DNA of 64,000 nt, taken from the NCBI GenBank assembly GCA_030770425.1, contig JASJFT010000136.1:1-64000 (forward strand). The letters run 5' to 3'. The translations under genes and the position numbers were made by a program. Origin of the DNA: Darksidea phi. Lineage: Eukaryota > Ascomycota > Dothideomycetes > Pleosporales > Lentitheciaceae. Positions 1 through 64,000 of this stretch are shown here, one piece after another (positions within the stretch are counted from its first letter, which is position 1; every line of letters starts with the position of its first letter). The notes under the pieces are model-generated. The model searched no databases. It saw nothing but the letters and a program-made list of their open reading frames with translations, and was not told the DNA's origin.

Positions 1-72
1 TGTGTACAAACTCCTACTGTGTTTCGTGCGGACCTTCTGAAGAGACTCCCACTATGCAAATCCAAATCAAAT
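1..72 (+). repeat. Dispersed repeat family, copy 1 (cut by window edge)
   Basis: The first ~70 bases match two other places in the window (20181-20316 on the plus strand, 34305-34443 on the minus strand). The shared core reads TGTGTTTCGTGCGGACCTT followed by AAGAGACTC. Only the right half is present because the window starts inside the copy. It runs straight into very AT-rich DNA. No coding capacity is visible, so this is a non-autonomous element or an element end. Confidence 0.7.
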
Positions 73-313
73 AATAAGATCATTAAATATACTTTTAGTA
101 TACTTAAGAGCTATCTTTATAAATAAATAATAAAGATAATAATATACTAATATATTTATAATAATACTACCTTTTAGTTATAAATCCCGCCGCCTGCGCC
201 CAAATACCTCCACACCCACCAACCAAGGTTGGCGTTCAGAGCACCCGAAAAACCTACACAATAAGTCTCGACCAAACATCATTGAGTTGGATTTCTATCC
301 TTCAGCTGAAATC
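73..313. other. AT-rich spacer
   Basis: Positions about 65-180 are almost pure A/T with many TA steps, as left behind by RIP in ascomycete repeats. The remaining ~130 bases are of normal composition and would hold the promoter and leader of the gene starting at 314. No coding signal is seen. Confidence 0.5.
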
Positions 314-937
314 ATGACGACATCGACCCAAAACCCCAAACGCCGGCTTTACGCTGAATATACCCCAAGCAATGTGGTTTATCATCTATGGGCGTACCCC
401 GAGGCGCGAGCTCCGAAGACGACTGTGTACTTGAAGACCATTATACCAGCGATGGTCACATACGTCTTGGGACCGACCTGGAAGACTGAATTCGGGTCCG
501 GAAGGGTGTTAGACATGCCTACAGCGATGTGGACCGATGTTGATGAGGTCTCACTGGCTTTGCGCATCCTTCGTGCGGGCGGCGCCGTAATTGACCTCAG
601 CGATGCGCGGGGGGATCTGGAGATGACGGAGGTAGTAACTCACAGTGAATGGATCGAGGCTGAGAAACGACAAAAGTACCTTTTCGGATGGCCTGAGTCC
701 GGAGGAGTCTGGTTGCTGGGCTTGCCGGAGTGGGCTGAGCGTGATCCATTTGAGTGGCCACCTAAGCGAACGGGGGGATTAACGCGACATTACAACGGAT
801 CGTTGGATTGCAGTCCACTGAAGAAACTCGAGAGCATGGAAGAATTCTGCTCGGCGTTAAAGGAGCTGGGTGCGCAATACTATGATAATGCGGATGTCAG
901 CGACGAAGGCAGGGAGTTTGGGCTGCTCAAGGGATAA
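314..937 (+). CDS. Uncharacterised 207-aa protein
   Basis: An intronless reading frame of 207 codons. The open frame extends a little upstream, but the first true ATG is at 314 (MTTSTQNPKRR), so that start is used. The protein has no signal peptide, membrane segment or motif that I recognise. It is rich in Trp, Tyr and Pro (for example the FEWPPKRTGG stretch near residue 155) and looks like a soluble globular protein. Codon use is that of a normal expressed gene, unlike the AT-rich DNA on both sides. Such lineage-restricted proteins are common in Pleosporales; I cannot assign a function. Confidence 0.6.
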   Translation: MTTSTQNPKRRLYAEYTPSNVVYHLWAYPEARAPKTTVYLKTIIPAMVTYVLGPTWKTEFGSGRVLDMPTAMWTDVDEVSLALRILRAGGAVIDLSDARGDLEMTEVVTHSEWIEAEKRQKYLFGWPESGGVWLLGLPEWAERDPFEWPPKRTGGLTRHYNGSLDCSPLKKLESMEEFCSALKELGAQYYDNADVSDEGREFGLLKG

Positions 938-1342
938 ACGATTTTGTATAAGAAGAAGCCTTGAAATGACAATGTCACGAGGTTGCAATTTTTGGGGAGA
1001 CAAATAGGATGAATTGAGGATTGCAATATCACGGTAACCTGTCTCGTGTATTGGACTGCCCCAAGCAACGGATGGTTCTGCTGGGACCTGTTTGAGCCAC
1101 CTATATTTGGATAGATCACCCTACTCAGTCTTGGTGGCTTAGCTACAAATTCTGAATCATTTCCATACTTTGAACAGCTTGCAACGAGATTATAAGAAAG
1201 CTTGGATAGTTTAGAAACATGTATATATATAAGTTAAGTCGCACTCCAAAGAAGCGTTTATGCGAAGCTCCGCCTCAGTGTTCTCGTATAAACCCACCCA
1301 AGCGATCGCGTCAACTGCTTCTGCAGTGTTTTTTTTCTTGTG

Positions 1343-1374
<32 letters not shown>

Positions 1375-2532
1375 GCTCAAGAGCCTGCTCATGAACCGTG
1401 GACGACTTTGGCGGCTACCAAGCTTGACAATAACTCTTCTCAACAACCATACTTCGAATATAGGCATAAAAGCTACTTGTACGAATAGGTCGTTCATCTC
1501 TACTACTCATTAATTGAATCAGTGGTCAGTCTTCGCTATTCAAGGTACTGAATCCTCTACTTCTTTCAAGAGCTATTTACCCTCCTAACTGTAATTAGCC
1601 TATTCTTCAAATATAGCAGCCCCTATCCTATGGACTAGGGGAAACTCCTTCTATTAAACGATCTAGTTATCTTTCTAAAAACCGTAGTAAAAGCTTTCGA
1701 GACTATTCTCATAAGTAAATTAGGGGAGTATAAGTAAGTCCTCGAGTATATAAAGGCACGTAACCGAAATATACTAATCTACAGTAAGTCTTATAGAGTT
1801 ATTATATTAATTATCTATTATCTAACCTAGCCTACTACAAACCGTAGAGGACTAGTACTTTATAGATAGAGAGCAGGCGCTTATTCAAGCGCTAATTAGC
1901 AAGTTAGGACGTGGTAAACTTCTTTCTTCTACGGAGCGCGTGTATATCGATGATGTTCATACGTATCTGGGGCTAAGAAATCTACTTTCATAGAATCAAC
2001 ATGGGGATATATAGTCCTGTCGTTATTGCTTGGCTTCTGTTCTGATGACTTTTGTATTGATCACTCGAATTCATCTATGCCAAAATCTACTTCTCAGAAG
2101 GCTCCTGTACAGGTCGTGCACCATAAAGGAAACACCACCAAACCCACCCAAATCCTCCGCGTGCCTGTTATTTCGGACGATCGCGAAATCAGACACTTCT
2201 ATTGGCCATATGGCGTACCTGAAACCCGCCATCTCGAAATCTGCATGTCAAACCCCCAACGTGCGCCAGCGACGTTTCAGCAGCCACTCTTTCAGCCCCC
2301 AACGCCCCGAACAAGGAAGAGGCACGAATCACCATTCAATCAGCAAAATGCGAAAAGTTGCGCAAACCTCGAAGAAGTTTGTAGTCTGCAGCTCCAGACT
2401 GGTCGACGGGTAGGAGAAAGACGCCCTGCTTGTTTGCAGACTGCAGCTTCAGCAACTGCTTTCCCGATTCTAGGTATACAGCGTGAGACGTCAAAATCCG
2501 CTCCAGCGCAAGCACGAACCCTAATACCCACG
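938..2532. other. Gene-free, partly AT-rich region
   Basis: It holds a (TA)n(TG)n microsatellite at 1341-1374 and, at roughly 1500-1990, TA-rich DNA full of stops in all frames that looks like mutated repeat DNA. From about 2030 the composition returns to normal and an open frame runs in phase with the gene starting at 2533. An upstream ATG at 2077 could extend that protein by 152 residues, but the stretch is low in coding character and is more likely promoter and leader. Confidence 0.5.
1341..1374. repeat. (TA)n(TG)n microsatellite
   Basis: A run of about eight TA units passes directly into about nine TG units. It is a compound dinucleotide repeat with no coding role. Confidence 0.9.
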
Positions 2533-4809
2533 ATGCGCCTGCGGACCCAATACGAGAACATCACTGATGTTCCTACCGAGAAGGATGACTACCAGTAAGG
2601 CCTCTCAACGTCCCATCTTAATAATTTAATGCTTACATGACTGGACAGATCGTTCAAAGAGCGCTCGGGTTCTATGTACGGCCCCGATCCTACCAAGCAG
2701 ATCAGTGGAGGCCATCATCTGCGAAGGTTCCACTTCCGAACCTTCATCGGCGTGCTCGGTCCTATAGTAGTCACAGCCTACTACATCCTCATTTGGCGCT
2801 TATACATCGCACCAGTGGACCCGAACAATCCCCTCATCTTCGGCTTACCAGGCGCCACCTGGGTCTATTACAGCTGGTTCATAGCAGGTATCATCGGCCT
2901 CAACCTCAGCCTTTACGGTCTAGCTGGAGTGGAAGCTGCTATGCTGATGGAGCCGACCTGGCAGGTTAGTGATGCTTTGCAGCTCATAATGCACGCCGAC
3001 GCCACATGGAGCGGGCCCGGTGGCTGGATCAAGACAGCTCGACGCCTTTTCAGGATTTCGAAAGCCAACGGCCACAGCAAACTTCCGGGACGCCTATGGT
3101 GGATCCTCGCAATTCCAAGCATGGTGATCTTCGCGGCGTGGCCTTTATCGGGTTTGAGCTTCGAGACCACGGCTGGCTGGGTACACGGTCGACGCGGCGG
3201 TGCTGGGCCTACTGTGATCGGCTTCTCCTACGACAACTTTAACGAACGTCATGTTGGCGATGCTCCGGCTGGTGCTGGGGTAACATGGCAATATGCGCTA
3301 GATGCTCGCGTGCCTGGGCAGGGAATCGTCTACACCCCGGAAGGTTTTGATCGATCGCAGATTCCTTTCCTCAAAAAGCTGCCGACTGTCTTTCCAAAGG
3401 ACGATGGCATTAGCAGACTCTTTCTCACGGCACAAGCGACGGACGCTCCCATTGAGGGCAAGAGCTGGGGCATGCTGGTAAAGTACAACTGCAGCATTGT
3501 GGAAAACGCTTCCCAATTAACACTCCTCAAGAACCGCAACCGGGCGGTCCGGACTGCCAATGGAACCATATCCAATCCTTTGATAACACTCTGTGCCATC
3601 GCGACCAACGATACTTTCGTTACAGCTTCCAACCAAACAGACGATTCTTGGGCGTCCAATATGGTCGGCGTGATCGAAGTCGGGACATCGCAATGGCCGA
3701 ACCTGACCGTCTTGGATCAGATGCTGTCCAACAGCTTCGTAACCCGCCAGCAAACAACCACTGACTGCTACTTCAACACAGCAGAGAACCAAACCGGCGA
3801 CTACCCAGGGATCGACCAACCGAGCGTCCTTGAGGTAATCGTATGGCAGCACCTATTCCCCAGCGAATTCGTCAGTCCAGTGCCGAAATACGATCTCAGC
3901 GTGGATCACAACATCACCGACCTCTACGGCGTATACGATCTTGCGGACTTTGACCCCGACTTGAGCTCCAACAACCTCAGCAGACCTCTGACAGCTGTGG
4001 GCGGTCGCTGCACATCCAGCAGCAGCGTTGGCACCGCCGATATCGATGGCATACACTCCACCTACTCCAACTTCGTCCGCACCGACACAAAGCTGAGCAT
4101 CAACAGAGAGCGCTGCGCCAAGCGCTTCGACTCGCAAAGCGTAGGCTCCATTCTAGGGACCACAAGCTCACGCGTAGGCTCCCTTCTAGGGGCCACAAGC
4201 TCGGGCGATTGGCTCCAGAAGCTGTTCTCTTCCGCTGCTGCACCGCCGATCTTATACGCGCCCTTCTCCGACGACCCGAATAACGTCGACATCGCAGCCG
4301 GAAGTATGCTCCAACTAAGTTACCTCCAGTCATCACAACTTCGACAATCCCTCCTCCAAGCCCACGCCGCCTATGCAACCCAACTCATGTACAACGGCGG
4401 CCAAGGCCTGACATCGCGAGACGGCAGCCACGTCGGCTTCACAAATCCCAACGTCACTGAGTTCCGACGCGCCACGGTGTTGAAACCAGGTATCGTTCCC
4501 GCATACCTGCCCGCCTCTCTCTTCTTCATCTGGGCGCTCTTCGGACCGGCGTTCGGTTTGATATATGGGTTCCGGCGGAGGTGGAGCGCGATGTTGGATG
4601 GATATAGTTTGTTCAGGTTCGGTATGGACTTGCCGCAGGAGACGAAGAGGAGGATTGAGGGGTATACTAATACGGAAGAGGTGGAGAGGTGTCGGGAGTT
4701 GGGGAATCTGCCGGGGTTGATCGGGGATACGAGGACGGGCGAGTGGCTGGGACATGTTGGGTTGGTGGATGGGAGCGGGTATGCGGAGAAGGGGAAGGTT
4801 TATCGCTAA
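2533..4809 (+). CDS. Four-span membrane glycoprotein, unknown function
   Basis: Two exons, 2533-2594 and 2649-4809, join across a 54-nt GTAAGG...ACAG intron to give about 740 residues; the join restores the frame exactly (codon CA|A). Residues about 45-70, 90-120 and 155-180 are hydrophobic spans, and a fourth lies near residue 630 (LFFIWALFGPAFGLIYGF). Between the third and fourth is a ~450-residue loop with about ten N-X-S/T sites and few long hydrophobic runs, so it is probably extracellular and glycosylated. The C-terminal ~80 residues are polar and likely cytosolic. A perfect-phase 33-bp tandem duplication at 4141-4206 doubles the 11-residue unit VGSILGTTSSR. I do not recognise the family; a receptor or wall-associated role is only a guess. 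The start could lie upstream at 2077 in the same frame. Confidence 0.75.
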
Positions 4810-5499
4810 ATCAAATACAAGTGAAGTGTTGGTGTTGATACCTGGACGTATGGTCTTCTTGCCCGATGGCTAAGGGCGGGCGTCAAAATACCTTAGGGCT
4901 TTTCTGGCTTTGTTTTTTCTCCACTATCTTGGAGGCAACCATGCGCGGATCCTTTTCCCTTTAAGATGTTTAACCATTATCTTGCTTACATTCTTTGAGG
5001 ACTTCTTCGAGCTTAATACTCGTATCCCTTTATAATGTTTCAAATTCCTTCTTTTTTACATCTATACTCTCTGTAGTCGGGTAGTAATTAGAGTCGCATC
5101 CTACTCCCTCATTGAGCCGATGCCGTGGTGAGCGAGGGGGCCGGACAGGCGGTGGACGGGAGGTAGCATGATCTCAACCCGTGCTCTCTCGTCATCAGTA
5201 ATTTACCGACACTAAGTCTAGTAGCGCTATATCTTAAGTATCAATCCCCTAGCGGCGTACTTCTTACTCAGTATCTATGTGCCTACCTATTAGCGACTAA
5301 AGTATATCCGCCGTTCTCCTTGTCCTTCGTTTCTTCTATATCCTCTTGGCTTTCTAGAAAACTCTAGACTGACGACTCCGCATCACTTCTCTCCTCATAT
5401 ACTTCTTCAGATGTCTCTACCGTCAAATCGATGACGACCCTTCCCTTTCTTGCCTTATTAGTATCTCTTTTCTAAGCTGCCTCACCCTTCCTCTTACGC
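4810..5499. other. Degenerate AT-rich spacer
   Basis: After the 3' end of the membrane glycoprotein gene comes TA-rich DNA with no usable frame. It probably includes the eroded 5' part of the TPR pseudogene that becomes recognisable at about 5500. Confidence 0.45.
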
Positions 5500-6124
5500 C
5501 CCGGTACAAGAATGGGTTCAGGTGCTTAACAGCGCTGGACGGTACATAGAGACGGCACAAGCAAAGTATATTGATGCTGAGAAGTTGGGCAGGCGGGCGC
5601 TGCATGAGTGCGAGAAGAAGCTTGGTGAGCAGCACCTTTCTACGTTAACAAGTGTGTTCTATCTGGCGACCGTACTGTAGAATCCGGGGAAGTACTCCGA
5701 GGTGGAGGCGCTGAACCGGCGAGCGCTGGAAGGGAGGGAGAAGGAGCTGGGTGTGCAGCACCCGATACACTAAGTTCCATCTACTGTCTCGCTTATCTTT
5801 TGCCCAAGCACAGGCGGTACAAGGAGGCGTTACCGCTTTACCAAAGAGCATAACGGTTACAGCCAGACGCTCGGCTCTCAGCATCCGACAGCGATTGCGT
5901 GTCGCAACCACTTCAATGCCATGCAACAGGAAACAGAAGAAGAGAGGGGAGGACAAGGCAGGGCATTAGCTGACGACGAAACAGACTTTGAGGAGAAAGC
6001 TACGTCCGGTATTGCGAATCCAACTGGCAGTAAAAATGTGCGTCAGCCAGCAAGCAGCACCTTGAAGAGTAAGGATTCATTCTACGCACGCTTTATGAGC
6101 AAAATAAGCAGAAAGGATTCATAG
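5500..6124 (+). pseudogene. Decayed kinesin-light-chain-type TPR gene
   Basis: Conceptual translation gives successive TPR units of the 42-residue kinesin-light-chain kind: AEKLGRRALHECEKKLGEQH, then EALNRRALEGREKELGVQHP, then KEALPLYQRA with GYSQTLGSQHPTAIACRNHF. The frame is broken by an in-frame TAG at 5678-5680 (a CAG-to-TAG change, the type RIP makes), a frameshift near 5770 after QHP, and another near 5850. After the second shift the frame stays open to a stop at 6124 through a polar tail. In fungi such repeats form the C-terminal part of NB-ARC or patatin NLR-like proteins and of free-standing TPR proteins; which one this was cannot be told because the N-terminal part is lost in AT-rich DNA. 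Confidence 0.75.
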
Positions 6125-7160
6125 TCAATATTGCTAATATATATCTGGCTGAAATGACGGTCTGGTACTTGATTAGATAGCTACCCAGAAGATGCGCTAA
6201 GACGAAGTAGGAAATGTGCGTAAGCGGACTGATGAGTTAAAGCAGCGGCTAGAAGGGTACACTGGGTCGCCACCGCTAGCGGGGAGGATTGCCGAGCCGC
6301 TCCGGCCAGGACCTTTGTGCGAGAGGCGTTAGGCTTTTTGAAGAATGGTAATGGAGTGTACGTGTGGATGTTACTGCTGAGAGGTGTCTCGCACACGCCA
6401 CGAGTTCGTGCGCGGCCGTGCTATGCCGTAATTGGTTATGTAGTTGATGTGGATCTCGAGAGCGGGATCGACTCGGACCAGGGCCCGCTGTGGGAACCAG
6501 TTCCAAACACCACGGTAACTACCACCACAACTCCAAGTATTATATGTTTCACAAGATCGGGGCCTCTCGCACGTGCGCAAAAGATTTCTTTCGTTCCAGT
6601 GATGAAGCGAGGGCCTGGAGCGTTGTCATAGGTGGCACAGAAGGGCAATAAGGATTCGGAAATCGGGACGCTTTTGAACTGGTCTGCTGACTCAACAACT
6701 CCGCAAAGAAAAGTTTGTATTTTCAGTCATCTCCGTCTGATGAATCTGCCTTTTTAGAACTTGATGACCTACCGAATACCATCTTTTCCGCCTTGTACCG
6801 CTTTTTTACTTTCTCTCTAGCAGTCAGAGCTTGAGCATGCAAACACGCTTTATCGAGCTTGATCTTCTGCTCTACGATTTCGTAGGCGTACGACTTAAAT
6901 GCCCGATCGGACATCGCATAACGGCATTCCGCGTAGCCGACTGTAAGCCCGCCTCCTTGCTTGGCGTCAGCCTAAGCCACGAGCAAGCCGGGATATTACC
7001 GTTGCCTACCTTTATTATGCGCTGGAACGCTGCCCAAATGCTTGTTATTTTTATATCATCGACCTCATTGTTTTGTTAACTTTCCATGACGGCAGCCTGA
7101 ATTGGAGGTCATTCTACCAGCTTTCATTATCTAGTGCTCGTTGTTGCACCAAAGCTTCAA
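6125..7160. other. Gene-free region with a possible transposon scrap
   Basis: No convincing gene is seen. On the minus strand at 6723-6914 a 63-codon frame encodes a lysine-rich, helical peptide (KLDKACLHAQALTAREKVKK) that resembles the coiled tails of fungal transposase-type proteins only in a general way. I do not assign it. Confidence 0.35.
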
Positions 7161-8123
7161 ATGTTCGGATTCTATGAAAGCCCTCCCCCTTCGTCGCCTC
7201 CAGATCCTTCCAAACTCATCCTTAGACCCGAAGAATGCCAGAGCTTTACTCTCCCCGACGCGCGACACCTTGGATTCGCAACCTACGGTTCTACAGCTCC
7301 CTCCGACCCTGTAATCTTCTTGTTTCATGGTCTTCCCGGGTGCCGTACTGTTGGTCGTAGCTGGGACAAACTCTGCAAAAAGATTGGTGCCCGCCTCATT
7401 ACCATCGATAGGCCGGGCTATGGACTCTCGACGCTCGCTGATAGAGGACTCACTGACTGGCCTGAAGACGTTTTGAGTCTAGCAGATCATCTTGCAATTG
7501 AGCGGTTCAGCGTATTAGGGGCCAGTGGAGGCGGACCCTTCGCCCTAGCATGCGCACGTTTCATTCCTAAAGAAAGACTTCGAGGCACAACGGTCGTATG
7601 CGGTATCGGACCCATTGAGGCTTATCTTGACACGGTGCCATATCTCTCTTGGCGCTTGATGGGGATAACGCCATGGTCTGTGAAGCTTGCGGCGCGCTAT
7701 CTTGTCCTCCCCTCTCTTGTCCGACCCTACTGCACCAAAGACCCCTCACGCCTCAAACGAGTTCTAGAGGACCAGTGTAAAACGCCAGAAGAAAAAGCAC
7801 TCATCAGTGATGATAGCGACAGCGACACCAATCTCGACGATGTCGTCGCCGGACTCCTTGAGGCTTTTAAACAGGGCACTGGAGGGTGCATGCATGATGG
7901 AACTGTGCTTGCGAGTGATTGGGGATTTGAGTTGAAGGACGTGGACAGTGAGAAGGTATGGTTGGTGCATGGGGATCAGGATACTCAAGCACCATTCAAG
8001 ATAGCGCAGTGGATAGATGCACGGTTGGGCGGTGGCAGATTGAGGGCTCTGCATGGCAAAACCCATTTCACCATTTGGAAGGATCATTCTGAGGAAATAT
8101 TTCGGCAAAGTGCAGAGGCATAG
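7161..8123 (+). CDS. Alpha/beta hydrolase
   Basis: An intronless gene for 320 residues. The first ATG of the open frame is at 7161 (MFGFYES). The fold is shown by the oxyanion motif HGLPG at residues 56-60, the IDRPGYGLS strand-turn at 82-90, the nucleophile elbow GASGGG with Ser122, a probable acidic residue Asp274 in HGDQD, and a probable catalytic His302 in GKTHF. There is no signal peptide, so it should act inside the cell. An acidic insert (SDDSDSDTNLDD) sits before the last third. The triad fits esterases, epoxide-hydrolase relatives and C-C hydrolases; the substrate cannot be read from sequence. It stands alone between two decayed regions. Confidence 0.85.
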   Translation: MFGFYESPPPSSPPDPSKLILRPEECQSFTLPDARHLGFATYGSTAPSDPVIFLFHGLPGCRTVGRSWDKLCKKIGARLITIDRPGYGLSTLADRGLTDWPEDVLSLADHLAIERFSVLGASGGGPFALACARFIPKERLRGTTVVCGIGPIEAYLDTVPYLSWRLMGITPWSVKLAARYLVLPSLVRPYCTKDPSRLKRVLEDQCKTPEEKALISDDSDSDTNLDDVVAGLLEAFKQGTGGCMHDGTVLASDWGFELKDVDSEKVWLVHGDQDTQAPFKIAQWIDARLGGGRLRALHGKTHFTIWKDHSEEIFRQSAEA

Positions 8124-9338
8124 ACCTGACAATTTTTGATTTCACCTGCAATGTACTATAACAACCCTGCTCGTTTATATGGAGTTGGTGCCTTTCACAA
8201 AACTAAGAGACCTCTTCTCACAGGTTGCGCGGAATGCGATGTTCGTACGAGTACTTCTCGCCATGAAAAGTGATACAGTGTCTCTAAGTGTTCGCAACGT
8301 GCCACATGGCATTTGACCCTGCCGTCATGTCTATATAACACTAGCACGGTTATTTTACGAATACTGGTGTTAATCTCCGTCTAGGAAATGCAGGTTAGTG
8401 ACAACCTTCATCTGTATCCGTGAAGTGAAAATGGCACTGCGCTTGCGACTTGTGCACAGTAGGTTAGCGCGGTACAGCAAATCTAACCACCTAGACTAGC
8501 TAAGGTTCCAGGGCTCTCTACCGAAGTGGTGGCAATGCCGCCCGAACTCAGGATATTGGACACCCGTGAAGCTCTAATCCGTGCGCGGGTGCGACCACTT
8601 CAACTTGGTGGGCCCCCATAGCACACTCAACACCACGCCTAGATGTTCATATGCAGCAGCACCTGGTTTCGGACTCTGTATTGACTCGTTTGGAGGGCCT
8701 TGGAATAAATGAAACGGTATACTACTCGGGGCCATGTTCTTTTGTCCAACTATCGGCTCTTGTGGATGTACATGTCAAAAGATGCGTGAGCATGAGGCGG
8801 TCAGTTATAGCTATAGCTTAGTTTCGGCTCCTTTATTATCTTCACTTTGTAGTTCGGACAACTTTACAATAAGCCTTGTGCATAGGCAGCGTCCGATATA
8901 GACGCTAGCGGATCACCACGTTGAATCAGGCAGCCTGAAGGTTAACGCATTCCACGTCTTTTCAACAAAGCCGGGCGTGGAAGGGTTTGACATGGTCATC
9001 GGATTTGACAATTGGCAAACGAGCCTTTATGTTGTGACAAGTTATAGGTGAACCTAGAGTCTATCTGGAAGTAGATCATGGATATAGTGTCATACTTTAT
9101 TTGCAGGTGGGCATGTTTCCATCCACGAATACTCCTTTTCAAAGTCTGCAAGTCCCTGGGACTGCGTTTGGAAGAAGTGTTCGCATGAGACTAGTCTCAT
9201 TTCTTGGATATATTGGTTGGAGAGGCTAGTTTCGATATTTCTTTATTCTTTCTTATAGAAAGGAAAGACGTTAATGAGAGTTTATTGCAAAACTGTGGTT
9301 TTCAGTCGCCATCCCGTAGCATCATCCCAGTTAGGTCT
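8124..9338. other. Gene-free region
   Basis: No protein, RNA or repeat signature was recognised on either strand. Composition is near normal, with scattered stops in all frames. Confidence 0.4.
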
Positions 9339-10060
9339 TCAAGTTCCAAAAGGCCACACCTTCTGCCAGATCTCTTTTTCATGCTTAGTATTGGCGAACT
9401 TTTCAATGACTTGGTCCCTCATCTGCATTAATGCGTTTAGAGTCTCTCCGTATCGGTCCGGCTTCACTATTCCCTGCTCAGGAAATAGTTCACCATACTC
9501 TCCCTAATCGAGCGCATCGCTTCCATACCGCGTACCACACCTTCAACCTCGGCCTCAAACTCTTCTCGATCTTTGGCTGAGAATGAGAAGGGGTTGGCGG
9601 GCGTGGAAGTAGAGTAGGGATAACTCGGTAGATTGCGAATCTATGAGACCCAGTGTTAGTAGGCTCAGAAGGATTCACGAAGATATTGGCAACATATAGG
9701 CCGCCATGCCAGAGATGGGCCGATGTAATTGCAGGATCTTTGGGGAGCAAGACCTTGATTAACTCGAGATAGCAGTGGATAGCCTTCAGCTTTCTTTCTC
9801 GCGTCGGTTGGTAGGTTCCTGGGCCGCAAAGGGTTATTAGAGACTTAGGCAAGTGAGGAAGTTGGGTGACGCAGGCCGCTTCTCGAAGTCCAATTCCGAC
9901 GTGGTAGTCTTCCAAGGAGCGCCCTTATACTTGTTAGTGGGAGAAGCTCTCTCAAGATGGATGTCTTACATGGTCCTCTGTCAAAGTTGATAGTCGCTCT
10001 TCCGCTGTCAAGTGACTCGCGTCCTGTAGTGGGACCAACGGAATATTTATCATTTATAAA
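9339..10060 (-). pseudogene. Broken APH-type phosphotransferase gene
   Basis: Read on the minus strand, pieces in different frames match the fungal APH (aminoglycoside phosphotransferase-like) kinase family in order. They are VGPTTGRESLDSGRATINFD near 10050-9975, LPHLPKSLITLCGPGTYQPT, the catalytic-loop region LWHGGLYVANIFVNPSEPT, LGLIDSQSTELSLLYFHARQ, and a C-terminal tail ending KEIWQKVWPFGT and a stop at 9339. Frameshifts occur near 9925, near 9645 and at about 9480. The catalytic Asp of HGDLH has become Gly (HGGLY), and the Trp of the usual IDWQ has become Ser. The N-lobe is not recognisable. In this family the protein would be a small-molecule kinase; this copy cannot work. Confidence 0.8.
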
Positions 10061-12369
10061 AGGCCGCTTGGGGCAGTAAAACTTTGAATGATATGCATGA
10101 GCTGGCGAGGAAGAACTCGGTGGAGATGGTGGAGGGATGGAGTGACATTAGACGGGCTGTAGTGGTGAGTGACTGAGAGCTGTGCCTTCTGCAGAGCGAG
10201 GCTGCCAGTAGCGCTACTGAATCCGTGTCTGATGTTTAGAGCCGACCTTAACCTTCCGAGATCATTCGAGTCTATCACAGTATATCCATTATCTATTGTC
10301 AAATAGGCTCCAGGTTAATCTTTTGCTTGTCGCAATACAGACTATCTTACTACGAATATGTTGAACGACTTCCGAGCGCGTGACCCTCAAACGGTAATCA
10401 AAGTACTAGCGGTCACTTGCTACAAGAGCATTGAGAATTGGATTATCTATCGGTAAAGTATATCAAGATGGGCCACTAGAAAAGGTCAGGCCTTCTTCTA
10501 CCGATAATTTCCGTAGTCATGTCGGCAAGGCCCGGGACGCAATGTCAACGAACGTGTTTACGGAACCGGGAGGGAAATAGCATATCTCAAAACCTTGTCC
10601 TCCCAAGGCTCGTTCATGGGTGTGAATGAAGTTCTAAAGAAGTTAATTTAGGCTGCGTAGTACAATGAAGAAGAGCGAGAGTCAACCTACAAGTGATGTT
10701 GAGCAAGTCATAGTCTCTTGCAAAGCCTATGCCCGATCCTACCCTTCGAGTTTTCATAGCTGCAGTCACTATAGTGCGTGTCCAATTTTTAGTATACCTC
10801 TTCGCCAGTGCACTCACCTTCTGCAGGTACAAGAGAGTCGCGTCATTCATAGAGGATTGGTGATACCACTCCCGTCAGTTCTTGCGACGGGGAAGGGAAA
10901 TGGACAATGACCATGGAACCAGGTGAGGGTAGTGAATTGCATGCGAGGCTTCTCATCTCAGCAACGGAACTATATGGCGCCGGAAAGTAAGCGGTTCGAC
11001 CACGACTAAAGTGGAATAGAGGTCGGACGGATGTCCCTAAATACTTGCCTATAGTGTCCAGGCGATTTGAGATTCAATTCCAGCAATTCCGTTGATGAAT
11101 ATATCCGCGTGGGGGAGACTACTGCCCTACGATTCAAAGCGGGATCTAGACTTCTGTTGCCTGGGACTGGTGCCTTGGAGTTGGTAGAGGGAGCTCCGAC
11201 GCTAGATCGAAGAACCACGGAGAGGCAAAATTGTGTGCTAGATCGTATGCTCAATCGGAGTGAGCAAACATTGGGTAGTTATGTGGGTTTATCGTCTAGA
11301 TCGTGTCCTTGCGAGAAACGGTCCGGCGATATGTAGTCATGTCTATCCACGCCAAAGGGGCTTCGCAAGCGTTGTTCCCAAAGCTGGCTCTCTAGAGTCA
11401 GCTGAAGGTGTAATGAGAATGTTCGCAGGGACGTGGTAAGTAGCGGCTTGTCTTTGCAGCACCTCTGAAACAGGCCAACTTCCAAACATTGCTCTACGTC
11501 AGAGCAGCTCGTCTCTCTCCAAGCTCATCCAAGGCATCGCCAACCGATTTGCGACGCTTATCTGCACCAAGAACCCGCAAGCAATCGGTGTCTAGTCCGC
11601 GTAGTGAGGCGAAACGATGGCGATAGACGAGTGAGCTCCAACCCACGGAAATACGCTGATGCGGGGGTCCTTGCTGTGTTCTCGCCATCTGCACCGAAAA
11701 CTACGTCGGCTCCCCGACAGCTGTTATTGTTACTGTGGTCCAGGCGTGCACGTATTGTGGGTATGTGCGGGTCGTTTATCAAAGAGTGGCAATGGTGAGC
11801 GCTCAAAGGCTGATGTCGACGCCTGTTAACAACGTCCGGATATATAAGCAGGCCCGTGTGACTCAGTGCTCGTCTGAAAGACGGTGCCCGATAAGCCAGA
11901 TGAGCGTCATCGAAGGCTTTTAGGCCTGTCCAGACAATGTCGTGTCGCAATCATGACCCGCAGGTGACCGAGCGTCGCTGGATCCAAGACCCAACGCGCT
12001 GGAATGGTGAATCTCTAGAAACAGTTGTTGAGCTACAGGAAAACAAAGTGACCAACGCGTATTCGATGACTTGGTAGAAATAGCCATTAGCACAACTGTG
12101 GATGGACCAAACACGTATGAACAACACGAGTACTGCCATGGAGGCTGGCATGATGAGGAAGCGAGCCTTGGATCAGTACCGGCAGAAGGCGCATAGGGAG
12201 GAGGGGGCAGGTACATAGGCATTGCGTTAGACGTTTTCCGCAAGTAACAAATGGCTGCGAGCTATCTTCAGATCTTTCTAGCGGCGGTGGCTGCATTCTC
12301 TGCGAGCCGGGCATTGACGACGGGCCCTAGCTCCGAAGCCGCGCGAACGCCGAGATCGGGACGATGCGG
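10061..12369. other. Gene-free region upstream of hapX
   Basis: About 2.3 kb without a gene I can support. Several minus-strand frames of 60-130 codons exist (for example 11558-11950) but lack recognisable motifs and lie among overlapping frames on both strands. The upstream part may contain the lost N-lobe of the APH pseudogene; the last few hundred bases should include the hapX promoter. Confidence 0.4.
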
Positions 12370-12392
12370 ATCTGATAATCTTCATCTGATAA
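12370..12392 (+). promoter_or_regulatory. Tandem SreA-type GATA sites before hapX
   Basis: ATCTGATAA occurs twice, at 12370-12378 and 12384-12392, 14 bp apart and 38-60 bp before the hapX ATG. ATCWGATAA is the known target of the fungal iron-responsive GATA repressor (SreA/SRE/Fep1 type), which represses hapX when iron is plentiful. The match, doubling and position support direct repression here; occupancy is an inference. Confidence 0.8.
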
Positions 12393-12429
12393 CAGCCCTG
12401 CGCACTTCTTCGTCCCTCATCACCACACC

Positions 12430-14342
12430 ATGTCCCATGACGACCTTGCCCCTCTGTCTACCAAGAGCCACAGGTACGGCAATGCTACGCCCTCGGAAAC
12501 CCCGTCCCCAACAACAGAGGTCCCGGTGAATCTGCTCTCGCGCCGCCCCTCCAGCTCCCGCCGTAAGTCCCTGCGTCCAACCGCTGCGTCTTGCTTCGGC
12601 TATCCACATGCTGCACCGCAGTTCACCCAACGTTGGGAACCCGCATCCACTGTGACACGGCCTACCAACACCCACGCTCCCGTGCATTCCTCATATTCAC
12701 ACCGTGCTCGCACGTCGGCTGGCAAACATGTCCCCCGCATCGCTGATCCGCGCTAACCACGCCAGATATCGTGCCCACGCCGCTCTCCACCTCCAGTCTG
12801 ACCCCCAAGGTTGCCATTGCTACGGCGGCCTCATCGCCCAGCGACGCCACCGCCCACCCCTCGCCGGTGGGAGGCGGCCCCACAAGCACGAGCTATGTGG
12901 TCCCGCCGCGGCCGAAGCCCGGACGGAAGCCCGCGACGGATGAGCCCGCCTCGAAGCGCAAGGCACAGAACCGCGAGTCTCAGCGTGCCTTCCGGGCGAG
13001 GAAAGCCGCCAAGCTCAACGAAATGCAGGCACAAGTAGAGACTACAGAGTCGAAGCATAGGGACGAGATGAACCAGAAGATCGCGGAGCTGCACGAGAGG
13101 GACCTGCGCATCAAGGAGCTTGAGGGCTTGGTGACCCAAGCGAGGGAGGCAGAGAAGAGGGCTGCACAGGAGCGTGACTTCTGGAAGGAGCGCTCCGCGC
13201 AGGACCAGGCCCAGCTTCAGATGTTCGAGCAACGGCTGAAAGACCAGAACTACCCTCTCAATGTCTTTGGTGAAAAACAAGCCGTCTTCTTCCAGGCTCA
13301 GCTCCCCGGCTCCCGTCAAGACTCCCCGACGCGTGGCTCCGTTGCTTCATTTACCGGTTACAACACCCCCACCGTCATGGACATCGGCTGCGGCAACTGC
13401 AAGGCTGACGGGGAATGTGCGTGTATTGCCGAGCTTGCCAAAGCGCCGTCCATCAATCCCTTCATGGCTGCTGTCCCCCTCATACGCGCACCCGCCCGCT
13501 CTTCTGTTTCGCCTATGAAAGGCATCCCGGTCCAAGCGATTGACATATTCGCCGACCGCGAAATTGATTTCACCGCCCAGTTCGCCTCTAAGCGCTCTCG
13601 GCATGTGCAACGCCCTTCCATCGCGTTTATGACTGAAGCGCAAGAAACTGAGTCTAAATGCGGTTTTTGCACTGATGAGTCGAACTGCCTATGTAGAGAC
13701 GAGTCCCTGCGGTATCAAGACTTGCAGCGGGCTCCCGATAATGTCGTTACAACATCGCCTGTGGCTAAGCGATCGAGCAACAACGCTGCCGCAAGCGGGC
13801 CCGGTAGCTGTGCAGACTGCCAGTCTAACCCGCAGCAGAGGGCCTGGTGTCAAAGGGTAGCCCAGTTGAGGAGCTCCAGTAACGATTTCCTTCCCTCGCC
13901 AACATCGCGCACTTCGAGCTTCGGCAGCGCACTAGAGCCTATGGAACCCCGGATCACCGATGCCTCAACGCCTTATCTAGCCAAGTCATCCATTGGCTGC
14001 AGCGAGGCATTCAAGCTATTCGAAGGTCGTGTTCCCATGGATCAAGATAAAATGGACTGGATTGGCAACCTGAAGCCGGTGTCACAGGACAGAAGAGATA
14101 CGCTCATGCAGCCCTCTAGGCAGTACAGCGCTCTGGAGCTCGACACCGCCGGCGTTATCGCAACACTCGGGAGTACTATGCAACCGATCCAGCCTCGTGC
14201 GTCTGACGGTGAGAATGTGGGCATTGTTCGTATTGCGCAGCAATATCAAAGAACCACGCAATCTCCTCAGGCAGATAATGGCCCTCCGCTCCCCATACCC
14301 CCCCTTGTCAATGGCATTACCGCTCCTACGGACTGGCCGTAG
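12430..14342 (+). CDS. hapX: HapX, bZIP iron-homeostasis regulator
   Basis: Two exons, 12430-12562 and 12766-14342, join across a 203-nt intron (GTAAGT...CCAG) to give 569 residues. Residues 87-103 carry the Hap4-like motif VVPPRPKPGRKPATD that binds the CCAAT-binding complex. It is followed at about 107-126 by the bZIP basic region KRKAQNRESQRAFRARK and a coiled coil to about 205. Cysteine-rich regions follow: CGNCKADGECAC (~253), CGFCTDESNCLC (~343) and CADCQSNPQQRAWC (~393). In Aspergillus and Fusarium, HapX with the CCAAT complex represses iron-consuming genes in iron starvation and activates iron storage in excess, sensing iron through these cysteines. The downstream part is fully supported; the first 45 residues depend on the chosen start and intron. 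Confidence 0.92.
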
Positions 14343-14607
14343 TGAATACACCCCTTCACCTAAGCGGCGTGTTATCTCTGTACGATAGAAAACTCTGGCA
14401 GATGCATGGCATGAGACATGGTTCATGGTGTGGCGGCCCTCACGACCTTGTTTTACCGGCGTTTTTTGCGATTTTCTTTTTAGGCGAGTAATATCCAGTC
14501 AAAAGCATTTCTTGTGAATAGCCATTTTTATGCTGTACATAACGCAGTTAGGTATCTACCAATGATAGCTTAATGAACTACACATAATGAAAAATATTCA
14601 TCACAGG

Positions 14608-14991
14608 CTATCCTCGCACTCCTACATACTCCAACACGTCAATGTCCGTTCTCTGCGTCAATTTCTTCACACCAGCTGACAACTCCGTCGGAAGCCCAGA
14701 CCGGTCGAAACACCGGACCCTTCCGTTCGCCAGCCATGGCTGCGCACCACGTAACCCGCCACCAGCGCCGCGGCTTTCCGCAATCACTATTCGCCTAGTG
14801 AGAGCAGTGTACCGTAGGTGGAACGAACAAGCGGGACATTGGCGGGAGATGCTTCGGAGATGGCGTGAGGATCAGGCCATTTTTGGTGCGGCGGGGTTGC
14901 AAAGGCCCGGGCGATGTCGGCGTTATCTAATCTGATAAGATTTGCTAGGGCTACTGCGGGTTAGGGTGGTGTCGGTGAGGTCGCAGAAGAA
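14608..14991 (-). pseudogene. Frameshifted gene remnant, family not recognised
   Basis: On the minus strand three consecutive protein-like segments lie in different frames: MFFCDLTDTTLTR, then AVALANLIRLDNADIARAFA continuing through PDPHAISEASPANVPLVRST, then RIVIAESRGAGGGLRGAQPW continuing to DIDVLEYVGVRG and a stop at 14608. Each junction needs a one- or two-base shift; an intron at the second would be only 18 nt, which is too short. At the first, a CCCTAACCCGCAG acceptor-like string leaves an intron possible. The segments read as one conserved domain of about 120 residues, but I cannot name it. Upstream sequence to about 15165 may hold further decayed pieces. Confidence 0.5.
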
Positions 14992-16524
14992 CATCGGCCT
15001 AATATATATGTAAAACAAATCAGTTGAGAGTTCTTTATCACGGCCAGTTGAAGGTTCTTTTGTGATTCTTACGCAACCTCTCCATTGCCGTGGCCTTACT
15101 TCAATGACGACTTTCCTTGCCCGTGCTTGACAGTCCATCGTAGCGGGAGAGCGAGGCGTGATCATGCAGAGGCGTCTTTCACAGAGGAGATTAGTAGGTA
15201 AATGATCTGCACATATGATGAAGTCTGCAATCCGATGGTTTGACGGTATGAAGGCTCTAGACTATGATGGCGCTCATCTTGTGCAATCCTTACTAGTCCT
15301 CACGACTTGGCCTATCTTTCTAAGCGGGCTTAGATTGTCTCATTCAAAGTTCGGAAGATCAAGCACGAAACATTTACATGTGCAATTATATCGGTCGTTG
15401 GATAGATCAAGAGTAGAAAAGGCGAAACAAGCATGGAAGTAGTACTGGCGAACTATCTAAATATTGCTAACTACACTAGTAAGCAGAAGAGTTGCCTAAA
15501 CACTAGGCGCGCTGCTATCACGCATAGACAAGCTAGAAAAACTGGCAGGATCAATCGAACTGGTGTCTCCACGGTGGCCATGACAGCCCAAAATTGTCGT
15601 TTCAGCGAACGACGGCGTATGCATGAGAGCGAGGTGGTCGAGGGCGGACGGGGCGTGGAGGTCTACGTTCTGGGGGCATCCCAAAAAGCTGATTGGAATT
15701 TTTCATGGCTTCAGTCAGTAGGTGGTATTGTGAAGGTAAAAGTTTCGTTAAGTTGGGAATTAACAAGGTCCGAGGTGGGAATTTATACGTTAGGTATAAA
15801 ACGTGCCCGTGGCGAGAGACGCAGATGGTGACTCATCTCTCTCGCTACAGTGCAGAAGCGGTTGTCGTGGTCACTAGGACACGGATGTTGTGATCAACGT
15901 GTAAATCGCGACGTTGACTGACGTGTATTTCTTCATGCGTGACGTATACGCAAGTAGCATTTTGGCCTGTGGATAGAGAAGGGATAGAGAGTTGATGCGG
16001 AAGATGAAACGCATCGTACGGCATGCTTCACAGGAATGGGAAGTCCGCTGGCATGGTTATTCAATGTAGCAATGAGGCGTACTAATAGAATTTGTGACGT
16101 GTTTTCCACGTAGTAAGTTAGTGGACTCAGAGCCCCTTCTATCATATTTTCCAGTTATAAAGGCGATGAAAGGATCAGATGGAGCAAAGAGACGAAATAT
16201 GTAAAATGGCCGGCAAGGTCGATGGAATCGTGTCTGCATTCGCGTTTGCTCAAATCGTATGATACACGTTTTGAAAGCAGCTATTGGTCACGCACCCTAC
16301 AATCACTGATCACATTACCGTTCGCGGTTAGCGTCTCATGTATCTTCTGAATTCATCATCTCACAATATCGCGAATCTAAACTCGCCGAGTTACGCACTA
16401 ATAAGTTTGATTGGTCTGCCGTTGAGTTCCTGAAATGAGCCGTGGGACTGGCTGTACATTGCAAGTGTAGGGAAAAGGATACGAATCTTTCTCCCATCAC
16501 TAGAGAAGACTTTCATTATTCCAC
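14992..16524. other. Gene-free region
   Basis: No supported gene. A 132-codon plus-strand frame at 15433-15831 has no recognisable motif and a composition not clearly coding. The right end is the 3' flank of the minus-strand J-domain gene. Confidence 0.4.
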
Positions 16525-17943
16525 TCAACGTTTCTTCTTTTTCGAAGATTGTCTCCAATTTGTCCCCGATTTGTCCTTGAATTTTCCACTCTCTCCGCTT
16601 TGATTAGTCGACATCTCATCATTATCACTTTCAGCGTTGTGCCTGGCAAGCGCCCAGCTCGATATATTCTCTCTCTCTCCTCGCTCCCGATTCTTTATGA
16701 GATGCTCGTTGATGGTGTAATCATCCGTGCAACCGTACTTATCGTAAACGGCCCTCTTTTCCGGATTACCCAGGATAGCCCACGCGCGGTTGATGTCAGC
16801 AGCCTTGTTAGAAGCATTTTCTTTCTCCTCCTCAGCCTTGGTCATTTGCCTGTCCGGGTGGTGTTCTGTCATCAGCCTTCTGTAAGTGTTTTTGAGATTT
16901 TCGGCTGACGCATTGCAAGGCTCGTTAAAGACTTTGTACGGGTCAAATTTGGTAGGTTTCTCTGGTGGTGGGGTTCTGGCTCGTTGCTTTCCAGACTTTG
17001 TCGAAGTTGTTGCAAAGATGTCGCGGTCCTGAGATGAGGAGCGTTGGGGAGGCGTGCTTGGCCGTGGTGAAGATCGACGTGAGCCGTGGTGCGAGGAGTC
17101 CTTCTTCGGAATAGGGGATCGATGGTATCCACTAGATCGTGAGGACCTGTTATCACGGTCATGATCCCTATTTCTATCGTCATCTTTACCGTGGCGACCA
17201 GCTCTACTTTTGCCATCCATTGAGCGAGACCTATCATGCCTGTATAAGGATCTATGATTCGCATCGCGGCTTCGGGAACGCTTCAATTGGCGGGAAGAAG
17301 ATCGATTTCTGTGTCGGGGGCGGTCTCGAGAAGAGTCGCGGTTTCGATCTCGAGATCGATCTCTAGAAGAGTCCTGATGGCCATGACGAGAGCGGTCTCT
17401 GGAACGGTCTCTGGAATGATCGCGGCGCCCGTGTCCTGAGGAGTGCCTGCTCTTGCGATCTCTACGACCGTTTCCATGGCCATCACGGTCATTGTGTCTA
17501 TCACGACCCCTTCCGCTACCAGAATTTGCGTACTCGTACATCAGATATCCTCCGCCTCTACGTGGCTGATCATCCTCGCAATACACGTCTATCTCATCAA
17601 CATAATTTGTGACGTGCACCGTCTCGCCCCAATCAATCCACCCCCTATTTCCGATCAGTATGTTCATCCGCTCATAGTACGAGTAATCCAAGCTTTGGAG
17701 CAGTTCGTGAATTCTCCTCATTGTGGTTTCCATTGCATGCAAGAACGCTGCCTCGAAGCCAACAGGTGGATACGGCCTCGAGTTCCAATCCCTGCGTAGA
17801 GCTTGGTCGATTTGGTGAGCGAATTCATAGAGGTCTGCTGGAGTTCCATAGCGTCTCAAAATGCGGGTGGGAATAGGATGGGAAACTTCGAATGGTCTAG
17901 GCACACCACCTCGATAAGGATGTCGATACAACGGATGTTTCAT
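16525..17943 (-). CDS. J-domain protein with arginine/serine-rich middle
   Basis: An intronless gene for 472 residues. Residues 1-135 form an unknown globular domain. Residues about 141-330 are a long RS/RD/RH-rich, disordered segment (SRDRSRDRSRHGHQD). Residues about 333-404 form a J-domain with the invariant HPD at 362-364 (EHHPDRQ) and the terminal helix AVYDKYG. A basic tail KKKKR closes the protein. The HPD loop predicts stimulation of an Hsp70 ATPase, and the RS stretch suggests nuclear or spliceosome-linked location as in SR proteins. The J-domain lies C-terminal, not at the usual N-terminal position. The upstream gene on the same strand (18811-19359) has a related N-terminal domain and RS tail without a J-domain, so the pair looks like a local duplication. 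Confidence 0.8.
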   Translation of the reverse strand: MKHPLYRHPYRGGVPRPFEVSHPIPTRILRRYGTPADLYEFAHQIDQALRRDWNSRPYPPVGFEAAFLHAMETTMRRIHELLQSLDYSYYERMNILIGNRGWIDWGETVHVTNYVDEIDVYCEDDQPRRGGGYLMYEYANSGSGRGRDRHNDRDGHGNGRRDRKSRHSSGHGRRDHSRDRSRDRSRHGHQDSSRDRSRDRNRDSSRDRPRHRNRSSSRQLKRSRSRDANHRSLYRHDRSRSMDGKSRAGRHGKDDDRNRDHDRDNRSSRSSGYHRSPIPKKDSSHHGSRRSSPRPSTPPQRSSSQDRDIFATTSTKSGKQRARTPPPEKPTKFDPYKVFNEPCNASAENLKNTYRRLMTEHHPDRQMTKAEEEKENASNKAADINRAWAILGNPEKRAVYDKYGCTDDYTINEHLIKNRERGERENISSWALARHNAESDNDEMSTNQSGESGKFKDKSGTNWRQSSKKKKR

Positions 17944-18810
17944 AACGCTGCGGAAAAGCTCAGTTGTAGTCCGGTTGATGTGTTCGAATGCGAAAGAGCG
18001 CTTTGCTTGGATGCCTTCTCGATCTTTTGGGAAGAGTATCCGAAAAAGCAGAATGTGGATCTTATGAGAAGCAGGGTTGATGGGGCCGCGAGTCTTATAG
18101 CAATACCTGGTAGTTAAACGTCACCAATAGCTCGGCCTTGGAGAGTCCCTGAAGCGGCAAAACATTGACATTGAAGGCTGCGAGGTGGCGTATTTGACAA
18201 CGAAGCAGTGCGGGATAAAACGCATTGTGGTGTAGACGACTTCACAGAAGCATCAAGGGTTTGCGCTTGTAATTCCATTCTTAAGTCACAGAAGCAGCAT
18301 AGTGAAGAGACGCTGAGGACATCGTTTTCCAGGGTCTAAGAAGGTTGCGCCTGCGTGCTGGTGGCGAGCATGAGCCAATACAGAAGCGTTATGTCACGCG
18401 TGGGGAGAGAACCCTTCAAAATACTTATTTTAGACACTCTCTCCGACGCTCGCGTACCTCTCAAAGCTCTTAGCCTAGGCCTACTATACGTTTTTTCAGG
18501 ACAATGATGATATAGCGAGGCGGCAATCACAACACCTTTGCCAATTACAATGTCATGAAGCTCATACAAGGGATGCTAAGAAGCAATTCATTAATGTATA
18601 TTGAATCTTTAATAAAAAACAAAGGCTAGCTTAGATCACGACTACATTTCCGTCACCGACATGACTCTAAGCTAAAAGCCACCCTACAGCTATACATACA
18701 TGCCGGCCGCGCGATACTTGTACACAGAGGACATCCATATTCCCGTGTTACTCGTCCATCCCAAGATGAGCAAACCAACATCTGATGATGGAGAGGAGAT
18801 TCACGGTTCA
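17944..18810. other. Spacer between the two RS-tail paralogs
   Basis: It should hold the promoter of the J-domain gene and the 3' end of its upstream paralog. No gene is seen. Confidence 0.4.
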
Positions 18811-19359
18811 CTAATTCTTGTTGGATCGGCTGCGCGAACGACGGTGCCTACTCCTCGACCTTTCCTTCTTTTCAGATCGATCGCGAGAACGAGAACGGCA
18901 GCTATCGCGATCCCTGCTATCGTTCCTGTGCGAACGATCCTGGCTACGCGAACGCGTCCTACTGCGCCTCCGATCCTCGATGGCCCTCCGATCGCTCCTT
19001 CCACCACCCTCAATCCTCGAATGATCTCTCCCACTTTGGCCACCGCCACTCTCATCAACCAGTCGGCCATTCACGTAAGTGTTTACACGGCGTTCTACAC
19101 GGTGCTCCACGTGAACGGGAGGACGCCGACCCACTACTATACGCGGCACGAACGCGCGCCCAAGAATGATATCAATGCGTTGTAACGTACGCTCCATATC
19201 GGCGGCGTGATTATATCCAGTGCAGGAATTGTCCAAGCATTCACAGATGGCGTCATAGAAGTTGGCCAGCTCGAAAGGGTGCCTGGTTTGGAGTCTCCAG
19301 GCTGGCACGGGGTGGTATTCGTCGCAAGCGAGGAAACCGGAGCCCCAGTGGAATGGCAT
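18811..19359 (-). CDS. RS-tail protein, paralog of the J-domain protein
   Basis: An intronless 182-residue frame. Residues 1-105 align by eye with residues 21-115 of the J-domain protein: HPVPAWRL against HPIPTRIL, ADMERTLQRIDIIL against HAMETTMRRIHELL, and VERRVNTYVNG against ETVHVTNYVDE. Residues about 108-182 are a dense RS/RD tail ending SRSRSNKN. The J-domain is missing: the protein stops where it would follow. Either this is the short ancestor or the J-domain was lost or gained after duplication. A nuclear, RNA-related role is suggested only by the RS tail. Confidence 0.7.
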   Translation of the reverse strand: MPFHWGSGFLACDEYHPVPAWRLQTRHPFELANFYDAICECLDNSCTGYNHAADMERTLQRIDIILGRAFVPRIVVGRRPPVHVEHRVERRVNTYVNGRLVDESGGGQSGRDHSRIEGGGRSDRRAIEDRRRSRTRSRSQDRSHRNDSRDRDSCRSRSRDRSEKKERSRSRHRRSRSRSNKN

Positions 19360-21240
19360 GATTATGGTAGTCTATAATATATTTGTGTTATTGCCGATGA
19401 ATCGATGGGTGATGTGTTGTGTTGTTGTGTGTGCTTCCTAGGAGCGCTTAGAGTTTGGAAATGAGACTTAAAGGTTTGTGTCAAACTCTTTGGGTGCTTG
19501 ATAGAAGTTTTCGAGAATTCAGTAGTTATGGCTTTGAAAAACAAAGATTTGTAGTGCCGATGCCCTCTCTTATAGCAGTGTATCGACACACAATCGATTG
19601 TCAACATTCACCTTTCTACATTACGCTGTCATGTCAATGATGAGATACACGACAACAATTCTCATAAAATAGTCCGCAGATTTGGGGATTGAAAATCCGG
19701 AAGAGTGACGCAACGTCAGCATGCGAAGAGAACTTGTCTAGGGTGAATATTGAAGTGGGCATTAATAGCTGTACATCGCGCGAGCCGCCATTTCTTCAAG
19801 AAGCATCATATACGTTTTATATCCAAGTCAGAGCGCCGAACTCAGCTAGCGCTTCAAGCATAGCAAGCGGAGATACTACTGGGTGTGAAACATGAGCATT
19901 TTTGAATTCATCTCTACATACTGGGCCGAAAGCTGCCCTGGGAGCAATTCTCTCACTTCTCCGACACCGCTCGTTGCATATGTGCAATCAGAGTGTCATG
20001 TCGATGAGGCTGCCGCGACTGTAGCAAGTAAAAATCGCCTGATGATTGAGAATGCGAGTGGCTTGTAGCTCATGGCTCCGATGCAATCATAAGCTGTCGC
20101 TTTAGCGCTTGCTAGTTATCAAATGACGGCGCAAATTGACTAGTAAATACTTTTAGACTGAGAATATAAAGAAACGCTTCCGATCGACAGTACAGCTCTA
20201 CAGCTCTATATCGTGTATAAGATGTGGGTGTAGCACTTCTACTGCGCACAAACTTGTAATGTGTTTCCTGCGGACCTTACAAAAGAGACTCATACAGTGA
20301 AAATACAGACAAATACAGAAACGCTTCGTCTTAGTCCGGAGGTTAAAGAGAGGATGACTCTCACAAAAGGTCCTGAGGCTCGTTTATATATAATTGTTAC
20401 CTAGTAATGCCCTCTAAGTCGACTCAGAGTCAAAGTGGTTAAGCGTTAAGACTTTCTATACATTGTAGCTGCCCTTGATAATGACGAGTTCGAGTAAGTG
20501 TACACTTGAGTATAGGGTCTGTACACTGGAAAGCAACCTAGATTTCCCAAAGCGGAGACAGCAGTGGTTGCTTTTTGCAATTTTTATTTTCTTTGTTTTT
20601 ATCTTTTTGCACGGGTTGAGAGAGTTGGTAGGTAATAGGCAAGTTACTTCATTTTTTGGTGGTTGTGTACAAGGGCAATTGTAGAAGCATACCGAAAAGA
20701 CATCGCATGCGATTATCTATAAGTGCAAGAGGATTGGTGAGTACATGGACCAATGTTATTCTAATGTATGTATATGATGAGAGTGCGCTTGCTCGATGGG
20801 TCGGGTGTAGGTCTTGTAGGACAAATGCCATCACAAGGAAATGGGCGATGGCCGCTTGGTGTTGAGGTGGCTGACATGTGAAAGTCGCTGCTCCCCTGTC
20901 GTCGCGTCAACCATGGTGCGAAAAGCCGACAAGGCCAAACAACATCACCATGGATTCCCAACCGCTTCAAATTGGCACAGGCGATTCAGCAGCACCGAAT
21001 CGTGCCGAAGTTAGACTATCCAGGTGACGGTTATTCATTGCCGGGTAGCAGATGCTCACCGCCCGCCAGGAGTTTACCTCGGCTCCGCGGCATCTCCAAC
21101 GGCCTAACGCGACCTCCAACAGCTAGTCATCACTACACGACTGAGCTCCAAATGAAGCGATAGCTTTAAAGCTTTGGCTACTTACACATACCGTGTCTCC
21201 TTCTACATTTTGCGTGTCTTCGTTTGAACCGTCTGTCAAC
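19360..21240. other. Gene-free region with dispersed repeat copy 2
   Basis: It contains the upstream flank of the RS-tail gene, the repeat at 20181-20316, and AT-rich DNA at 20100-20420. A 69-codon frame at 20475-20684 contains one hydrophobic run (FAIFIFFVFIFL), but nothing else supports it as a gene. The last ~200 bp would be the nitronate monooxygenase promoter. Confidence 0.45.
20181..20316 (+). repeat. Dispersed repeat, copy 2, with 11-bp flanking direct repeats
   Basis: About 136 bp alignable over its full length with the minus-strand copy at 34305-34443 and over its right half with copy 1. Shared blocks include ATCGTGTATAAGATGTGGGT and TGCGGACCTT. The 11-mer AGAAACGCTTC occurs immediately before (20170-20180) and after (20317-20327), which looks like a target-site duplication from insertion. 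No terminal inverted repeat or coding frame is visible. Confidence 0.7.
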
Positions 21241-22470
21241 ATGCCTTTCACTACTGAGCTGACGCGGGCGCTCGGGATTCGAGGTAGGTACCGACCAGCT
21301 TCCAATCTGGAGCACGATGCTAACGGTGATGCATAGTACCCGTTGTTCAAGGCGGCATGCAATGGGTAGGCTACGCTGAGCTTGCCAGCGCCGTCAGCAA
21401 TGCCGGCGGTCTAGGAATAGTGCGTCTCCCATTTGCGACACCTCCACCCGCACAGCTAACAATGCCTACAGTTAACGGCCCTCACCCAACCCACGCCCGA
21501 AGACCTCCGCAAAGAGATCCGGAGATGCCGAACCATGACGAAAAACCCTTTCGGTGTAAATCTTACCCTACTCCCCGCCCTCGTTCCCCCGGACTACGGC
21601 GCATACGCACAAGTCATCATCGACGAAGGCATAAAGATCGTAGAGACGGCGGGCAACAGCCCTGGACCTGTGATCAAGCAGCTGAAGGCTGTCGGTACAA
21701 CCATCTTGCACAAGTGCACCTCGATCCGACATGCCCAGTCCGCTGTCAAGCTTGGTGTAGACTTCCTGTCGATTGATGGCTTTGAGTGCGCAGGACACGT
21801 TGGCGAGTCAGATATTACAAACTTCATTCTGCTCAGCAGAGCGAGGCAGTCGCTCGGCGTACCATTCATTGCGTCGGGCGGCTTCGCGGATGGTCAGGGT
21901 CTGGCTGCTGCGCTTGCCCTAGGCGCTTGTGGCATCAATATGGGAACGCGATTTATGTGCACCGTGGAAGCACCCATCCATAACAATATCAAGCAGGCTA
22001 TCGTCGACGCCCAAGAAACAGACACAGAGCTTGTGCTCCGCCGGTGGAGGAATACATCGCGCTTGTTCGCTAATAAGGTGGCTAAACAGGCAGTCAAGGT
22101 CGAGAAGGAGAGCACGACGGGCAAGTTCGAGGAGATTGCCGAATACGTAAGTGGAAAGCGAGGAAGGCAGGTATTTTTGAATGGCGACAAGGACTTCGGG
22201 GTAAGTGATGCCGACCCACACCTCGTAATACTATCATCTAACAGAAAACAGGTTTGGACCGCTGGTCAGGTCATCGGGCTCATCCACGACATTCCCACGT
22301 GCGCCGATCTCCTAACGCGCATCGAGCGCGAGGCTGTCGAGACCATGAAAAAGACACAGAGTCTCTTCATCGACGAGGGTCAGAAGGCTGTTAGCGCGAC
22401 CGGTACTGTGGACAAAACTTCGAACAACCCAGGCGCAGAAATCTGGGGTGTTGGGAAGAGTAAGCTCTAG
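21241..22470 (+). CDS. Nitronate monooxygenase (2-nitropropane dioxygenase family)
   Basis: Four exons, 21241-21283, 21337-21419, 21472-22200 and 22252-22470, give 357 residues, the usual length. The FMN-binding TIM barrel is shown by VVQGGMQWVG near residue 16, NPFGVNL, the catalytic-histidine segment ECAGHVGESD, and the phosphate-binding stretch ASGGFADGQG through GINMGTRFM. The enzyme oxidises alkyl nitronates (such as propionate 3-nitronate) to aldehydes or ketones and nitrite, so it detoxifies them. No targeting signal is visible. The third intron (22201-22251, 51 nt, GTAAGT...ACAG) is a multiple of three without a stop, so its retention would add 17 residues in frame; family alignment (GDKDFG joined to VWTAGQ) shows it is spliced out in the canonical form. 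Confidence 0.9.
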
Positions 22471-22944
22471 ATCTTAGAATAAGTATACTACCTTTTCTGT
22501 CTATGATTTCCCTCGTACTATGATTTGGGTGGGTTCATGTTTGCCGCTCACTTCGAGGTCTCTTCGAAAACCAATTTTTTCCCGTCTTCAACCTTACCAG
22601 CAAAGGAATTCGCGCGTATCTACGTCACCTTCGACGTGCGATTCGCCCTCAAGGTCGTTGCGGCAGAGGTGAAATCCTGACTTACAGTTCTCAAACCCGA
22701 TGTTGCCCAGTCCATATCCACAGCTCCAGGGCCCTATATCCCGCTGTCAACCAGACTTCATCACTGGCTGTTGACGAAGACGATCCAAGTATGCAATCCG
22801 CATTCGCACATCTACCAAGCTACAAAATGCTCTTTTCCTTATAAATCTCGCCCTTAGTCGCCATTTCTCTTTTCCCCTGGCAACCACTTTCGTCTCATTA
22901 GACTACGGACCCTGAGCTTTCAAACTCTTTATAACTACTTCAAT
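22471..22944. other. Intergenic spacer
   Basis: It is the 3' flank of the nitronate monooxygenase gene and promoter of the next gene. A pyrimidine-rich leader lies just before the ATG at 22945. Nothing else is seen. Confidence 0.5.
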
Positions 22945-23520
22945 ATGCGAAAATCCATCCTCCCGACCTACCGCTCCCACTGCGTCACCTCCGCCAGCCC
23001 CCAGCAGCGCTCAGCCGGCGTGCGTGCCTGCTGCGCTGTGGTCCTCATCCTCGTGGTGGCCCTTGCTAGCGTGGCTGGTGCCACCGGGGCTTTTACTATG
23101 TCCAACCCCACGACGGCCGATGGAAAGCCGTCGGAGGGTAATGGTGCGGGCAATTTCTCGCCGGCGTCTGCGCCTCAGCCGACGATTGCCCAGATGCCAC
23201 TGCGGAAGCGGGATAAGCTCTGTTCAAGGAATGGCTGCGTGGAGGTCATTACTCGCCGGCCCGCCATCCCAGATATCCCCCTCGTTGCCCCGGAGCCGTC
23301 CGTTGTGCAAGATGCTGAAGGTAATCCGGACGAGCCGTACCACGTGCGGCGTCAACTTAACGTCCCGGATTCCGACGACGTTGATCTCGATATAAATGAT
23401 GACGGCATGCCTGATCAGCCCATTACCTGGACAAGCTACCCTCTAGAGCTTTCACCCGGTACTCTACCCGAAGACAAGACCCTGGATGTGCTCGACGAGG
23501 ACTGCGACACGGACGGATAA
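22945..23520 (+). CDS. Small secreted or membrane-anchored protein with a calcium-loop-like motif
   Basis: An intronless 191-residue frame. Residues about 27-50 are a single hydrophobic span (VVLILVVALASVAGATGA) that reads as a long signal peptide or signal anchor. The rest is Pro- and Asp-rich, acidic and probably disordered. Two dibasic sites (LRKRDKLC near 93 and VRRQLN near 140) are candidate Kex2 sites. The segment VDLDINDDGMPD near residue 150 matches the D-x-D-x-N/D-D-G-x-x-D loop of EF-hand or thrombospondin-type-3 calcium sites. There are few cysteines outside the N-terminus. No family is recognised; an effector-like or wall role is speculation. Confidence 0.65.
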   Translation: MRKSILPTYRSHCVTSASPQQRSAGVRACCAVVLILVVALASVAGATGAFTMSNPTTADGKPSEGNGAGNFSPASAPQPTIAQMPLRKRDKLCSRNGCVEVITRRPAIPDIPLVAPEPSVVQDAEGNPDEPYHVRRQLNVPDSDDVDLDINDDGMPDQPITWTSYPLELSPGTLPEDKTLDVLDEDCDTDG

Positions 23521-23852
23521 GTGTGCTTGAGATTGTGATGAAGATTAAGAAGGCTTGAAGGTGGAGTAGGCATGATCAGTGAGGCGGATCATTGGAGCTT
23601 GAAGGTTGGGCTAGGACGGCAGTCAACGGCGTCTAAGATTGACCTTGTAGTCTGTCGGGGCGGCGGCCATATTGTACCTTGCTGCAGCGATGGGGATTAA
23701 GATCACGGACACGCTCGCTTGTTCGCTAAGAATCATATGTGAATTTGTAATATGGTGTCTTTTGATGACAATGCCTTGCTCTGTTCTGTTGTGAAGAAAT
23801 GGTAACTTCAAGCAACGACCTCTTTATAAGTCTAACCTATCCGTGTCTTTCA
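23521..23852. other. Spacer between convergent genes
   Basis: The facing 3' ends of the plus-strand small secreted protein gene and the minus-strand PEBP-like gene. No other feature is seen. Confidence 0.5.
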
Positions 23853-24632
23853 TTACACCGTAACAAGCGCCAGCCCACCCAGCAATCCCGCAAGACCCAA
23901 AGACATATCAACACGCCCTGCCGCACCCTCGAAGGGTTGCAATGTATTCCGCGCGATGCCCCCGCTGGATGTCGCAGTGCCACTCGCGCTTGCTCCTGCC
24001 ATCCCATCTACCGTAAAGAAGTTTGCTGCTAACGGCGCACCCAAACCATTCTGCTGCCCAAAACTCACAATGTCAAATCCAATTCTTGACTGCGTGTCTG
24101 CAAAATCGCTGGCTTGAACTTGCAGATCAGCTGGTTGGGCAAAGAGAAGCTCCACGTAACGGTGGGGCGTTGAGTCAGTCGCAGGTGGGCCGGGAGGGAG
24201 GTACGGGGCTGGACCATTGTCGGTGGATGTTAGGAGGACAGTGTTGTTGCTGAGGCGTTGTTGGGTGGGCTTGAGGCCGGTGTTCATGGCATGCAGAAGG
24301 ACGCGGCGGGTTGCGTTGCCTTGCGCCGGTGGCACGTCCAGGTCGAGCATGACGAAGACGTAGGTTTCAGATGAGCTTAGAGCGGAGCTTGACATGGCGA
24401 TTTGAGGTTGTGACATTGTTGCTGTTTATGTCAGTAAGTATTAAGGACGGGTGTGATGGTGGTTAGGAGAACGCATACTTTGTTTGCTCAATAGTTCACC
24501 AGGAGTTTTGACAGCCGTGGAGTTGAACATGACGCCCAATTTGGTATTAACGGAGGGCGTGAACCCTTCAGGTGTTTGCGCCCGCGCAACACCGATCAAA
24601 GCGGCAATGAGAACAGAAGATGGAATGTACAT
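23853..24632 (-). CDS. GPI-anchored PEBP-like protein
   Basis: Two exons, 24632-24479 and 24421-23853, joined across a 57-nt intron (GTATGC...ACAG), give 240 residues. The ATG at 24632 begins a clear signal peptide (YIPSSVLIAALIGVARA). The mature part has the PEBP-type strand YVFVMLDLDVPPAQGN, followed by HAMNTGLK and, near residue 170, TQSRIGFDIVSFGQQ. The C-terminus has a small-residue Ser/Gly stretch and a hydrophobic end (MSLGLAGLLGGLALVTV) typical of a GPI-anchor signal. Secreted fungal PEBP-like proteins are widespread but mostly of unknown function; a ligand-binding role at the cell surface is inferred from the fold. The canonical His of the ligand pocket is not obvious. Confidence 0.8.
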
Positions 24633-25973
24633 GATGTGTGTATTGTTGGAGAAGAAAATCAAATAGAATGTACAGTTGTGAAAAATAGAAAGCAGGTACT
24701 AGGTAGTGAGTCCTCGCAGAGGTGCTGTCTTTCTTGAAGCTCCACAGGCTGTATATAAAGCCTTATGGAGAACACACGCGTCGCCGAAGCATAGCGGACA
24801 CACCCGCTGCACGCCTTGTCGCATGCATTTTGCATATTGCATTCTCTGCCAAGTCAAAATGGATCGTTGAGGTTGAAACGCGCAGTGCGGGAGATGAATT
24901 CTCCGGCGGGCATCTTTCATAATGCCGGTAGTGGTGCCGAGACCATCTCTATTTGGCAAAATCATGTCGGACATCCGCAGCGAATGGATGAAATTCTCAT
25001 ATCGGTGGGCGCTTTGCCCGGATGGTACGACTAGTATAGCTGCGACGCGATGGAAACTTCCGTGTTATGAGCTAGAAGGATGACGAAGGGAAGCGTAAAT
25101 TTGAAGCGCGGATTACTGAAATGAAACATTTGCATACGTGTGATACGCCTGGGGTAAATGAGGCTCTTGAGTGTGATCGACGATCATGGGTGGCTCGCTG
25201 GAGCAAAGCGGCACTTGCGACGATTGCCTGTGCGCCTAACTCCAAACTCCAGAGACGTTTTGGAAATCTTGGTATGACAGCGATATGTGGGCCGATTTAG
25301 AGCTAGCAAATAAGTCTGTATTTAGGAAACGGTTGGCAGGCTGGTGGGGGAACGCGATCATCCCCTCCGGTTTGATAAAGCCACGAATGCGTAATCTATT
25401 CGTCCTCTAAGCAAAACAACGCACAGTAGCCGTTCAGTCGTGCAGCCCTGGGAAAGACCTTGCTATTCTATTGTCTACGAGACTTTGTCGAAGCGATTCG
25501 TGCAAAGATGGACCTCAGTCACGCAAGGCTCTTGTCAAAGATCTCAATTACTAGGGGATGTTTAGGATATGGTTGGGTAGTAGCGGACAATGATGCAGTA
25601 TCGTATATCTACCGACTCTGGGAGAGATGACGGGGACCGGGTAGGTCAGGGAGCGGGCGCGCATGTGACTTGGCGTTTTGGCCTGTGCGTCCCGCCGCGC
25701 TAAAGTTCAACACCTTGCCTCGCCTACGCTTCAATGTTCTATCACCATTTTGTATAATCAATTTGTTAGTGCGATATATCTTGACGCTCGAGATATACTC
25801 GAGCAAGTCGGTCTCAAGGGATCCGACTTTGCTCTCAGCCCACAAGATCGCCGGCAAGTCCAAACAAGATCCCAAAATTGGCTAGCCTCCACGCTACCCT
25901 CTCCGTCCGTAGTCGGTTCTATTCCGGACTTCTATGTGGCAGCGCGACACGCCTTCTCGAAATCGTCATCGTC
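24633..25973. other. Gene-free region
   Basis: Promoter of the PEBP-like gene on the left and of the exonuclease gene on the right. A stop-free stretch runs from about 25678 to 26010 in another frame, but it has no motif. No repeat or RNA gene was recognised. Confidence 0.4.
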
Positions 25974-27941
25974 ATGGGCGAACGAGCTGCTCCAAGCCAA
26001 GATGAGGTGAATGATGGAGTGAACGATGGCATCTCGTGGCCACTTCCTTACCAAATACAAACACCGAAAAGTCAAGCACGGCCACGATGGTGGTGTCACA
26101 GTCTCTACCGCGGCCCAAAGAATACGCCCGTCCAAGTGCTGTACAGCAAGGATAAAGCCCAATCGGAAATCCTGGCAAAGATGTTTCTCAATGAACCTAT
26201 CGTCGGGTTCGACATGGAGTGGCCCTGGAATTCGGAAAAGCATCGTCGTCTACAAGAGAAGATTGGATTGATTCAGGTCGCTTCTGAGGATAAGATTGCC
26301 CTCTTCCATATCGGCCTGCATCCTGGCGAGACTACCGAGGATATTATCGCGCCATCTCTCAAAAAGCTCATCGAGAGCCCCACAATCGCCAAGACAGGCG
26401 TCAATATTCTCTATGCTGACTTCGCAAGATTGAAGAAATACTTTGGGTTGCAGCCACAGGGAGCTCTTGAGCTCAGTCATCTACACCGCCTCGTCAAGTT
26501 CGGACAAATGCCTGAACTACTTACGACTAAGCTCGTCAAGCTCGCGCACCAAGTTGAAGAGCATCTTGGGCTTCCTTTATCGAAGGGCGAGGTGCGCACT
26601 AGCAACTGGAGCAGACCTCTCAACAAAAAGCAAATCCAATACGCTGCTAGCGACGCTTATGCTGGATTCATGCTGTTTCACTGCATGAATGCCAAACGAG
26701 CCGCCCTGAATCCCATTCCACCTTTGCCTATTCTCGCAGAAAAGTATCCATCAAAGGCGCGGGGTATGGCGAATATCACGGACCTTCGACTCCATCCACT
26801 TGTACAAGGTACCGGGAGCATTACTGCGAAGGACTTCTTCAAGCCTGCGGAAAAGGAAGTTGCTGTAGATACGCAGTTGTATGGTGGCGAAAATCCAGAG
26901 ACGCAACCTGCCACACGGATAAGCACCCAGAAGAGGGGACGAATCAGGGAACTAAAAGTCCCCGGACGCTCTCTGGACCCCATGTCCAAGATACTTTACG
27001 ACCATCTTGCGGTCCGACGCAGAGCTCTTGCTGAAGACCAGAGCCTGCCCCTATACCGTATCGCGACTAATGCCGTACTCGAAAACCTGGCTCGTCGGCG
27101 GCCTAGACAGGACGAGGAACTACTTGAAGTGAAAGGGATTAGCAGGTTCCAGCGGGACAAGTACGGTGCTGAGTGGTTAGAAGTGGTTGCTCATTTTTTG
27201 GCTACGAACGATCAGCATACTGAAGGGATAGGGTTACACACCTCGGTCCGGGGTAATCAATCGAGTCAACCCGTAGCTCCTAACCGGAAGGCCAGACGAA
27301 GAAGATTTGATGAATCTCAGGATTCGTCGGATTCGTCGCCTGCATTCAATACCCCTATTCAACGCGCGCCGCTGCTCCATACAGGCCTTTCTTTTACCTT
27401 GGCGGGAACGCAGCTCGACGACAAAGAGGCAGTGCCTAACGCACCTCCATCTCCTAGCCCCCGTCGATTATCACCTATCCAGCTAGACAACATCTCCCGC
27501 CCGGTCTTAGACGCCACGCCTCTCCTCAAAGGTGCTTCTATCGGTCATAATTCGGAACAAGGTACAGGTGGCTCATACGCATTCGCCGCTCCCCCTTCGA
27601 GGCCACAATCACATCTCAAGCGGAAACGTGAGACTGCGTTGCCCGAGGTCATGCCCGCCTCTCCTGAAATGGTGCCCGCATCTCTCAGTCCCCGATCGAA
27701 AATATTTCGCAGCAAACTTCTAGCGTTCAGCAAGCTAGTAACCAAAAAGCTACCACCAAAGCGTCCGGGTGCGGGGCCGATCGTGTCAGATTCGACACTG
27801 GATCATATTGTCACGATATCACCTCAAACGCGTGAGGCTTTGCATTTGATTCCTGGTATTGAGACATTCGCCCAAGCTTGTAAAGACACAGATATGGATT
27901 TGTTGCGGAACGTCATGAAGTTTGCGCCCGCGAGACTCTGA
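25974..27941 (+). CDS. RNase D-type 3'-5' exonuclease with HRDC domain
   Basis: 655 residues from the first ATG of the open frame (MGERAAPSQ). The DEDD exonuclease domain covers about residues 55-240: exo I is VGFDMEWPW (Asp80, Glu82), exo II is KTGVNILYADFARL, and exo III is IQYAASDAYA with the tyrosine of the DEDDy class. An HRDC domain follows at about 310-400 (LYRIATNAVLENLARR through LLEVKGISRFQRDKYG), the order seen in RNase D and WRN exonuclease relatives. The last ~250 residues are Ser/Pro-rich and disordered with one helical end. It probably trims structured RNA or DNA 3' ends, likely in the nucleus. An upstream second start or extra exon cannot be excluded. Confidence 0.85.
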   Translation: MGERAAPSQDEVNDGVNDGISWPLPYQIQTPKSQARPRWWCHSLYRGPKNTPVQVLYSKDKAQSEILAKMFLNEPIVGFDMEWPWNSEKHRRLQEKIGLIQVASEDKIALFHIGLHPGETTEDIIAPSLKKLIESPTIAKTGVNILYADFARLKKYFGLQPQGALELSHLHRLVKFGQMPELLTTKLVKLAHQVEEHLGLPLSKGEVRTSNWSRPLNKKQIQYAASDAYAGFMLFHCMNAKRAALNPIPPLPILAEKYPSKARGMANITDLRLHPLVQGTGSITAKDFFKPAEKEVAVDTQLYGGENPETQPATRISTQKRGRIRELKVPGRSLDPMSKILYDHLAVRRRALAEDQSLPLYRIATNAVLENLARRRPRQDEELLEVKGISRFQRDKYGAEWLEVVAHFLATNDQHTEGIGLHTSVRGNQSSQPVAPNRKARRRRFDESQDSSDSSPAFNTPIQRAPLLHTGLSFTLAGTQLDDKEAVPNAPPSPSPRRLSPIQLDNISRPVLDATPLLKGASIGHNSEQGTGGSYAFAAPPSRPQSHLKRKRETALPEVMPASPEMVPASLSPRSKIFRSKLLAFSKLVTKKLPPKRPGAGPIVSDSTLDHIVTISPQTREALHLIPGIETFAQACKDTDMDLLRNVMKFAPARL

Positions 27942-29210
27942 GGTGCCTAGAGCATGGACAAGGTTGTTTGCACATCAGCTTGTTATCATCATTCGCTCGT
28001 TTCCAAATATTTACGATGTGCGCCTTGGGCAGACTACAGTTGACGTGTCTCATTGTCTCTCTACTTTCGACGGAGACAAAGACGACGGAAAATCTATGGT
28101 GTAGAGTTGGCGAGAAATCAAGCTTTGGGACAAGCGAAAGGTAGATAAGATACGACGATGACTTCCCAAAAAAAAACTTCAATATACCCACGTGGGACGT
28201 ACGTTTCGATTAGGGGCTGGGCAATAAAGACTGCACTAGCGCTTACTACAATACAAGGCAAAGCCCCATGGCGACCAAGCGAACGAACATGTGAATATCT
28301 CAGCGCCGAAATCGGCCAATTGACTGCCGATAGCTGGCGGACGGCTCTACGAGCAGCAACATGTGTTCTACCGTTTGCGCATAGGCCTAACTTTTCGGAT
28401 GTCAGGAGTCGGCTGAGGAACGTTCGCGGCAGTTTTTGGTACCGTCCTGCGGTTGAGGTGCGCATCCGACGGTTGGCCGGCTCGTGATAACGTTAGTGAT
28501 CCAAGTGTCACGACCTTGTCGTCCTGCTTTTCACTTTGGGGTCAAACAGTCCTGGTTATCCCTCGGTAAGATAAGGAGTCGCCTCTGTACAGCTGTGGAA
28601 TTCAACAGTAGCATCAACCATTGATTCCGAGCGGAGTTGGACTCTGATGACTAAGCGTTGCCCGGTCCGGCCCCCGGATTCCGCAAAGCGAGGATCGGCA
28701 TCCACGTGCGGAAAGGCATTTCGTCGTTACATCCTTAGCACTCGCACGAAACCGCAGGTAATGCCCACACTGCTTGAAGGACTATCACGCTATGCTTCCC
28801 TATGCGACATTTCGCAATAGAGCAGAGTAACGTGTGTAGTCTCGTATGGACTAGAGGCCAGAGGGAGGGGCGGGTAAGGAGACAAAGCAACGCTTGGCAT
28901 CTGGTAAGTGGCGCACCATGTGAATATCACATGAAAGCGCCCATTTCTCTTGCGAATTAGAAGTCCCGCCCCCAGTCCAATCTGCCTATCCACTGCCCTT
29001 CTCACCATCCTGCTGTCTCACTGATCCCACCTTTTACTTACCGCCTACACAAATCTGATATGTATGCGGTCGAGTAGACGTTACTCGCCTCCGTACACGT
29101 TATTTCTCGAGGCTCCGTCATACTGCGAGACTAGGCCGGCAGCCCCACAAACGTCACTGCGACCCGCTTACGGTCAGCCCTGAGAGGTGCCCGTTCGCGA
29201 AGCCACAAAT
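27942..29210. other. Gene-free region
   Basis: 3' flank of the exonuclease gene and promoter of opi1. A 110-codon frame at 28158-28487 has no motif. Nothing else is recognised. Confidence 0.4.
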
Positions 29211-31137
29211 ATGCAACGAGAAAGACCTGCAAATGCGCAGCAGGCACAACCGCCGGCATACGCTCAACATGATCCGCAATCGTTAAATCTCCCGTCGGTA
29301 CCTACACACTCGCTCCCCTCGCTGCGTAGCCTCGACCTGCCCGACGCCCACGCCTCGCGCGCGAGCATCGAGCTTAGTCCCAAAGCTAAATGGGGGGCTC
29401 TACCATCGCCGCTCAACAGCGCGACGTTTCCGAGGGTGCCCGAGGGCGAGGTGGGCAGTCCGATGGAGGTTGATAGGTATAGTGTTGTTAGCGGGGACGA
29501 CAGGAGGAGGGAAATGAGCGTGTTGAGTGTGGACGATCCAGACGTGAGATTAGCCGCTGAGGCGTTAAGTGGGTTGGGGAATCCAGGTCAGTGGGTTTTC
29601 TGTTGGTGTGATACCGTCTAGCGCAGAAGATGATGGATGGTCGGATCGTGTATGTCAGCCTTGCACGTCTGACGGAACAGCATTTCTGGACGAGTTCCTC
29701 TAAAAGGCTGTCAAGACGCGTGATCGGTCGGGAAAGAGTCGCGGTTCTAGCTCTTCCGTGGGACGTGGAAGAACGACGTAGTACGCATTTAGTGGGGCTG
29801 TAATGGTCGCGATACCGCCGTCAAAGCGGGGCAGACTTGAGCATTTCTTGCATTCCCCTCGCCAGCATGCTAATCATATACTTACAGACTTCGCCCGCTC
29901 ACCAACCGCCCGCTCCGTCACCCTCTCCGCCCGCTCTCCCACGGCCGAACCCGAACCCCTCCTTAACCTACTCACCTCCGCCCACCCCTGGCTCGGTGGC
30001 GGCATAAACGGCTCCATATCCGCCTACAACACCACAAAAACCTACTCTCCGCGCTTCGTAAAGTACGGCGCCGAGCTCATAGAACGGAACATTGGTTCGC
30101 CTGTTGTAAATACCGTGTCGAACGTGGGGAGACGCACGGGCGTGGAGAAGAATCTGAGAAGGTATCTAGGGGAGGTACATAGACGGCCTAGTGATCTGGA
30201 GCAAGGCGATGGGGGTGGGAGGAAGAGGATGAGGGTCATGAGTCCGGGAGATGTAGATGCTATGGATGTTGAAGATGGGGTTGAAAGGTCGAGGACGAGA
30301 GGTGGTTCGTTGTCGTCCTATGCGGAGAGTCTACCTGAATATGACGACCACCGGTCTCCAAAGTACGAAGAGACAGCCATCGTAACTATGGACCCCGCAA
30401 CCGGCAACGAAACCTCACAGCAAGAGTCCAACACCTCGCAAGACCGCCGTGTAAACTGGTCAACTCAGCTGATCATGACGACATCCGGACTCGGTGTCGC
30501 GCTTTCAGACGCCTCTCTTAAATCGCTAAGGATCTGCCTTGGTCTCTTGCGCAGTGCAACGAAACACATCGACAACGTCATGCACGCGCTCAAACAAGTC
30601 CTCGAAGAGTATGAACAAGCACTGCGAAACAGTCGCCAAAACGACGAAAGCAACGGCACAGGAAGCGGCATCCCCATGTCTAACTGTGCAGAAACCGGAC
30701 GCGACCAGCAAGTCCGTCTGATAGCCAACCGCATGAAAAATCTCTCAACAGACATATGGCTCACGCTCCAAAAAGTCGTGCAATCCGTCTCGCGCTACAC
30801 TGGTGGTGCTCTACCCCAGAACGCGTCCCAAGTCGTGCGCACACAACTTTTATCTGTGCCTCAGAGGTGGCAACTTGCAAGTCGTACCACGGCTACCGAT
30901 GCTGAGCAGCAGAACGGCGGAGAGGAAGTTAGAGGTGCGAATCGCATGTTGGCATTTGCGAAGGAGGGATTAGATATGATGGGCCAGATTACAACGGTTG
31001 TTGATGGCACGGTACAGAGTGCCGATGCCTGGCTTGCACGTATCGGACGGCGACCTGAACAAGATAACGGAGAGGGGAGTTCTGAGGAGAAGGCCCCGCT
31101 CATGGGCGTCACATTGGATAGGAACGAAAAGCGGTAG
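29211..31137 (+). CDS. opi1: Opi1-type repressor of phospholipid synthesis genes
   Basis: Two exons, 29211-29586 and 29888-31137, give 541 residues; the join (G|AC) makes NPDFARSPTAR. Opi1 hallmarks in order are DPDVRLAAEALSGLG (~115), PEPLLNLLTSAHPWLGGGI (~145), AYNTTKTYSPRFVKYGAE (~170), SLPEYDDHRSPKYEE (~285), and the long helical C-terminal half beginning NWSTQLIMTTSGLGVALSDA (~320). In yeast, Opi1 is held at the ER by phosphatidic acid and Scs2 and enters the nucleus to repress INO1 and other Ino2/Ino4 targets when inositol is ample. The intron of 301 nt is long for this genome but has a proper branch point (TGCTAATC) and acceptor. Confidence 0.88.
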
Positions 31138-31977
31138 GTGTCCCGCATACGTTGACGAGCAGAAAGGATGGTGAGACGTAGCCAAGGTGGAAAGAGGAGT
31201 GAAGTGATGAAAGTTCACAAGCAAGGCGTTTATTTTCCTTTGTCATGCCCAGTCAATGCCCGCTTACCGTATATCCACCCTGCCTTTTTGTTTTCACTAA
31301 CAGCGAGGCGTCGATTTCGAAACAGTCTTGTCGTTTGTCTCGCCTTTTCCACCCTCGATTAGATATGTGGTCTGACTTTTTCTGTACTTTACATGGTGCG
31401 TGTGAGCATATTCAATAAGTTCGCCGGGCGTTATTGTAATGAAAACACTACTTATCAAGATTGGTCCTTCGTTTAAAAAGTTTGGGATTCGAAGGTACCT
31501 CTATCGCATGAGCAACCTGGCGTTGGTACTGCAGTGTCAAGCAAGTACGAAAGGGCAATAAGCCAATACGACTGTACGAGAAAGGACGCCAGGCCTCGCT
31601 GGAGTTGGTAGTAGGTTTCAGCCGCGCCTTGTCTTTTCCCCGCTGATGCTCAGGAATTCTCCTCGATTAGGACCGTTCGCTTGCCCTGGTCATCCTGGCC
31701 AATGAGACACAGCTACCGCATGCATAAACATCCTCAGCTACCTGATGAGTGCGTGGCTGCCTTCGAGATCCTTGTTAAGGCGGTCACGTTCAAATGAGCT
31801 CGACGCATGGCGACCGAATCGGACAGGATTCGTAATTGTCTCCGCGGGGGAGGGTGTGGAGCCCTGAACCCTCAGCCTCTCCTCGACTTGAAAAGACCCG
31901 CTGCCCCTCGAGGCTGAGCCTGACCTAGGCTGTTCATCACAACTTTTTCTACCACTTCATTTAATGCCCCAACCGCG
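31138..31977. other. Intergenic spacer
   Basis: 3' flank of opi1 and promoter of the following membrane protein gene. No gene, RNA or repeat recognised. Confidence 0.45.
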
Positions 31978-33571
31978 ATGTCAAAAACAACTCTAATCAT
32001 AGCTATGACAGCCTTATTGAGCGCAGTTCTCGCCCAGTCGAACTCCACCGCATCTAATGTTACCACCGGCGATAACATGATCGGCTGGGTCTCGCCCGAC
32101 GCAAGAAGAAGCACCTGGGATATCATCTGGAGTTGCCTGTCCATCTTCCTCGTCTGCTCCTGGAAGTGCGTCCACCTTAACCTCCCGTCCGAAAAGGAAA
32201 GCCGTGGCGAGTGGCACAAGGTCCCGCGCTGGCATATACCGTACTGGCCCACGTGGCCGCTCTTCCGGAAATGGGGGCGGAAACTCATGTGGATGGGCAT
32301 CGTCTCCATCGCTCCTGAGCTGGGCGTCGCCTTGGCTGTGAAGCAGCGGTTGGAGGCCCGAGACACCTTAAAAAGTGCGAACGACAATTCACCTACTGAA
32401 TATTCCATGGCACACGCATTCTATGCCAACATGGGAGGCATAGTCATATGCCAACTCGAGGAACATGCAGTATCCAGTAGATTAGCTACCAAAGAGGTGC
32501 CGCATGAAACGAAGCCAGAGTCCACTTCCGGCAAAGTGCCGTTGCCCGAAACCCCTCCGATATCTGTGCCCATTGAAGACCGCGATACGTTCCCCGCACA
32601 AAAAATCAAAGGACCGGATGATCTAGAAAAGAAGGCATCCAGTAGCAATAGGAGTGCAGTCGCACCCAAATATTACATCAGCCAGCTAGGTATGAAGCCA
32701 CACTGAGTTCCCCATAATACATTGATGATGATGTGGGCTTGTATTCACTTGAAAGACTCCAGAACTAACTCGAGTTATAGAGCACCTCGATAATCCTAGT
32801 ATTGTCTCGATGATTACTGAAGAAGACATCATGGATCGAAGCAAAGCCGATGCTTTCACTAAAATTTTCGCCCTCGTTCAATCCAGCTGGCTAGTCATAC
32901 AGAGCATTGCACGATTCGTCCGTGGCCTCGCGATATCACAGCTGGAGCTAGCTACCATGGCCTTTATCTCCTGCGCGCTGATTATGTACATCCTCTGGTG
33001 GGACAAGCCATTCGATGCAGAGCGGAGGCACATCATGATGTGCCTAATCGACCCCGAGCAAATAGGAGCAAAGGTTAGAATCCGCGGCGAGGACAGCCGA
33101 TGGAAGGAATTCGAATCCGACGACTTAGCAAACCTTATTCTTGGAAAGCACATTGATGAAGGCGACTTCAAGAACGAGTGGCCAACCCTCGCCCTCTACC
33201 TAAGCGGTACGGCGTTCTCGGCCATCCACCTCACTGCGTGGAATTGGGCTTTTCCGTCACTACTAGTCAGGACTCTGTGGAGGTGGTTCGCTATGATCGC
33301 CTTTGTAGCGTCTTTCCTGCCTCTCGCCTTGCCTCTCATAATGTTTATCTACGGCTTAACTAATGGAAGAAATCGACTACCAGAGTGGATTAAACACTTA
33401 ATTGGAGACTGCGCTCTCGGATTCTTTATTACTACGCTCGTTGTTTACGTCGTTGTTTACGTCGTTTCGCGGCTAGCTATATTGGTTCTCACATTCTATT
33501 GTTTTGTTTCTATGCCAGCAAGTGCATATGAGAAGGTGGAGTGGACGGGATTCATCCCCCATTTTTCGTAA
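31978..33571 (+). CDS. Multi-span membrane protein, uncharacterised fungal family
   Basis: Two exons, 31978-32689 and 32781-33571, joined across a 91-nt intron, give 500 residues; the junction codon G|AG restores the frame (SQLEHLDN). A signal peptide (residues 1-19) is followed by three N-X-T/S sites (NSTASNVTTG). Membrane spans lie near 48-66 (IIWSCLSIFLVCSWKCV), in the middle around LELATMAFISCALIMYIL, and as three spans in the C-terminal third (LWRWFAMIAFVASFLPLAL and FFITTLVVYVVVYVVSRLA). The long central loop is polar and Pro/Ser-rich. The WDIIWSCLSIFLVCSWKCVH stretch is familiar from expanded families of unknown membrane proteins in Pezizomycotina; no function is established to my knowledge. 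Confidence 0.75.
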
Positions 33572-34304
33572 ATGGTCGACGTGTTTTGGACGGTGTATAC
33601 TAGAGGAGACGTGACAATGAAGGCTTCGATAGTTACGTGTGAACTACCTCGTGAACAAATACGCGCTTAGACTAACTTGACTTAAAGCGCAGCGCCTCAT
33701 CTATGGCACACCCCGCATTTGACAAAAGTATCTTATTCATAATCGTTATGACCGTAGAAAGTGTCTTCAAACCCAAGATACTCGAGCGATCGATCTGAAG
33801 GGTCCTATCGAAAGCATACCGTGAGCAGTGGCAATGGATAGAGGCTAAACAGTTGTTGAAGCAAGAAATACTCAAAAGGAAGAGTTGGTTGAGAAGAGCT
33901 TTCTCTACTCGCTCTCGCAGCCCCTATCGCTTAGACCTCAGACTATCAGATGACGATGACATGGCCCGAACTTATGCGTTGTTGAAGCAGGGGCCTTGAA
34001 GAGACTGGTCTCAATATCGGCGGTGTATGACTTCCTGAAACCATGTGCATGAAAACAAAATCAGATGCTGAGCTCTCGATACACAATCGCTGCTTGATTC
34101 AGCTGCGAAACAGCACCAGTCAATCAAACTTCCAGGGTGTTTTCATCTCGCAGCTGAATGCTGGGGTAGTAACATCGTATTGCAACACAGTAAATAGCAC
34201 TGATGTGAAGGTGTAGGCGTGACAGGCTGAGTCGATTGCAATAACTATTAAGAGGAGCATATATGCGTGTATGAAAAGGATGAAGTGTGGTAGGTATATT
34301 GGGT

Positions 34305-34443
34305 TAGTTTGGATTTTCATAATGGGAGTCTCTTTTAAAGGTCCGCACGAAACACAGTAGGATTTTGTACACAGTAGAGGTGCTATACCCACATCTTATA
34401 CACGATAATAGAGCTACAGGACTGTACACAGTACTATCGATCG
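34305..34443 (-). repeat. Dispersed repeat, copy 3
   Basis: Reverse complement of the family seen at 1-72 and 20181-20316, about 139 bp. It starts at CGATCGATAGTAC and carries ATCGTGTATAAGATGTGGGT and TGTGTTTCGTGCGGACCTTT. It is closer to copy 1 than copy 2 in the shared half. No clear flanking duplication is seen. Confidence 0.75.
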
Positions 34444-34578
34444 TGAGATACCGACGAGATAATATTTCGAACACTGACAGGCGGTTGGGAGACTCCAGTA
34501 GCGGTAGCGAATAGTTAGCACAAGCACACTGCTGCCCACAGTGTAATAATTGCCTGCGCTGATACCAGCATCCCATTT

Positions 34579-34648
34579 ACATCCATCTCTTATCCTTAGC
34601 TAGCTTCCTCACTACATCCATCTCTTATACCCAGCCAGCTTCCTCACC
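34579..34648 (+). repeat. Tandem duplication of a 35-bp unit
   Basis: Two adjacent copies of a unit beginning ACATCCATCTCTTAT and ending AGCTTCCTCAC, with period 35 and about four differences. It lies ~40 bp before the ATG of a short frame at 34688. Confidence 0.85.
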
Positions 34649-34687
34649 TCTTCCTCAAACTTACCATCAACACCCACCAACCACATT

Positions 34688-34846
34688 ATGTCTTCGTCTT
34701 CGCCAAGGATTGTTCGCCTAGTCCTTCAGGAGAACGGCAAACCGAACTATAATAGGGTATTCGAGCGCGCCGCTCTGCACCTTTCGAATATCGCGGCGGA
34801 GCACCCCCAGCGCTATAGGCGGGAGGGTGGTAGCTGTATAAGCTAG
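34688..34846 (+). CDS. Short 52-aa frame, possible gene fragment
   Basis: ATG at 34688, after a pyrimidine-rich leader, opens a frame that looks coding (SPRIVRLVLQENGKPNYNRV followed by FERAALHLSNIAAEHPQRY) and ends at TAG 34844-34846. Helical, basic, no membrane segment. It may be a first exon or the surviving 5' end of a decayed gene, since downstream DNA gives no continuation that I can follow. No family recognised. Confidence 0.25.
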   Translation: MSSSSPRIVRLVLQENGKPNYNRVFERAALHLSNIAAEHPQRYRREGGSCIS

Positions 34847-37065
34847 CCTGATAGGGAAAGAATAGCGATCGGACTTTCACAACGCTCTGGCGCTCCTGTT
34901 AAGCTTCTCCCGTGCGCAGGTAAAGATCGAAAATCAGTCCTTTGCAATGTACGGTCTAATAATTACAGCGATATATGGAGGCGCGGACAAGTCGTTGAGT
35001 ACATGGACAAAGAAGTCCATAAAAATTCCAAGGCGCGCTAGTAAGCCTTCTACTACTTGAATGTCAACGTTATATAATTGCTTGCCTGCGACAAGTTTGG
35101 CAACTTGCACAAATCTGCTAGCGTGTGTATGTGCGGCAAGCCTGCACATTAGTCTCATCACAGTCGAAAAAAAATTCAAGCATCTCCGCGGAAGGCTTAC
35201 AGAGACGTTCGTATATGCAAGTGCCTACGCCTCATCTGCACGTCGTGCACACACCTCGATGGCTGTTACGCTGGTGCCTGATGGCAACGGCGCACAGCTG
35301 CGGACCTTGTTGGGGCAGGTTTGCCAAGGTGCGTACTCGGTTCGGGTCTTGCATACCCTACGGCAAGACTTCGGAAGAATGTGGAGCTTCTGTAGGGCGC
35401 GGATCGAAGGACCGAGGTGGTTTGGATAATTCTGATTGGTGCGCAAAGGGACGGCTTACACTGAGCTGAAAAATGATCTGCGATGCATACTCGTATTCTT
35501 GAGATGGGATGACGAGGCCGAGGCAATGGTGATGATGACAGCTCTGTTGGTTGATGCTGGGAAAGATTGATTAAAAAGGTGCGTTGGAGGGGCAGTGCTA
35601 TGAAACCGGTGAGCTTCAAGGGGATGGTGGGCGGCACTTTGAGTATAGTCAAGAGTGAAGCTGAGATGTATATTCTTTTAATAGATTTAAAAGTACAAAG
35701 AAGGAATTGCAGTTGTAAATCACAAGTGCTCAATAGGGAAGGGTATCAACGAGTGGTGGAAATCGTAAACCGGCCCGACCCTCACATGCCGTACAAGGAA
35801 AACGCCAACGTCAACCCCTTGTTTTCAAATCTCCAATATCCAACGTTACAGCTTGCATTATTGCAACATCATGACCGCGTGGTCATGTCCGACGCGCGGC
35901 GGATGCACCAAGTCCAGAGCTGTGACGATCGATGATGGCGAGAAGGCGGTGGCAGTGCCCAACAGTCGTGGTAGTTGAGTAATTTTCCGTGTCGACCTCG
36001 CGCTCTCAGGGATTTACGTGTGCCTCGTGGGGTCGTGTGACGGCAGACTGCGGATGCGGGGGGTTGGGAGTACTCGTCGTCGTCCTCGTCCAGTTTGTTG
36101 TCGAGCACGCTGTCATTGGAGAGAGATGAACCTCAAGGCGTAACCAAGTTGATGCTGCCATCGTCTTTCGACTTGGGGATGCCCTTTGAGACAGGGACAC
36201 GAGGTATAGCGCATTGGATGAGCTATAGTTCGCGCGTTGAATGTGTTGTAGGCGAACTCGTTGGCGAAGTAGATTTCGTCGTTGACGGCGACATCTGTGG
36301 TTGGAAGAATGGATGCCCCACGTTTCCGTTCGGCGAAGGTACGTTTGTGACTTGGAATGGGGCAAAGCGGATGGGTGGTATGCAATACATGTTGGTGAGT
36401 GGAAGTCTGAGGTCGGGTAGAGAGGCGGGAAGTTTTGCCACGGGATGCACGAGGATATATAGTCTGATCGGATGGCTTCGCGACTAAAACCTCTCGTATT
36501 GCTGGGACCAACTAAAATTATACTCGCGCCTCTCAGGCTTGCCGCGTGTCTGCACCTCGGACGCCCTGGCACATGATAGCGCGTTTGCTATACCAAGTGG
36601 CCACGCGCCTGACGCGTAAGGACATGGCAGCCTGGCGCTGAACTAAAATGATTAGTAAAACTCTGTCTGCCAAGAAGTGCATACACCGCTGACCAGTGAG
36701 ACGGGCGCTTCTGGTTGGTTGGGCAGGTCGTACGGCATGATTGCTTTACTGGTGCGATGTCGTCACTGGTGTGCGTGAGGCTGCATGGAGCGGTAAATCT
36801 GTTCGGTACATTGTTGGGCCATGAAGGTTGGGAAAGAGTATTTTTGGCTTCGTGGTCGCAGTTAGGTTGTGCGGGTTGGCCAATCAGCGTCGTCGTCGCC
36901 CTAGAAGCGGTGCCGGTTACTCAACGGGCTGTTTCGCGTTGGGTTATAGACGGATACTGCAGGGTTAGCTTCTGGACATTGAGAAGCACGCGGCGAGGGC
37001 GACGCGACCGGTAGTCCCCGAGACGTTGCCCTTGAAATGCGCAGTCAGTTTTTAGGCAGTTCCGG

Positions 37066-37104
37066 GAATTGTCCACGAGAATTGTCAACGAGAATTGTCA
37101 AATG
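37066..37104 (+). repeat. Triple 13-bp tandem repeat
   Basis: Three consecutive units of GAATTGTCAACGA with one mismatch in the first and a diverged end in the third. It lies ~1.1 kb upstream of the ABC transporter start. A regulatory role is possible but unsupported. Confidence 0.8.
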
Positions 37105-38177
37105 TCGCCGTAAGCTTGTTGTGGGCCCGGAAAGATTACAGCTTATGATACTGACTGCGTTCGGTGCCGAGCTTTATTAGGAAGACAGCGAGAGCCTTAG
37201 GATGAGTCGAAATTGCTCACAAGGCGCCAAGACAGAAGCGGAGTCGGAGGAGCGAATTGTGCCGACAGCTTCTGCCGGCATCTGTGTTCTGACGTCCGCA
37301 TTCCGGCATGTCAGTCGGGCTAGCAGGACTACGTCCGGCCACGGCGATGGCGGGGTTGTGGGGAAGCAAATAGCGAGGTGTATCGTCGTCTAGCAGAGGC
37401 AGACATCGTGTCCATTTCTATTGTTCGTACGCACGCAAGATATCTAGGAGCCAAGCGCCAAGCCACGCTAACCGCAAGAGGCACGCAACGAGCAGCGTGA
37501 ACTGTCATCGTCATCTTTTACATGGACGAAAAACGGATCTTCTGCAATGGAACGCGCAATTTGTACCATGGCAGATGGCAATGCTGACGGAAAACAAGTG
37601 GGGTTCGAGTGGGGCCAGGAGCCTGAGAGGTCTCGGGATGCAGCGTCGCCGAAGCCGAAGAGAATGGGCCAGATATCAAATGGCCAGATCGGGAACTTTT
37701 TGGACGTGACGAACCGCCCGTCCTGGTCCGATGAAACAGTCAGGTCCGGACGGGGACATGTCTTGCCCCAAGTACCTCTAATGGCTGCGCCGGCTCGCGC
37801 AAAGACGTGGTAATTTCGAGAAAACGCGCCGCCGAGCTCGTGGTTTCCGCCAATGCCGGTATCATTGTGCGACAAGCCAACGACGAACGCTTTGGCTCAT
37901 CATGACTCACGGACGTTGTTTCGACGGCTCGGTGTGAAAGCAACTAGGATGCGACTCGCCTAGCAAAGTCACGCTAGCGGTACGTCTTTGGCATTAAAAT
38001 GGCTTAATTCCGGCGTGTGGAGTCCATCTCAGGCATTCTCCCCTGTCCCTTCGGATCTCTCTGGTGATTGTGTGTTGTTGATTGATTCTTATACTCCTTG
38101 GTTGGTCGCCTACCGCACTTCAAGCTGCCGCACCCAGCTCTCTTCGGTGACGACATAGGCAATCACGTGGCCCCACC

Positions 38178-41100
38178 ATGGAGAAAACCGACATCCACGA
38201 GGGGACCGAGGGGCCCACATTCGAAGCCATCCACGCCTCCAGGCACTACCATCGCCGCGACAGCGAGACCACCATAGGCGAGCAGGGCGTGCAGACACCG
38301 GAGAAGGACAATGCCCACCCTAATGGCGTCGACATCTCTCGCGCCGAAGCCGAGTTCGCTGAGCTCAACCGAGAGCTTTCTCGGGCTAGCCATTTGAGTC
38401 GCGTCCAGTCCCGCCAGAGTCGTAAAGGCGCCGACGTGGAGAAAGCAACTGACGACTCCTCGTCAGAAGAGCAATTCGATCTCGAGACGGTGCTGAGGGG
38501 CAACCGCGATGACGAAGAACGAGCAGGGATCAAGTCGAAGCGGATAGGCGTCCTGTTCGACGGTCTCACTGTGAGCGGAATCGGAGGCGTCAAGAATTAC
38601 GTAAAGACATTCCCGGATGCCTTTGTGTCCTTCTTCAACCTCTTCGCCACTGCCCAGTCTCTGCTAGGATTGGGGAGGAAAGGCCGCGAATTCGACATCC
38701 TCAAGGACTTCAGGGGCATCGTCAACCCGGGAGAGATGTGCTTGGTGTTGGGCAGACCCGGCAGCGGCTGCACCACCTTCCTCAAAGTCATCTCCAACCA
38801 GCGCTATGGATACACCAAGGTTGACGGCAAAGTTCTCTACGGGCCTTTCGACAGTGACTTTTTCGAAAAGCGATATCGAGGCGAGGCTGTGTACTGCGAA
38901 GAGGAAGAGAACCACCACCCCACACTCACCGTCGGCCAAACCCTCGATTTCGCGCTCGAGACAAAAATCCCCGGGAAGCGGCCAGGTGGTCTGTCGAGGA
39001 AAGAACTCAAAGAGCGCGTCATTGATCTTATGCTGAAGATGTTCAACATCGAGCACACGCGCAACACCATTGTTGGGAACCCCTTCGTTCGCGGCATATC
39101 CGGAGGCGAGCGGAAGCGGGTCTCCATTGCAGAGACTATGGTTACGGGCGCATCAGTAATCTCGTGGGACAACTCGACTCGCGGACTAGACGCCTCCACC
39201 GCTGTCGACTACGCCCGTTCTTTGAGAGTGCTGACTAACATCTACAAGACCACCACTTTCGTCTCGCTTTACCAGGCCTCAGAGAACATCTACAAATGTT
39301 TCGACAAAGTCTTGGTTATTGACAGTGGCCGTCAAGTCTACTTTGGTCCCGCGAATGAAGCTCGTACTTACTTCGAAGGTCTCGGCTTTCTTGAGAAGCC
39401 CCGTCAAACGACCCCGGATTATCTCACCGGATGTACGGACCCCTTCGAGCGCGAGTACAAAGCCGGAAGAAATGAAAAGAATGTCCCAAGCACGCCCGAA
39501 GACCTCGCAAATGCCTTCCAGAACTCCGCAATCGCAGCTAAAACGAATGCCGAAATGGCTGAATACGACGCGCGCATGGTTGAAGAGAAGCATGTCTACC
39601 AGGAATTCGAAACCGCAGTGGCCGAAAGCAAGCGACACGCACCCAAGAAGTCGGTCTATTCCATCCCCTTTTATCTGCAGCTATGGGCATTAGCCAAGCG
39701 TCAGTTTTTACTCAAGTGGCAGGACAAGTTCGGCCTCGTAGTGTCCTGGGTCACGTCTCTCACTATTGCCATCATTACCGGTACCGTCTGGCTTGATCTT
39801 CCGAAAACCTCTGACGGCGCCTTCACTAGAGGTGGCGTACTCTTCATCTCTCTCTTGTTCAACGCATTTCAGGCATTCTCCGAATTAGCTTCCACTATGC
39901 TAGGACGGCCGATCGTCAACAAGCATCGCGCATTCACTTTCCATCGGCCGTCGGCACTTTGGATTGCTCAAATTGGCGTCGACTTGCTATTCTCGTCGGT
40001 CCAGATATTAGTCTTCAGCATCATTGTGTACTTCATGACCGGATTGATACGGGATGCAGGAGCGTTTTTCACCTTCTTTCTAATGATTGTCACTGGATAT
40101 TTGGCTATGACGCTCTTCTTCCGAACTGTTGGATGTCTTTGCCCCGACTTCGACGTTGCCATCCGGCTTGCCGCTACCATCATCACCCTGTTCGTGTTGA
40201 CATCGGGCTATCTTATTCAGTGGCAGTCTGAACAAGTCTGGCTCAGATGGATCTTCTACATCAATGCGCTAGGCCTGGCCTTCTCGGCTTTGATGATGAA
40301 CGAGTTCGGACGACTGGACCTGACATGCGCGGGAAACTCGCTTATTCCTTCCGGACCGGGCTATGGTGACATTAATTCTCAGGTTTGTACGCTGCCAGGA
40401 AGTCATGCGGGCTCGACCGCCGTTTCTGGTACAGAGTATATCAAGCTAGCGTTTACGTACGACACGAAGGACTTGTGGAGGAACTGGGGCATAATCATCG
40501 TCCTCATCGTTGGTTTCCTTTGCGCGAATGCTTTCTTGGGAGAGTATGTCAAGTGGGGTGCTGGCGGCCGTACCGTCACCTTCTTCGTCAAGGAGGACAA
40601 GGAACTGAAGGACCTTAACGAGAAGCTTCGCGTGAAGCGCGATAAACGTAACCGCAAGGAAGATGATACCGACGCGAGCTCCGGCCTTAACATCACTTCC
40701 AAAGCCGTTCTGACCTGGGAAGACTTGTGCTACGACGTTCCGGTTCCTTCTGGCCAACTGCGACTGCTCAACAACATTTTTGGATACGTCAAACCGGGTC
40801 AGCTCACTGCGCTCATGGGAGCTTCGGGTGCCGGAAAGACGACGTTACTGGACGTACTTGCCGCGCGTAAGAACATCGGGGTCATTGGAGGCGAAAAGCT
40901 TGTCGATGGAAAGCCGCCTGGTATCGCCTTCCAGCGAGGTACTGCCTACGCCGAGCAACTCGATGTCCACGTAAGTCATGCCTTCTGATGACTGCTTTAA
41001 TGCTCTGTCTGACTGATTCAACTAGGAGCCGGCTACGACTGTCCGCGAGGCGCTTCGCTTCTCCGCCGACCTCCGACAGCCATTTGAGACCCCTCAAGAA

Positions 41101-42767
41101 GAGAAGTATGCATACGTCGAAGAGGTAATCTCTCTTCTCGAGATGGAGGACATGGCCGACGCTATCATCGGTGACCCAGAAACCGGCCTCGCTGTCGAGC
41201 AGCGCAAGCGTGTAACGATTGGCGTCGAGCTAGCCGCGAAACCCGAACTCCTCCTCTTCCTCGACGAACCTACATCCGGACTTGACTCCCAAAGTGCCTT
41301 TAACATTGTGCGTTTCTTGCGAAAACTGGCTGCCGCCGGTCAAGCTATTCTTTGCACGATCCACCAGCCCAATTCGGCGCTATTCGAGAACTTCGATCGC
41401 CTGCTGCTGCTGCAGCGTGGTGGCCAGTGTGTGTACTTTGGTGATATCGGAAAGGATGCTCATGTCCTGCGCTCTTACTTCCAGAAGAACGGTGCGGACT
41501 GCCCGCCCGACGCCAACCCGGCCGAGTGGATGCTGGATGCTATCGGTGCAGGGTCGACTCAACGTATTGGCAAGCGCGATTGGGCAGATATTTGGGTCGA
41601 TTCAGAAGAGTTCGCTCAGACCAAGCAAGAAATCGCTCGCATCAAGGAGACCCGAATCGCCGAAGTTGGTGCAGCAGAGGCTGTCGAGCAAAAGGAGTAC
41701 GCCACGCCATTGATGCATCAGATCAAACTGGTCAACAAGCGCATGAATCTGTCCTTCTGGCGAACACCAAACTATGGCTTTACGCGTCTATTCAACCACG
41801 TCATCATTGCGCTTCTCACCGGTCTAATGTATTTGCAGCTCGACGACTCGCGGTCCTCGTTGCAGTACCGCGTCTTCATCATCTTCCAGGTCACTGTTCT
41901 CCCCGCTCTGATTCTGGCTCAGGTCGAACCAAAGTATGCCATTGCGCGTATGATCTCCTACCGCGAGCAGATGGCCAAGGCTTACAAGACGTTTCCCTTT
42001 GCCTTGTCCATGGTTGTTGCCGAGATGCCTTACAATCTCATCTGTGCCGTCGGTTTCTTCCTCCCACTGTACTACATCCCTGGCCTAAACTCTTCAAGCA
42101 ACCGCGCTGGTTACCAGTTCTTCATGGTTCTTATTACTGAAATCTTCTCCGTCTCCCTGGGTCAGGCTATCGCCGCTTTAACACCCTCCCCTTTCATCTC
42201 ATCACTCGTCAATCCTTTCGTTATTATCATCTTCGCGCTCTTCTGCGGTGTGACTATTCCCAAGCCGCAGATCCCAGGCTTCTGGCGCGCATGGTTGTAT
42301 CAGCTAGATCCGTTCACTAGGCTCATTGGCGGTATGATTGTGACGGAGCTACATGAACTACCGGTGCAGTGTAAGCCGGAGGAATTCAATAGCTTCCGGG
42401 CACCACAGGGTAAGTGAATAAGCGCCTCCTTGATATGTCGAAACCCTGCTAACCTTCTTCTCTCACAGGCCAAGACTGCGGTAGCTACATGAGCGATTTC
42501 TTCTCGAACGGTGCCCCCGGCTACCTACTCAACAACGCTACCGATATGTGCCAGTACTGCGCATTCAAAGTCGGCGATGAGTTCTACGAGCCGCTCGGAT
42601 ACGATTTCAGCCACCGCTGGAGAGATCTGGGCATCTTCGCTGCATTCATCGGATCTAATCTTATCATTTTATTCCTCGCGGTATGTGTTTCGCTGTACGC
42701 TACTTTGTGTGAAGGCAACTAGGCTGACGTGTTTTAGGCTCGCTATCTTAACTTCAACCGTCGGTGA
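38178..42767 (+). CDS. PDR-type ABC multidrug transporter (ABCG full-size)
   Basis: Four exons, 38178-40970, 41026-42409, 42469-42680 and 42738-42767, give 1472 residues, normal for the family. Order is NBD1-TMD1-NBD2-TMD2. NBD1 has the deviant PDR Walker A GRPGSGCTTF (191-200), signature ISGGERKRVS and a Walker B without glutamate (WDNSTRGLD). NBD2 (from ~881) has canonical Walker A GASGAGKTTLL, a deviant signature VEQRKRVTIG and Walker B LLFLDEPTSGLD. This asymmetry, with one working ATP site, is the PDR hallmark. TMD2 carries FWRTPNYGFTRLF and the late extracellular loop with cysteines (QCKPEEFNSF, CGSYM, MCQYC). It should sit in the plasma membrane and export hydrophobic toxicants such as azoles or plant compounds. 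The last exon is 30 nt and ends NFNRR. Confidence 0.95.
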
Positions 42768-44192
42768 AGTGCCCTCAACTTTATGGCTTTTTCACATCTT
42801 CTCCATGACCGAGTACTATGCGCAGGTTTTATCGGCAAGGCGGGAAAAATATCAACTTCGCCACATGCCCACCGAAACCGGAGCACTCGCCGTGCCTGTA
42901 TCGGTTCGTGCTATACGCACATGCGCTATCGGGGTCATCATTTTGTGTATCATCAATTTCATATCTCGCATTCCATTTTCTGCGATTTTCTCAGCAATTC
43001 CCAAGACTTAGATTTTGTTTCTCGATTTGTTATAGATGGATCGGCCTCGGCTAGCGAGCGTATCGTGCCTGGTAGGCGGCTGCGATGCATTTCATCAATG
43101 CATTTGCCTTTCTAGCCAGGAGTCCTTGCTCTTTGGCTCGACTTCGGCGTGTCACACTGTATTCGTGTCAGCTTTATAGAGTTAGACTAATAGATATTTC
43201 AGTTGTATTTATGTGTCAAGGCAGCGCCTTCATGGGTGGAAGTCTTTGTGAACTTTCACCCGTGAACTTTGGTTGTGAACAGGGGCTGTGTCTTCTCCCT
43301 CAACATCACATCGACGAAAATCCCCCACACGTTTCCGCATATCAAGTATTGCCATGAATGGCAACATGTCTCACACCACAGTCCCACAGCGTGCAGCATC
43401 GTCGTGTTGAATACATCCACCCCCATCTTCACCCCTCTTACTTCGCCCCTCGTAACAATGATATAACCCGTCAACAACATCCGTCGACATTCCTACCTTT
43501 CTTTCCGCGAACCCACGATTCGACATCGTGTGCATATCAATCCGCAACCCACGCCCCAGACCAGCCCCACCACATCGTTACACCACGCCTGCCTTCCCGT
43601 AATTAGAGAGATTCCAAAAGCGGAAATCAAAAGCATGCCACCAGCGTCCGCAAAGAACCCAACATACTCTACCAATGATGAGCAGAATGCAGCAGACGCG
43701 CTATCGACGCGGGCGGATTACACGACGATCACGGTGACCCGGACAGATACACAGTACATTTATCCTTGCACAACATGGGCATCTCCCCCAACGATGCTCA
43801 ACCACTTCGACTGGCCCACCCCTCGGTGCAGCAGAAAAGAAAGCCACAGTAGAAGCAAGAAGCACAGCAAACCAAGCAGTTCCCACACCAGCGCGGAGAA
43901 CAAGTTTGCTCAAGACAGTGCTTCGGCGACAATACGTGCTGGGGCTAGCAAACACGACGGCGCTCTGCATTCACTACGAGTTTCTTCTCCACAGCGACAT
44001 CACAAACAAGCACTCACTACCCTCTCCACCCACATTCACATTCTCCCCTCTAATACTGCCCCCTCTGCTACACCCACTACGACATCTGTATCGCAAAAAT
44101 CAACATACCTCGCCCCCCGCGCAACAAACCACCATACCCACAACGCCGCCACACTGCGCTACCGCCATCCCTCCCTCATCGGCCGCTCAAAC
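42768..44192. other. Spacer with long open leader of the next gene
   Basis: After the ABC transporter 3' end no gene is seen to about 43500. From 43530 the frame of the gene at 44193 is already open without a stop; an in-frame ATG at 43635 could start a 571-residue form. The stretch is C-rich and poor in T, so the lack of stops is weak evidence. Confidence 0.45.
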
Positions 44193-45350
44193 ATGGGCGA
44201 ATTCGATCTCCCTCCTATGCCGGCTTCGCTGCAGATCGTGCTGTATGTAGGCATAGCGCTAGGATCTGTCTGGGTTCTGACCGTCTGGCTCGTCAACTTC
44301 CCGCCGCATGTGTGGGTTGAAGGCGGGGATGCAAATGTGAATGCAAATGCGAAGAAGAAGGAGAAGGAGAAGGCGAAGAAGAGGAAGAAGAAGGATAGGA
44401 AGCAGGGCAAGTGGTGGGAGTGTACCATTCCCGGCTTGCAGCAAGCTGCGCGTGCGTGGACTAGGGAGGGGAAGAAGCCCGTCGATAAACCGAACAAGTA
44501 TGTTTTTGTGCCGTCTGCATCCACGTCTTTGGAATCTTCTACGAACTCGACGGCAAGTGCGTCGAGCGGACATTCGCAGAGTAGTAGTGTGCCTGCGCTA
44601 GTAAACGGGATGGCTACGACGAGCGCAACACCTACACGAGCTGGACACGGAGACGAGGAAGATGCGGGTTCTGTCCGGAAGCGCAGACCGACGCAAAGTC
44701 CAGGACAAGAGCAGGGCCAAGAGCTCGCTGAGCTGCAGCGACAGCCACTATCACCCTCACCTACGATCCCCCCATGGCAACGAAACCTACCACAGTTACA
44801 GCGACATGGCCGCGCGGTTCAACAGCAACCCCAGCCGCTACCGCGATCCCCTCATACCAACGGCACCATGACAGCTCCACCATCACCGGGGATCCATGTC
44901 ACACCGTCCCCAGAGCCACCATCTCCAGAGAACCCGTACCTCCCACCCCCGTCCTTACACCCACGCTCGAATAACGAGTATCTAGCCGCACATAGGGCGT
45001 TCTTCAACTCCAAAACCTCCACGCCGCCCTTGTGCTCACCTTCACCGTCTCCCTCTCTCTCGCCTTCCGCGTCCTTGTCAAACTTTTCATACGAGGACAT
45101 AGACGCATTGGAAGCGCAAACAGCTTTACCAAGCCACCGCCGGTCCAAAAGCGAGGTCCATCTCACCCCCAACGGCTATGATGGCTATGCGGGTAGTAGA
45201 ACGAAGAAGCGCTGGAGTGGAGTGAATTTGTTGGAAGCAGTTGATGGGGCCGTGAGTTGGAGCGTTGATAAGATGGTCAAGTGGACGGATGATGCTGATG
45301 ATGAGCTGTTGTTGCCGCTTGTGGGGTCGAAAGCCAGGGAGGCGGAATAA
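44193..45350 (+). CDS. Single-span basic membrane protein, unknown function
   Basis: From ATG 44193 (MGEFDLPPMPASLQ) the protein has 385 residues. One transmembrane span at residues ~15-33 (IVLYVGIALGSVWVLTVWLV) is followed by NFPPHVWVEGG, then a strongly basic stretch (KKKEKEKAKKRKKKDRKQ, ~55-72). Then come WWECTIPGLQQAARAW, a long Ser/Pro/Gln-rich disordered region, and a conserved-looking end (KKRWSGVNLLEAVDGAVSWS to DELLLPLVG). The topology suggests an N-anchored protein with a cytosolic tail held near a membrane by its basic patch. The start is uncertain: 43635 is in the same frame. Confidence 0.65.
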   Translation: MGEFDLPPMPASLQIVLYVGIALGSVWVLTVWLVNFPPHVWVEGGDANVNANAKKKEKEKAKKRKKKDRKQGKWWECTIPGLQQAARAWTREGKKPVDKPNKYVFVPSASTSLESSTNSTASASSGHSQSSSVPALVNGMATTSATPTRAGHGDEEDAGSVRKRRPTQSPGQEQGQELAELQRQPLSPSPTIPPWQRNLPQLQRHGRAVQQQPQPLPRSPHTNGTMTAPPSPGIHVTPSPEPPSPENPYLPPPSLHPRSNNEYLAAHRAFFNSKTSTPPLCSPSPSPSLSPSASLSNFSYEDIDALEAQTALPSHRRSKSEVHLTPNGYDGYAGSRTKKRWSGVNLLEAVDGAVSWSVDKMVKWTDDADDELLLPLVGSKAREAE

Positions 45351-45603
45351 AACGGATGGATATTGTACGCGCGACAGGATTTGCTCCTTCGGGATATGCG
45401 CCGTTCTGTAGCATAAATACTGACGGACCTAACTGCGCACACAATATGAAAACATGAAAGATGTATATTCCTACCGAGATATTCAAGCTACTCCAATAGA
45501 CACCAAACTAGTCGAGATAATCAGCCTGTCACCTGCCCGTAATGTCGAGTGCATGAGGCATCCCTGCCTTGTCGACCTTGTCTATCGCTATCTGTATTGT
45601 CGC

Positions 45604-46564
45604 TTAGACGTACTGGCTGAGCCATCGGATGCCCTCGCCATAGCCTGTTTCGCATTAGCCTTCCATTTTGCCCACCTAGGTCAACACGTCGCCACTCACC
45701 CTGTCGCATAACCACACTGCACATGAACACCTCAATTGGCCGAATGCCCTCAAGTGGTACCTTGCCCTTGCCCGTAGTTTGATAAAGGCCCAGCACCTGC
45801 CTCAGCTGGTCCTCAGAAATCGCATCTGGATGATCGATCTTGTTGCCCAGGACCACAAACGGCGTGCTCGCCAGCTCCTCCATCGCCAGAAGCGCATCGA
45901 GCTCGGCCTTGGACTCGGTAAGACGCTCGTGGTCTTTGGCGTCAACAAGGAAGACGATGCCGCTGACTTCGGGGAAGTAGTCGCGCCAGAGGCGGCGGGC
46001 CTGCGCGTGGCCGCCCAGGTCGAAGGTTGTGAACTTTACATTGCCTATCGAGAGCTCTTCCGAGGCTGTACGAGGTGTTAGAGGGGACGTGGGAGACGTG
46101 GAAAGGAGGAAGTACTTGGGTGGAGAGCTGCGGCGCTGTTAGCATTCTTTGTGCAGAAGGCTATGAGGAGTACCTACTCGGTTGTAGAACGGCCACTCGG
46201 TCACTGTGAGATTAGGCATAGGTTAGCGCCTGCGCAGAACTCTTTGGCGCGGTAGAGAGAGTGCGTACTTCTTTAGCATGTGCAGAAGCGTTGTCTTGCC
46301 CGCATTGTCCAGACCAAGGAACTACGCTCCGTCAGTATTTGCCTCTCCGCAGTCGGCGGCCTGCCTACCAGGAGTTTGGCGTGCTTGTTGGCAAGGCCCA
46401 ACGAAGCCAGAAGATCCCAAACTATGCGCGAGTATCAGCGTTGATCGAAGCGGGGATCTCGTGAGAGTCCGCAGTGGTGGCCGAATGCTTACACCTGGCG
46501 AATGGTTAGCGCCCATCCCCTTGAGTCCACATGCCGGAAATACGTACCAGTTGATAACCCACAT
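45604..46564 (-). CDS. sar1: Sar1, COPII small GTPase
   Basis: Eight exons on the minus strand: 46564-46548, 46494-46493, 46421-46369, 46321-46269, 46203-46178, 46127-46116, 46065-45700 and 45644-45604. Together they encode exactly 189 residues, the family length. The protein reads [20 protein letters not shown], then [10 protein letters not shown] (P-loop), the switch I threonine in [27 protein letters not shown] (switch II), [12 protein letters not shown] (guanine specificity) and [11 protein letters not shown]. Sar1-GTP inserts its N-terminal helix into the ER membrane and recruits Sec23/24 to form COPII vesicles. Exons 2 and 6 are 2 nt and 12 nt long; without them the frame or the conserved switch I region is lost. 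Introns are 47-71 nt, most with CTAAC branch points. Confidence 0.95.
46116..46127 (-). other. sar1: 12-nt microexon of sar1
   Basis: CTCTCCACCCAA, preceded by GCCGCAG (branch GCTAAC) and followed by GTACTT. Joined as A|CT CTC CAC CCA A|CC it encodes T-L-H-P-T, the conserved switch I stretch of Sar1 (QPTLHPTSEEL). Other acceptors in the same introns give non-family residues. Confidence 0.9.
46493..46494 (-). other. sar1: 2-nt microexon of sar1
   Basis: The dinucleotide GT lies between an acceptor (GCTAACCATTCGCCAG) and a donor (GTAAGC). Joined as AAC TG|GT|TT TGG GAT it gives N-W-F-W-D, the Sar1 N-terminal helix. Direct joining of exon 1 to the downstream exon shifts the frame, and no other donor/acceptor choice restores it. 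Confidence 0.85.
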
Positions 46565-46843
46565 GATTGCGGCGGACGGTTTTACGTGAGCGTGTAGTGT
46601 CGTGTGTGGGTGGCTTTGTCGTTTGGGAAGTGATTGAGCTTGGTCGGCACAATTGCTGGCCACCGGATGCCAAGCCGAAGTTTCACCGACCAATCAAGCC
46701 CGTCCAACACGACGTCAGCGATGCGAAAAGGACAGCTGGGCGAATGAACGGGCAGTACTTTCGCTATGTATAAGAAATCTGGTATCTAATTCTTTCCCAA
46801 CTCCTTCCCTTCCCAATATGAGCGGATGCCTCTGCTCGACATC

Positions 46844-48303
46844 TTACATGTTGATATCTGTTTCCAAGACGAGATGAGCCACCTCGGTCCTCCGGCTCGC
46901 TATCAAGCTATCTGCTACCACCTCGCCTACCTTCTCGGTCAGGCGCGCTCTCTGTCCCTCGAGGTTGCCAATCCCATTCACCCTCGTAGCCCCTCTTGTC
47001 CGGCTCAGCTCGTCCAGACCCGATAAGATGACAGCAAGCACTCTGTCGGCTTCTGGTTTCCTTGACTCGTCCGCAATGGCCTCTTTCAGCACCTCGTCGT
47101 AAAGCTTCAAGTTTGGTAGTAACAGCATTCTGATACCTTCTGGCCCGATTACGAGCCTCAGCGCCTTTAATGCGCCATAGTGTGTGCCCAGCGGCTTGTT
47201 CGGATCCAGGAACGACTTCAAGCATATCCGCGCAATGCGCGACTTGAGTCCCTGGTTCGAAGATGAATATTTGCTGCAGATCCGTTGGAGGAGCGATGCG
47301 GCATGGTCACGTATGTCGAAATGCTCGAGCGGGCTGTGTCTATGTCCGTTGACGCTGCTGCCATTCAGCGTCTCGGACGAGGCATTTGAGGGTGCTTGGT
47401 GTGATGTCGGACCCAAATGTTTGCCCGTGCAGCACGTCAGCACCGGGGGGACCATGTAGGGGATGTATGGATCGAGATATATGGTAGGGTTCTCCAGGAG
47501 CTTCTCGGTGGTGGACAGCATGGATCGTAGCACGAAGATGTTCTTCATGCTGTGTGTGACCTTCTCGGCGACGAAGGCGAGCAGGTACGTCGTCAGCTGG
47601 TGGATGCCTGGGTCGGTCTGGATCGACGCCAACGCCGCGTTCTGCCACTCAGGATTTGTCTCGTCGAGCAGGGCGCTGGACAGCTTGGCGAACAGCTCCT
47701 GGGACTCCTTGGAGAGCACATGTTTCACGAGCGGCTTGACGCTGACGTTGTCGAGACCGTTGGCGGCGGCGAGGTGCGGGTTCGCGTTCGGGCCCTTTGG
47801 CAGCAGGTCGGCGTGATTGCTTGCCGTTGGGTTCTGGGGTATCGAAGGCTGTACGCCCTCGACGGCGAGCCAGTGTGCTACGTGGGTGAGCGTTGTGTCT
47901 AGAGTAGAGCCCCAAAGAAGCAAGACGCACCTGTGAAAGTAATCTCCCTCGGGACCTTCGGGAGCGGAGCGTTGATCAGCTTCTCGAAGTCGACTTCCTC
48001 GTCCTCAACATAGTACAGCGGCTGGCCGGGGCCAAGCGATGCCTCGCCAAAGCGGAGCGGACGCGTGGACTCGTAGCCGTACAACGGCTCCACATTTAAT
48101 ATCTTCAGGGCATTGGATATGTCGTGTGTGCTCAGCGTTGTCCGCTTGCTGTGTCGCATGAACTTGAGCGCCTCCTCCAGCACCTGGGCCAGGCGATAGT
48201 CGACGTCGCGTGCCAGCTCTTCGACCACGTTGTCGGCGAGCGAGGCGAAGCCCACGGATTCGGCGACGTCGCGCACGTTGTCAGGGTTCCAGACGGACGA
48301 CAT
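46844..48303 (-). CDS. taf6: TAF6, TFIID subunit
   Basis: Two exons, 48303-47931 and 47877-46844, joined across a 53-nt intron (G|CA), give 468 residues. Residues 1-70 are the TAF6 histone fold ([20 protein letters not shown], then [20 protein letters not shown]), which pairs with TAF9. Then comes [15 protein letters not shown], a conserved linker. Residues ~185-400 form the HEAT-repeat TAF6C domain ([75 protein letters not shown]). It is a core part of TFIID and, in fungi, of SAGA. The stop lies 280 bp upstream of the sar1 start on the same strand. Confidence 0.95.
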
Positions 48304-48529
48304 GGCGGCGGTGCGGTGCGAGCGCTGCGTTGTATAGCGGAGGAGCGCTTGGATGGACGAGCGGCGAGGGAGGCGAGAAGTGAAGCGGATGGGAAGGACG
48401 CGCCGATGGGAGAGGCGGAAGGGTGTGACGATGCGGGTGATACGAGCTGTGGTTGCAGCAACCAGAGGACCAGCCCTACTCTACGTGCAGGGAATTATCA
48501 TGGCGGGTGCCCGCATGCAAGATTGCCCG

Positions 48530-48564
48530 GAGACGGAGATGGAGACGGAGACGGAGACGGAGAG
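48530..48564. repeat. GGAGAC hexamer microsatellite
   Basis: About five and a half units of GGAGAC, with one GGAGAT variant, in the taf6 upstream region. Confidence 0.85.
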
Positions 48565-49656
48565 GTAGAAGGGGGGCGCCGGACAGCAACGGCCGATGGG
48601 AAGGCACCCGGGAGGTGAAGGTAACGGCGACGGGCGTCAAAGGCAGTCGCGACTCACTCAAGGTGATCAAAGGAAGTCGCGATGCGGCTCTTTCCTTCGC
48701 GTTCGGCAGTGGGCCGTGGCCGTCGGCTGTCGGCCTTGGCATGGCACTTCGTCCTCTGCACGGCCCGATGGCCGTCCACCCCCGCGACTCCACCCCTCTA
48801 CCACCTTGTGCACCTTCACCCGCCGCCCAACCCTCACTGTCCAAATGACTACCCGACCGACCGGCCAACCGACCAAGTGACCAACTGGCCGCCTAGCCAA
48901 ACTTGCCCTCGTGTCGCTACGTGTCGCGGCTGTTGGCCCACGCCCGCAGCCACAGTGGCGCGTTTGCTGCCCTCGCAGCACGCAAACATGGCGTGCACTC
49001 ATCCTCCGCTCCCATGACGGCCGCATAGGCACTGGGCCATGTTTCGTTTTGATCGCTTGCCAGAGTGCTACTTCGCCCGGCTCCACTTGGATGCATTGCG
49101 AGACCACTGTCCCCCTTGCCCCGTCGTCATCGACTGGATCCAGCACGGCAGACCGCCATTTCATCTCTTTGTCAACGGACAAGTCAACCGGCCACATTGT
49201 CTCCGAATTGCCCTGTTCGGCTACGGCCGTTGCTCCCCGGCGAATCACGCAAGGCTCGCTCTCGACCGTCTGCCTTCCGCGGTTATCTGCAGAGCCCGTT
49301 ATCAAGGGGCCGTATCTTTCTGGCTCACTCTGTCCCCAAGTACACAAATACAGCACCTCATTCCACTCCCTTCCATCGTGACCCTGCTGCAATGCCTTCC
49401 GTCTACCCGGGCGGGCCGTTGTGACCTTGATTGCCTCATACGCAAGTGTGCATAGTTGCCAGCTGGACATCCCCCCTGCCTATCTCACTGCAGCCATGCG
49501 GTTACAGACTATTTAACGTCGAGCGACAGCGTTGGTGTCTCCTTCTTCAGACCATCACTTCCTCTCCACTCAGCTCCTCTACGCAGACCCAGCAACCCCG
49601 ACTGTGTCCCTTTGCCTCCCTACCATCTTGTCCATCTCCAACCTAGCCCACTAGCC

Positions 49657-49950
49657 ATGGCTGTCTTCAGTACCCCTTCGGATTGCGCCGCCAAATCAGA
49701 CTCCATCTCAACACACACCATGCAAGCTAAAGCAAGCTCGCTCATCCCAACCTTTGCTGCAACACAGGAGCGATCACGAGACGAGCCGCCTTCCCCACCC
49801 CCACAGCCACCCCCAAGCCCCGTCGGTTGGAGCCGTACCTTCTTGGATGCTGGCACTACATCTGATCTAGTATGCTGGTACCACCATCAGCACTCACACT
49901 TGCTAATATTTCATGTCTAGATCGATGTCCCTGCTCTCTGGGATTATTAG
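49657..49950 (+). CDS. Possible small spliced gene, 80 aa
   Basis: ATG 49657 opens a frame (MAVFSTPSDCAAKSDSIS, then a proline-rich PPSPPPQPPPSPVGWSR). It reaches a clean 51-nt intron, 49870-49920 (GTATGC, branch TGCTAAT, TCTAG). Spliced, it ends SDLIDVPALWDY at 49950. A second intron-like segment, 49978-50032 (GTCAGT, GCTAAC, CCCAG), follows the stop, so the transcript may instead be a spliced non-coding RNA or a distant leader of the gene at 50760. No family is recognised. The splice signals are more convincing than the protein. Confidence 0.3.
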
Positions 49951-50759
49951 CATTTGGACTGCTTGGAGCAGGCGCTGGTCAGTGAACGTTCCACGGTCAT
50001 GACCATTATAACGCTAACTTCAACCCTCCCAGATTGTTACCGGTTTTCACTCGCTTTATACCACGGTTTCGGTTTCGTCGTTACGTCTCCTCCCTAGACT
50101 TCTCTTCTCCCTCCGTGGTGTATTACCCAAGGGTCTTGGTTTACTTTTGGGCGGGCTCAGCTGTCGAGTTGCTTCTAATCCTGGGCGCATTTCTCTCTTC
50201 ATGTGCATCTTGATCTTGTATTAGTGGTCTGGGATATCGGAGCACCCAAGGCAGCTCAGCCTTCATCACCACATTTTGTGGCTTTCTTTCGGATCGCCCT
50301 GCGTCAGGGGTGACACATGCTTGTACTACAAGACTGGAATCTGGAAATCTACGCTTGCATTCTTGGTATTTCCGGATGACTATATGTGGGTGAAGAATGC
50401 AGATGTGACACCAACGAGCGAGGAATGCATCTGTCAACCACTCCAACATACCAGGGGGTCTTCGTGTTTCTGCTGTCACAGCTAATCAACCATACAATTG
50501 ACATCAAATTGCAACGCCAACAGGGTCTTTGCCTTGCTCTCGAATCGGACTTACGCTTCCTCCTGGACTTACCTGTTCCACCTTTACCTTTTCATGGAGA
50601 CGCTGATCACATAATAGGACTGAGACGAAGGCTGGTATTCACCTAGCATACCGCCTGAGCAGCCTGTGGAGAGTATCTCACGGGAGTTACAAAGCGTGCT
50701 AATACTACAATCAGATATTCAGCGCAACAGTCTCTTGTTCATCTGCTCAAACTACAACA

Positions 50760-52820
50760 ATGTCACCCCACTCACTCAATATTGTAGTCATAGGTGGATC
50801 TTACGCTGGCCTCGCCGTCGCACACACTTTTCTCGACAACATCATACACCAGCTCAGCACCTTCGAAGGCGCGCCCACTTATCGCATCGTACTTGTCAAT
50901 CCGTCTAAAAATCTATTCTGGAATATTTGCGCGCCGAAAGCTCTAGTCTCACCGAGCTTAATCGATCCTAATGATGCGTTTTTTCCCATCGAACCTGCCT
51001 TGGCTCGACATCCTCCCGGTACATGTACCTTCATCCAGGGCCGGGCTACAGCGATTGATACGAGCGCAAAGAGAGTCACCGTGGACCTTGTTTTGAGCCC
51101 CGGAGGCGAACCATCAAGTCAGGTACCTGAAGCAAGCTCATCGGCAGCTGTCGCAGGGTCAGGTTCCCCGCCTGTTGTTCGAGACAGGAGCTTCCCTTGG
51201 AGTGCAGGCCACCGCAACAGCAAATTCGAGATGCTACAATATCACGCTTTGATCCTCGCCACTGGTAGTTCAGCGCATTCGCCACTGTTTTCCTTAAACG
51301 GAACACAGGAAGAGACACTGGCAGAATTCGAAGCTTTCCATCACAAGATCGAGACCGCGCATTCCATCTTGATCGTTGGTGGCGGACCTTCAGGTGTGGA
51401 GACAGCTGGACAGCTCGCTGCATATTATAACCAGTGTAGTCGATGGAAGACCTTCAAAAACAAAGGGCTACGCCCAGATTCTATTACTGACCCACGTACA
51501 TTAACACGTGCACACAAAAGCCTTTTCACCCCGCTTAAGACGATTAAGAAAAGAAAAGAGAAGCGTGTCTCGGCCAACGCAGCATCAACGATCACCCCGC
51601 AACAGAGCCGCCTTGCGTGGAATAGAAAACATGACTCTAGCATAAGTGAACATGCTGATGCCACGATGCTCACTATTCCGGCATTACTTCCGCCTCCTAC
51701 CGCACGTATTCCAAAGACTATCACGCTGGTTTCTGGCAGCGACTCCCTGTTACCAAAACTCACTCGTTCGCTCGGCAGAAAAGCGGAGAAGCAGCTCAAG
51801 AAACTGGGTGTGCAGATAATACACAACCTCCGCGAAGTCGGCCACAGGGTCAACGCGAACGGAAGCACGAACTGTATACTCAACAACGATGCGATAATTA
51901 TATCGGACCTCTACATCTCAGCGACCGGAGTATATCCAAATACTAGGTACCTACCACAGGAAATGCTAGACGAGGCCGGATATGTCAAAACAGACCCACG
52001 AACTCTCCGTGTCCAAGGCCACAGCATCGGCGAGCGTATCTATGCAGTGGGCGACTGCGCTAGCTACTCACGAAACTACACCCTCGACGTCTACGACGCC
52101 ATCCCTGTTCTTGCAAAGAACCTTCACAACGATCTACTAGCGCACGAATACAGATTACAAACCGTCGCCTCAGCGTCAGCTATTTCGGAGCCGGCCAGTC
52201 CGGTCACCGCGACGGAACATGAAGCAAACTCGCACTATATAAAAGCAGCCGTGATGCCGCAGGATGTGGATCTGCAGTTGTATTCAAGTCACCTAGCCTC
52301 GCCGACTGCACCTCTATCCCGCATCGCAGAATATCTCCCTCACATCTACTTGCCGCGCAAATCAACGCCACAGCAGTCCAAACCGGAATCAATGAAATCG
52401 CCTACACTATCCTTCTTACCAAAACCGACGACTCCGCCCACAATATCCACATCTCTCCCCTATATCACGCCCCCGACATCACCAAGAAAACTTGCGTCCC
52501 CTGGCCCGCCCATCTCACCTACCAACTTGGCAAGCGCTACTATCCCTACATCGCACACTCCTTCGGCACTTCCAAGAAGGGGATTACTCACATGCGAAGA
52601 AGCTCGCCGCAAAATCGCCGCTCTAGAAGACGCACACTACACGCAAGTCTCTCTGGACACATACTTGATGCCCATCACACGCTTCGGCGGTGTCGGCGTC
52701 ATCTGCGACATCAAAGTACCCAGTTTGGGCGTCTACCTCCTCAAAGGGCGAAAATTCAACTTGGACAAGGCAAAAGCTGCAGTAGAGCGCGGCGCGAATC
52801 CTTACAAGATGCCTGTGTAA
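50760..52820 (+). CDS. AIF/AMID-like FAD oxidoreductase with long insertions
   Basis: An intronless gene for 686 residues. FAD-binding is shown by IVVIGGSYAGLAVAH (residues ~8-22) and RIYAVGDCASYSRN (~425). A second Rossmann motif for NAD(P)H is ILIVGGGPSGVETAGQLAAY (~203-222). The C-terminal piece GGVGVICDIKVPSLGVYLLK matches the end of fungal AMID/AIF2-like proteins. Typical members are about 370-420 residues; this one has three low-complexity insertions at about 115-150, 235-300 and 480-600 (Ser/Pro-rich, PPTSPRKLASPGPPISPTN). The frame stays open and motifs are intact, so it looks functional. Relatives oxidise NAD(P)H and reduce quinones, some at mitochondria or lipid membranes; the acceptor here is unknown. 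Confidence 0.85.
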   Translation: MSPHSLNIVVIGGSYAGLAVAHTFLDNIIHQLSTFEGAPTYRIVLVNPSKNLFWNICAPKALVSPSLIDPNDAFFPIEPALARHPPGTCTFIQGRATAIDTSAKRVTVDLVLSPGGEPSSQVPEASSSAAVAGSGSPPVVRDRSFPWSAGHRNSKFEMLQYHALILATGSSAHSPLFSLNGTQEETLAEFEAFHHKIETAHSILIVGGGPSGVETAGQLAAYYNQCSRWKTFKNKGLRPDSITDPRTLTRAHKSLFTPLKTIKKRKEKRVSANAASTITPQQSRLAWNRKHDSSISEHADATMLTIPALLPPPTARIPKTITLVSGSDSLLPKLTRSLGRKAEKQLKKLGVQIIHNLREVGHRVNANGSTNCILNNDAIIISDLYISATGVYPNTRYLPQEMLDEAGYVKTDPRTLRVQGHSIGERIYAVGDCASYSRNYTLDVYDAIPVLAKNLHNDLLAHEYRLQTVASASAISEPASPVTATEHEANSHYIKAAVMPQDVDLQLYSSHLASPTAPLSRIAEYLPHIYLPRKSTPQQSKPESMKSPTLSFLPKPTTPPTISTSLPYITPPTSPRKLASPGPPISPTNLASATIPTSHTPSALPRRGLLTCEEARRKIAALEDAHYTQVSLDTYLMPITRFGGVGVICDIKVPSLGVYLLKGRKFNLDKAKAAVERGANPYKMPV

Positions 52821-53065
52821 AGGGACAGCGTCTTTGCCGCTTGTTTTGACTGCATTTCTTTTGCGGATTCTATATTTGTGATACCTTGAGTTTATTAGAT
52901 ACCCTATTGGACTTTTTCAGGGTTACTTGAAATGAATGTCCGTCCAGCGCGGCCTCGTCCTCTTCTTCTCGCCCTCACTCTCTCCTCCATGTGCACCTTC
53001 ATCACCACCCCTGCTCAAGTCATTAGCCGATGCCCTCCTCGGCGTTCCATACACATACATGGAAC

Positions 53066-53434
53066 TCACAGCGTCCTAGAATGCCCAATCTCCCCACGCT
53101 CCTGCGTATTCTCCTCACCCTCCCCATTCCCCTTCAGATAACTACCGCTTTTTGTCCCGCTAGCCCCCGAGCCACCCCGATCACCATGATTCGTCTACGC
53201 CATATCATAAGCACCTATCCAAAAGCGACCTTACAAGAACGAGAGACGACAGCAACCAGAACGTACCTGTTGCATAGTCGATGCGTCGAGACTCCTGTCT
53301 GCCTTGCTTTCTCCACTCATTTTCGAGAGCAGACTTGCATCGATCTTACCTGGCCCTGTTTGCGTCGTCGTACCCTGGTTGATGGGCAAATCTGGCTGAT
53401 TGCCCGCTGATTCCTGGGCGGTGAGCGACGACAT
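53066..53434 (-). CDS. Small spliced protein, 98 aa, unknown
   Basis: Exon 53434-53267 (MSSLTAQESAGNQPDLPINQ, ending STMQQ) and exon 53194-53066 (TNHGDRGGSGASGTKSGSYL, ending GHSRTL) join in phase 0 across a 72-nt intron with GTACGT donor and GCGTAG acceptor. The protein is polar, Gly/Ser/Glu-rich, with no hydrophobic segment, and probably disordered. It has no family that I recognise. Both exons stay open with coding-like composition, and the first exon ends exactly at the donor, which favours a real gene. It lies convergent with the AIF-like gene. Confidence 0.5.
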
Positions 53435-53874
53435 GATGAACTCAAAAAGATTAAAATAAATATGGGAGTAACTGTAACTGGAGAAGATATTATAGCTGAG
53501 GGTTTCGTCGTTGGCTTGAGTTTAGTTGTGTGGTCTTCAGTTGCTGGTGGTGTGCTGGTGGGAAACGTCATTATTGCCGAATTGGACATGGATGTGTGGC
53601 AAGATGTGCATCATAAAAGTAACATCAGACCTCCGCCAACAACAGAGACGAATATGGCGCATTTACCTATGCAATTCGTCATTTTCTAATGAAGACCATT
53701 CTACCATCTATGTCATGCTATCTCATGCGTATGCACCATGCTTTTTCCATCATCAATCTACCAATGCCCGGTAATAAATGCTGAAGAGGAAATGCCACAC
53801 TGCGGTCTCCTCGCCAGATCTGCGCATTCTAAACCTGCACAAAGTACTCTAGAACTTCCTCACTCACCTACCCA
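53435..53874. other. Intergenic spacer
   Basis: Promoter of the small minus-strand gene and 3' flank of the large helicase gene. Nothing else recognised. Confidence 0.5.
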
Positions 53875-56800
53875 TTAAGCCCACATAGCCCTAAACTTAG
53901 TGTCAAACTCCTCCTTCAGCGCCTTGAAAGCCTTGAACACATTCAAAAGCCCCGTGCCTTCCTCCCAAGCAGGCTTCTCCTGCAATTCCCTGATTTCTGC
54001 ATCCCTCTTCTCCTTCTGCGCCGCAATCTCCAGTTCAAGGTCCTCCTCGTCCGCATCGTCGTCCCAAGAATCGGCGACCTTCTTCTTCTTTTTGGCCTGC
54101 ATAGGAAGACTGGTGGTTTGGGCACCAGGGCGAATAGGTCCGGAAGCAGTTGAAGCGGTATCATAACCAGAATCTGCGTCGGGGATGAGCTTGTCTTCTT
54201 GAGCCTCTTCGGCTTCCTCACCCTCGCCGCGGACATCGGTGAAGTCGAGGTCGGAGGCTGTGTTGAGGTTCATGAAGTTTGACAAACTGGTGACGATGGT
54301 GGCCAAGACCATGCTAAAGTCGTTCAACACGAACCATACGTCGCCCCTGCGGATGCGATTGGCGGTTGCTAGCGCCTTGACGTCGCCGTGGTTAAAATAA
54401 TCGTAGAGATACGCGTTGAGCGGCAGCTCGTCTTCTTCGGGGTAGACACCAACGTACGGGACGACAGCTTCTTCTAGGAACACTCCAGACCGGGTTGTGG
54501 TGCACAGGTCATGAACTGAGGTAAACTCATCATCGTGTCCTGATAGTGCTACGAAGGGAGAGCGGACCATGGTCGGCGCGCGACGCCGCATATTGGCAGA
54601 TGGAGAGCCAGTCTTACCACCAGTCTTAGTCTGAGTTAGTGGCAAGGTATCGTCCGGCTCGGGGAGGTGCTGTTCAACGAAAGTGCGAACGTAAGCTCTA
54701 TAGATATCCAGAGTGGTTTGGTTGTGCTTGCGTAGGACAGTTGCTGCATTCTCAGGCATTGGTGGTAGGAAGACGATGGAGGGGCTCCGCTTGACGACCT
54801 GTTCGATGAACTCTTGATCGGCTTGCCTGCAATATTTCCGACAGAACAGATGCGACATGGTGAGAATCAGCTCCTGGAGGACAGACTCCTGGTTGGTATC
54901 GAATTTGGCACAGAGCTTATGGAAGTATCCGTCCTTCAACAAAGCATGGAAGGCGAATGATGAGTTTTCGGTGAAGTAAAGATGGCTTACGCAACCTGCA
55001 AGATTGAGAGGCGATCCATGAGAGTCCAGAAGATACTGTCTGCGGAGGTACTCAATTGAGAAACGCAGATGATGTAAAACGGTCATCTTGGACTCCTCGC
55101 CTCCCAGATAGAGCCGTGGCTGGGATAACAACGCGTTGATTGATCGAATGGCGAAAGCTGAACGTTTTGATTCGTCCAGAAGCGCGAACAAGCGCAGCAC
55201 TAGGGTGGTCGTAATGGGGAAGTGACCGTTGATATCCGGCAAGCGAGAGCTGATGAGCCTGTGGATTTTGCTCATCGAAATCCCGTGGAAGACTACATTT
55301 CCGAGCATGTCGAAACCTCGACGACCGGCGCGACCGGCCGCTTGTCGGTAGTTGAGGGCAGTCAAGAATACTGAATCCCCGGAGAAGATGACCGTTTTGC
55401 AAGGCTATGCACATCGTTAGCGTACGATCTCAACGGTTTTCAACTTATGGTCGCCTGAGAAGAAGTGGTCGAGCGCATTTGTTGCTCGGGCTCTATAAAC
55501 GAAGTTGAGCGATTGACATACCATATTGATACCGAGAGCCAACGTTCCTGTGGCAATTACGACTCGAAGATATCCTCGTCGAAACAACATTTCACATACT
55601 TGCCGATACTTGCGGTTAAGACCGGCATGATGGACGCCAATCCCTCTCCGCAAAGCAGCGAGCAGCCATTCCGGGACTTCGCGCCGGATGAGCTCTTTCT
55701 CAAACCTGGCAAGCTCTTCTCTAGACATTTTCCTGCTATCAGCGAAGTGGAACCGGTCAACCGGTGTGTTGGGATCAAACGACGCCCATGGACTAGCTTC
55801 GTTGCCGGCTGCATCTCGCATGAGGTCGTCTTTCGTGAGTCCTTCTTCTCCTTCTGCCCCCTTCTTCTTCGACAGCTTCGGCGGGTGTCGCTTATTAGCC
55901 TTGGTCATCATTTTCTTATACTCCTCCCACTTTGCCAGATCGGCCTTCCACTTAGGGCTTGATTCTTTCCAGCTCGTCTCTGCTGTCACCAGCTGCGCCA
56001 TGAGAGTTTTACATATTCGCTCGCAGAGGCCGCGGTCGTAATTAAAGATAATACCAGGAAGAGCATCTTGCTCATGGAGCTTGGAGAGGAGTGGAAGGAT
56101 GCTCTTCGCATCGGAATCGCGTATTTCTTCCAGCTCCTCTTCATCAACATCTTCTTCTGCCGCACCGGGGGCTTCGCTGTCGGCATGTCGATCGCTTGGC
56201 TTTTTGGACAGATTGCTACTGACGTCTTTGAGTACAGCGGCATAGGGCGAGTTTACATCCGCCATCCATTCATGGAGCACAGCCTTGAGTGACTTCTCCC
56301 AGTTAATTATATGAATCTTTTTGACAACAGTAGGCAGTGTAGCCGCTGGATCCAACCCCTTATCAATAGGGTACTCCTTGGTCTGATGCTTCGACATGCT
56401 TTGCCAGAGTGTGAAACAGTCACGCGCCTCGAGGCTAAGATCGGAAGGAATGCCTCGTGAGCGGTTGACCAGACTCGCCACGGGATGGAGGAACGAGAAT
56501 GCGTCACAGTTATCCAAGCCCAACTGTGCAAAAGCGCGGTTTTCAGGCAAGCCTTGGAACTCTGTAGCGGACCCCGTTTGCGACCGTTCCGGCGTATATA
56601 CAAACTTGCGCAAGTCTGAATACCTGTGCCGATGCTGGACCATGTCGAAATCATTTCCTACTGCCTTCTGCGTGGATGAGAGCCAGGCATTGAACTCGTC
56701 GGGGTTTCCGATCGTGGCAGAAAGAGCAATAATCGGGCAGGGAGCCATGAGAAGTAGCTGCTCCCAGATGAGACCGTCCTCAGCCTGACCAATACAATGG

Positions 56801-59582
56801 ACTTCATCAAAGATGATCCATTTGACACGCCTCGCCCACGTATTGGCATTTGAAGGAGCTAACAGCATAATTTGCAGGATATGCGGCACAGTTACCAGGA
56901 TTTGGCATCCAGTAGGGTTGTTGATCCTGTAGTCTCTCGTGTGGATTCCCCATACGCTGTTACCCGGGTATTTGTATGATTTTGAGAAGCGAGCTTGAAC
57001 TTCGGCTGCGATTTGATTGACTAGCGCCTTTGTCGGAGCAACGTAGACAAGGATATCATCGTCGTTCGACTCTAAAACTTGCTTCATCGCGTAAAATGAA
57101 ATAAAGGTTTTTCCGGCCGATGTTGGAGCGATTACAAGCTGGCTACGCTTTGCGTCAATCCCATCGAGAACCCTGCGCTGCCAGGCATCGGGCTCAAAGG
57201 GCACGCGAGGATCGGGTGCGGAGTCTATACTCCGATCGAAGTATGGCCCGCAATGAAGTAGCTGGAAATTGCTGATTGAGGTGGGTAGGGCCAGTGAGAG
57301 TCCGGAGGCGTCTGCGAGAACGAATTTGAAGACCAGTGGTCGGTCTCCTTCCGGCGTGGGAATCGGAAGCTTTGGCAACGCCAGCTCCTTGTAGGTCTTT
57401 TCCACACAGCCAGCAATCGTCTTGGTTATCGGTTTGCGCAGACTTGAGAAGGTGCTAAGGTTGTCGAAAATGAGGGCGGCAACATGCAGGTTCTTCTCCT
57501 TTTCACCACTACGACAGGCTGATACCCACACTCCTAGCAGGGCGTTGAGAAGATAGAGCCGCACCTCGGCTTCCAAAGTATTCCGCTTCAAGTCTGTATT
57601 CAGCGTAGTCAAGTACTGCTTCGCCTTTTGGAATCGAGCAACTGGAGTCGGCTCTTTTTCCAGGGCATTGCACGTCAACCGCCAACCTTGAACCAGCATC
57701 TCGGAGCTAGCTTCGTCTTTCTTACTCCTATCCGCAGCAATCTTCGCAAGCATGGCCTCCTTTTTCGATGGCGCACCCTTCTTGCTGCTCTTTGGGTTCG
57801 CCTTTGGCTTGGTAGTCTCTTCTTTCTTCTCGATCTTTGACGCACCCGGCGTTATAATCTCTGGCTCAAGCACTTTGCCGACCGCATTCGTAAGACTAGC
57901 TGCGTACGCCGTCATCTCGGCCATAAACCACTGGTTGCGCCGGCGGGCGAAAAACTGTTGCTTCGCACTTTTCGCTATCTGATCTTCTCGTATTTTTGGA
58001 TCCAGCGGCCGTTTGCTGTTGTGCCAATGGGACACTTCGCGGAAGATTTGTGAGGTCGTGGCGTCAATAACGTCACCTGCCTTATCCACTGCCAATTGGA
58101 TGGGCGCAAGATGGGCATCGAACACGTCGTTAGAGAAGGGGAGCACAGTATACGAGTCTGGAGCCGGTTGGGTCGTGTTCGCTTGAGACGCTGCTACTAA
58201 ACGTTTTAGCAGGGTTGATCCAACTTATATAGGCCGACTAGTATTACTCTTGCATGAAATAAACATACCTTGACTGTCGTTGATAGCCACCATTGTATCT
58301 CCTATGCTTCCCGGTCCTACAGACTTCATCGCTTGAGTGAGTGACTGATAAGACTCGTTTTGTCCAAAAGTCTTGTCTTTTATGCACGCGGCAAGCAGGC
58401 GGCCGTCGACAAGGTCTGCAACATCGCAAGCGCACTGAAAAGCGGACATGTTCTCTGCCCATGTTTCAGATGAGAGGATAGCGCAAGCTTCGTCACAGTA
58501 TAGCTCAAGAGACGTGGCGTCCTCTTCATCTAAATCTGCGGCCTCCACCAGGCGCTGAGATAGGTGAAGCTGTGAGATCAATGCGGTATGTCGAAGGAAA
58601 GCATCGGAAAATTCTCTAGTAGCTCTGTTGCCGGCAAGAAGAGCGAACAGAACCAGAATCGTGATGTATTCGCGTTCCGTCAGTTGTTCGCCCTTGAGGT
58701 TTTCGAATATAGAGCGGTCCAAGTATTTAGGACGCGGTTCGGCGACCGGCTCACTGAATTTCTCAACCTGCAATGCACAGTTAGATACGCTCTGACAAAC
58801 GATACGAAGAGGGTAATAGATGGATGTTGGTTTACCGTCAAAGCGATTTCGCTATCACTCCGTCGAGGATTCTCTAAGACAGTAGTGACCACCTTAGTAT
58901 CTTGCCATTTCAAACCATTGATCAGTGCCGAGGAGATGCCCTGTTCCATGAACCAGTATATGAGCTGGCGGAAAGCGATCTTTGTTCGTAGCCCTTCTTC
59001 CTCGCCATCATGGTCCTCATCCTCGAGGGTATTAAGATGCTTGGACAAAATACTCCGTTTGCGTAAGACACCAAGCTCTGCTCCATCGTGTACCATGACG
59101 AAGTAGAGATCTGTTGTCGCCAAGTACTCGGCAAAAGCGTCTGAAGTGACGGAAGTGAAGACATTGATCTCAATCTCCGGGTGAACCAGCTTCAGATTGG
59201 TCCGTAGATGCCGTATGATAGCAGATCTGGCCAGAAGGTACTTCTCTCTCGCTTCGTCGGAAGCGAAATGGGGGATACAGAGCTCGCGGTGTTGGTCCAC
59301 GAAGGCGACGTGGAAGTTACATCGTCGAGCAACCAAGCCGCGGAGAAAATTCTCGACCGCCCAAGTAGCATGAAGCAGTTGGAAGCCAGGGTCAAAGTCA
59401 ATGTGCTCATCGCTAAAGCAATGGAGAAGCAGGCTATCGCCCTCAATGACGAAAAGCTCGTGGCCGCAGTAATCGCCGATTATATCGATACGCCGCGAGA
59501 ATACCCTCGAATACCATTGAAGCACGGGGTCGGACGTAGAGACTGCGTCGTCCAGGTCGTGCTCGCTGCCAACACTCGACAT
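53875..59582 (-). CDS. DDX60-like Ski2-family DExH helicase
   Basis: Four exons, 59582-58836, 58767-58269, 58196-55522 and 55404-53875, give 1816 residues. The N-terminal ~700 residues match the DDX60-type region only in layout (FHVAFVDQHRELCIPHFASD, with a Lys-rich linker near 540). The helicase core has Walker A APTSAGKT (~772-779), PTKALVNQ, DEVH (~879-882), SAT (LSATIGNP ~907), ATGTLALGINMP (~1300) and motif VI QAAGRAGRRGFD (~1328). Insertion of a lysine-rich, acidic block lies between the two RecA domains. The C-terminal end is acidic and Lys-rich (AKKKKKVADSWDDDADEEDL). Animal DDX60 is linked to antiviral RNA sensing; fungal relatives are widespread and poorly studied, so RNA unwinding or surveillance is inferred from the family. 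Splice joins were checked in frame. Confidence 0.9.
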
Positions 59583-60038
59583 GGTGGCGCTGCTTAGATG
59601 GTTGTTTGAAGGTTGAGCTAGCAGGTCGCCATGTACGTGGGTTCGAGATAGATGGTGAGGTTAGTGTAGAGGTCAATCGGGATAGCTACTGAGACTGATT
59701 GAGATCAGCTATGATGACTTGGCTGAGGAAGGCAGGTGGGGTGCACTGGTGGGGGGTGTGTGCAATGGCGGGGTGAAGCTTCGGAATTAGCAGTGCGGGC
59801 TAGACCTGAACGGGGCAGATAACCGAAGTGCTTGCCACATGTGCGGCTGTGCAGAGTGGCGGCAAATACTAGTCCCGTGTGAATACTTCTTGTGGCGATT
59901 TCGGTTTCATAGAGGGGGCGTTTTAATTGTTTTGAAGGAAGGGCGACTTGTTGTTGCCTTGATGTATTTGAAAATGACGTCCCCAGCGCATGAGGAATAT
60001 ACCAACATTGAAAGTGCCGTCAACAGGCTTCAAACTGC
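59583..60038. other. Intergenic spacer
   Basis: Promoter of the helicase gene and 3' flank of the esterase gene (both minus strand). Nothing else recognised. Confidence 0.5.
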
Positions 60039-60965
60039 CTAGTAAGAAGCCCTCGAATAGCACGCTTTCGCTGCTGTGGCATTGCATCGCAAGTCGAAAA
60101 AGTCCATCACCGTATCAGCTTGGTTGGGGATGTTGTGGTCTACTCCCGCCGCTTCATAAGCTTCGAAATTGGTTCCGAACCGGGCTCTTGTCCAGCCCTT
60201 GAGCGGTGTATCCTTTGTCGTCTCAGTCGGCGTTTCGCTCACCCCAAACACGCTCGTCCATTGCTTGATCTCCTCTCTCAGATTTTGCGGATAGAGTACC
60301 GTGTCCGCGGTTCCGTGGAGGACCTGTAGCTTCGGCCTGAATCCTGTGTATCCAGGATACGCCCTCTGCACCATCGCCGCCCATTCAGAACCGTCCCGGA
60401 TGATCTTCCCTGTCGCGCAAGCATCGCTCCATACTCCATATCCATTACCAGCGAAACAGCCGAATGGAACGCCAGCCCACGCGCTACCTGCAGCGAAGAC
60501 GTCCGGGTACGAACCGACCAGGACCTGCGTCATCATCGCACCTGAACTCGTTCCGGTCACGAACACACGGTCTTTATCTCCTCCGTACTTTTCGAGCGTC
60601 CATCGCACCATGCTGACGATGCCGAGGGCATCACCACCGCCATCGTGAGTGAGCGAAGCATTGCTGCTGACGTCCCAGCACTGATCCGCCTTGTTTGGCG
60701 AATCTGGATAGATTGAGATAAAGCCATATTGGTCCCCTAGCGATGCGTATGGGCGGCCCCTGAAGGCGTCTTCTGCAGTACCGTGGCACCAATGTGGGAC
60801 TACGAGAATGGGAGGCTTCGAGAGTAGGCTCTCAGGAACGTATATGTACATCGAGACATTACGAGGATTTGGCCCAAAGTCTTTGACTTGGGTGAGCGGT
60901 GAGGAGAGCTGCTGCGCTACCGTGCAGGTAGCAAGCAACAAGGCGGCGATGAAGGATGCAACCAT
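60039..60965 (-). CDS. Secreted CE1-type esterase (acetyl xylan / feruloyl esterase, PHB-depolymerase family)
   Basis: 308 residues from ATG 60965, beginning with a signal peptide (VASFIAALLLATCTVAQ). The family strand NVSMYIYVPESLLSKPPILV and the oxyanion region HWCHGTAEDAF (~residue 60) lead to the nucleophile elbow GTSSGAMM (~Ser140). A probable acid lies in LHGTADTVLYP (~222) and His in GVDHNIP (~280). Cysteines in CWDV, GCFAGNG, DACATG, LRCN and AKACYS suggest disulfides. Members remove acetyl or feruloyl groups from xylan in plant walls. No cellulose-binding module is attached. The frame opens nine codons further upstream but without an ATG. The gene is intronless. Confidence 0.88.
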   Translation of the reverse strand: MVASFIAALLLATCTVAQQLSSPLTQVKDFGPNPRNVSMYIYVPESLLSKPPILVVPHWCHGTAEDAFRGRPYASLGDQYGFISIYPDSPNKADQCWDVSSNASLTHDGGGDALGIVSMVRWTLEKYGGDKDRVFVTGTSSGAMMTQVLVGSYPDVFAAGSAWAGVPFGCFAGNGYGVWSDACATGKIIRDGSEWAAMVQRAYPGYTGFRPKLQVLHGTADTVLYPQNLREEIKQWTSVFGVSETPTETTKDTPLKGWTRARFGTNFEAYEAAGVDHNIPNQADTVMDFFDLRCNATAAKACYSRASY

Positions 60966-62173
60966 GGCGACTTTACGAAAAGTGAAGTACAACGGAATTG
61001 GGTATTGCTAAAGCAAGGGACTTGCCTGAACTAATACTGCGTGATTCGACCACTCCTTTTGCTCGGCGTTATCAAAAATTCCTCCGGAATAGATTGAGAG
61101 TCAGTCCAGATATTCACTTTTCGGATCCGGGCAATGTCCAGCGTGGATCAGGGCACCGCCCCGGCAACATCGGTCCCAGCCTGCCATCTTGGGCGCGGGG
61201 TGCCAGTACAAATGAGTTCCGGGGATAGATTGGTGTGCTCGCATCTAGCGACGGACCCTGGTCCTCGTCTAAATCGCTCTGAAGATCTGTTCTAACCTTT
61301 TAATGTTCCTAGACAGTTGTTATTGTACTTTCCCTTCATCTAGCATGCCAGACCTAGGACAGTTCTAAGTAGAGGCGGAGGAGGCATTCAAAGCATCCTT
61401 GCTTTCGACCAAGCGACGATATATCGGCGAGCCTTGACTGGCCTTTTCACGCTAGCATATAGCTTCTCTTTATTAATTAATTATAAGCTGCCCCTTTAGA
61501 TGATATTGCTTTCGAATCGTGGCCGGTGAGTATGTCTTCGTCCACATGGTCAAGCGCCAGCTCCAGCTGCAAGATCCGCGAGCAATGCAGGAATCTAGCG
61601 TGAGTAGGTTAAGTAGCGGGTACTATCAGTCGTTTTGACCTCCAAGCTGTAACAAAGAAGGAAGCAGTCGAGATATTAAACCTCAAGAGTGATGGTATAG
61701 GAAACTTGTTTTCGAATCTACGATCGTACTGCACACTACGCAGAAGGATGCCGCAAAGCAGCACGTTAGTTACGCCATTGTCATTCTCGGCAACGGGTCC
61801 TACCATTTCGTGCTCAAATACTTTCCCTAGACTTAATATTACGTTTCTGCAATTCGAGTAAGCCAAAGGGCTCTTCAGGATATAGTGTGGCATTTAGCGG
61901 TCAGCCAGCGACCAGTCCCAATTAGGGAAAGGTACACGGGTACCCGCTGCTGCGCGGGATCTACAATATGCGGTGCGAAACCCAATTTTCGCGGATTGAC
62001 GTCACCGCGAACCTGCCCGCGGCCCAGTCCGGTGTTTTTAACGCGTTTTGTTTGCGCACGTCATCTGGTGGACCTTGTGCTTTCCTGCTCCGCGCGCTAA
62101 CAAAAGGACCGCAGACCCGCGATCTACAATGGCGCGCAGGACCCCAACCCCAAACCGCTGGACGTCAACAAAC
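60966..62173. other. Gene-free region
   Basis: Divergent promoter region between the esterase (minus) and the MFS gene (plus). It includes an AT-rich patch near 61450-61500. An in-frame ATG at 62129 could extend the MFS protein by 15 residues. Nothing else recognised. Confidence 0.45.
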
Positions 62174-63642
62174 ATGAATCCCGAAGACGAGACGCGGCCT
62201 TTGCTTGATACCGAAGCGCAGGCGAGGATTGCGAAGCTTCCCGCGCGTCATGTGATATCGAAGAAGACGCAGCAGACTTCCTTTCCGGTCGATCATGGAC
62301 TTCTACCTTGGCTTCAGGTACTAGGAGGATGGATACTGTTTGCGAACGGCTGGTAAGCGGGTCTTCTAGCGTCAAATGAAAACCTGTTAACTATAAATCT
62401 AGGGGCATGCCTAACTTGTTTGGCGTCTTCCAAACATTCTATGTCACCGAGTTACTGCCCGAGCAGACTGCCTCGTCCATTGCGTGGATCGGATCTATTC
62501 AGCTTTTCCTTACTACGCTCATGTGTCTGTTCGGAGGCATCTTCATCGATCGTGGATACCTTCAGAGCCTGATTGCTGCCGGAACTGTTTTCGAAGTCGT
62601 GGGATTGTTGGCTGCTTCCTTCTCGGCAGAGTACTGGCAGCTTCTTTTGGCCCAAGGAATATGTGTGGGTATTGGGAGTGGACTGCTGGGTCTGCTTCCG
62701 GTGGCCGTCATCGCCATGTATTTCGAGGAAAAGAGAATGCTAGCCACCGGCATTGCGGCTACAGGAGCTAGCTTTGGTACGTGAGCTCATGTTGTTAAGA
62801 GATAGCCTGCTAACATATGTACAGCCGGTGTTGTGGTCCCAGTCACCCTCCGCTACTTGTTTTCAACTATCGGTTTCGCATGGAGCGTTCGCATCCTCGC
62901 CCTTGTCATCCTAGTAACGAATCTAGTTCCCTGGGCTATCATGCGACTTCAATCAGACGGTGCGGACAACGATACGAGGTTCACATTCAACCACTTCAAA
63001 GACCCAGCGTACTCTGCGTTTTGTGTCTCCTTCACGCTGATCATGGCGGCTACTTTCGCGCCTTTTTTCTATATCCAAGAGTATGCGCTTAATCTTGGTG
63101 CTACGGATAGCATGGCATTCGGTCTGCTTGCTATCATGAACGCGGCGAATCTGTTTGGTCGTTTCGTACCCAACGCTCTCGCTGATCGGTAAGTTACCCT
63201 GGTCCTCGTGATTCAAGTATATCTAATATATCATAGCTACGGTGGTATCAACGTCCTCCTCCCTCTATGTGTCGCCTGCATCATTCTCCTCGCCACCCTA
63301 CCCTTGATCCAAACAACCACGACTTTAATTGTCTTTAGCATTCTATACGGCTTTGCTTCTGGTAGTGCTATGATTCTTCCCGCACCCATCATCGCGAACA
63401 TGTCACCAAATGCTGCCGAAATAGGTGTGAGAATGGGTCTTGCATACCTATGCGCAGCTTTTGGTGGACTTGTAGGGAATCCTGTATCGGGCGCAGTAAA
63501 GAATGGAGATGATGTTAGGGCTGTGAAAGAGTTCCGTGGTGTATGGTGGACTGCGGCGCTCATCATGGCGACGGGTGTGGCGGCGCTGTTGGTGACGAGA
63601 AGGTTCAGGGTTGGGTCGCTCTTTGGAATGGGCAAAGTGTGA
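62174..63642 (+). CDS. MFS transporter, monocarboxylate-porter type
   Basis: Four exons, 62174-62352, 62403-62776, 62825-63188 and 63237-63642, give 440 residues; joins W (TG|G), A (G|CC) and R (CG|C) restore the frame each time. The protein starts with a polar tail (MNPEDETRPLLDTEAQ), then twelve predicted spans in two halves. The first loop has GGWILFANGWGMPNLFGVFQ, the fungal MCT signature region (GW..N.FGVFQ.YY). Further spans are GGIFIDRGYLQSLIAAG, GICVGIGSGLLGLLPV and YGFASGSAMILPAPIIANMS. Residues NAANLFGRFVPNALADRYG form the MFS motif between the halves of the C-domain. Fungal MCT-like porters move small acids or amides but many have unknown substrates; no adjacent pathway genes narrow it. 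The start at 62129 is an alternative. Confidence 0.9.
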
Positions 63643-63793
63643 CGGCTTCTCATGAGGAGATCTGTTACTGGCTCATGATTTATGACGAGTACAATCATAG
63701 CTGATAACATCATCATCACCACCAACGGGTAAATCATCCACGAAGTTTTTGCCTAGCATGCGCAGCTTAGCAACATGATCCCCGCATAGCTCG

Positions 63794-64000
63794 ATGAAGT
63801 TTTTTGAGGTTGGCGATGCAACGGCGGTGCTTCTGGCTCGAGGGCTGGTTGCGGCAGGCCAACTGGTTGAAGTGGAGTATGTTGGTGTCGAGACAAAAGC
63901 GCAAACCATGGTAGAACGTAAGCTCAGCTGCTAAAGGTGTTGTTCTCGTAGCAATATTTTCTATAATTCGTCATTTTAAGAAAGCCCCGAGGAAGAGAAT
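63794..64000 (+). CDS. Possible start of a gene cut by the window edge
   Basis: ATG 63794 opens a coding-like frame (MKFFEVGDATAVLLARGLVA, then AGQLVEVEYVGVETKAQTMV). It meets a possible donor (GTAAGC, 63920) and an acceptor (CTCGTAG), after which a frame stays open to the end. Without the intron the frame stops after 46 codons. The opposite strand also has a 78-codon frame here (63673-63909), so neither strand is certain. No family recognised. Confidence 0.25.

Follow-up and report, generated by a model that had tools for sequence, protein, structure and literature searches.

Exons of a single nucleotide have been published for Arabidopsis APC11 (PMC4674806), plant VPS55 (PMC8831610), and Fusarium CYP621A (PMC12940212), and 2–5 bp exons in Arabidopsis, Drosophila, and humans are described by Nelson and Syed (PMC12940212). 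Because 1-nt exons are already in print, an exon of 2 nt sets no size record. A search of the available literature for 2-nt or 2-bp exons found no report; among the matches listed (40 of 52), the phrase "2 bp exon" occurred once, in a rare-disease database paper. A search combining microexons, fungi, and Sar1 found none. For Ascomycota, the available text of the stwintron papers states that intron definition governs the pairing of splice sites and that excision of nested introns is successive (PMC12403724, PMC5639578).

The gene analyzed here is sar1 of Darksidea phi, located on the minus strand of a 64,000-nt stretch of DNA, herein referred to as the window. Its features are as follows.

45604..46564, minus strand: sar1 coding region, 8 exons, 189 aa, from the spliced frame and a PDB match
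46548..46564, minus strand: exon 1, 17 nt, MWVIN plus TG, letters ATGTGGGTTATCAACTG
46552-46538, minus strand: genomic letters across the end of exon 1, AACTGGTACGTATTT
46495..46547, minus strand: intron 1, 53 nt, GTACGT...GCTAAC...CCAG
46505..46510, minus strand: branch-point motif GCTAAC of intron 1, the commonest branch hexamer of the genome set
46493..46494, minus strand: exon 2, the dinucleotide GT, base 3 of the W6 codon and base 1 of the F7 codon
46494-46493, minus strand: context of this dinucleotide, GCTAACCATTCGCCAG|GT|GTAAGC
46422..46492, minus strand: intron 2, 71 nt, GTAAGC...GCTGAT...ATAG
46434..46439, minus strand: branch-point motif GCTGAT of intron 2
46369..46421, minus strand: exon 3, 53 nt, beginning TTTGGGATC
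46322..46368, minus strand: intron 3, 47 nt
46269..46321, minus strand: exon 4, 53 nt
46204..46268, minus strand: intron 4, 65 nt
46178..46203, minus strand: exon 5, 26 nt
46128..46177, minus strand: intron 5, 50 nt
46116..46127, minus strand: exon 6, a second microexon, 12 nt, CTCTCCACCCAA, also found by the spliced aligner
46066..46115, minus strand: intron 6, 50 nt
45700..46065, minus strand: exon 7, 366 nt
45645..45699, minus strand: intron 7, 55 nt
45604..45644, minus strand: exon 8, 41 nt including TAA

All seven introns are of the GT-AG type. With the GT included, the coding sequence has 570 nt and encodes 189 aa ending in WLSQYV. Both GLDNAGKTT and NKID are visible in the spliced protein, its homology to Sar1 is full-length and includes the P-loop, and the best PDB match is yeast Sar1 (1m2o, E 8e-88, residues 3-189), in agreement with the gene name given in the initial annotation. 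That annotation had also placed a GT exon at 46493..46494, which is right to the base, between an exon 1 ending AACTG at 46548 and a next long exon starting at 46421, with flanking introns of 53 and 71 nt; both coordinates and both lengths were borne out. The spliced frame reads MWVINWFWD, and thus the W-F-W-D motif and the 189 residues expected on insertion of GT were recovered. Its frame argument needs widening. Direct joining does lose the frame at residue 6 (MWVINCLGSS...), but only the direct join had been weighed, and three other in-frame GT-AG paths, all of which alter the N-terminus, were omitted. A canonical intron and a branch-point motif are present on either side of exon 2. From the genomic letters, the sar1 pre-mRNA very probably contains a constitutive 2-nt exon.

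Some database proteins lack the LHPT that falls in the region of the second microexon: those of Didymella glomerata (P0032), Ascochyta clinopodiicola (P0060), and Neodidymelliopsis (P0059) have VLQPTSEEL there. They look as if their gene models skip the 12-nt exon 6.

Splice paths from the ATG to exon 3 were enumerated with up to three introns, each of at least 30 nt. There were 34 GT-AG paths in total, only four of them in frame and open to exon 3: the path through the 2-nt exon, for which the expected junction is ATCAACTG-GT-TTTGGGATC, and three alternatives, namely a 34-nt exon 1 with the donor GTGGAC, a 70-nt exon 1 with the donor GTGTAA, and a 6-nt exon 1 followed by a 25-nt exon. All three alternatives change residues conserved in relatives. 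When GT and GC donors were both allowed, 21 of 129 paths were in frame, and MWVINWFWD was obtained from the 2-nt exon only. With GT, GC, AT, GA, and AC donors, the in-frame paths numbered 131 of 644; among the paths listed, one with an AC-AG intron gives the identical protein.

The junction was also analyzed with a purpose-written spliced aligner, which uses intron ends (GT/GC...AG) and BLOSUM62 and contains no splice-site model. The homolog sample comprised 120 listed proteins out of 6,205. With GT/GC donors, 98 of the 120 listed homologs led to the 2-nt exon, among them every one of the 97 that have an intact N-terminus; the rest gave no intron there (16) or other junctions (6). It had also been picked with homologs P0012 and P0004 in an earlier run. 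With yeast Sar1, the N-terminus of which is divergent, the choice falls on one 109-nt intron, whose donor is very weak. When every donor dinucleotide was permitted and charged a penalty of 8, a single 124-nt AC-AG intron was preferred with all 97 intact homologs, because at this setting one penalized any-donor intron (cost 20) is cheaper than two plain introns (cost 24). Protein similarity thus rules out the other GT-AG paths and leaves the AC-AG intron, so the splice signals must decide.

The N-terminus restored by the GT is well represented in the homologs. The start Met lies 17 residues ahead of the N18-equivalent in 97 of the 120 listed proteins, exactly as in the spliced sar1 protein, and the bulky hydrophobics of the N-terminal helix are found at their fixed spacing. 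Among these 97 spacing-matched homologs, W6 was found in 96 and F7 in 92, under a filter that restricted residue 6 to W, Y, L, or F; without this filter, W occurs in 97 and F in 100 of the 117 anchored proteins of the 120 listed, broken models counted. In a hand-picked group of 189–190 aa proteins from contigs shorter than about 1.7 kb, which are probably transcripts, 23 of 24 are intact; P0084, kept off this list of 24, has a broken N-terminus. A tryptophan in the N-terminal helix of human SAR1B is described as entering the membrane (PMC4714187).

Splice signals were compared with those of 72 reference introns, located by protein alignment alone in 27 other loci that encode small GTPases, tubulins, and actins in the same genome. 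Forty-nine loci were given, on both strands; 6 were dropped (score <250), and 27 gave introns after flank filters. The set excludes sar1, and some of its 72 boundaries may be shifted by alignment slips. The median length of these introns is 53.5 nt, the commonest branch hexamer is GCTAAC (20 of 72), and all 72 donors are GT, with GC permitted. Intron 1 is typical for this genome: its donor, branch, and acceptor lie at percentiles 79, 72, and 46, its branch distance of 11 equals the median, and its length of 53 nt is close to the median. Intron 2 is weaker, still within range (donor 14, branch 18, acceptor 25), with signals under the medians and similar to those of several other sar1 introns. 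The rival donors GTGTAA, GTGGAC, and ACGTAT lie at percentiles 6, 0, and 0, respectively. Once intron 1 is out, GGT|GTAAGC is the in-frame donor and has 5.4 bits, against 2.5 bits for the out-of-frame CTG|GTGTAA.

The chance of such a site was estimated by scanning both strands of the window (2 x 64 kb), with thresholds set at the 5th percentile of the 72 reference introns. A 2-nt exon between a passing acceptor and a passing donor was found only once in the whole window, at the sar1 GT. Other passing exons of 0 to 12 nt were found in 9 places (three of 0 nt, two of 4 nt, one of 7 nt, two of 11 nt, and one of 12 nt), so passing short-exon sites are rare and, as a class, not unique. The intron stretch was then shuffled by a first-order Markov model with the flanks and the last 20 nt retained. 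In one run, any passing 2-nt exon appeared in 2 of 20,000 shuffles and a GT exon in none of the 20,000; in another, a 2-nt exon appeared in 3 of 20,000 and any exon of 2, 5, 8 ... 20 nt, that is, all frame-restoring lengths up to 20 nt, in 12 of 20,000. A search of the window for the plain pattern YAGGTGTRWGY gave a single occurrence (0.35 expected; present in 26 of 100 shuffles); therefore, the pattern alone is weak evidence, and the case is carried by its place and the branch point. Additionally, a 10-nt near repeat (9/10; 46482-46491 and 46499-46508) overlaps the branch region of intron 1 and the donor of intron 2. A comparable pair within 20 nt was found in 60 of 3,000 shuffles and in 72 of 1,014 window segments, and the repeat may be due to chance.

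Three other readings of the junction have to be weighed against the 2-nt exon. The gene may have no microexon if exon 1 extends in frame to 46495 (70 nt, CAG|GTGTAA, followed by a 73-nt intron) or to 46531 (34 nt, CAT|GTGGAC, followed by a 109-nt intron), adding 17 or 5 residues to Sar1. Both extensions are open GT-AG paths; the 109-nt intron is the one chosen by the aligner with yeast Sar1, and the 73-nt intron was chosen with one of the 120 listed homologs. However, the donors rank at the bottom of the reference set (percentiles 6 and 0 of 72), the gene would carry the full intron 1 signals without using them, and the five homologs of the 120 listed that carry MW...W plus an insertion look like gene models with intron read-through. 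These extensions are very unlikely as the main product, and either may be a minor isoform. A single non-canonical AC-AG intron of 124 nt (46545-46422) after a 19-nt exon 1 would encode a protein identical to that from the 2-nt exon, its length is not unusual (4 of the 72 reference introns have at least 124 nt), and it is the one favored with all 97 intact homologs once any donor is allowed at penalty 8. Yet its donor ACGTAT scores -12.7 bits, lower than every one of the 72 reference donors, all of which are GT, and the complete signals of intron 1 would again go unused. The preference of the aligner leaves the odds as they were, since the penalty was set arbitrarily and the donor still speaks against AC-AG; this intron is scarcely credible.

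An error in the sequence or assembly would make the acceptor-GT-donor motif accidental: two bases would be missing at the exon-1 donor, a true GGTGTACGT having been read as GGTACGT, and a 19-nt exon 1 would be followed by an ordinary intron of about 126 nt. Broken models in relatives do suggest an exon 1 ending in TGGT, and introns of at least 124 nt exist in this genome, as noted above. Against this, the motif would have to arise by chance exactly where it is needed (2 and 3 of 20,000 shuffles for a 2-nt exon, 12 of 20,000 for a frame-restoring exon of up to 20 nt), and intron 1 is typical in both signals and length. Such an error is highly improbable.

For the 2-nt exon, a splicing mechanism can be proposed. 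In the order of excision and the splice-site occupancy that we infer, each sar1 intron would be recognized across itself, by intron definition. Intron definition had been put forward at the outset as what might make a 2-nt exon possible, and this agrees with the stwintron papers on Ascomycota, as far as their available text extends (PMC12403724, PMC5639578). Because the intron 1 acceptor and the intron 2 donor are only two bases apart, the two introns would be removed consecutively, probably the stronger intron 1 first. Its excision would create AACTGGT|GTAAGC, an ordinary exon-1 end with a donor, after which intron 2 would be excised; the opposite order would produce an identical mRNA.

Other splicing schemes were considered for this site and rejected. 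As a recursive-splicing ratchet point, CCAG|GTGTAA would act as a zero-length exon and join AACTG to TTTGGG, with the frame lost and a regenerated donor of 2.5 bits. A stwintron proper does not apply, since the intron 2 donor GTAAGC is intact, two bases downstream of intron 1, and hence not interrupted. In a [D1,2] stwintron, the donor would begin with GG and W6 would be lost, by inspection. U12-type introns were rejected by inspection of the donors GTACGT and GTAAGC against the U12 consensus.

Broken gene models of relatives provide hints on the origin of the exon. Among the 120 listed homologs, 23 have a non-intact N-terminus. By eye, 13 of these show xV(Y/F/W)(D/E), with x able to end in A, and 10 do not. 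The 13 models are as would be expected from read-through of an intron within the F7 codon that ends in AG|TN; they include Dothideomycetes, Sordariomycetes, and Eurotiomycetes. Models of the type MW...W with an insertion number 5 of the 120 listed; four of them have WCK or WCA, which fits a putative donor GC or GT directly after TGGT, and P0077 differs. Broken Sar1 models with MW...WCK were observed in Alternaria conjuncta (P0006), Trematosphaeria pertusa (P0011), and Neopestalotiopsis clavispora (P0069). A GC-AG intron (TGGT|GCAAG) at the junction would fit these models and could account for the failure of predictors there.

This back-translation of protein models, as distinct from DNA, points to an ancestral exon 1 with TGGT as its end and to an ancient intron 2, which lies in phase 1 within the F7 codon and would be old in Pezizomycotina. 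Intron 1 would have come later, inserted two bases upstream of the intron 2 donor, so that the final two bases of exon 1 became a separate exon. An alternative route, loss of exon-end bases followed by rescue through a cryptic exon, is proposed for Fusarium in the available part of PMC12940212; either route may have produced sar1 exon 2. As a tentative proposal that we hold at somewhat less than even chances, the 2-nt exon may be the severed end of an ancestral 19-nt exon 1, cut off when a new intron landed two bases upstream of an ancient donor. Such an exon would stand midway between stwintron and microexon, sequential splicing having freed the spacing of introns down to one or two bases, and such sites may be common in fungi with intron definition, concealed by broken gene models.

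A tandem duplication was rejected as the source of intron 1: the alignment of introns 1 and 2 scores 20, a value equalled by 304 of 5,000 shuffles and by 393 of 2,926 other intron pairs. No introner-like copies of intron 1 or intron 2 were found, each query matching only its own site (E up to 10, very common words skipped). Fungal sar1 DNA for comparison was sought in viral contigs, and none of the 69 pattern-matching stretches was from a relative. In the genome contigs scanned for sar1, 26 loci were found, only one of them close to Sar1 (L009, 56%). This Sar1-like gene (JABSRF010000156.1, 56% identity, residues 14-187), which was left out of the comparison, is on a contig catalogued under an Oligoflexales bacterium MAG and is probably eukaryotic contamination. 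A very near relative, P0264 (99% identity, 88% coverage of residues 52-189), comes from a contig of 2,161 bases, and its predicted frame, by reading, contains only exons 6-7 and adjoining intron sequence.

The ABC transporter of the window shows its best identity among the matches listed, 93%, to Lentithecium fluviatile (Lentitheciaceae, Pleosporales). This match puts the fungus nearest to Lentithecium and supports the order Pleosporales, to which the initial annotation had referred. At 38178-42417 on the plus strand, two adjacent frames of 936 and 424 aa were observed, the Lentithecium fluviatile protein P0121 having 1,472 aa; the two frames look like one CDR/SNQ2-type ABC transporter.

Sar1, a small GTPase of COPII on which protein secretion depends, is essential in yeast. 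If the exon is confirmed, a housekeeping gene depends on splicing in exactly two nucleotides, flanked by an acceptor and a donor for which simultaneous occupancy is hardly feasible. The site would then be a clean natural substrate for the question of whether intron definition and sequential splicing abolish the lower limit of exon size. It connects microexons and stwintrons, so far described separately. It also points to a practical fault, in that breaks lie at the exon 1-3 junction or close to it in several listed sar1 gene models of Pleosporales and of other Pezizomycotina.

Compared with the described systems, the closest in kind is Fusarium CYP621A, which, as presented in the available part of PMC12940212, is likewise a fungal nuclear gene with an internal exon far under codon size. 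Its exon is needed for the frame in a conserved motif, was overlooked by gene models, and has short flanking introns, all as in sar1. It differs in having one base and lying in a P450 gene, and it is documented by 18 SRA reads and 20 orthologs, whereas the sar1 exon is predicted from genomic sequence. Plant APC11 (PMC4674806) and VPS55 (PMC8831610) share with sar1 an ultra-short exon, for which the available text gives successive removal of two introns as the proposal of Guo and Liu; unlike sar1, these exons are from plants and of 1 nt, and both were proved by RT-PCR, with reporter constructs in addition for APC11. The Trichoderma Xlr2 switch is also a microexon of a filamentous ascomycete, with glucose-dependent inclusion according to the portion available (PMC11121469), whereas sar1 gives no sign of regulation. 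The stwintrons of Pezizomycotina, as described in the accessible parts of PMC5639578 and PMC12403724, resemble the scheme proposed for sar1 in having two short, almost nested U2 introns excised consecutively by intron definition, a new internal intron within an older intron position, and a frameshift on direct outer splicing. In a stwintron, however, it is the external intron whose donor, branch point, or acceptor is interrupted by the internal one, while in sar1 the intron 2 donor GTAAGC is whole and two exon bases lie between the introns. We therefore file the sar1 GT as a further ultra-short exon, stwintron-like in its working and not a stwintron by definition.
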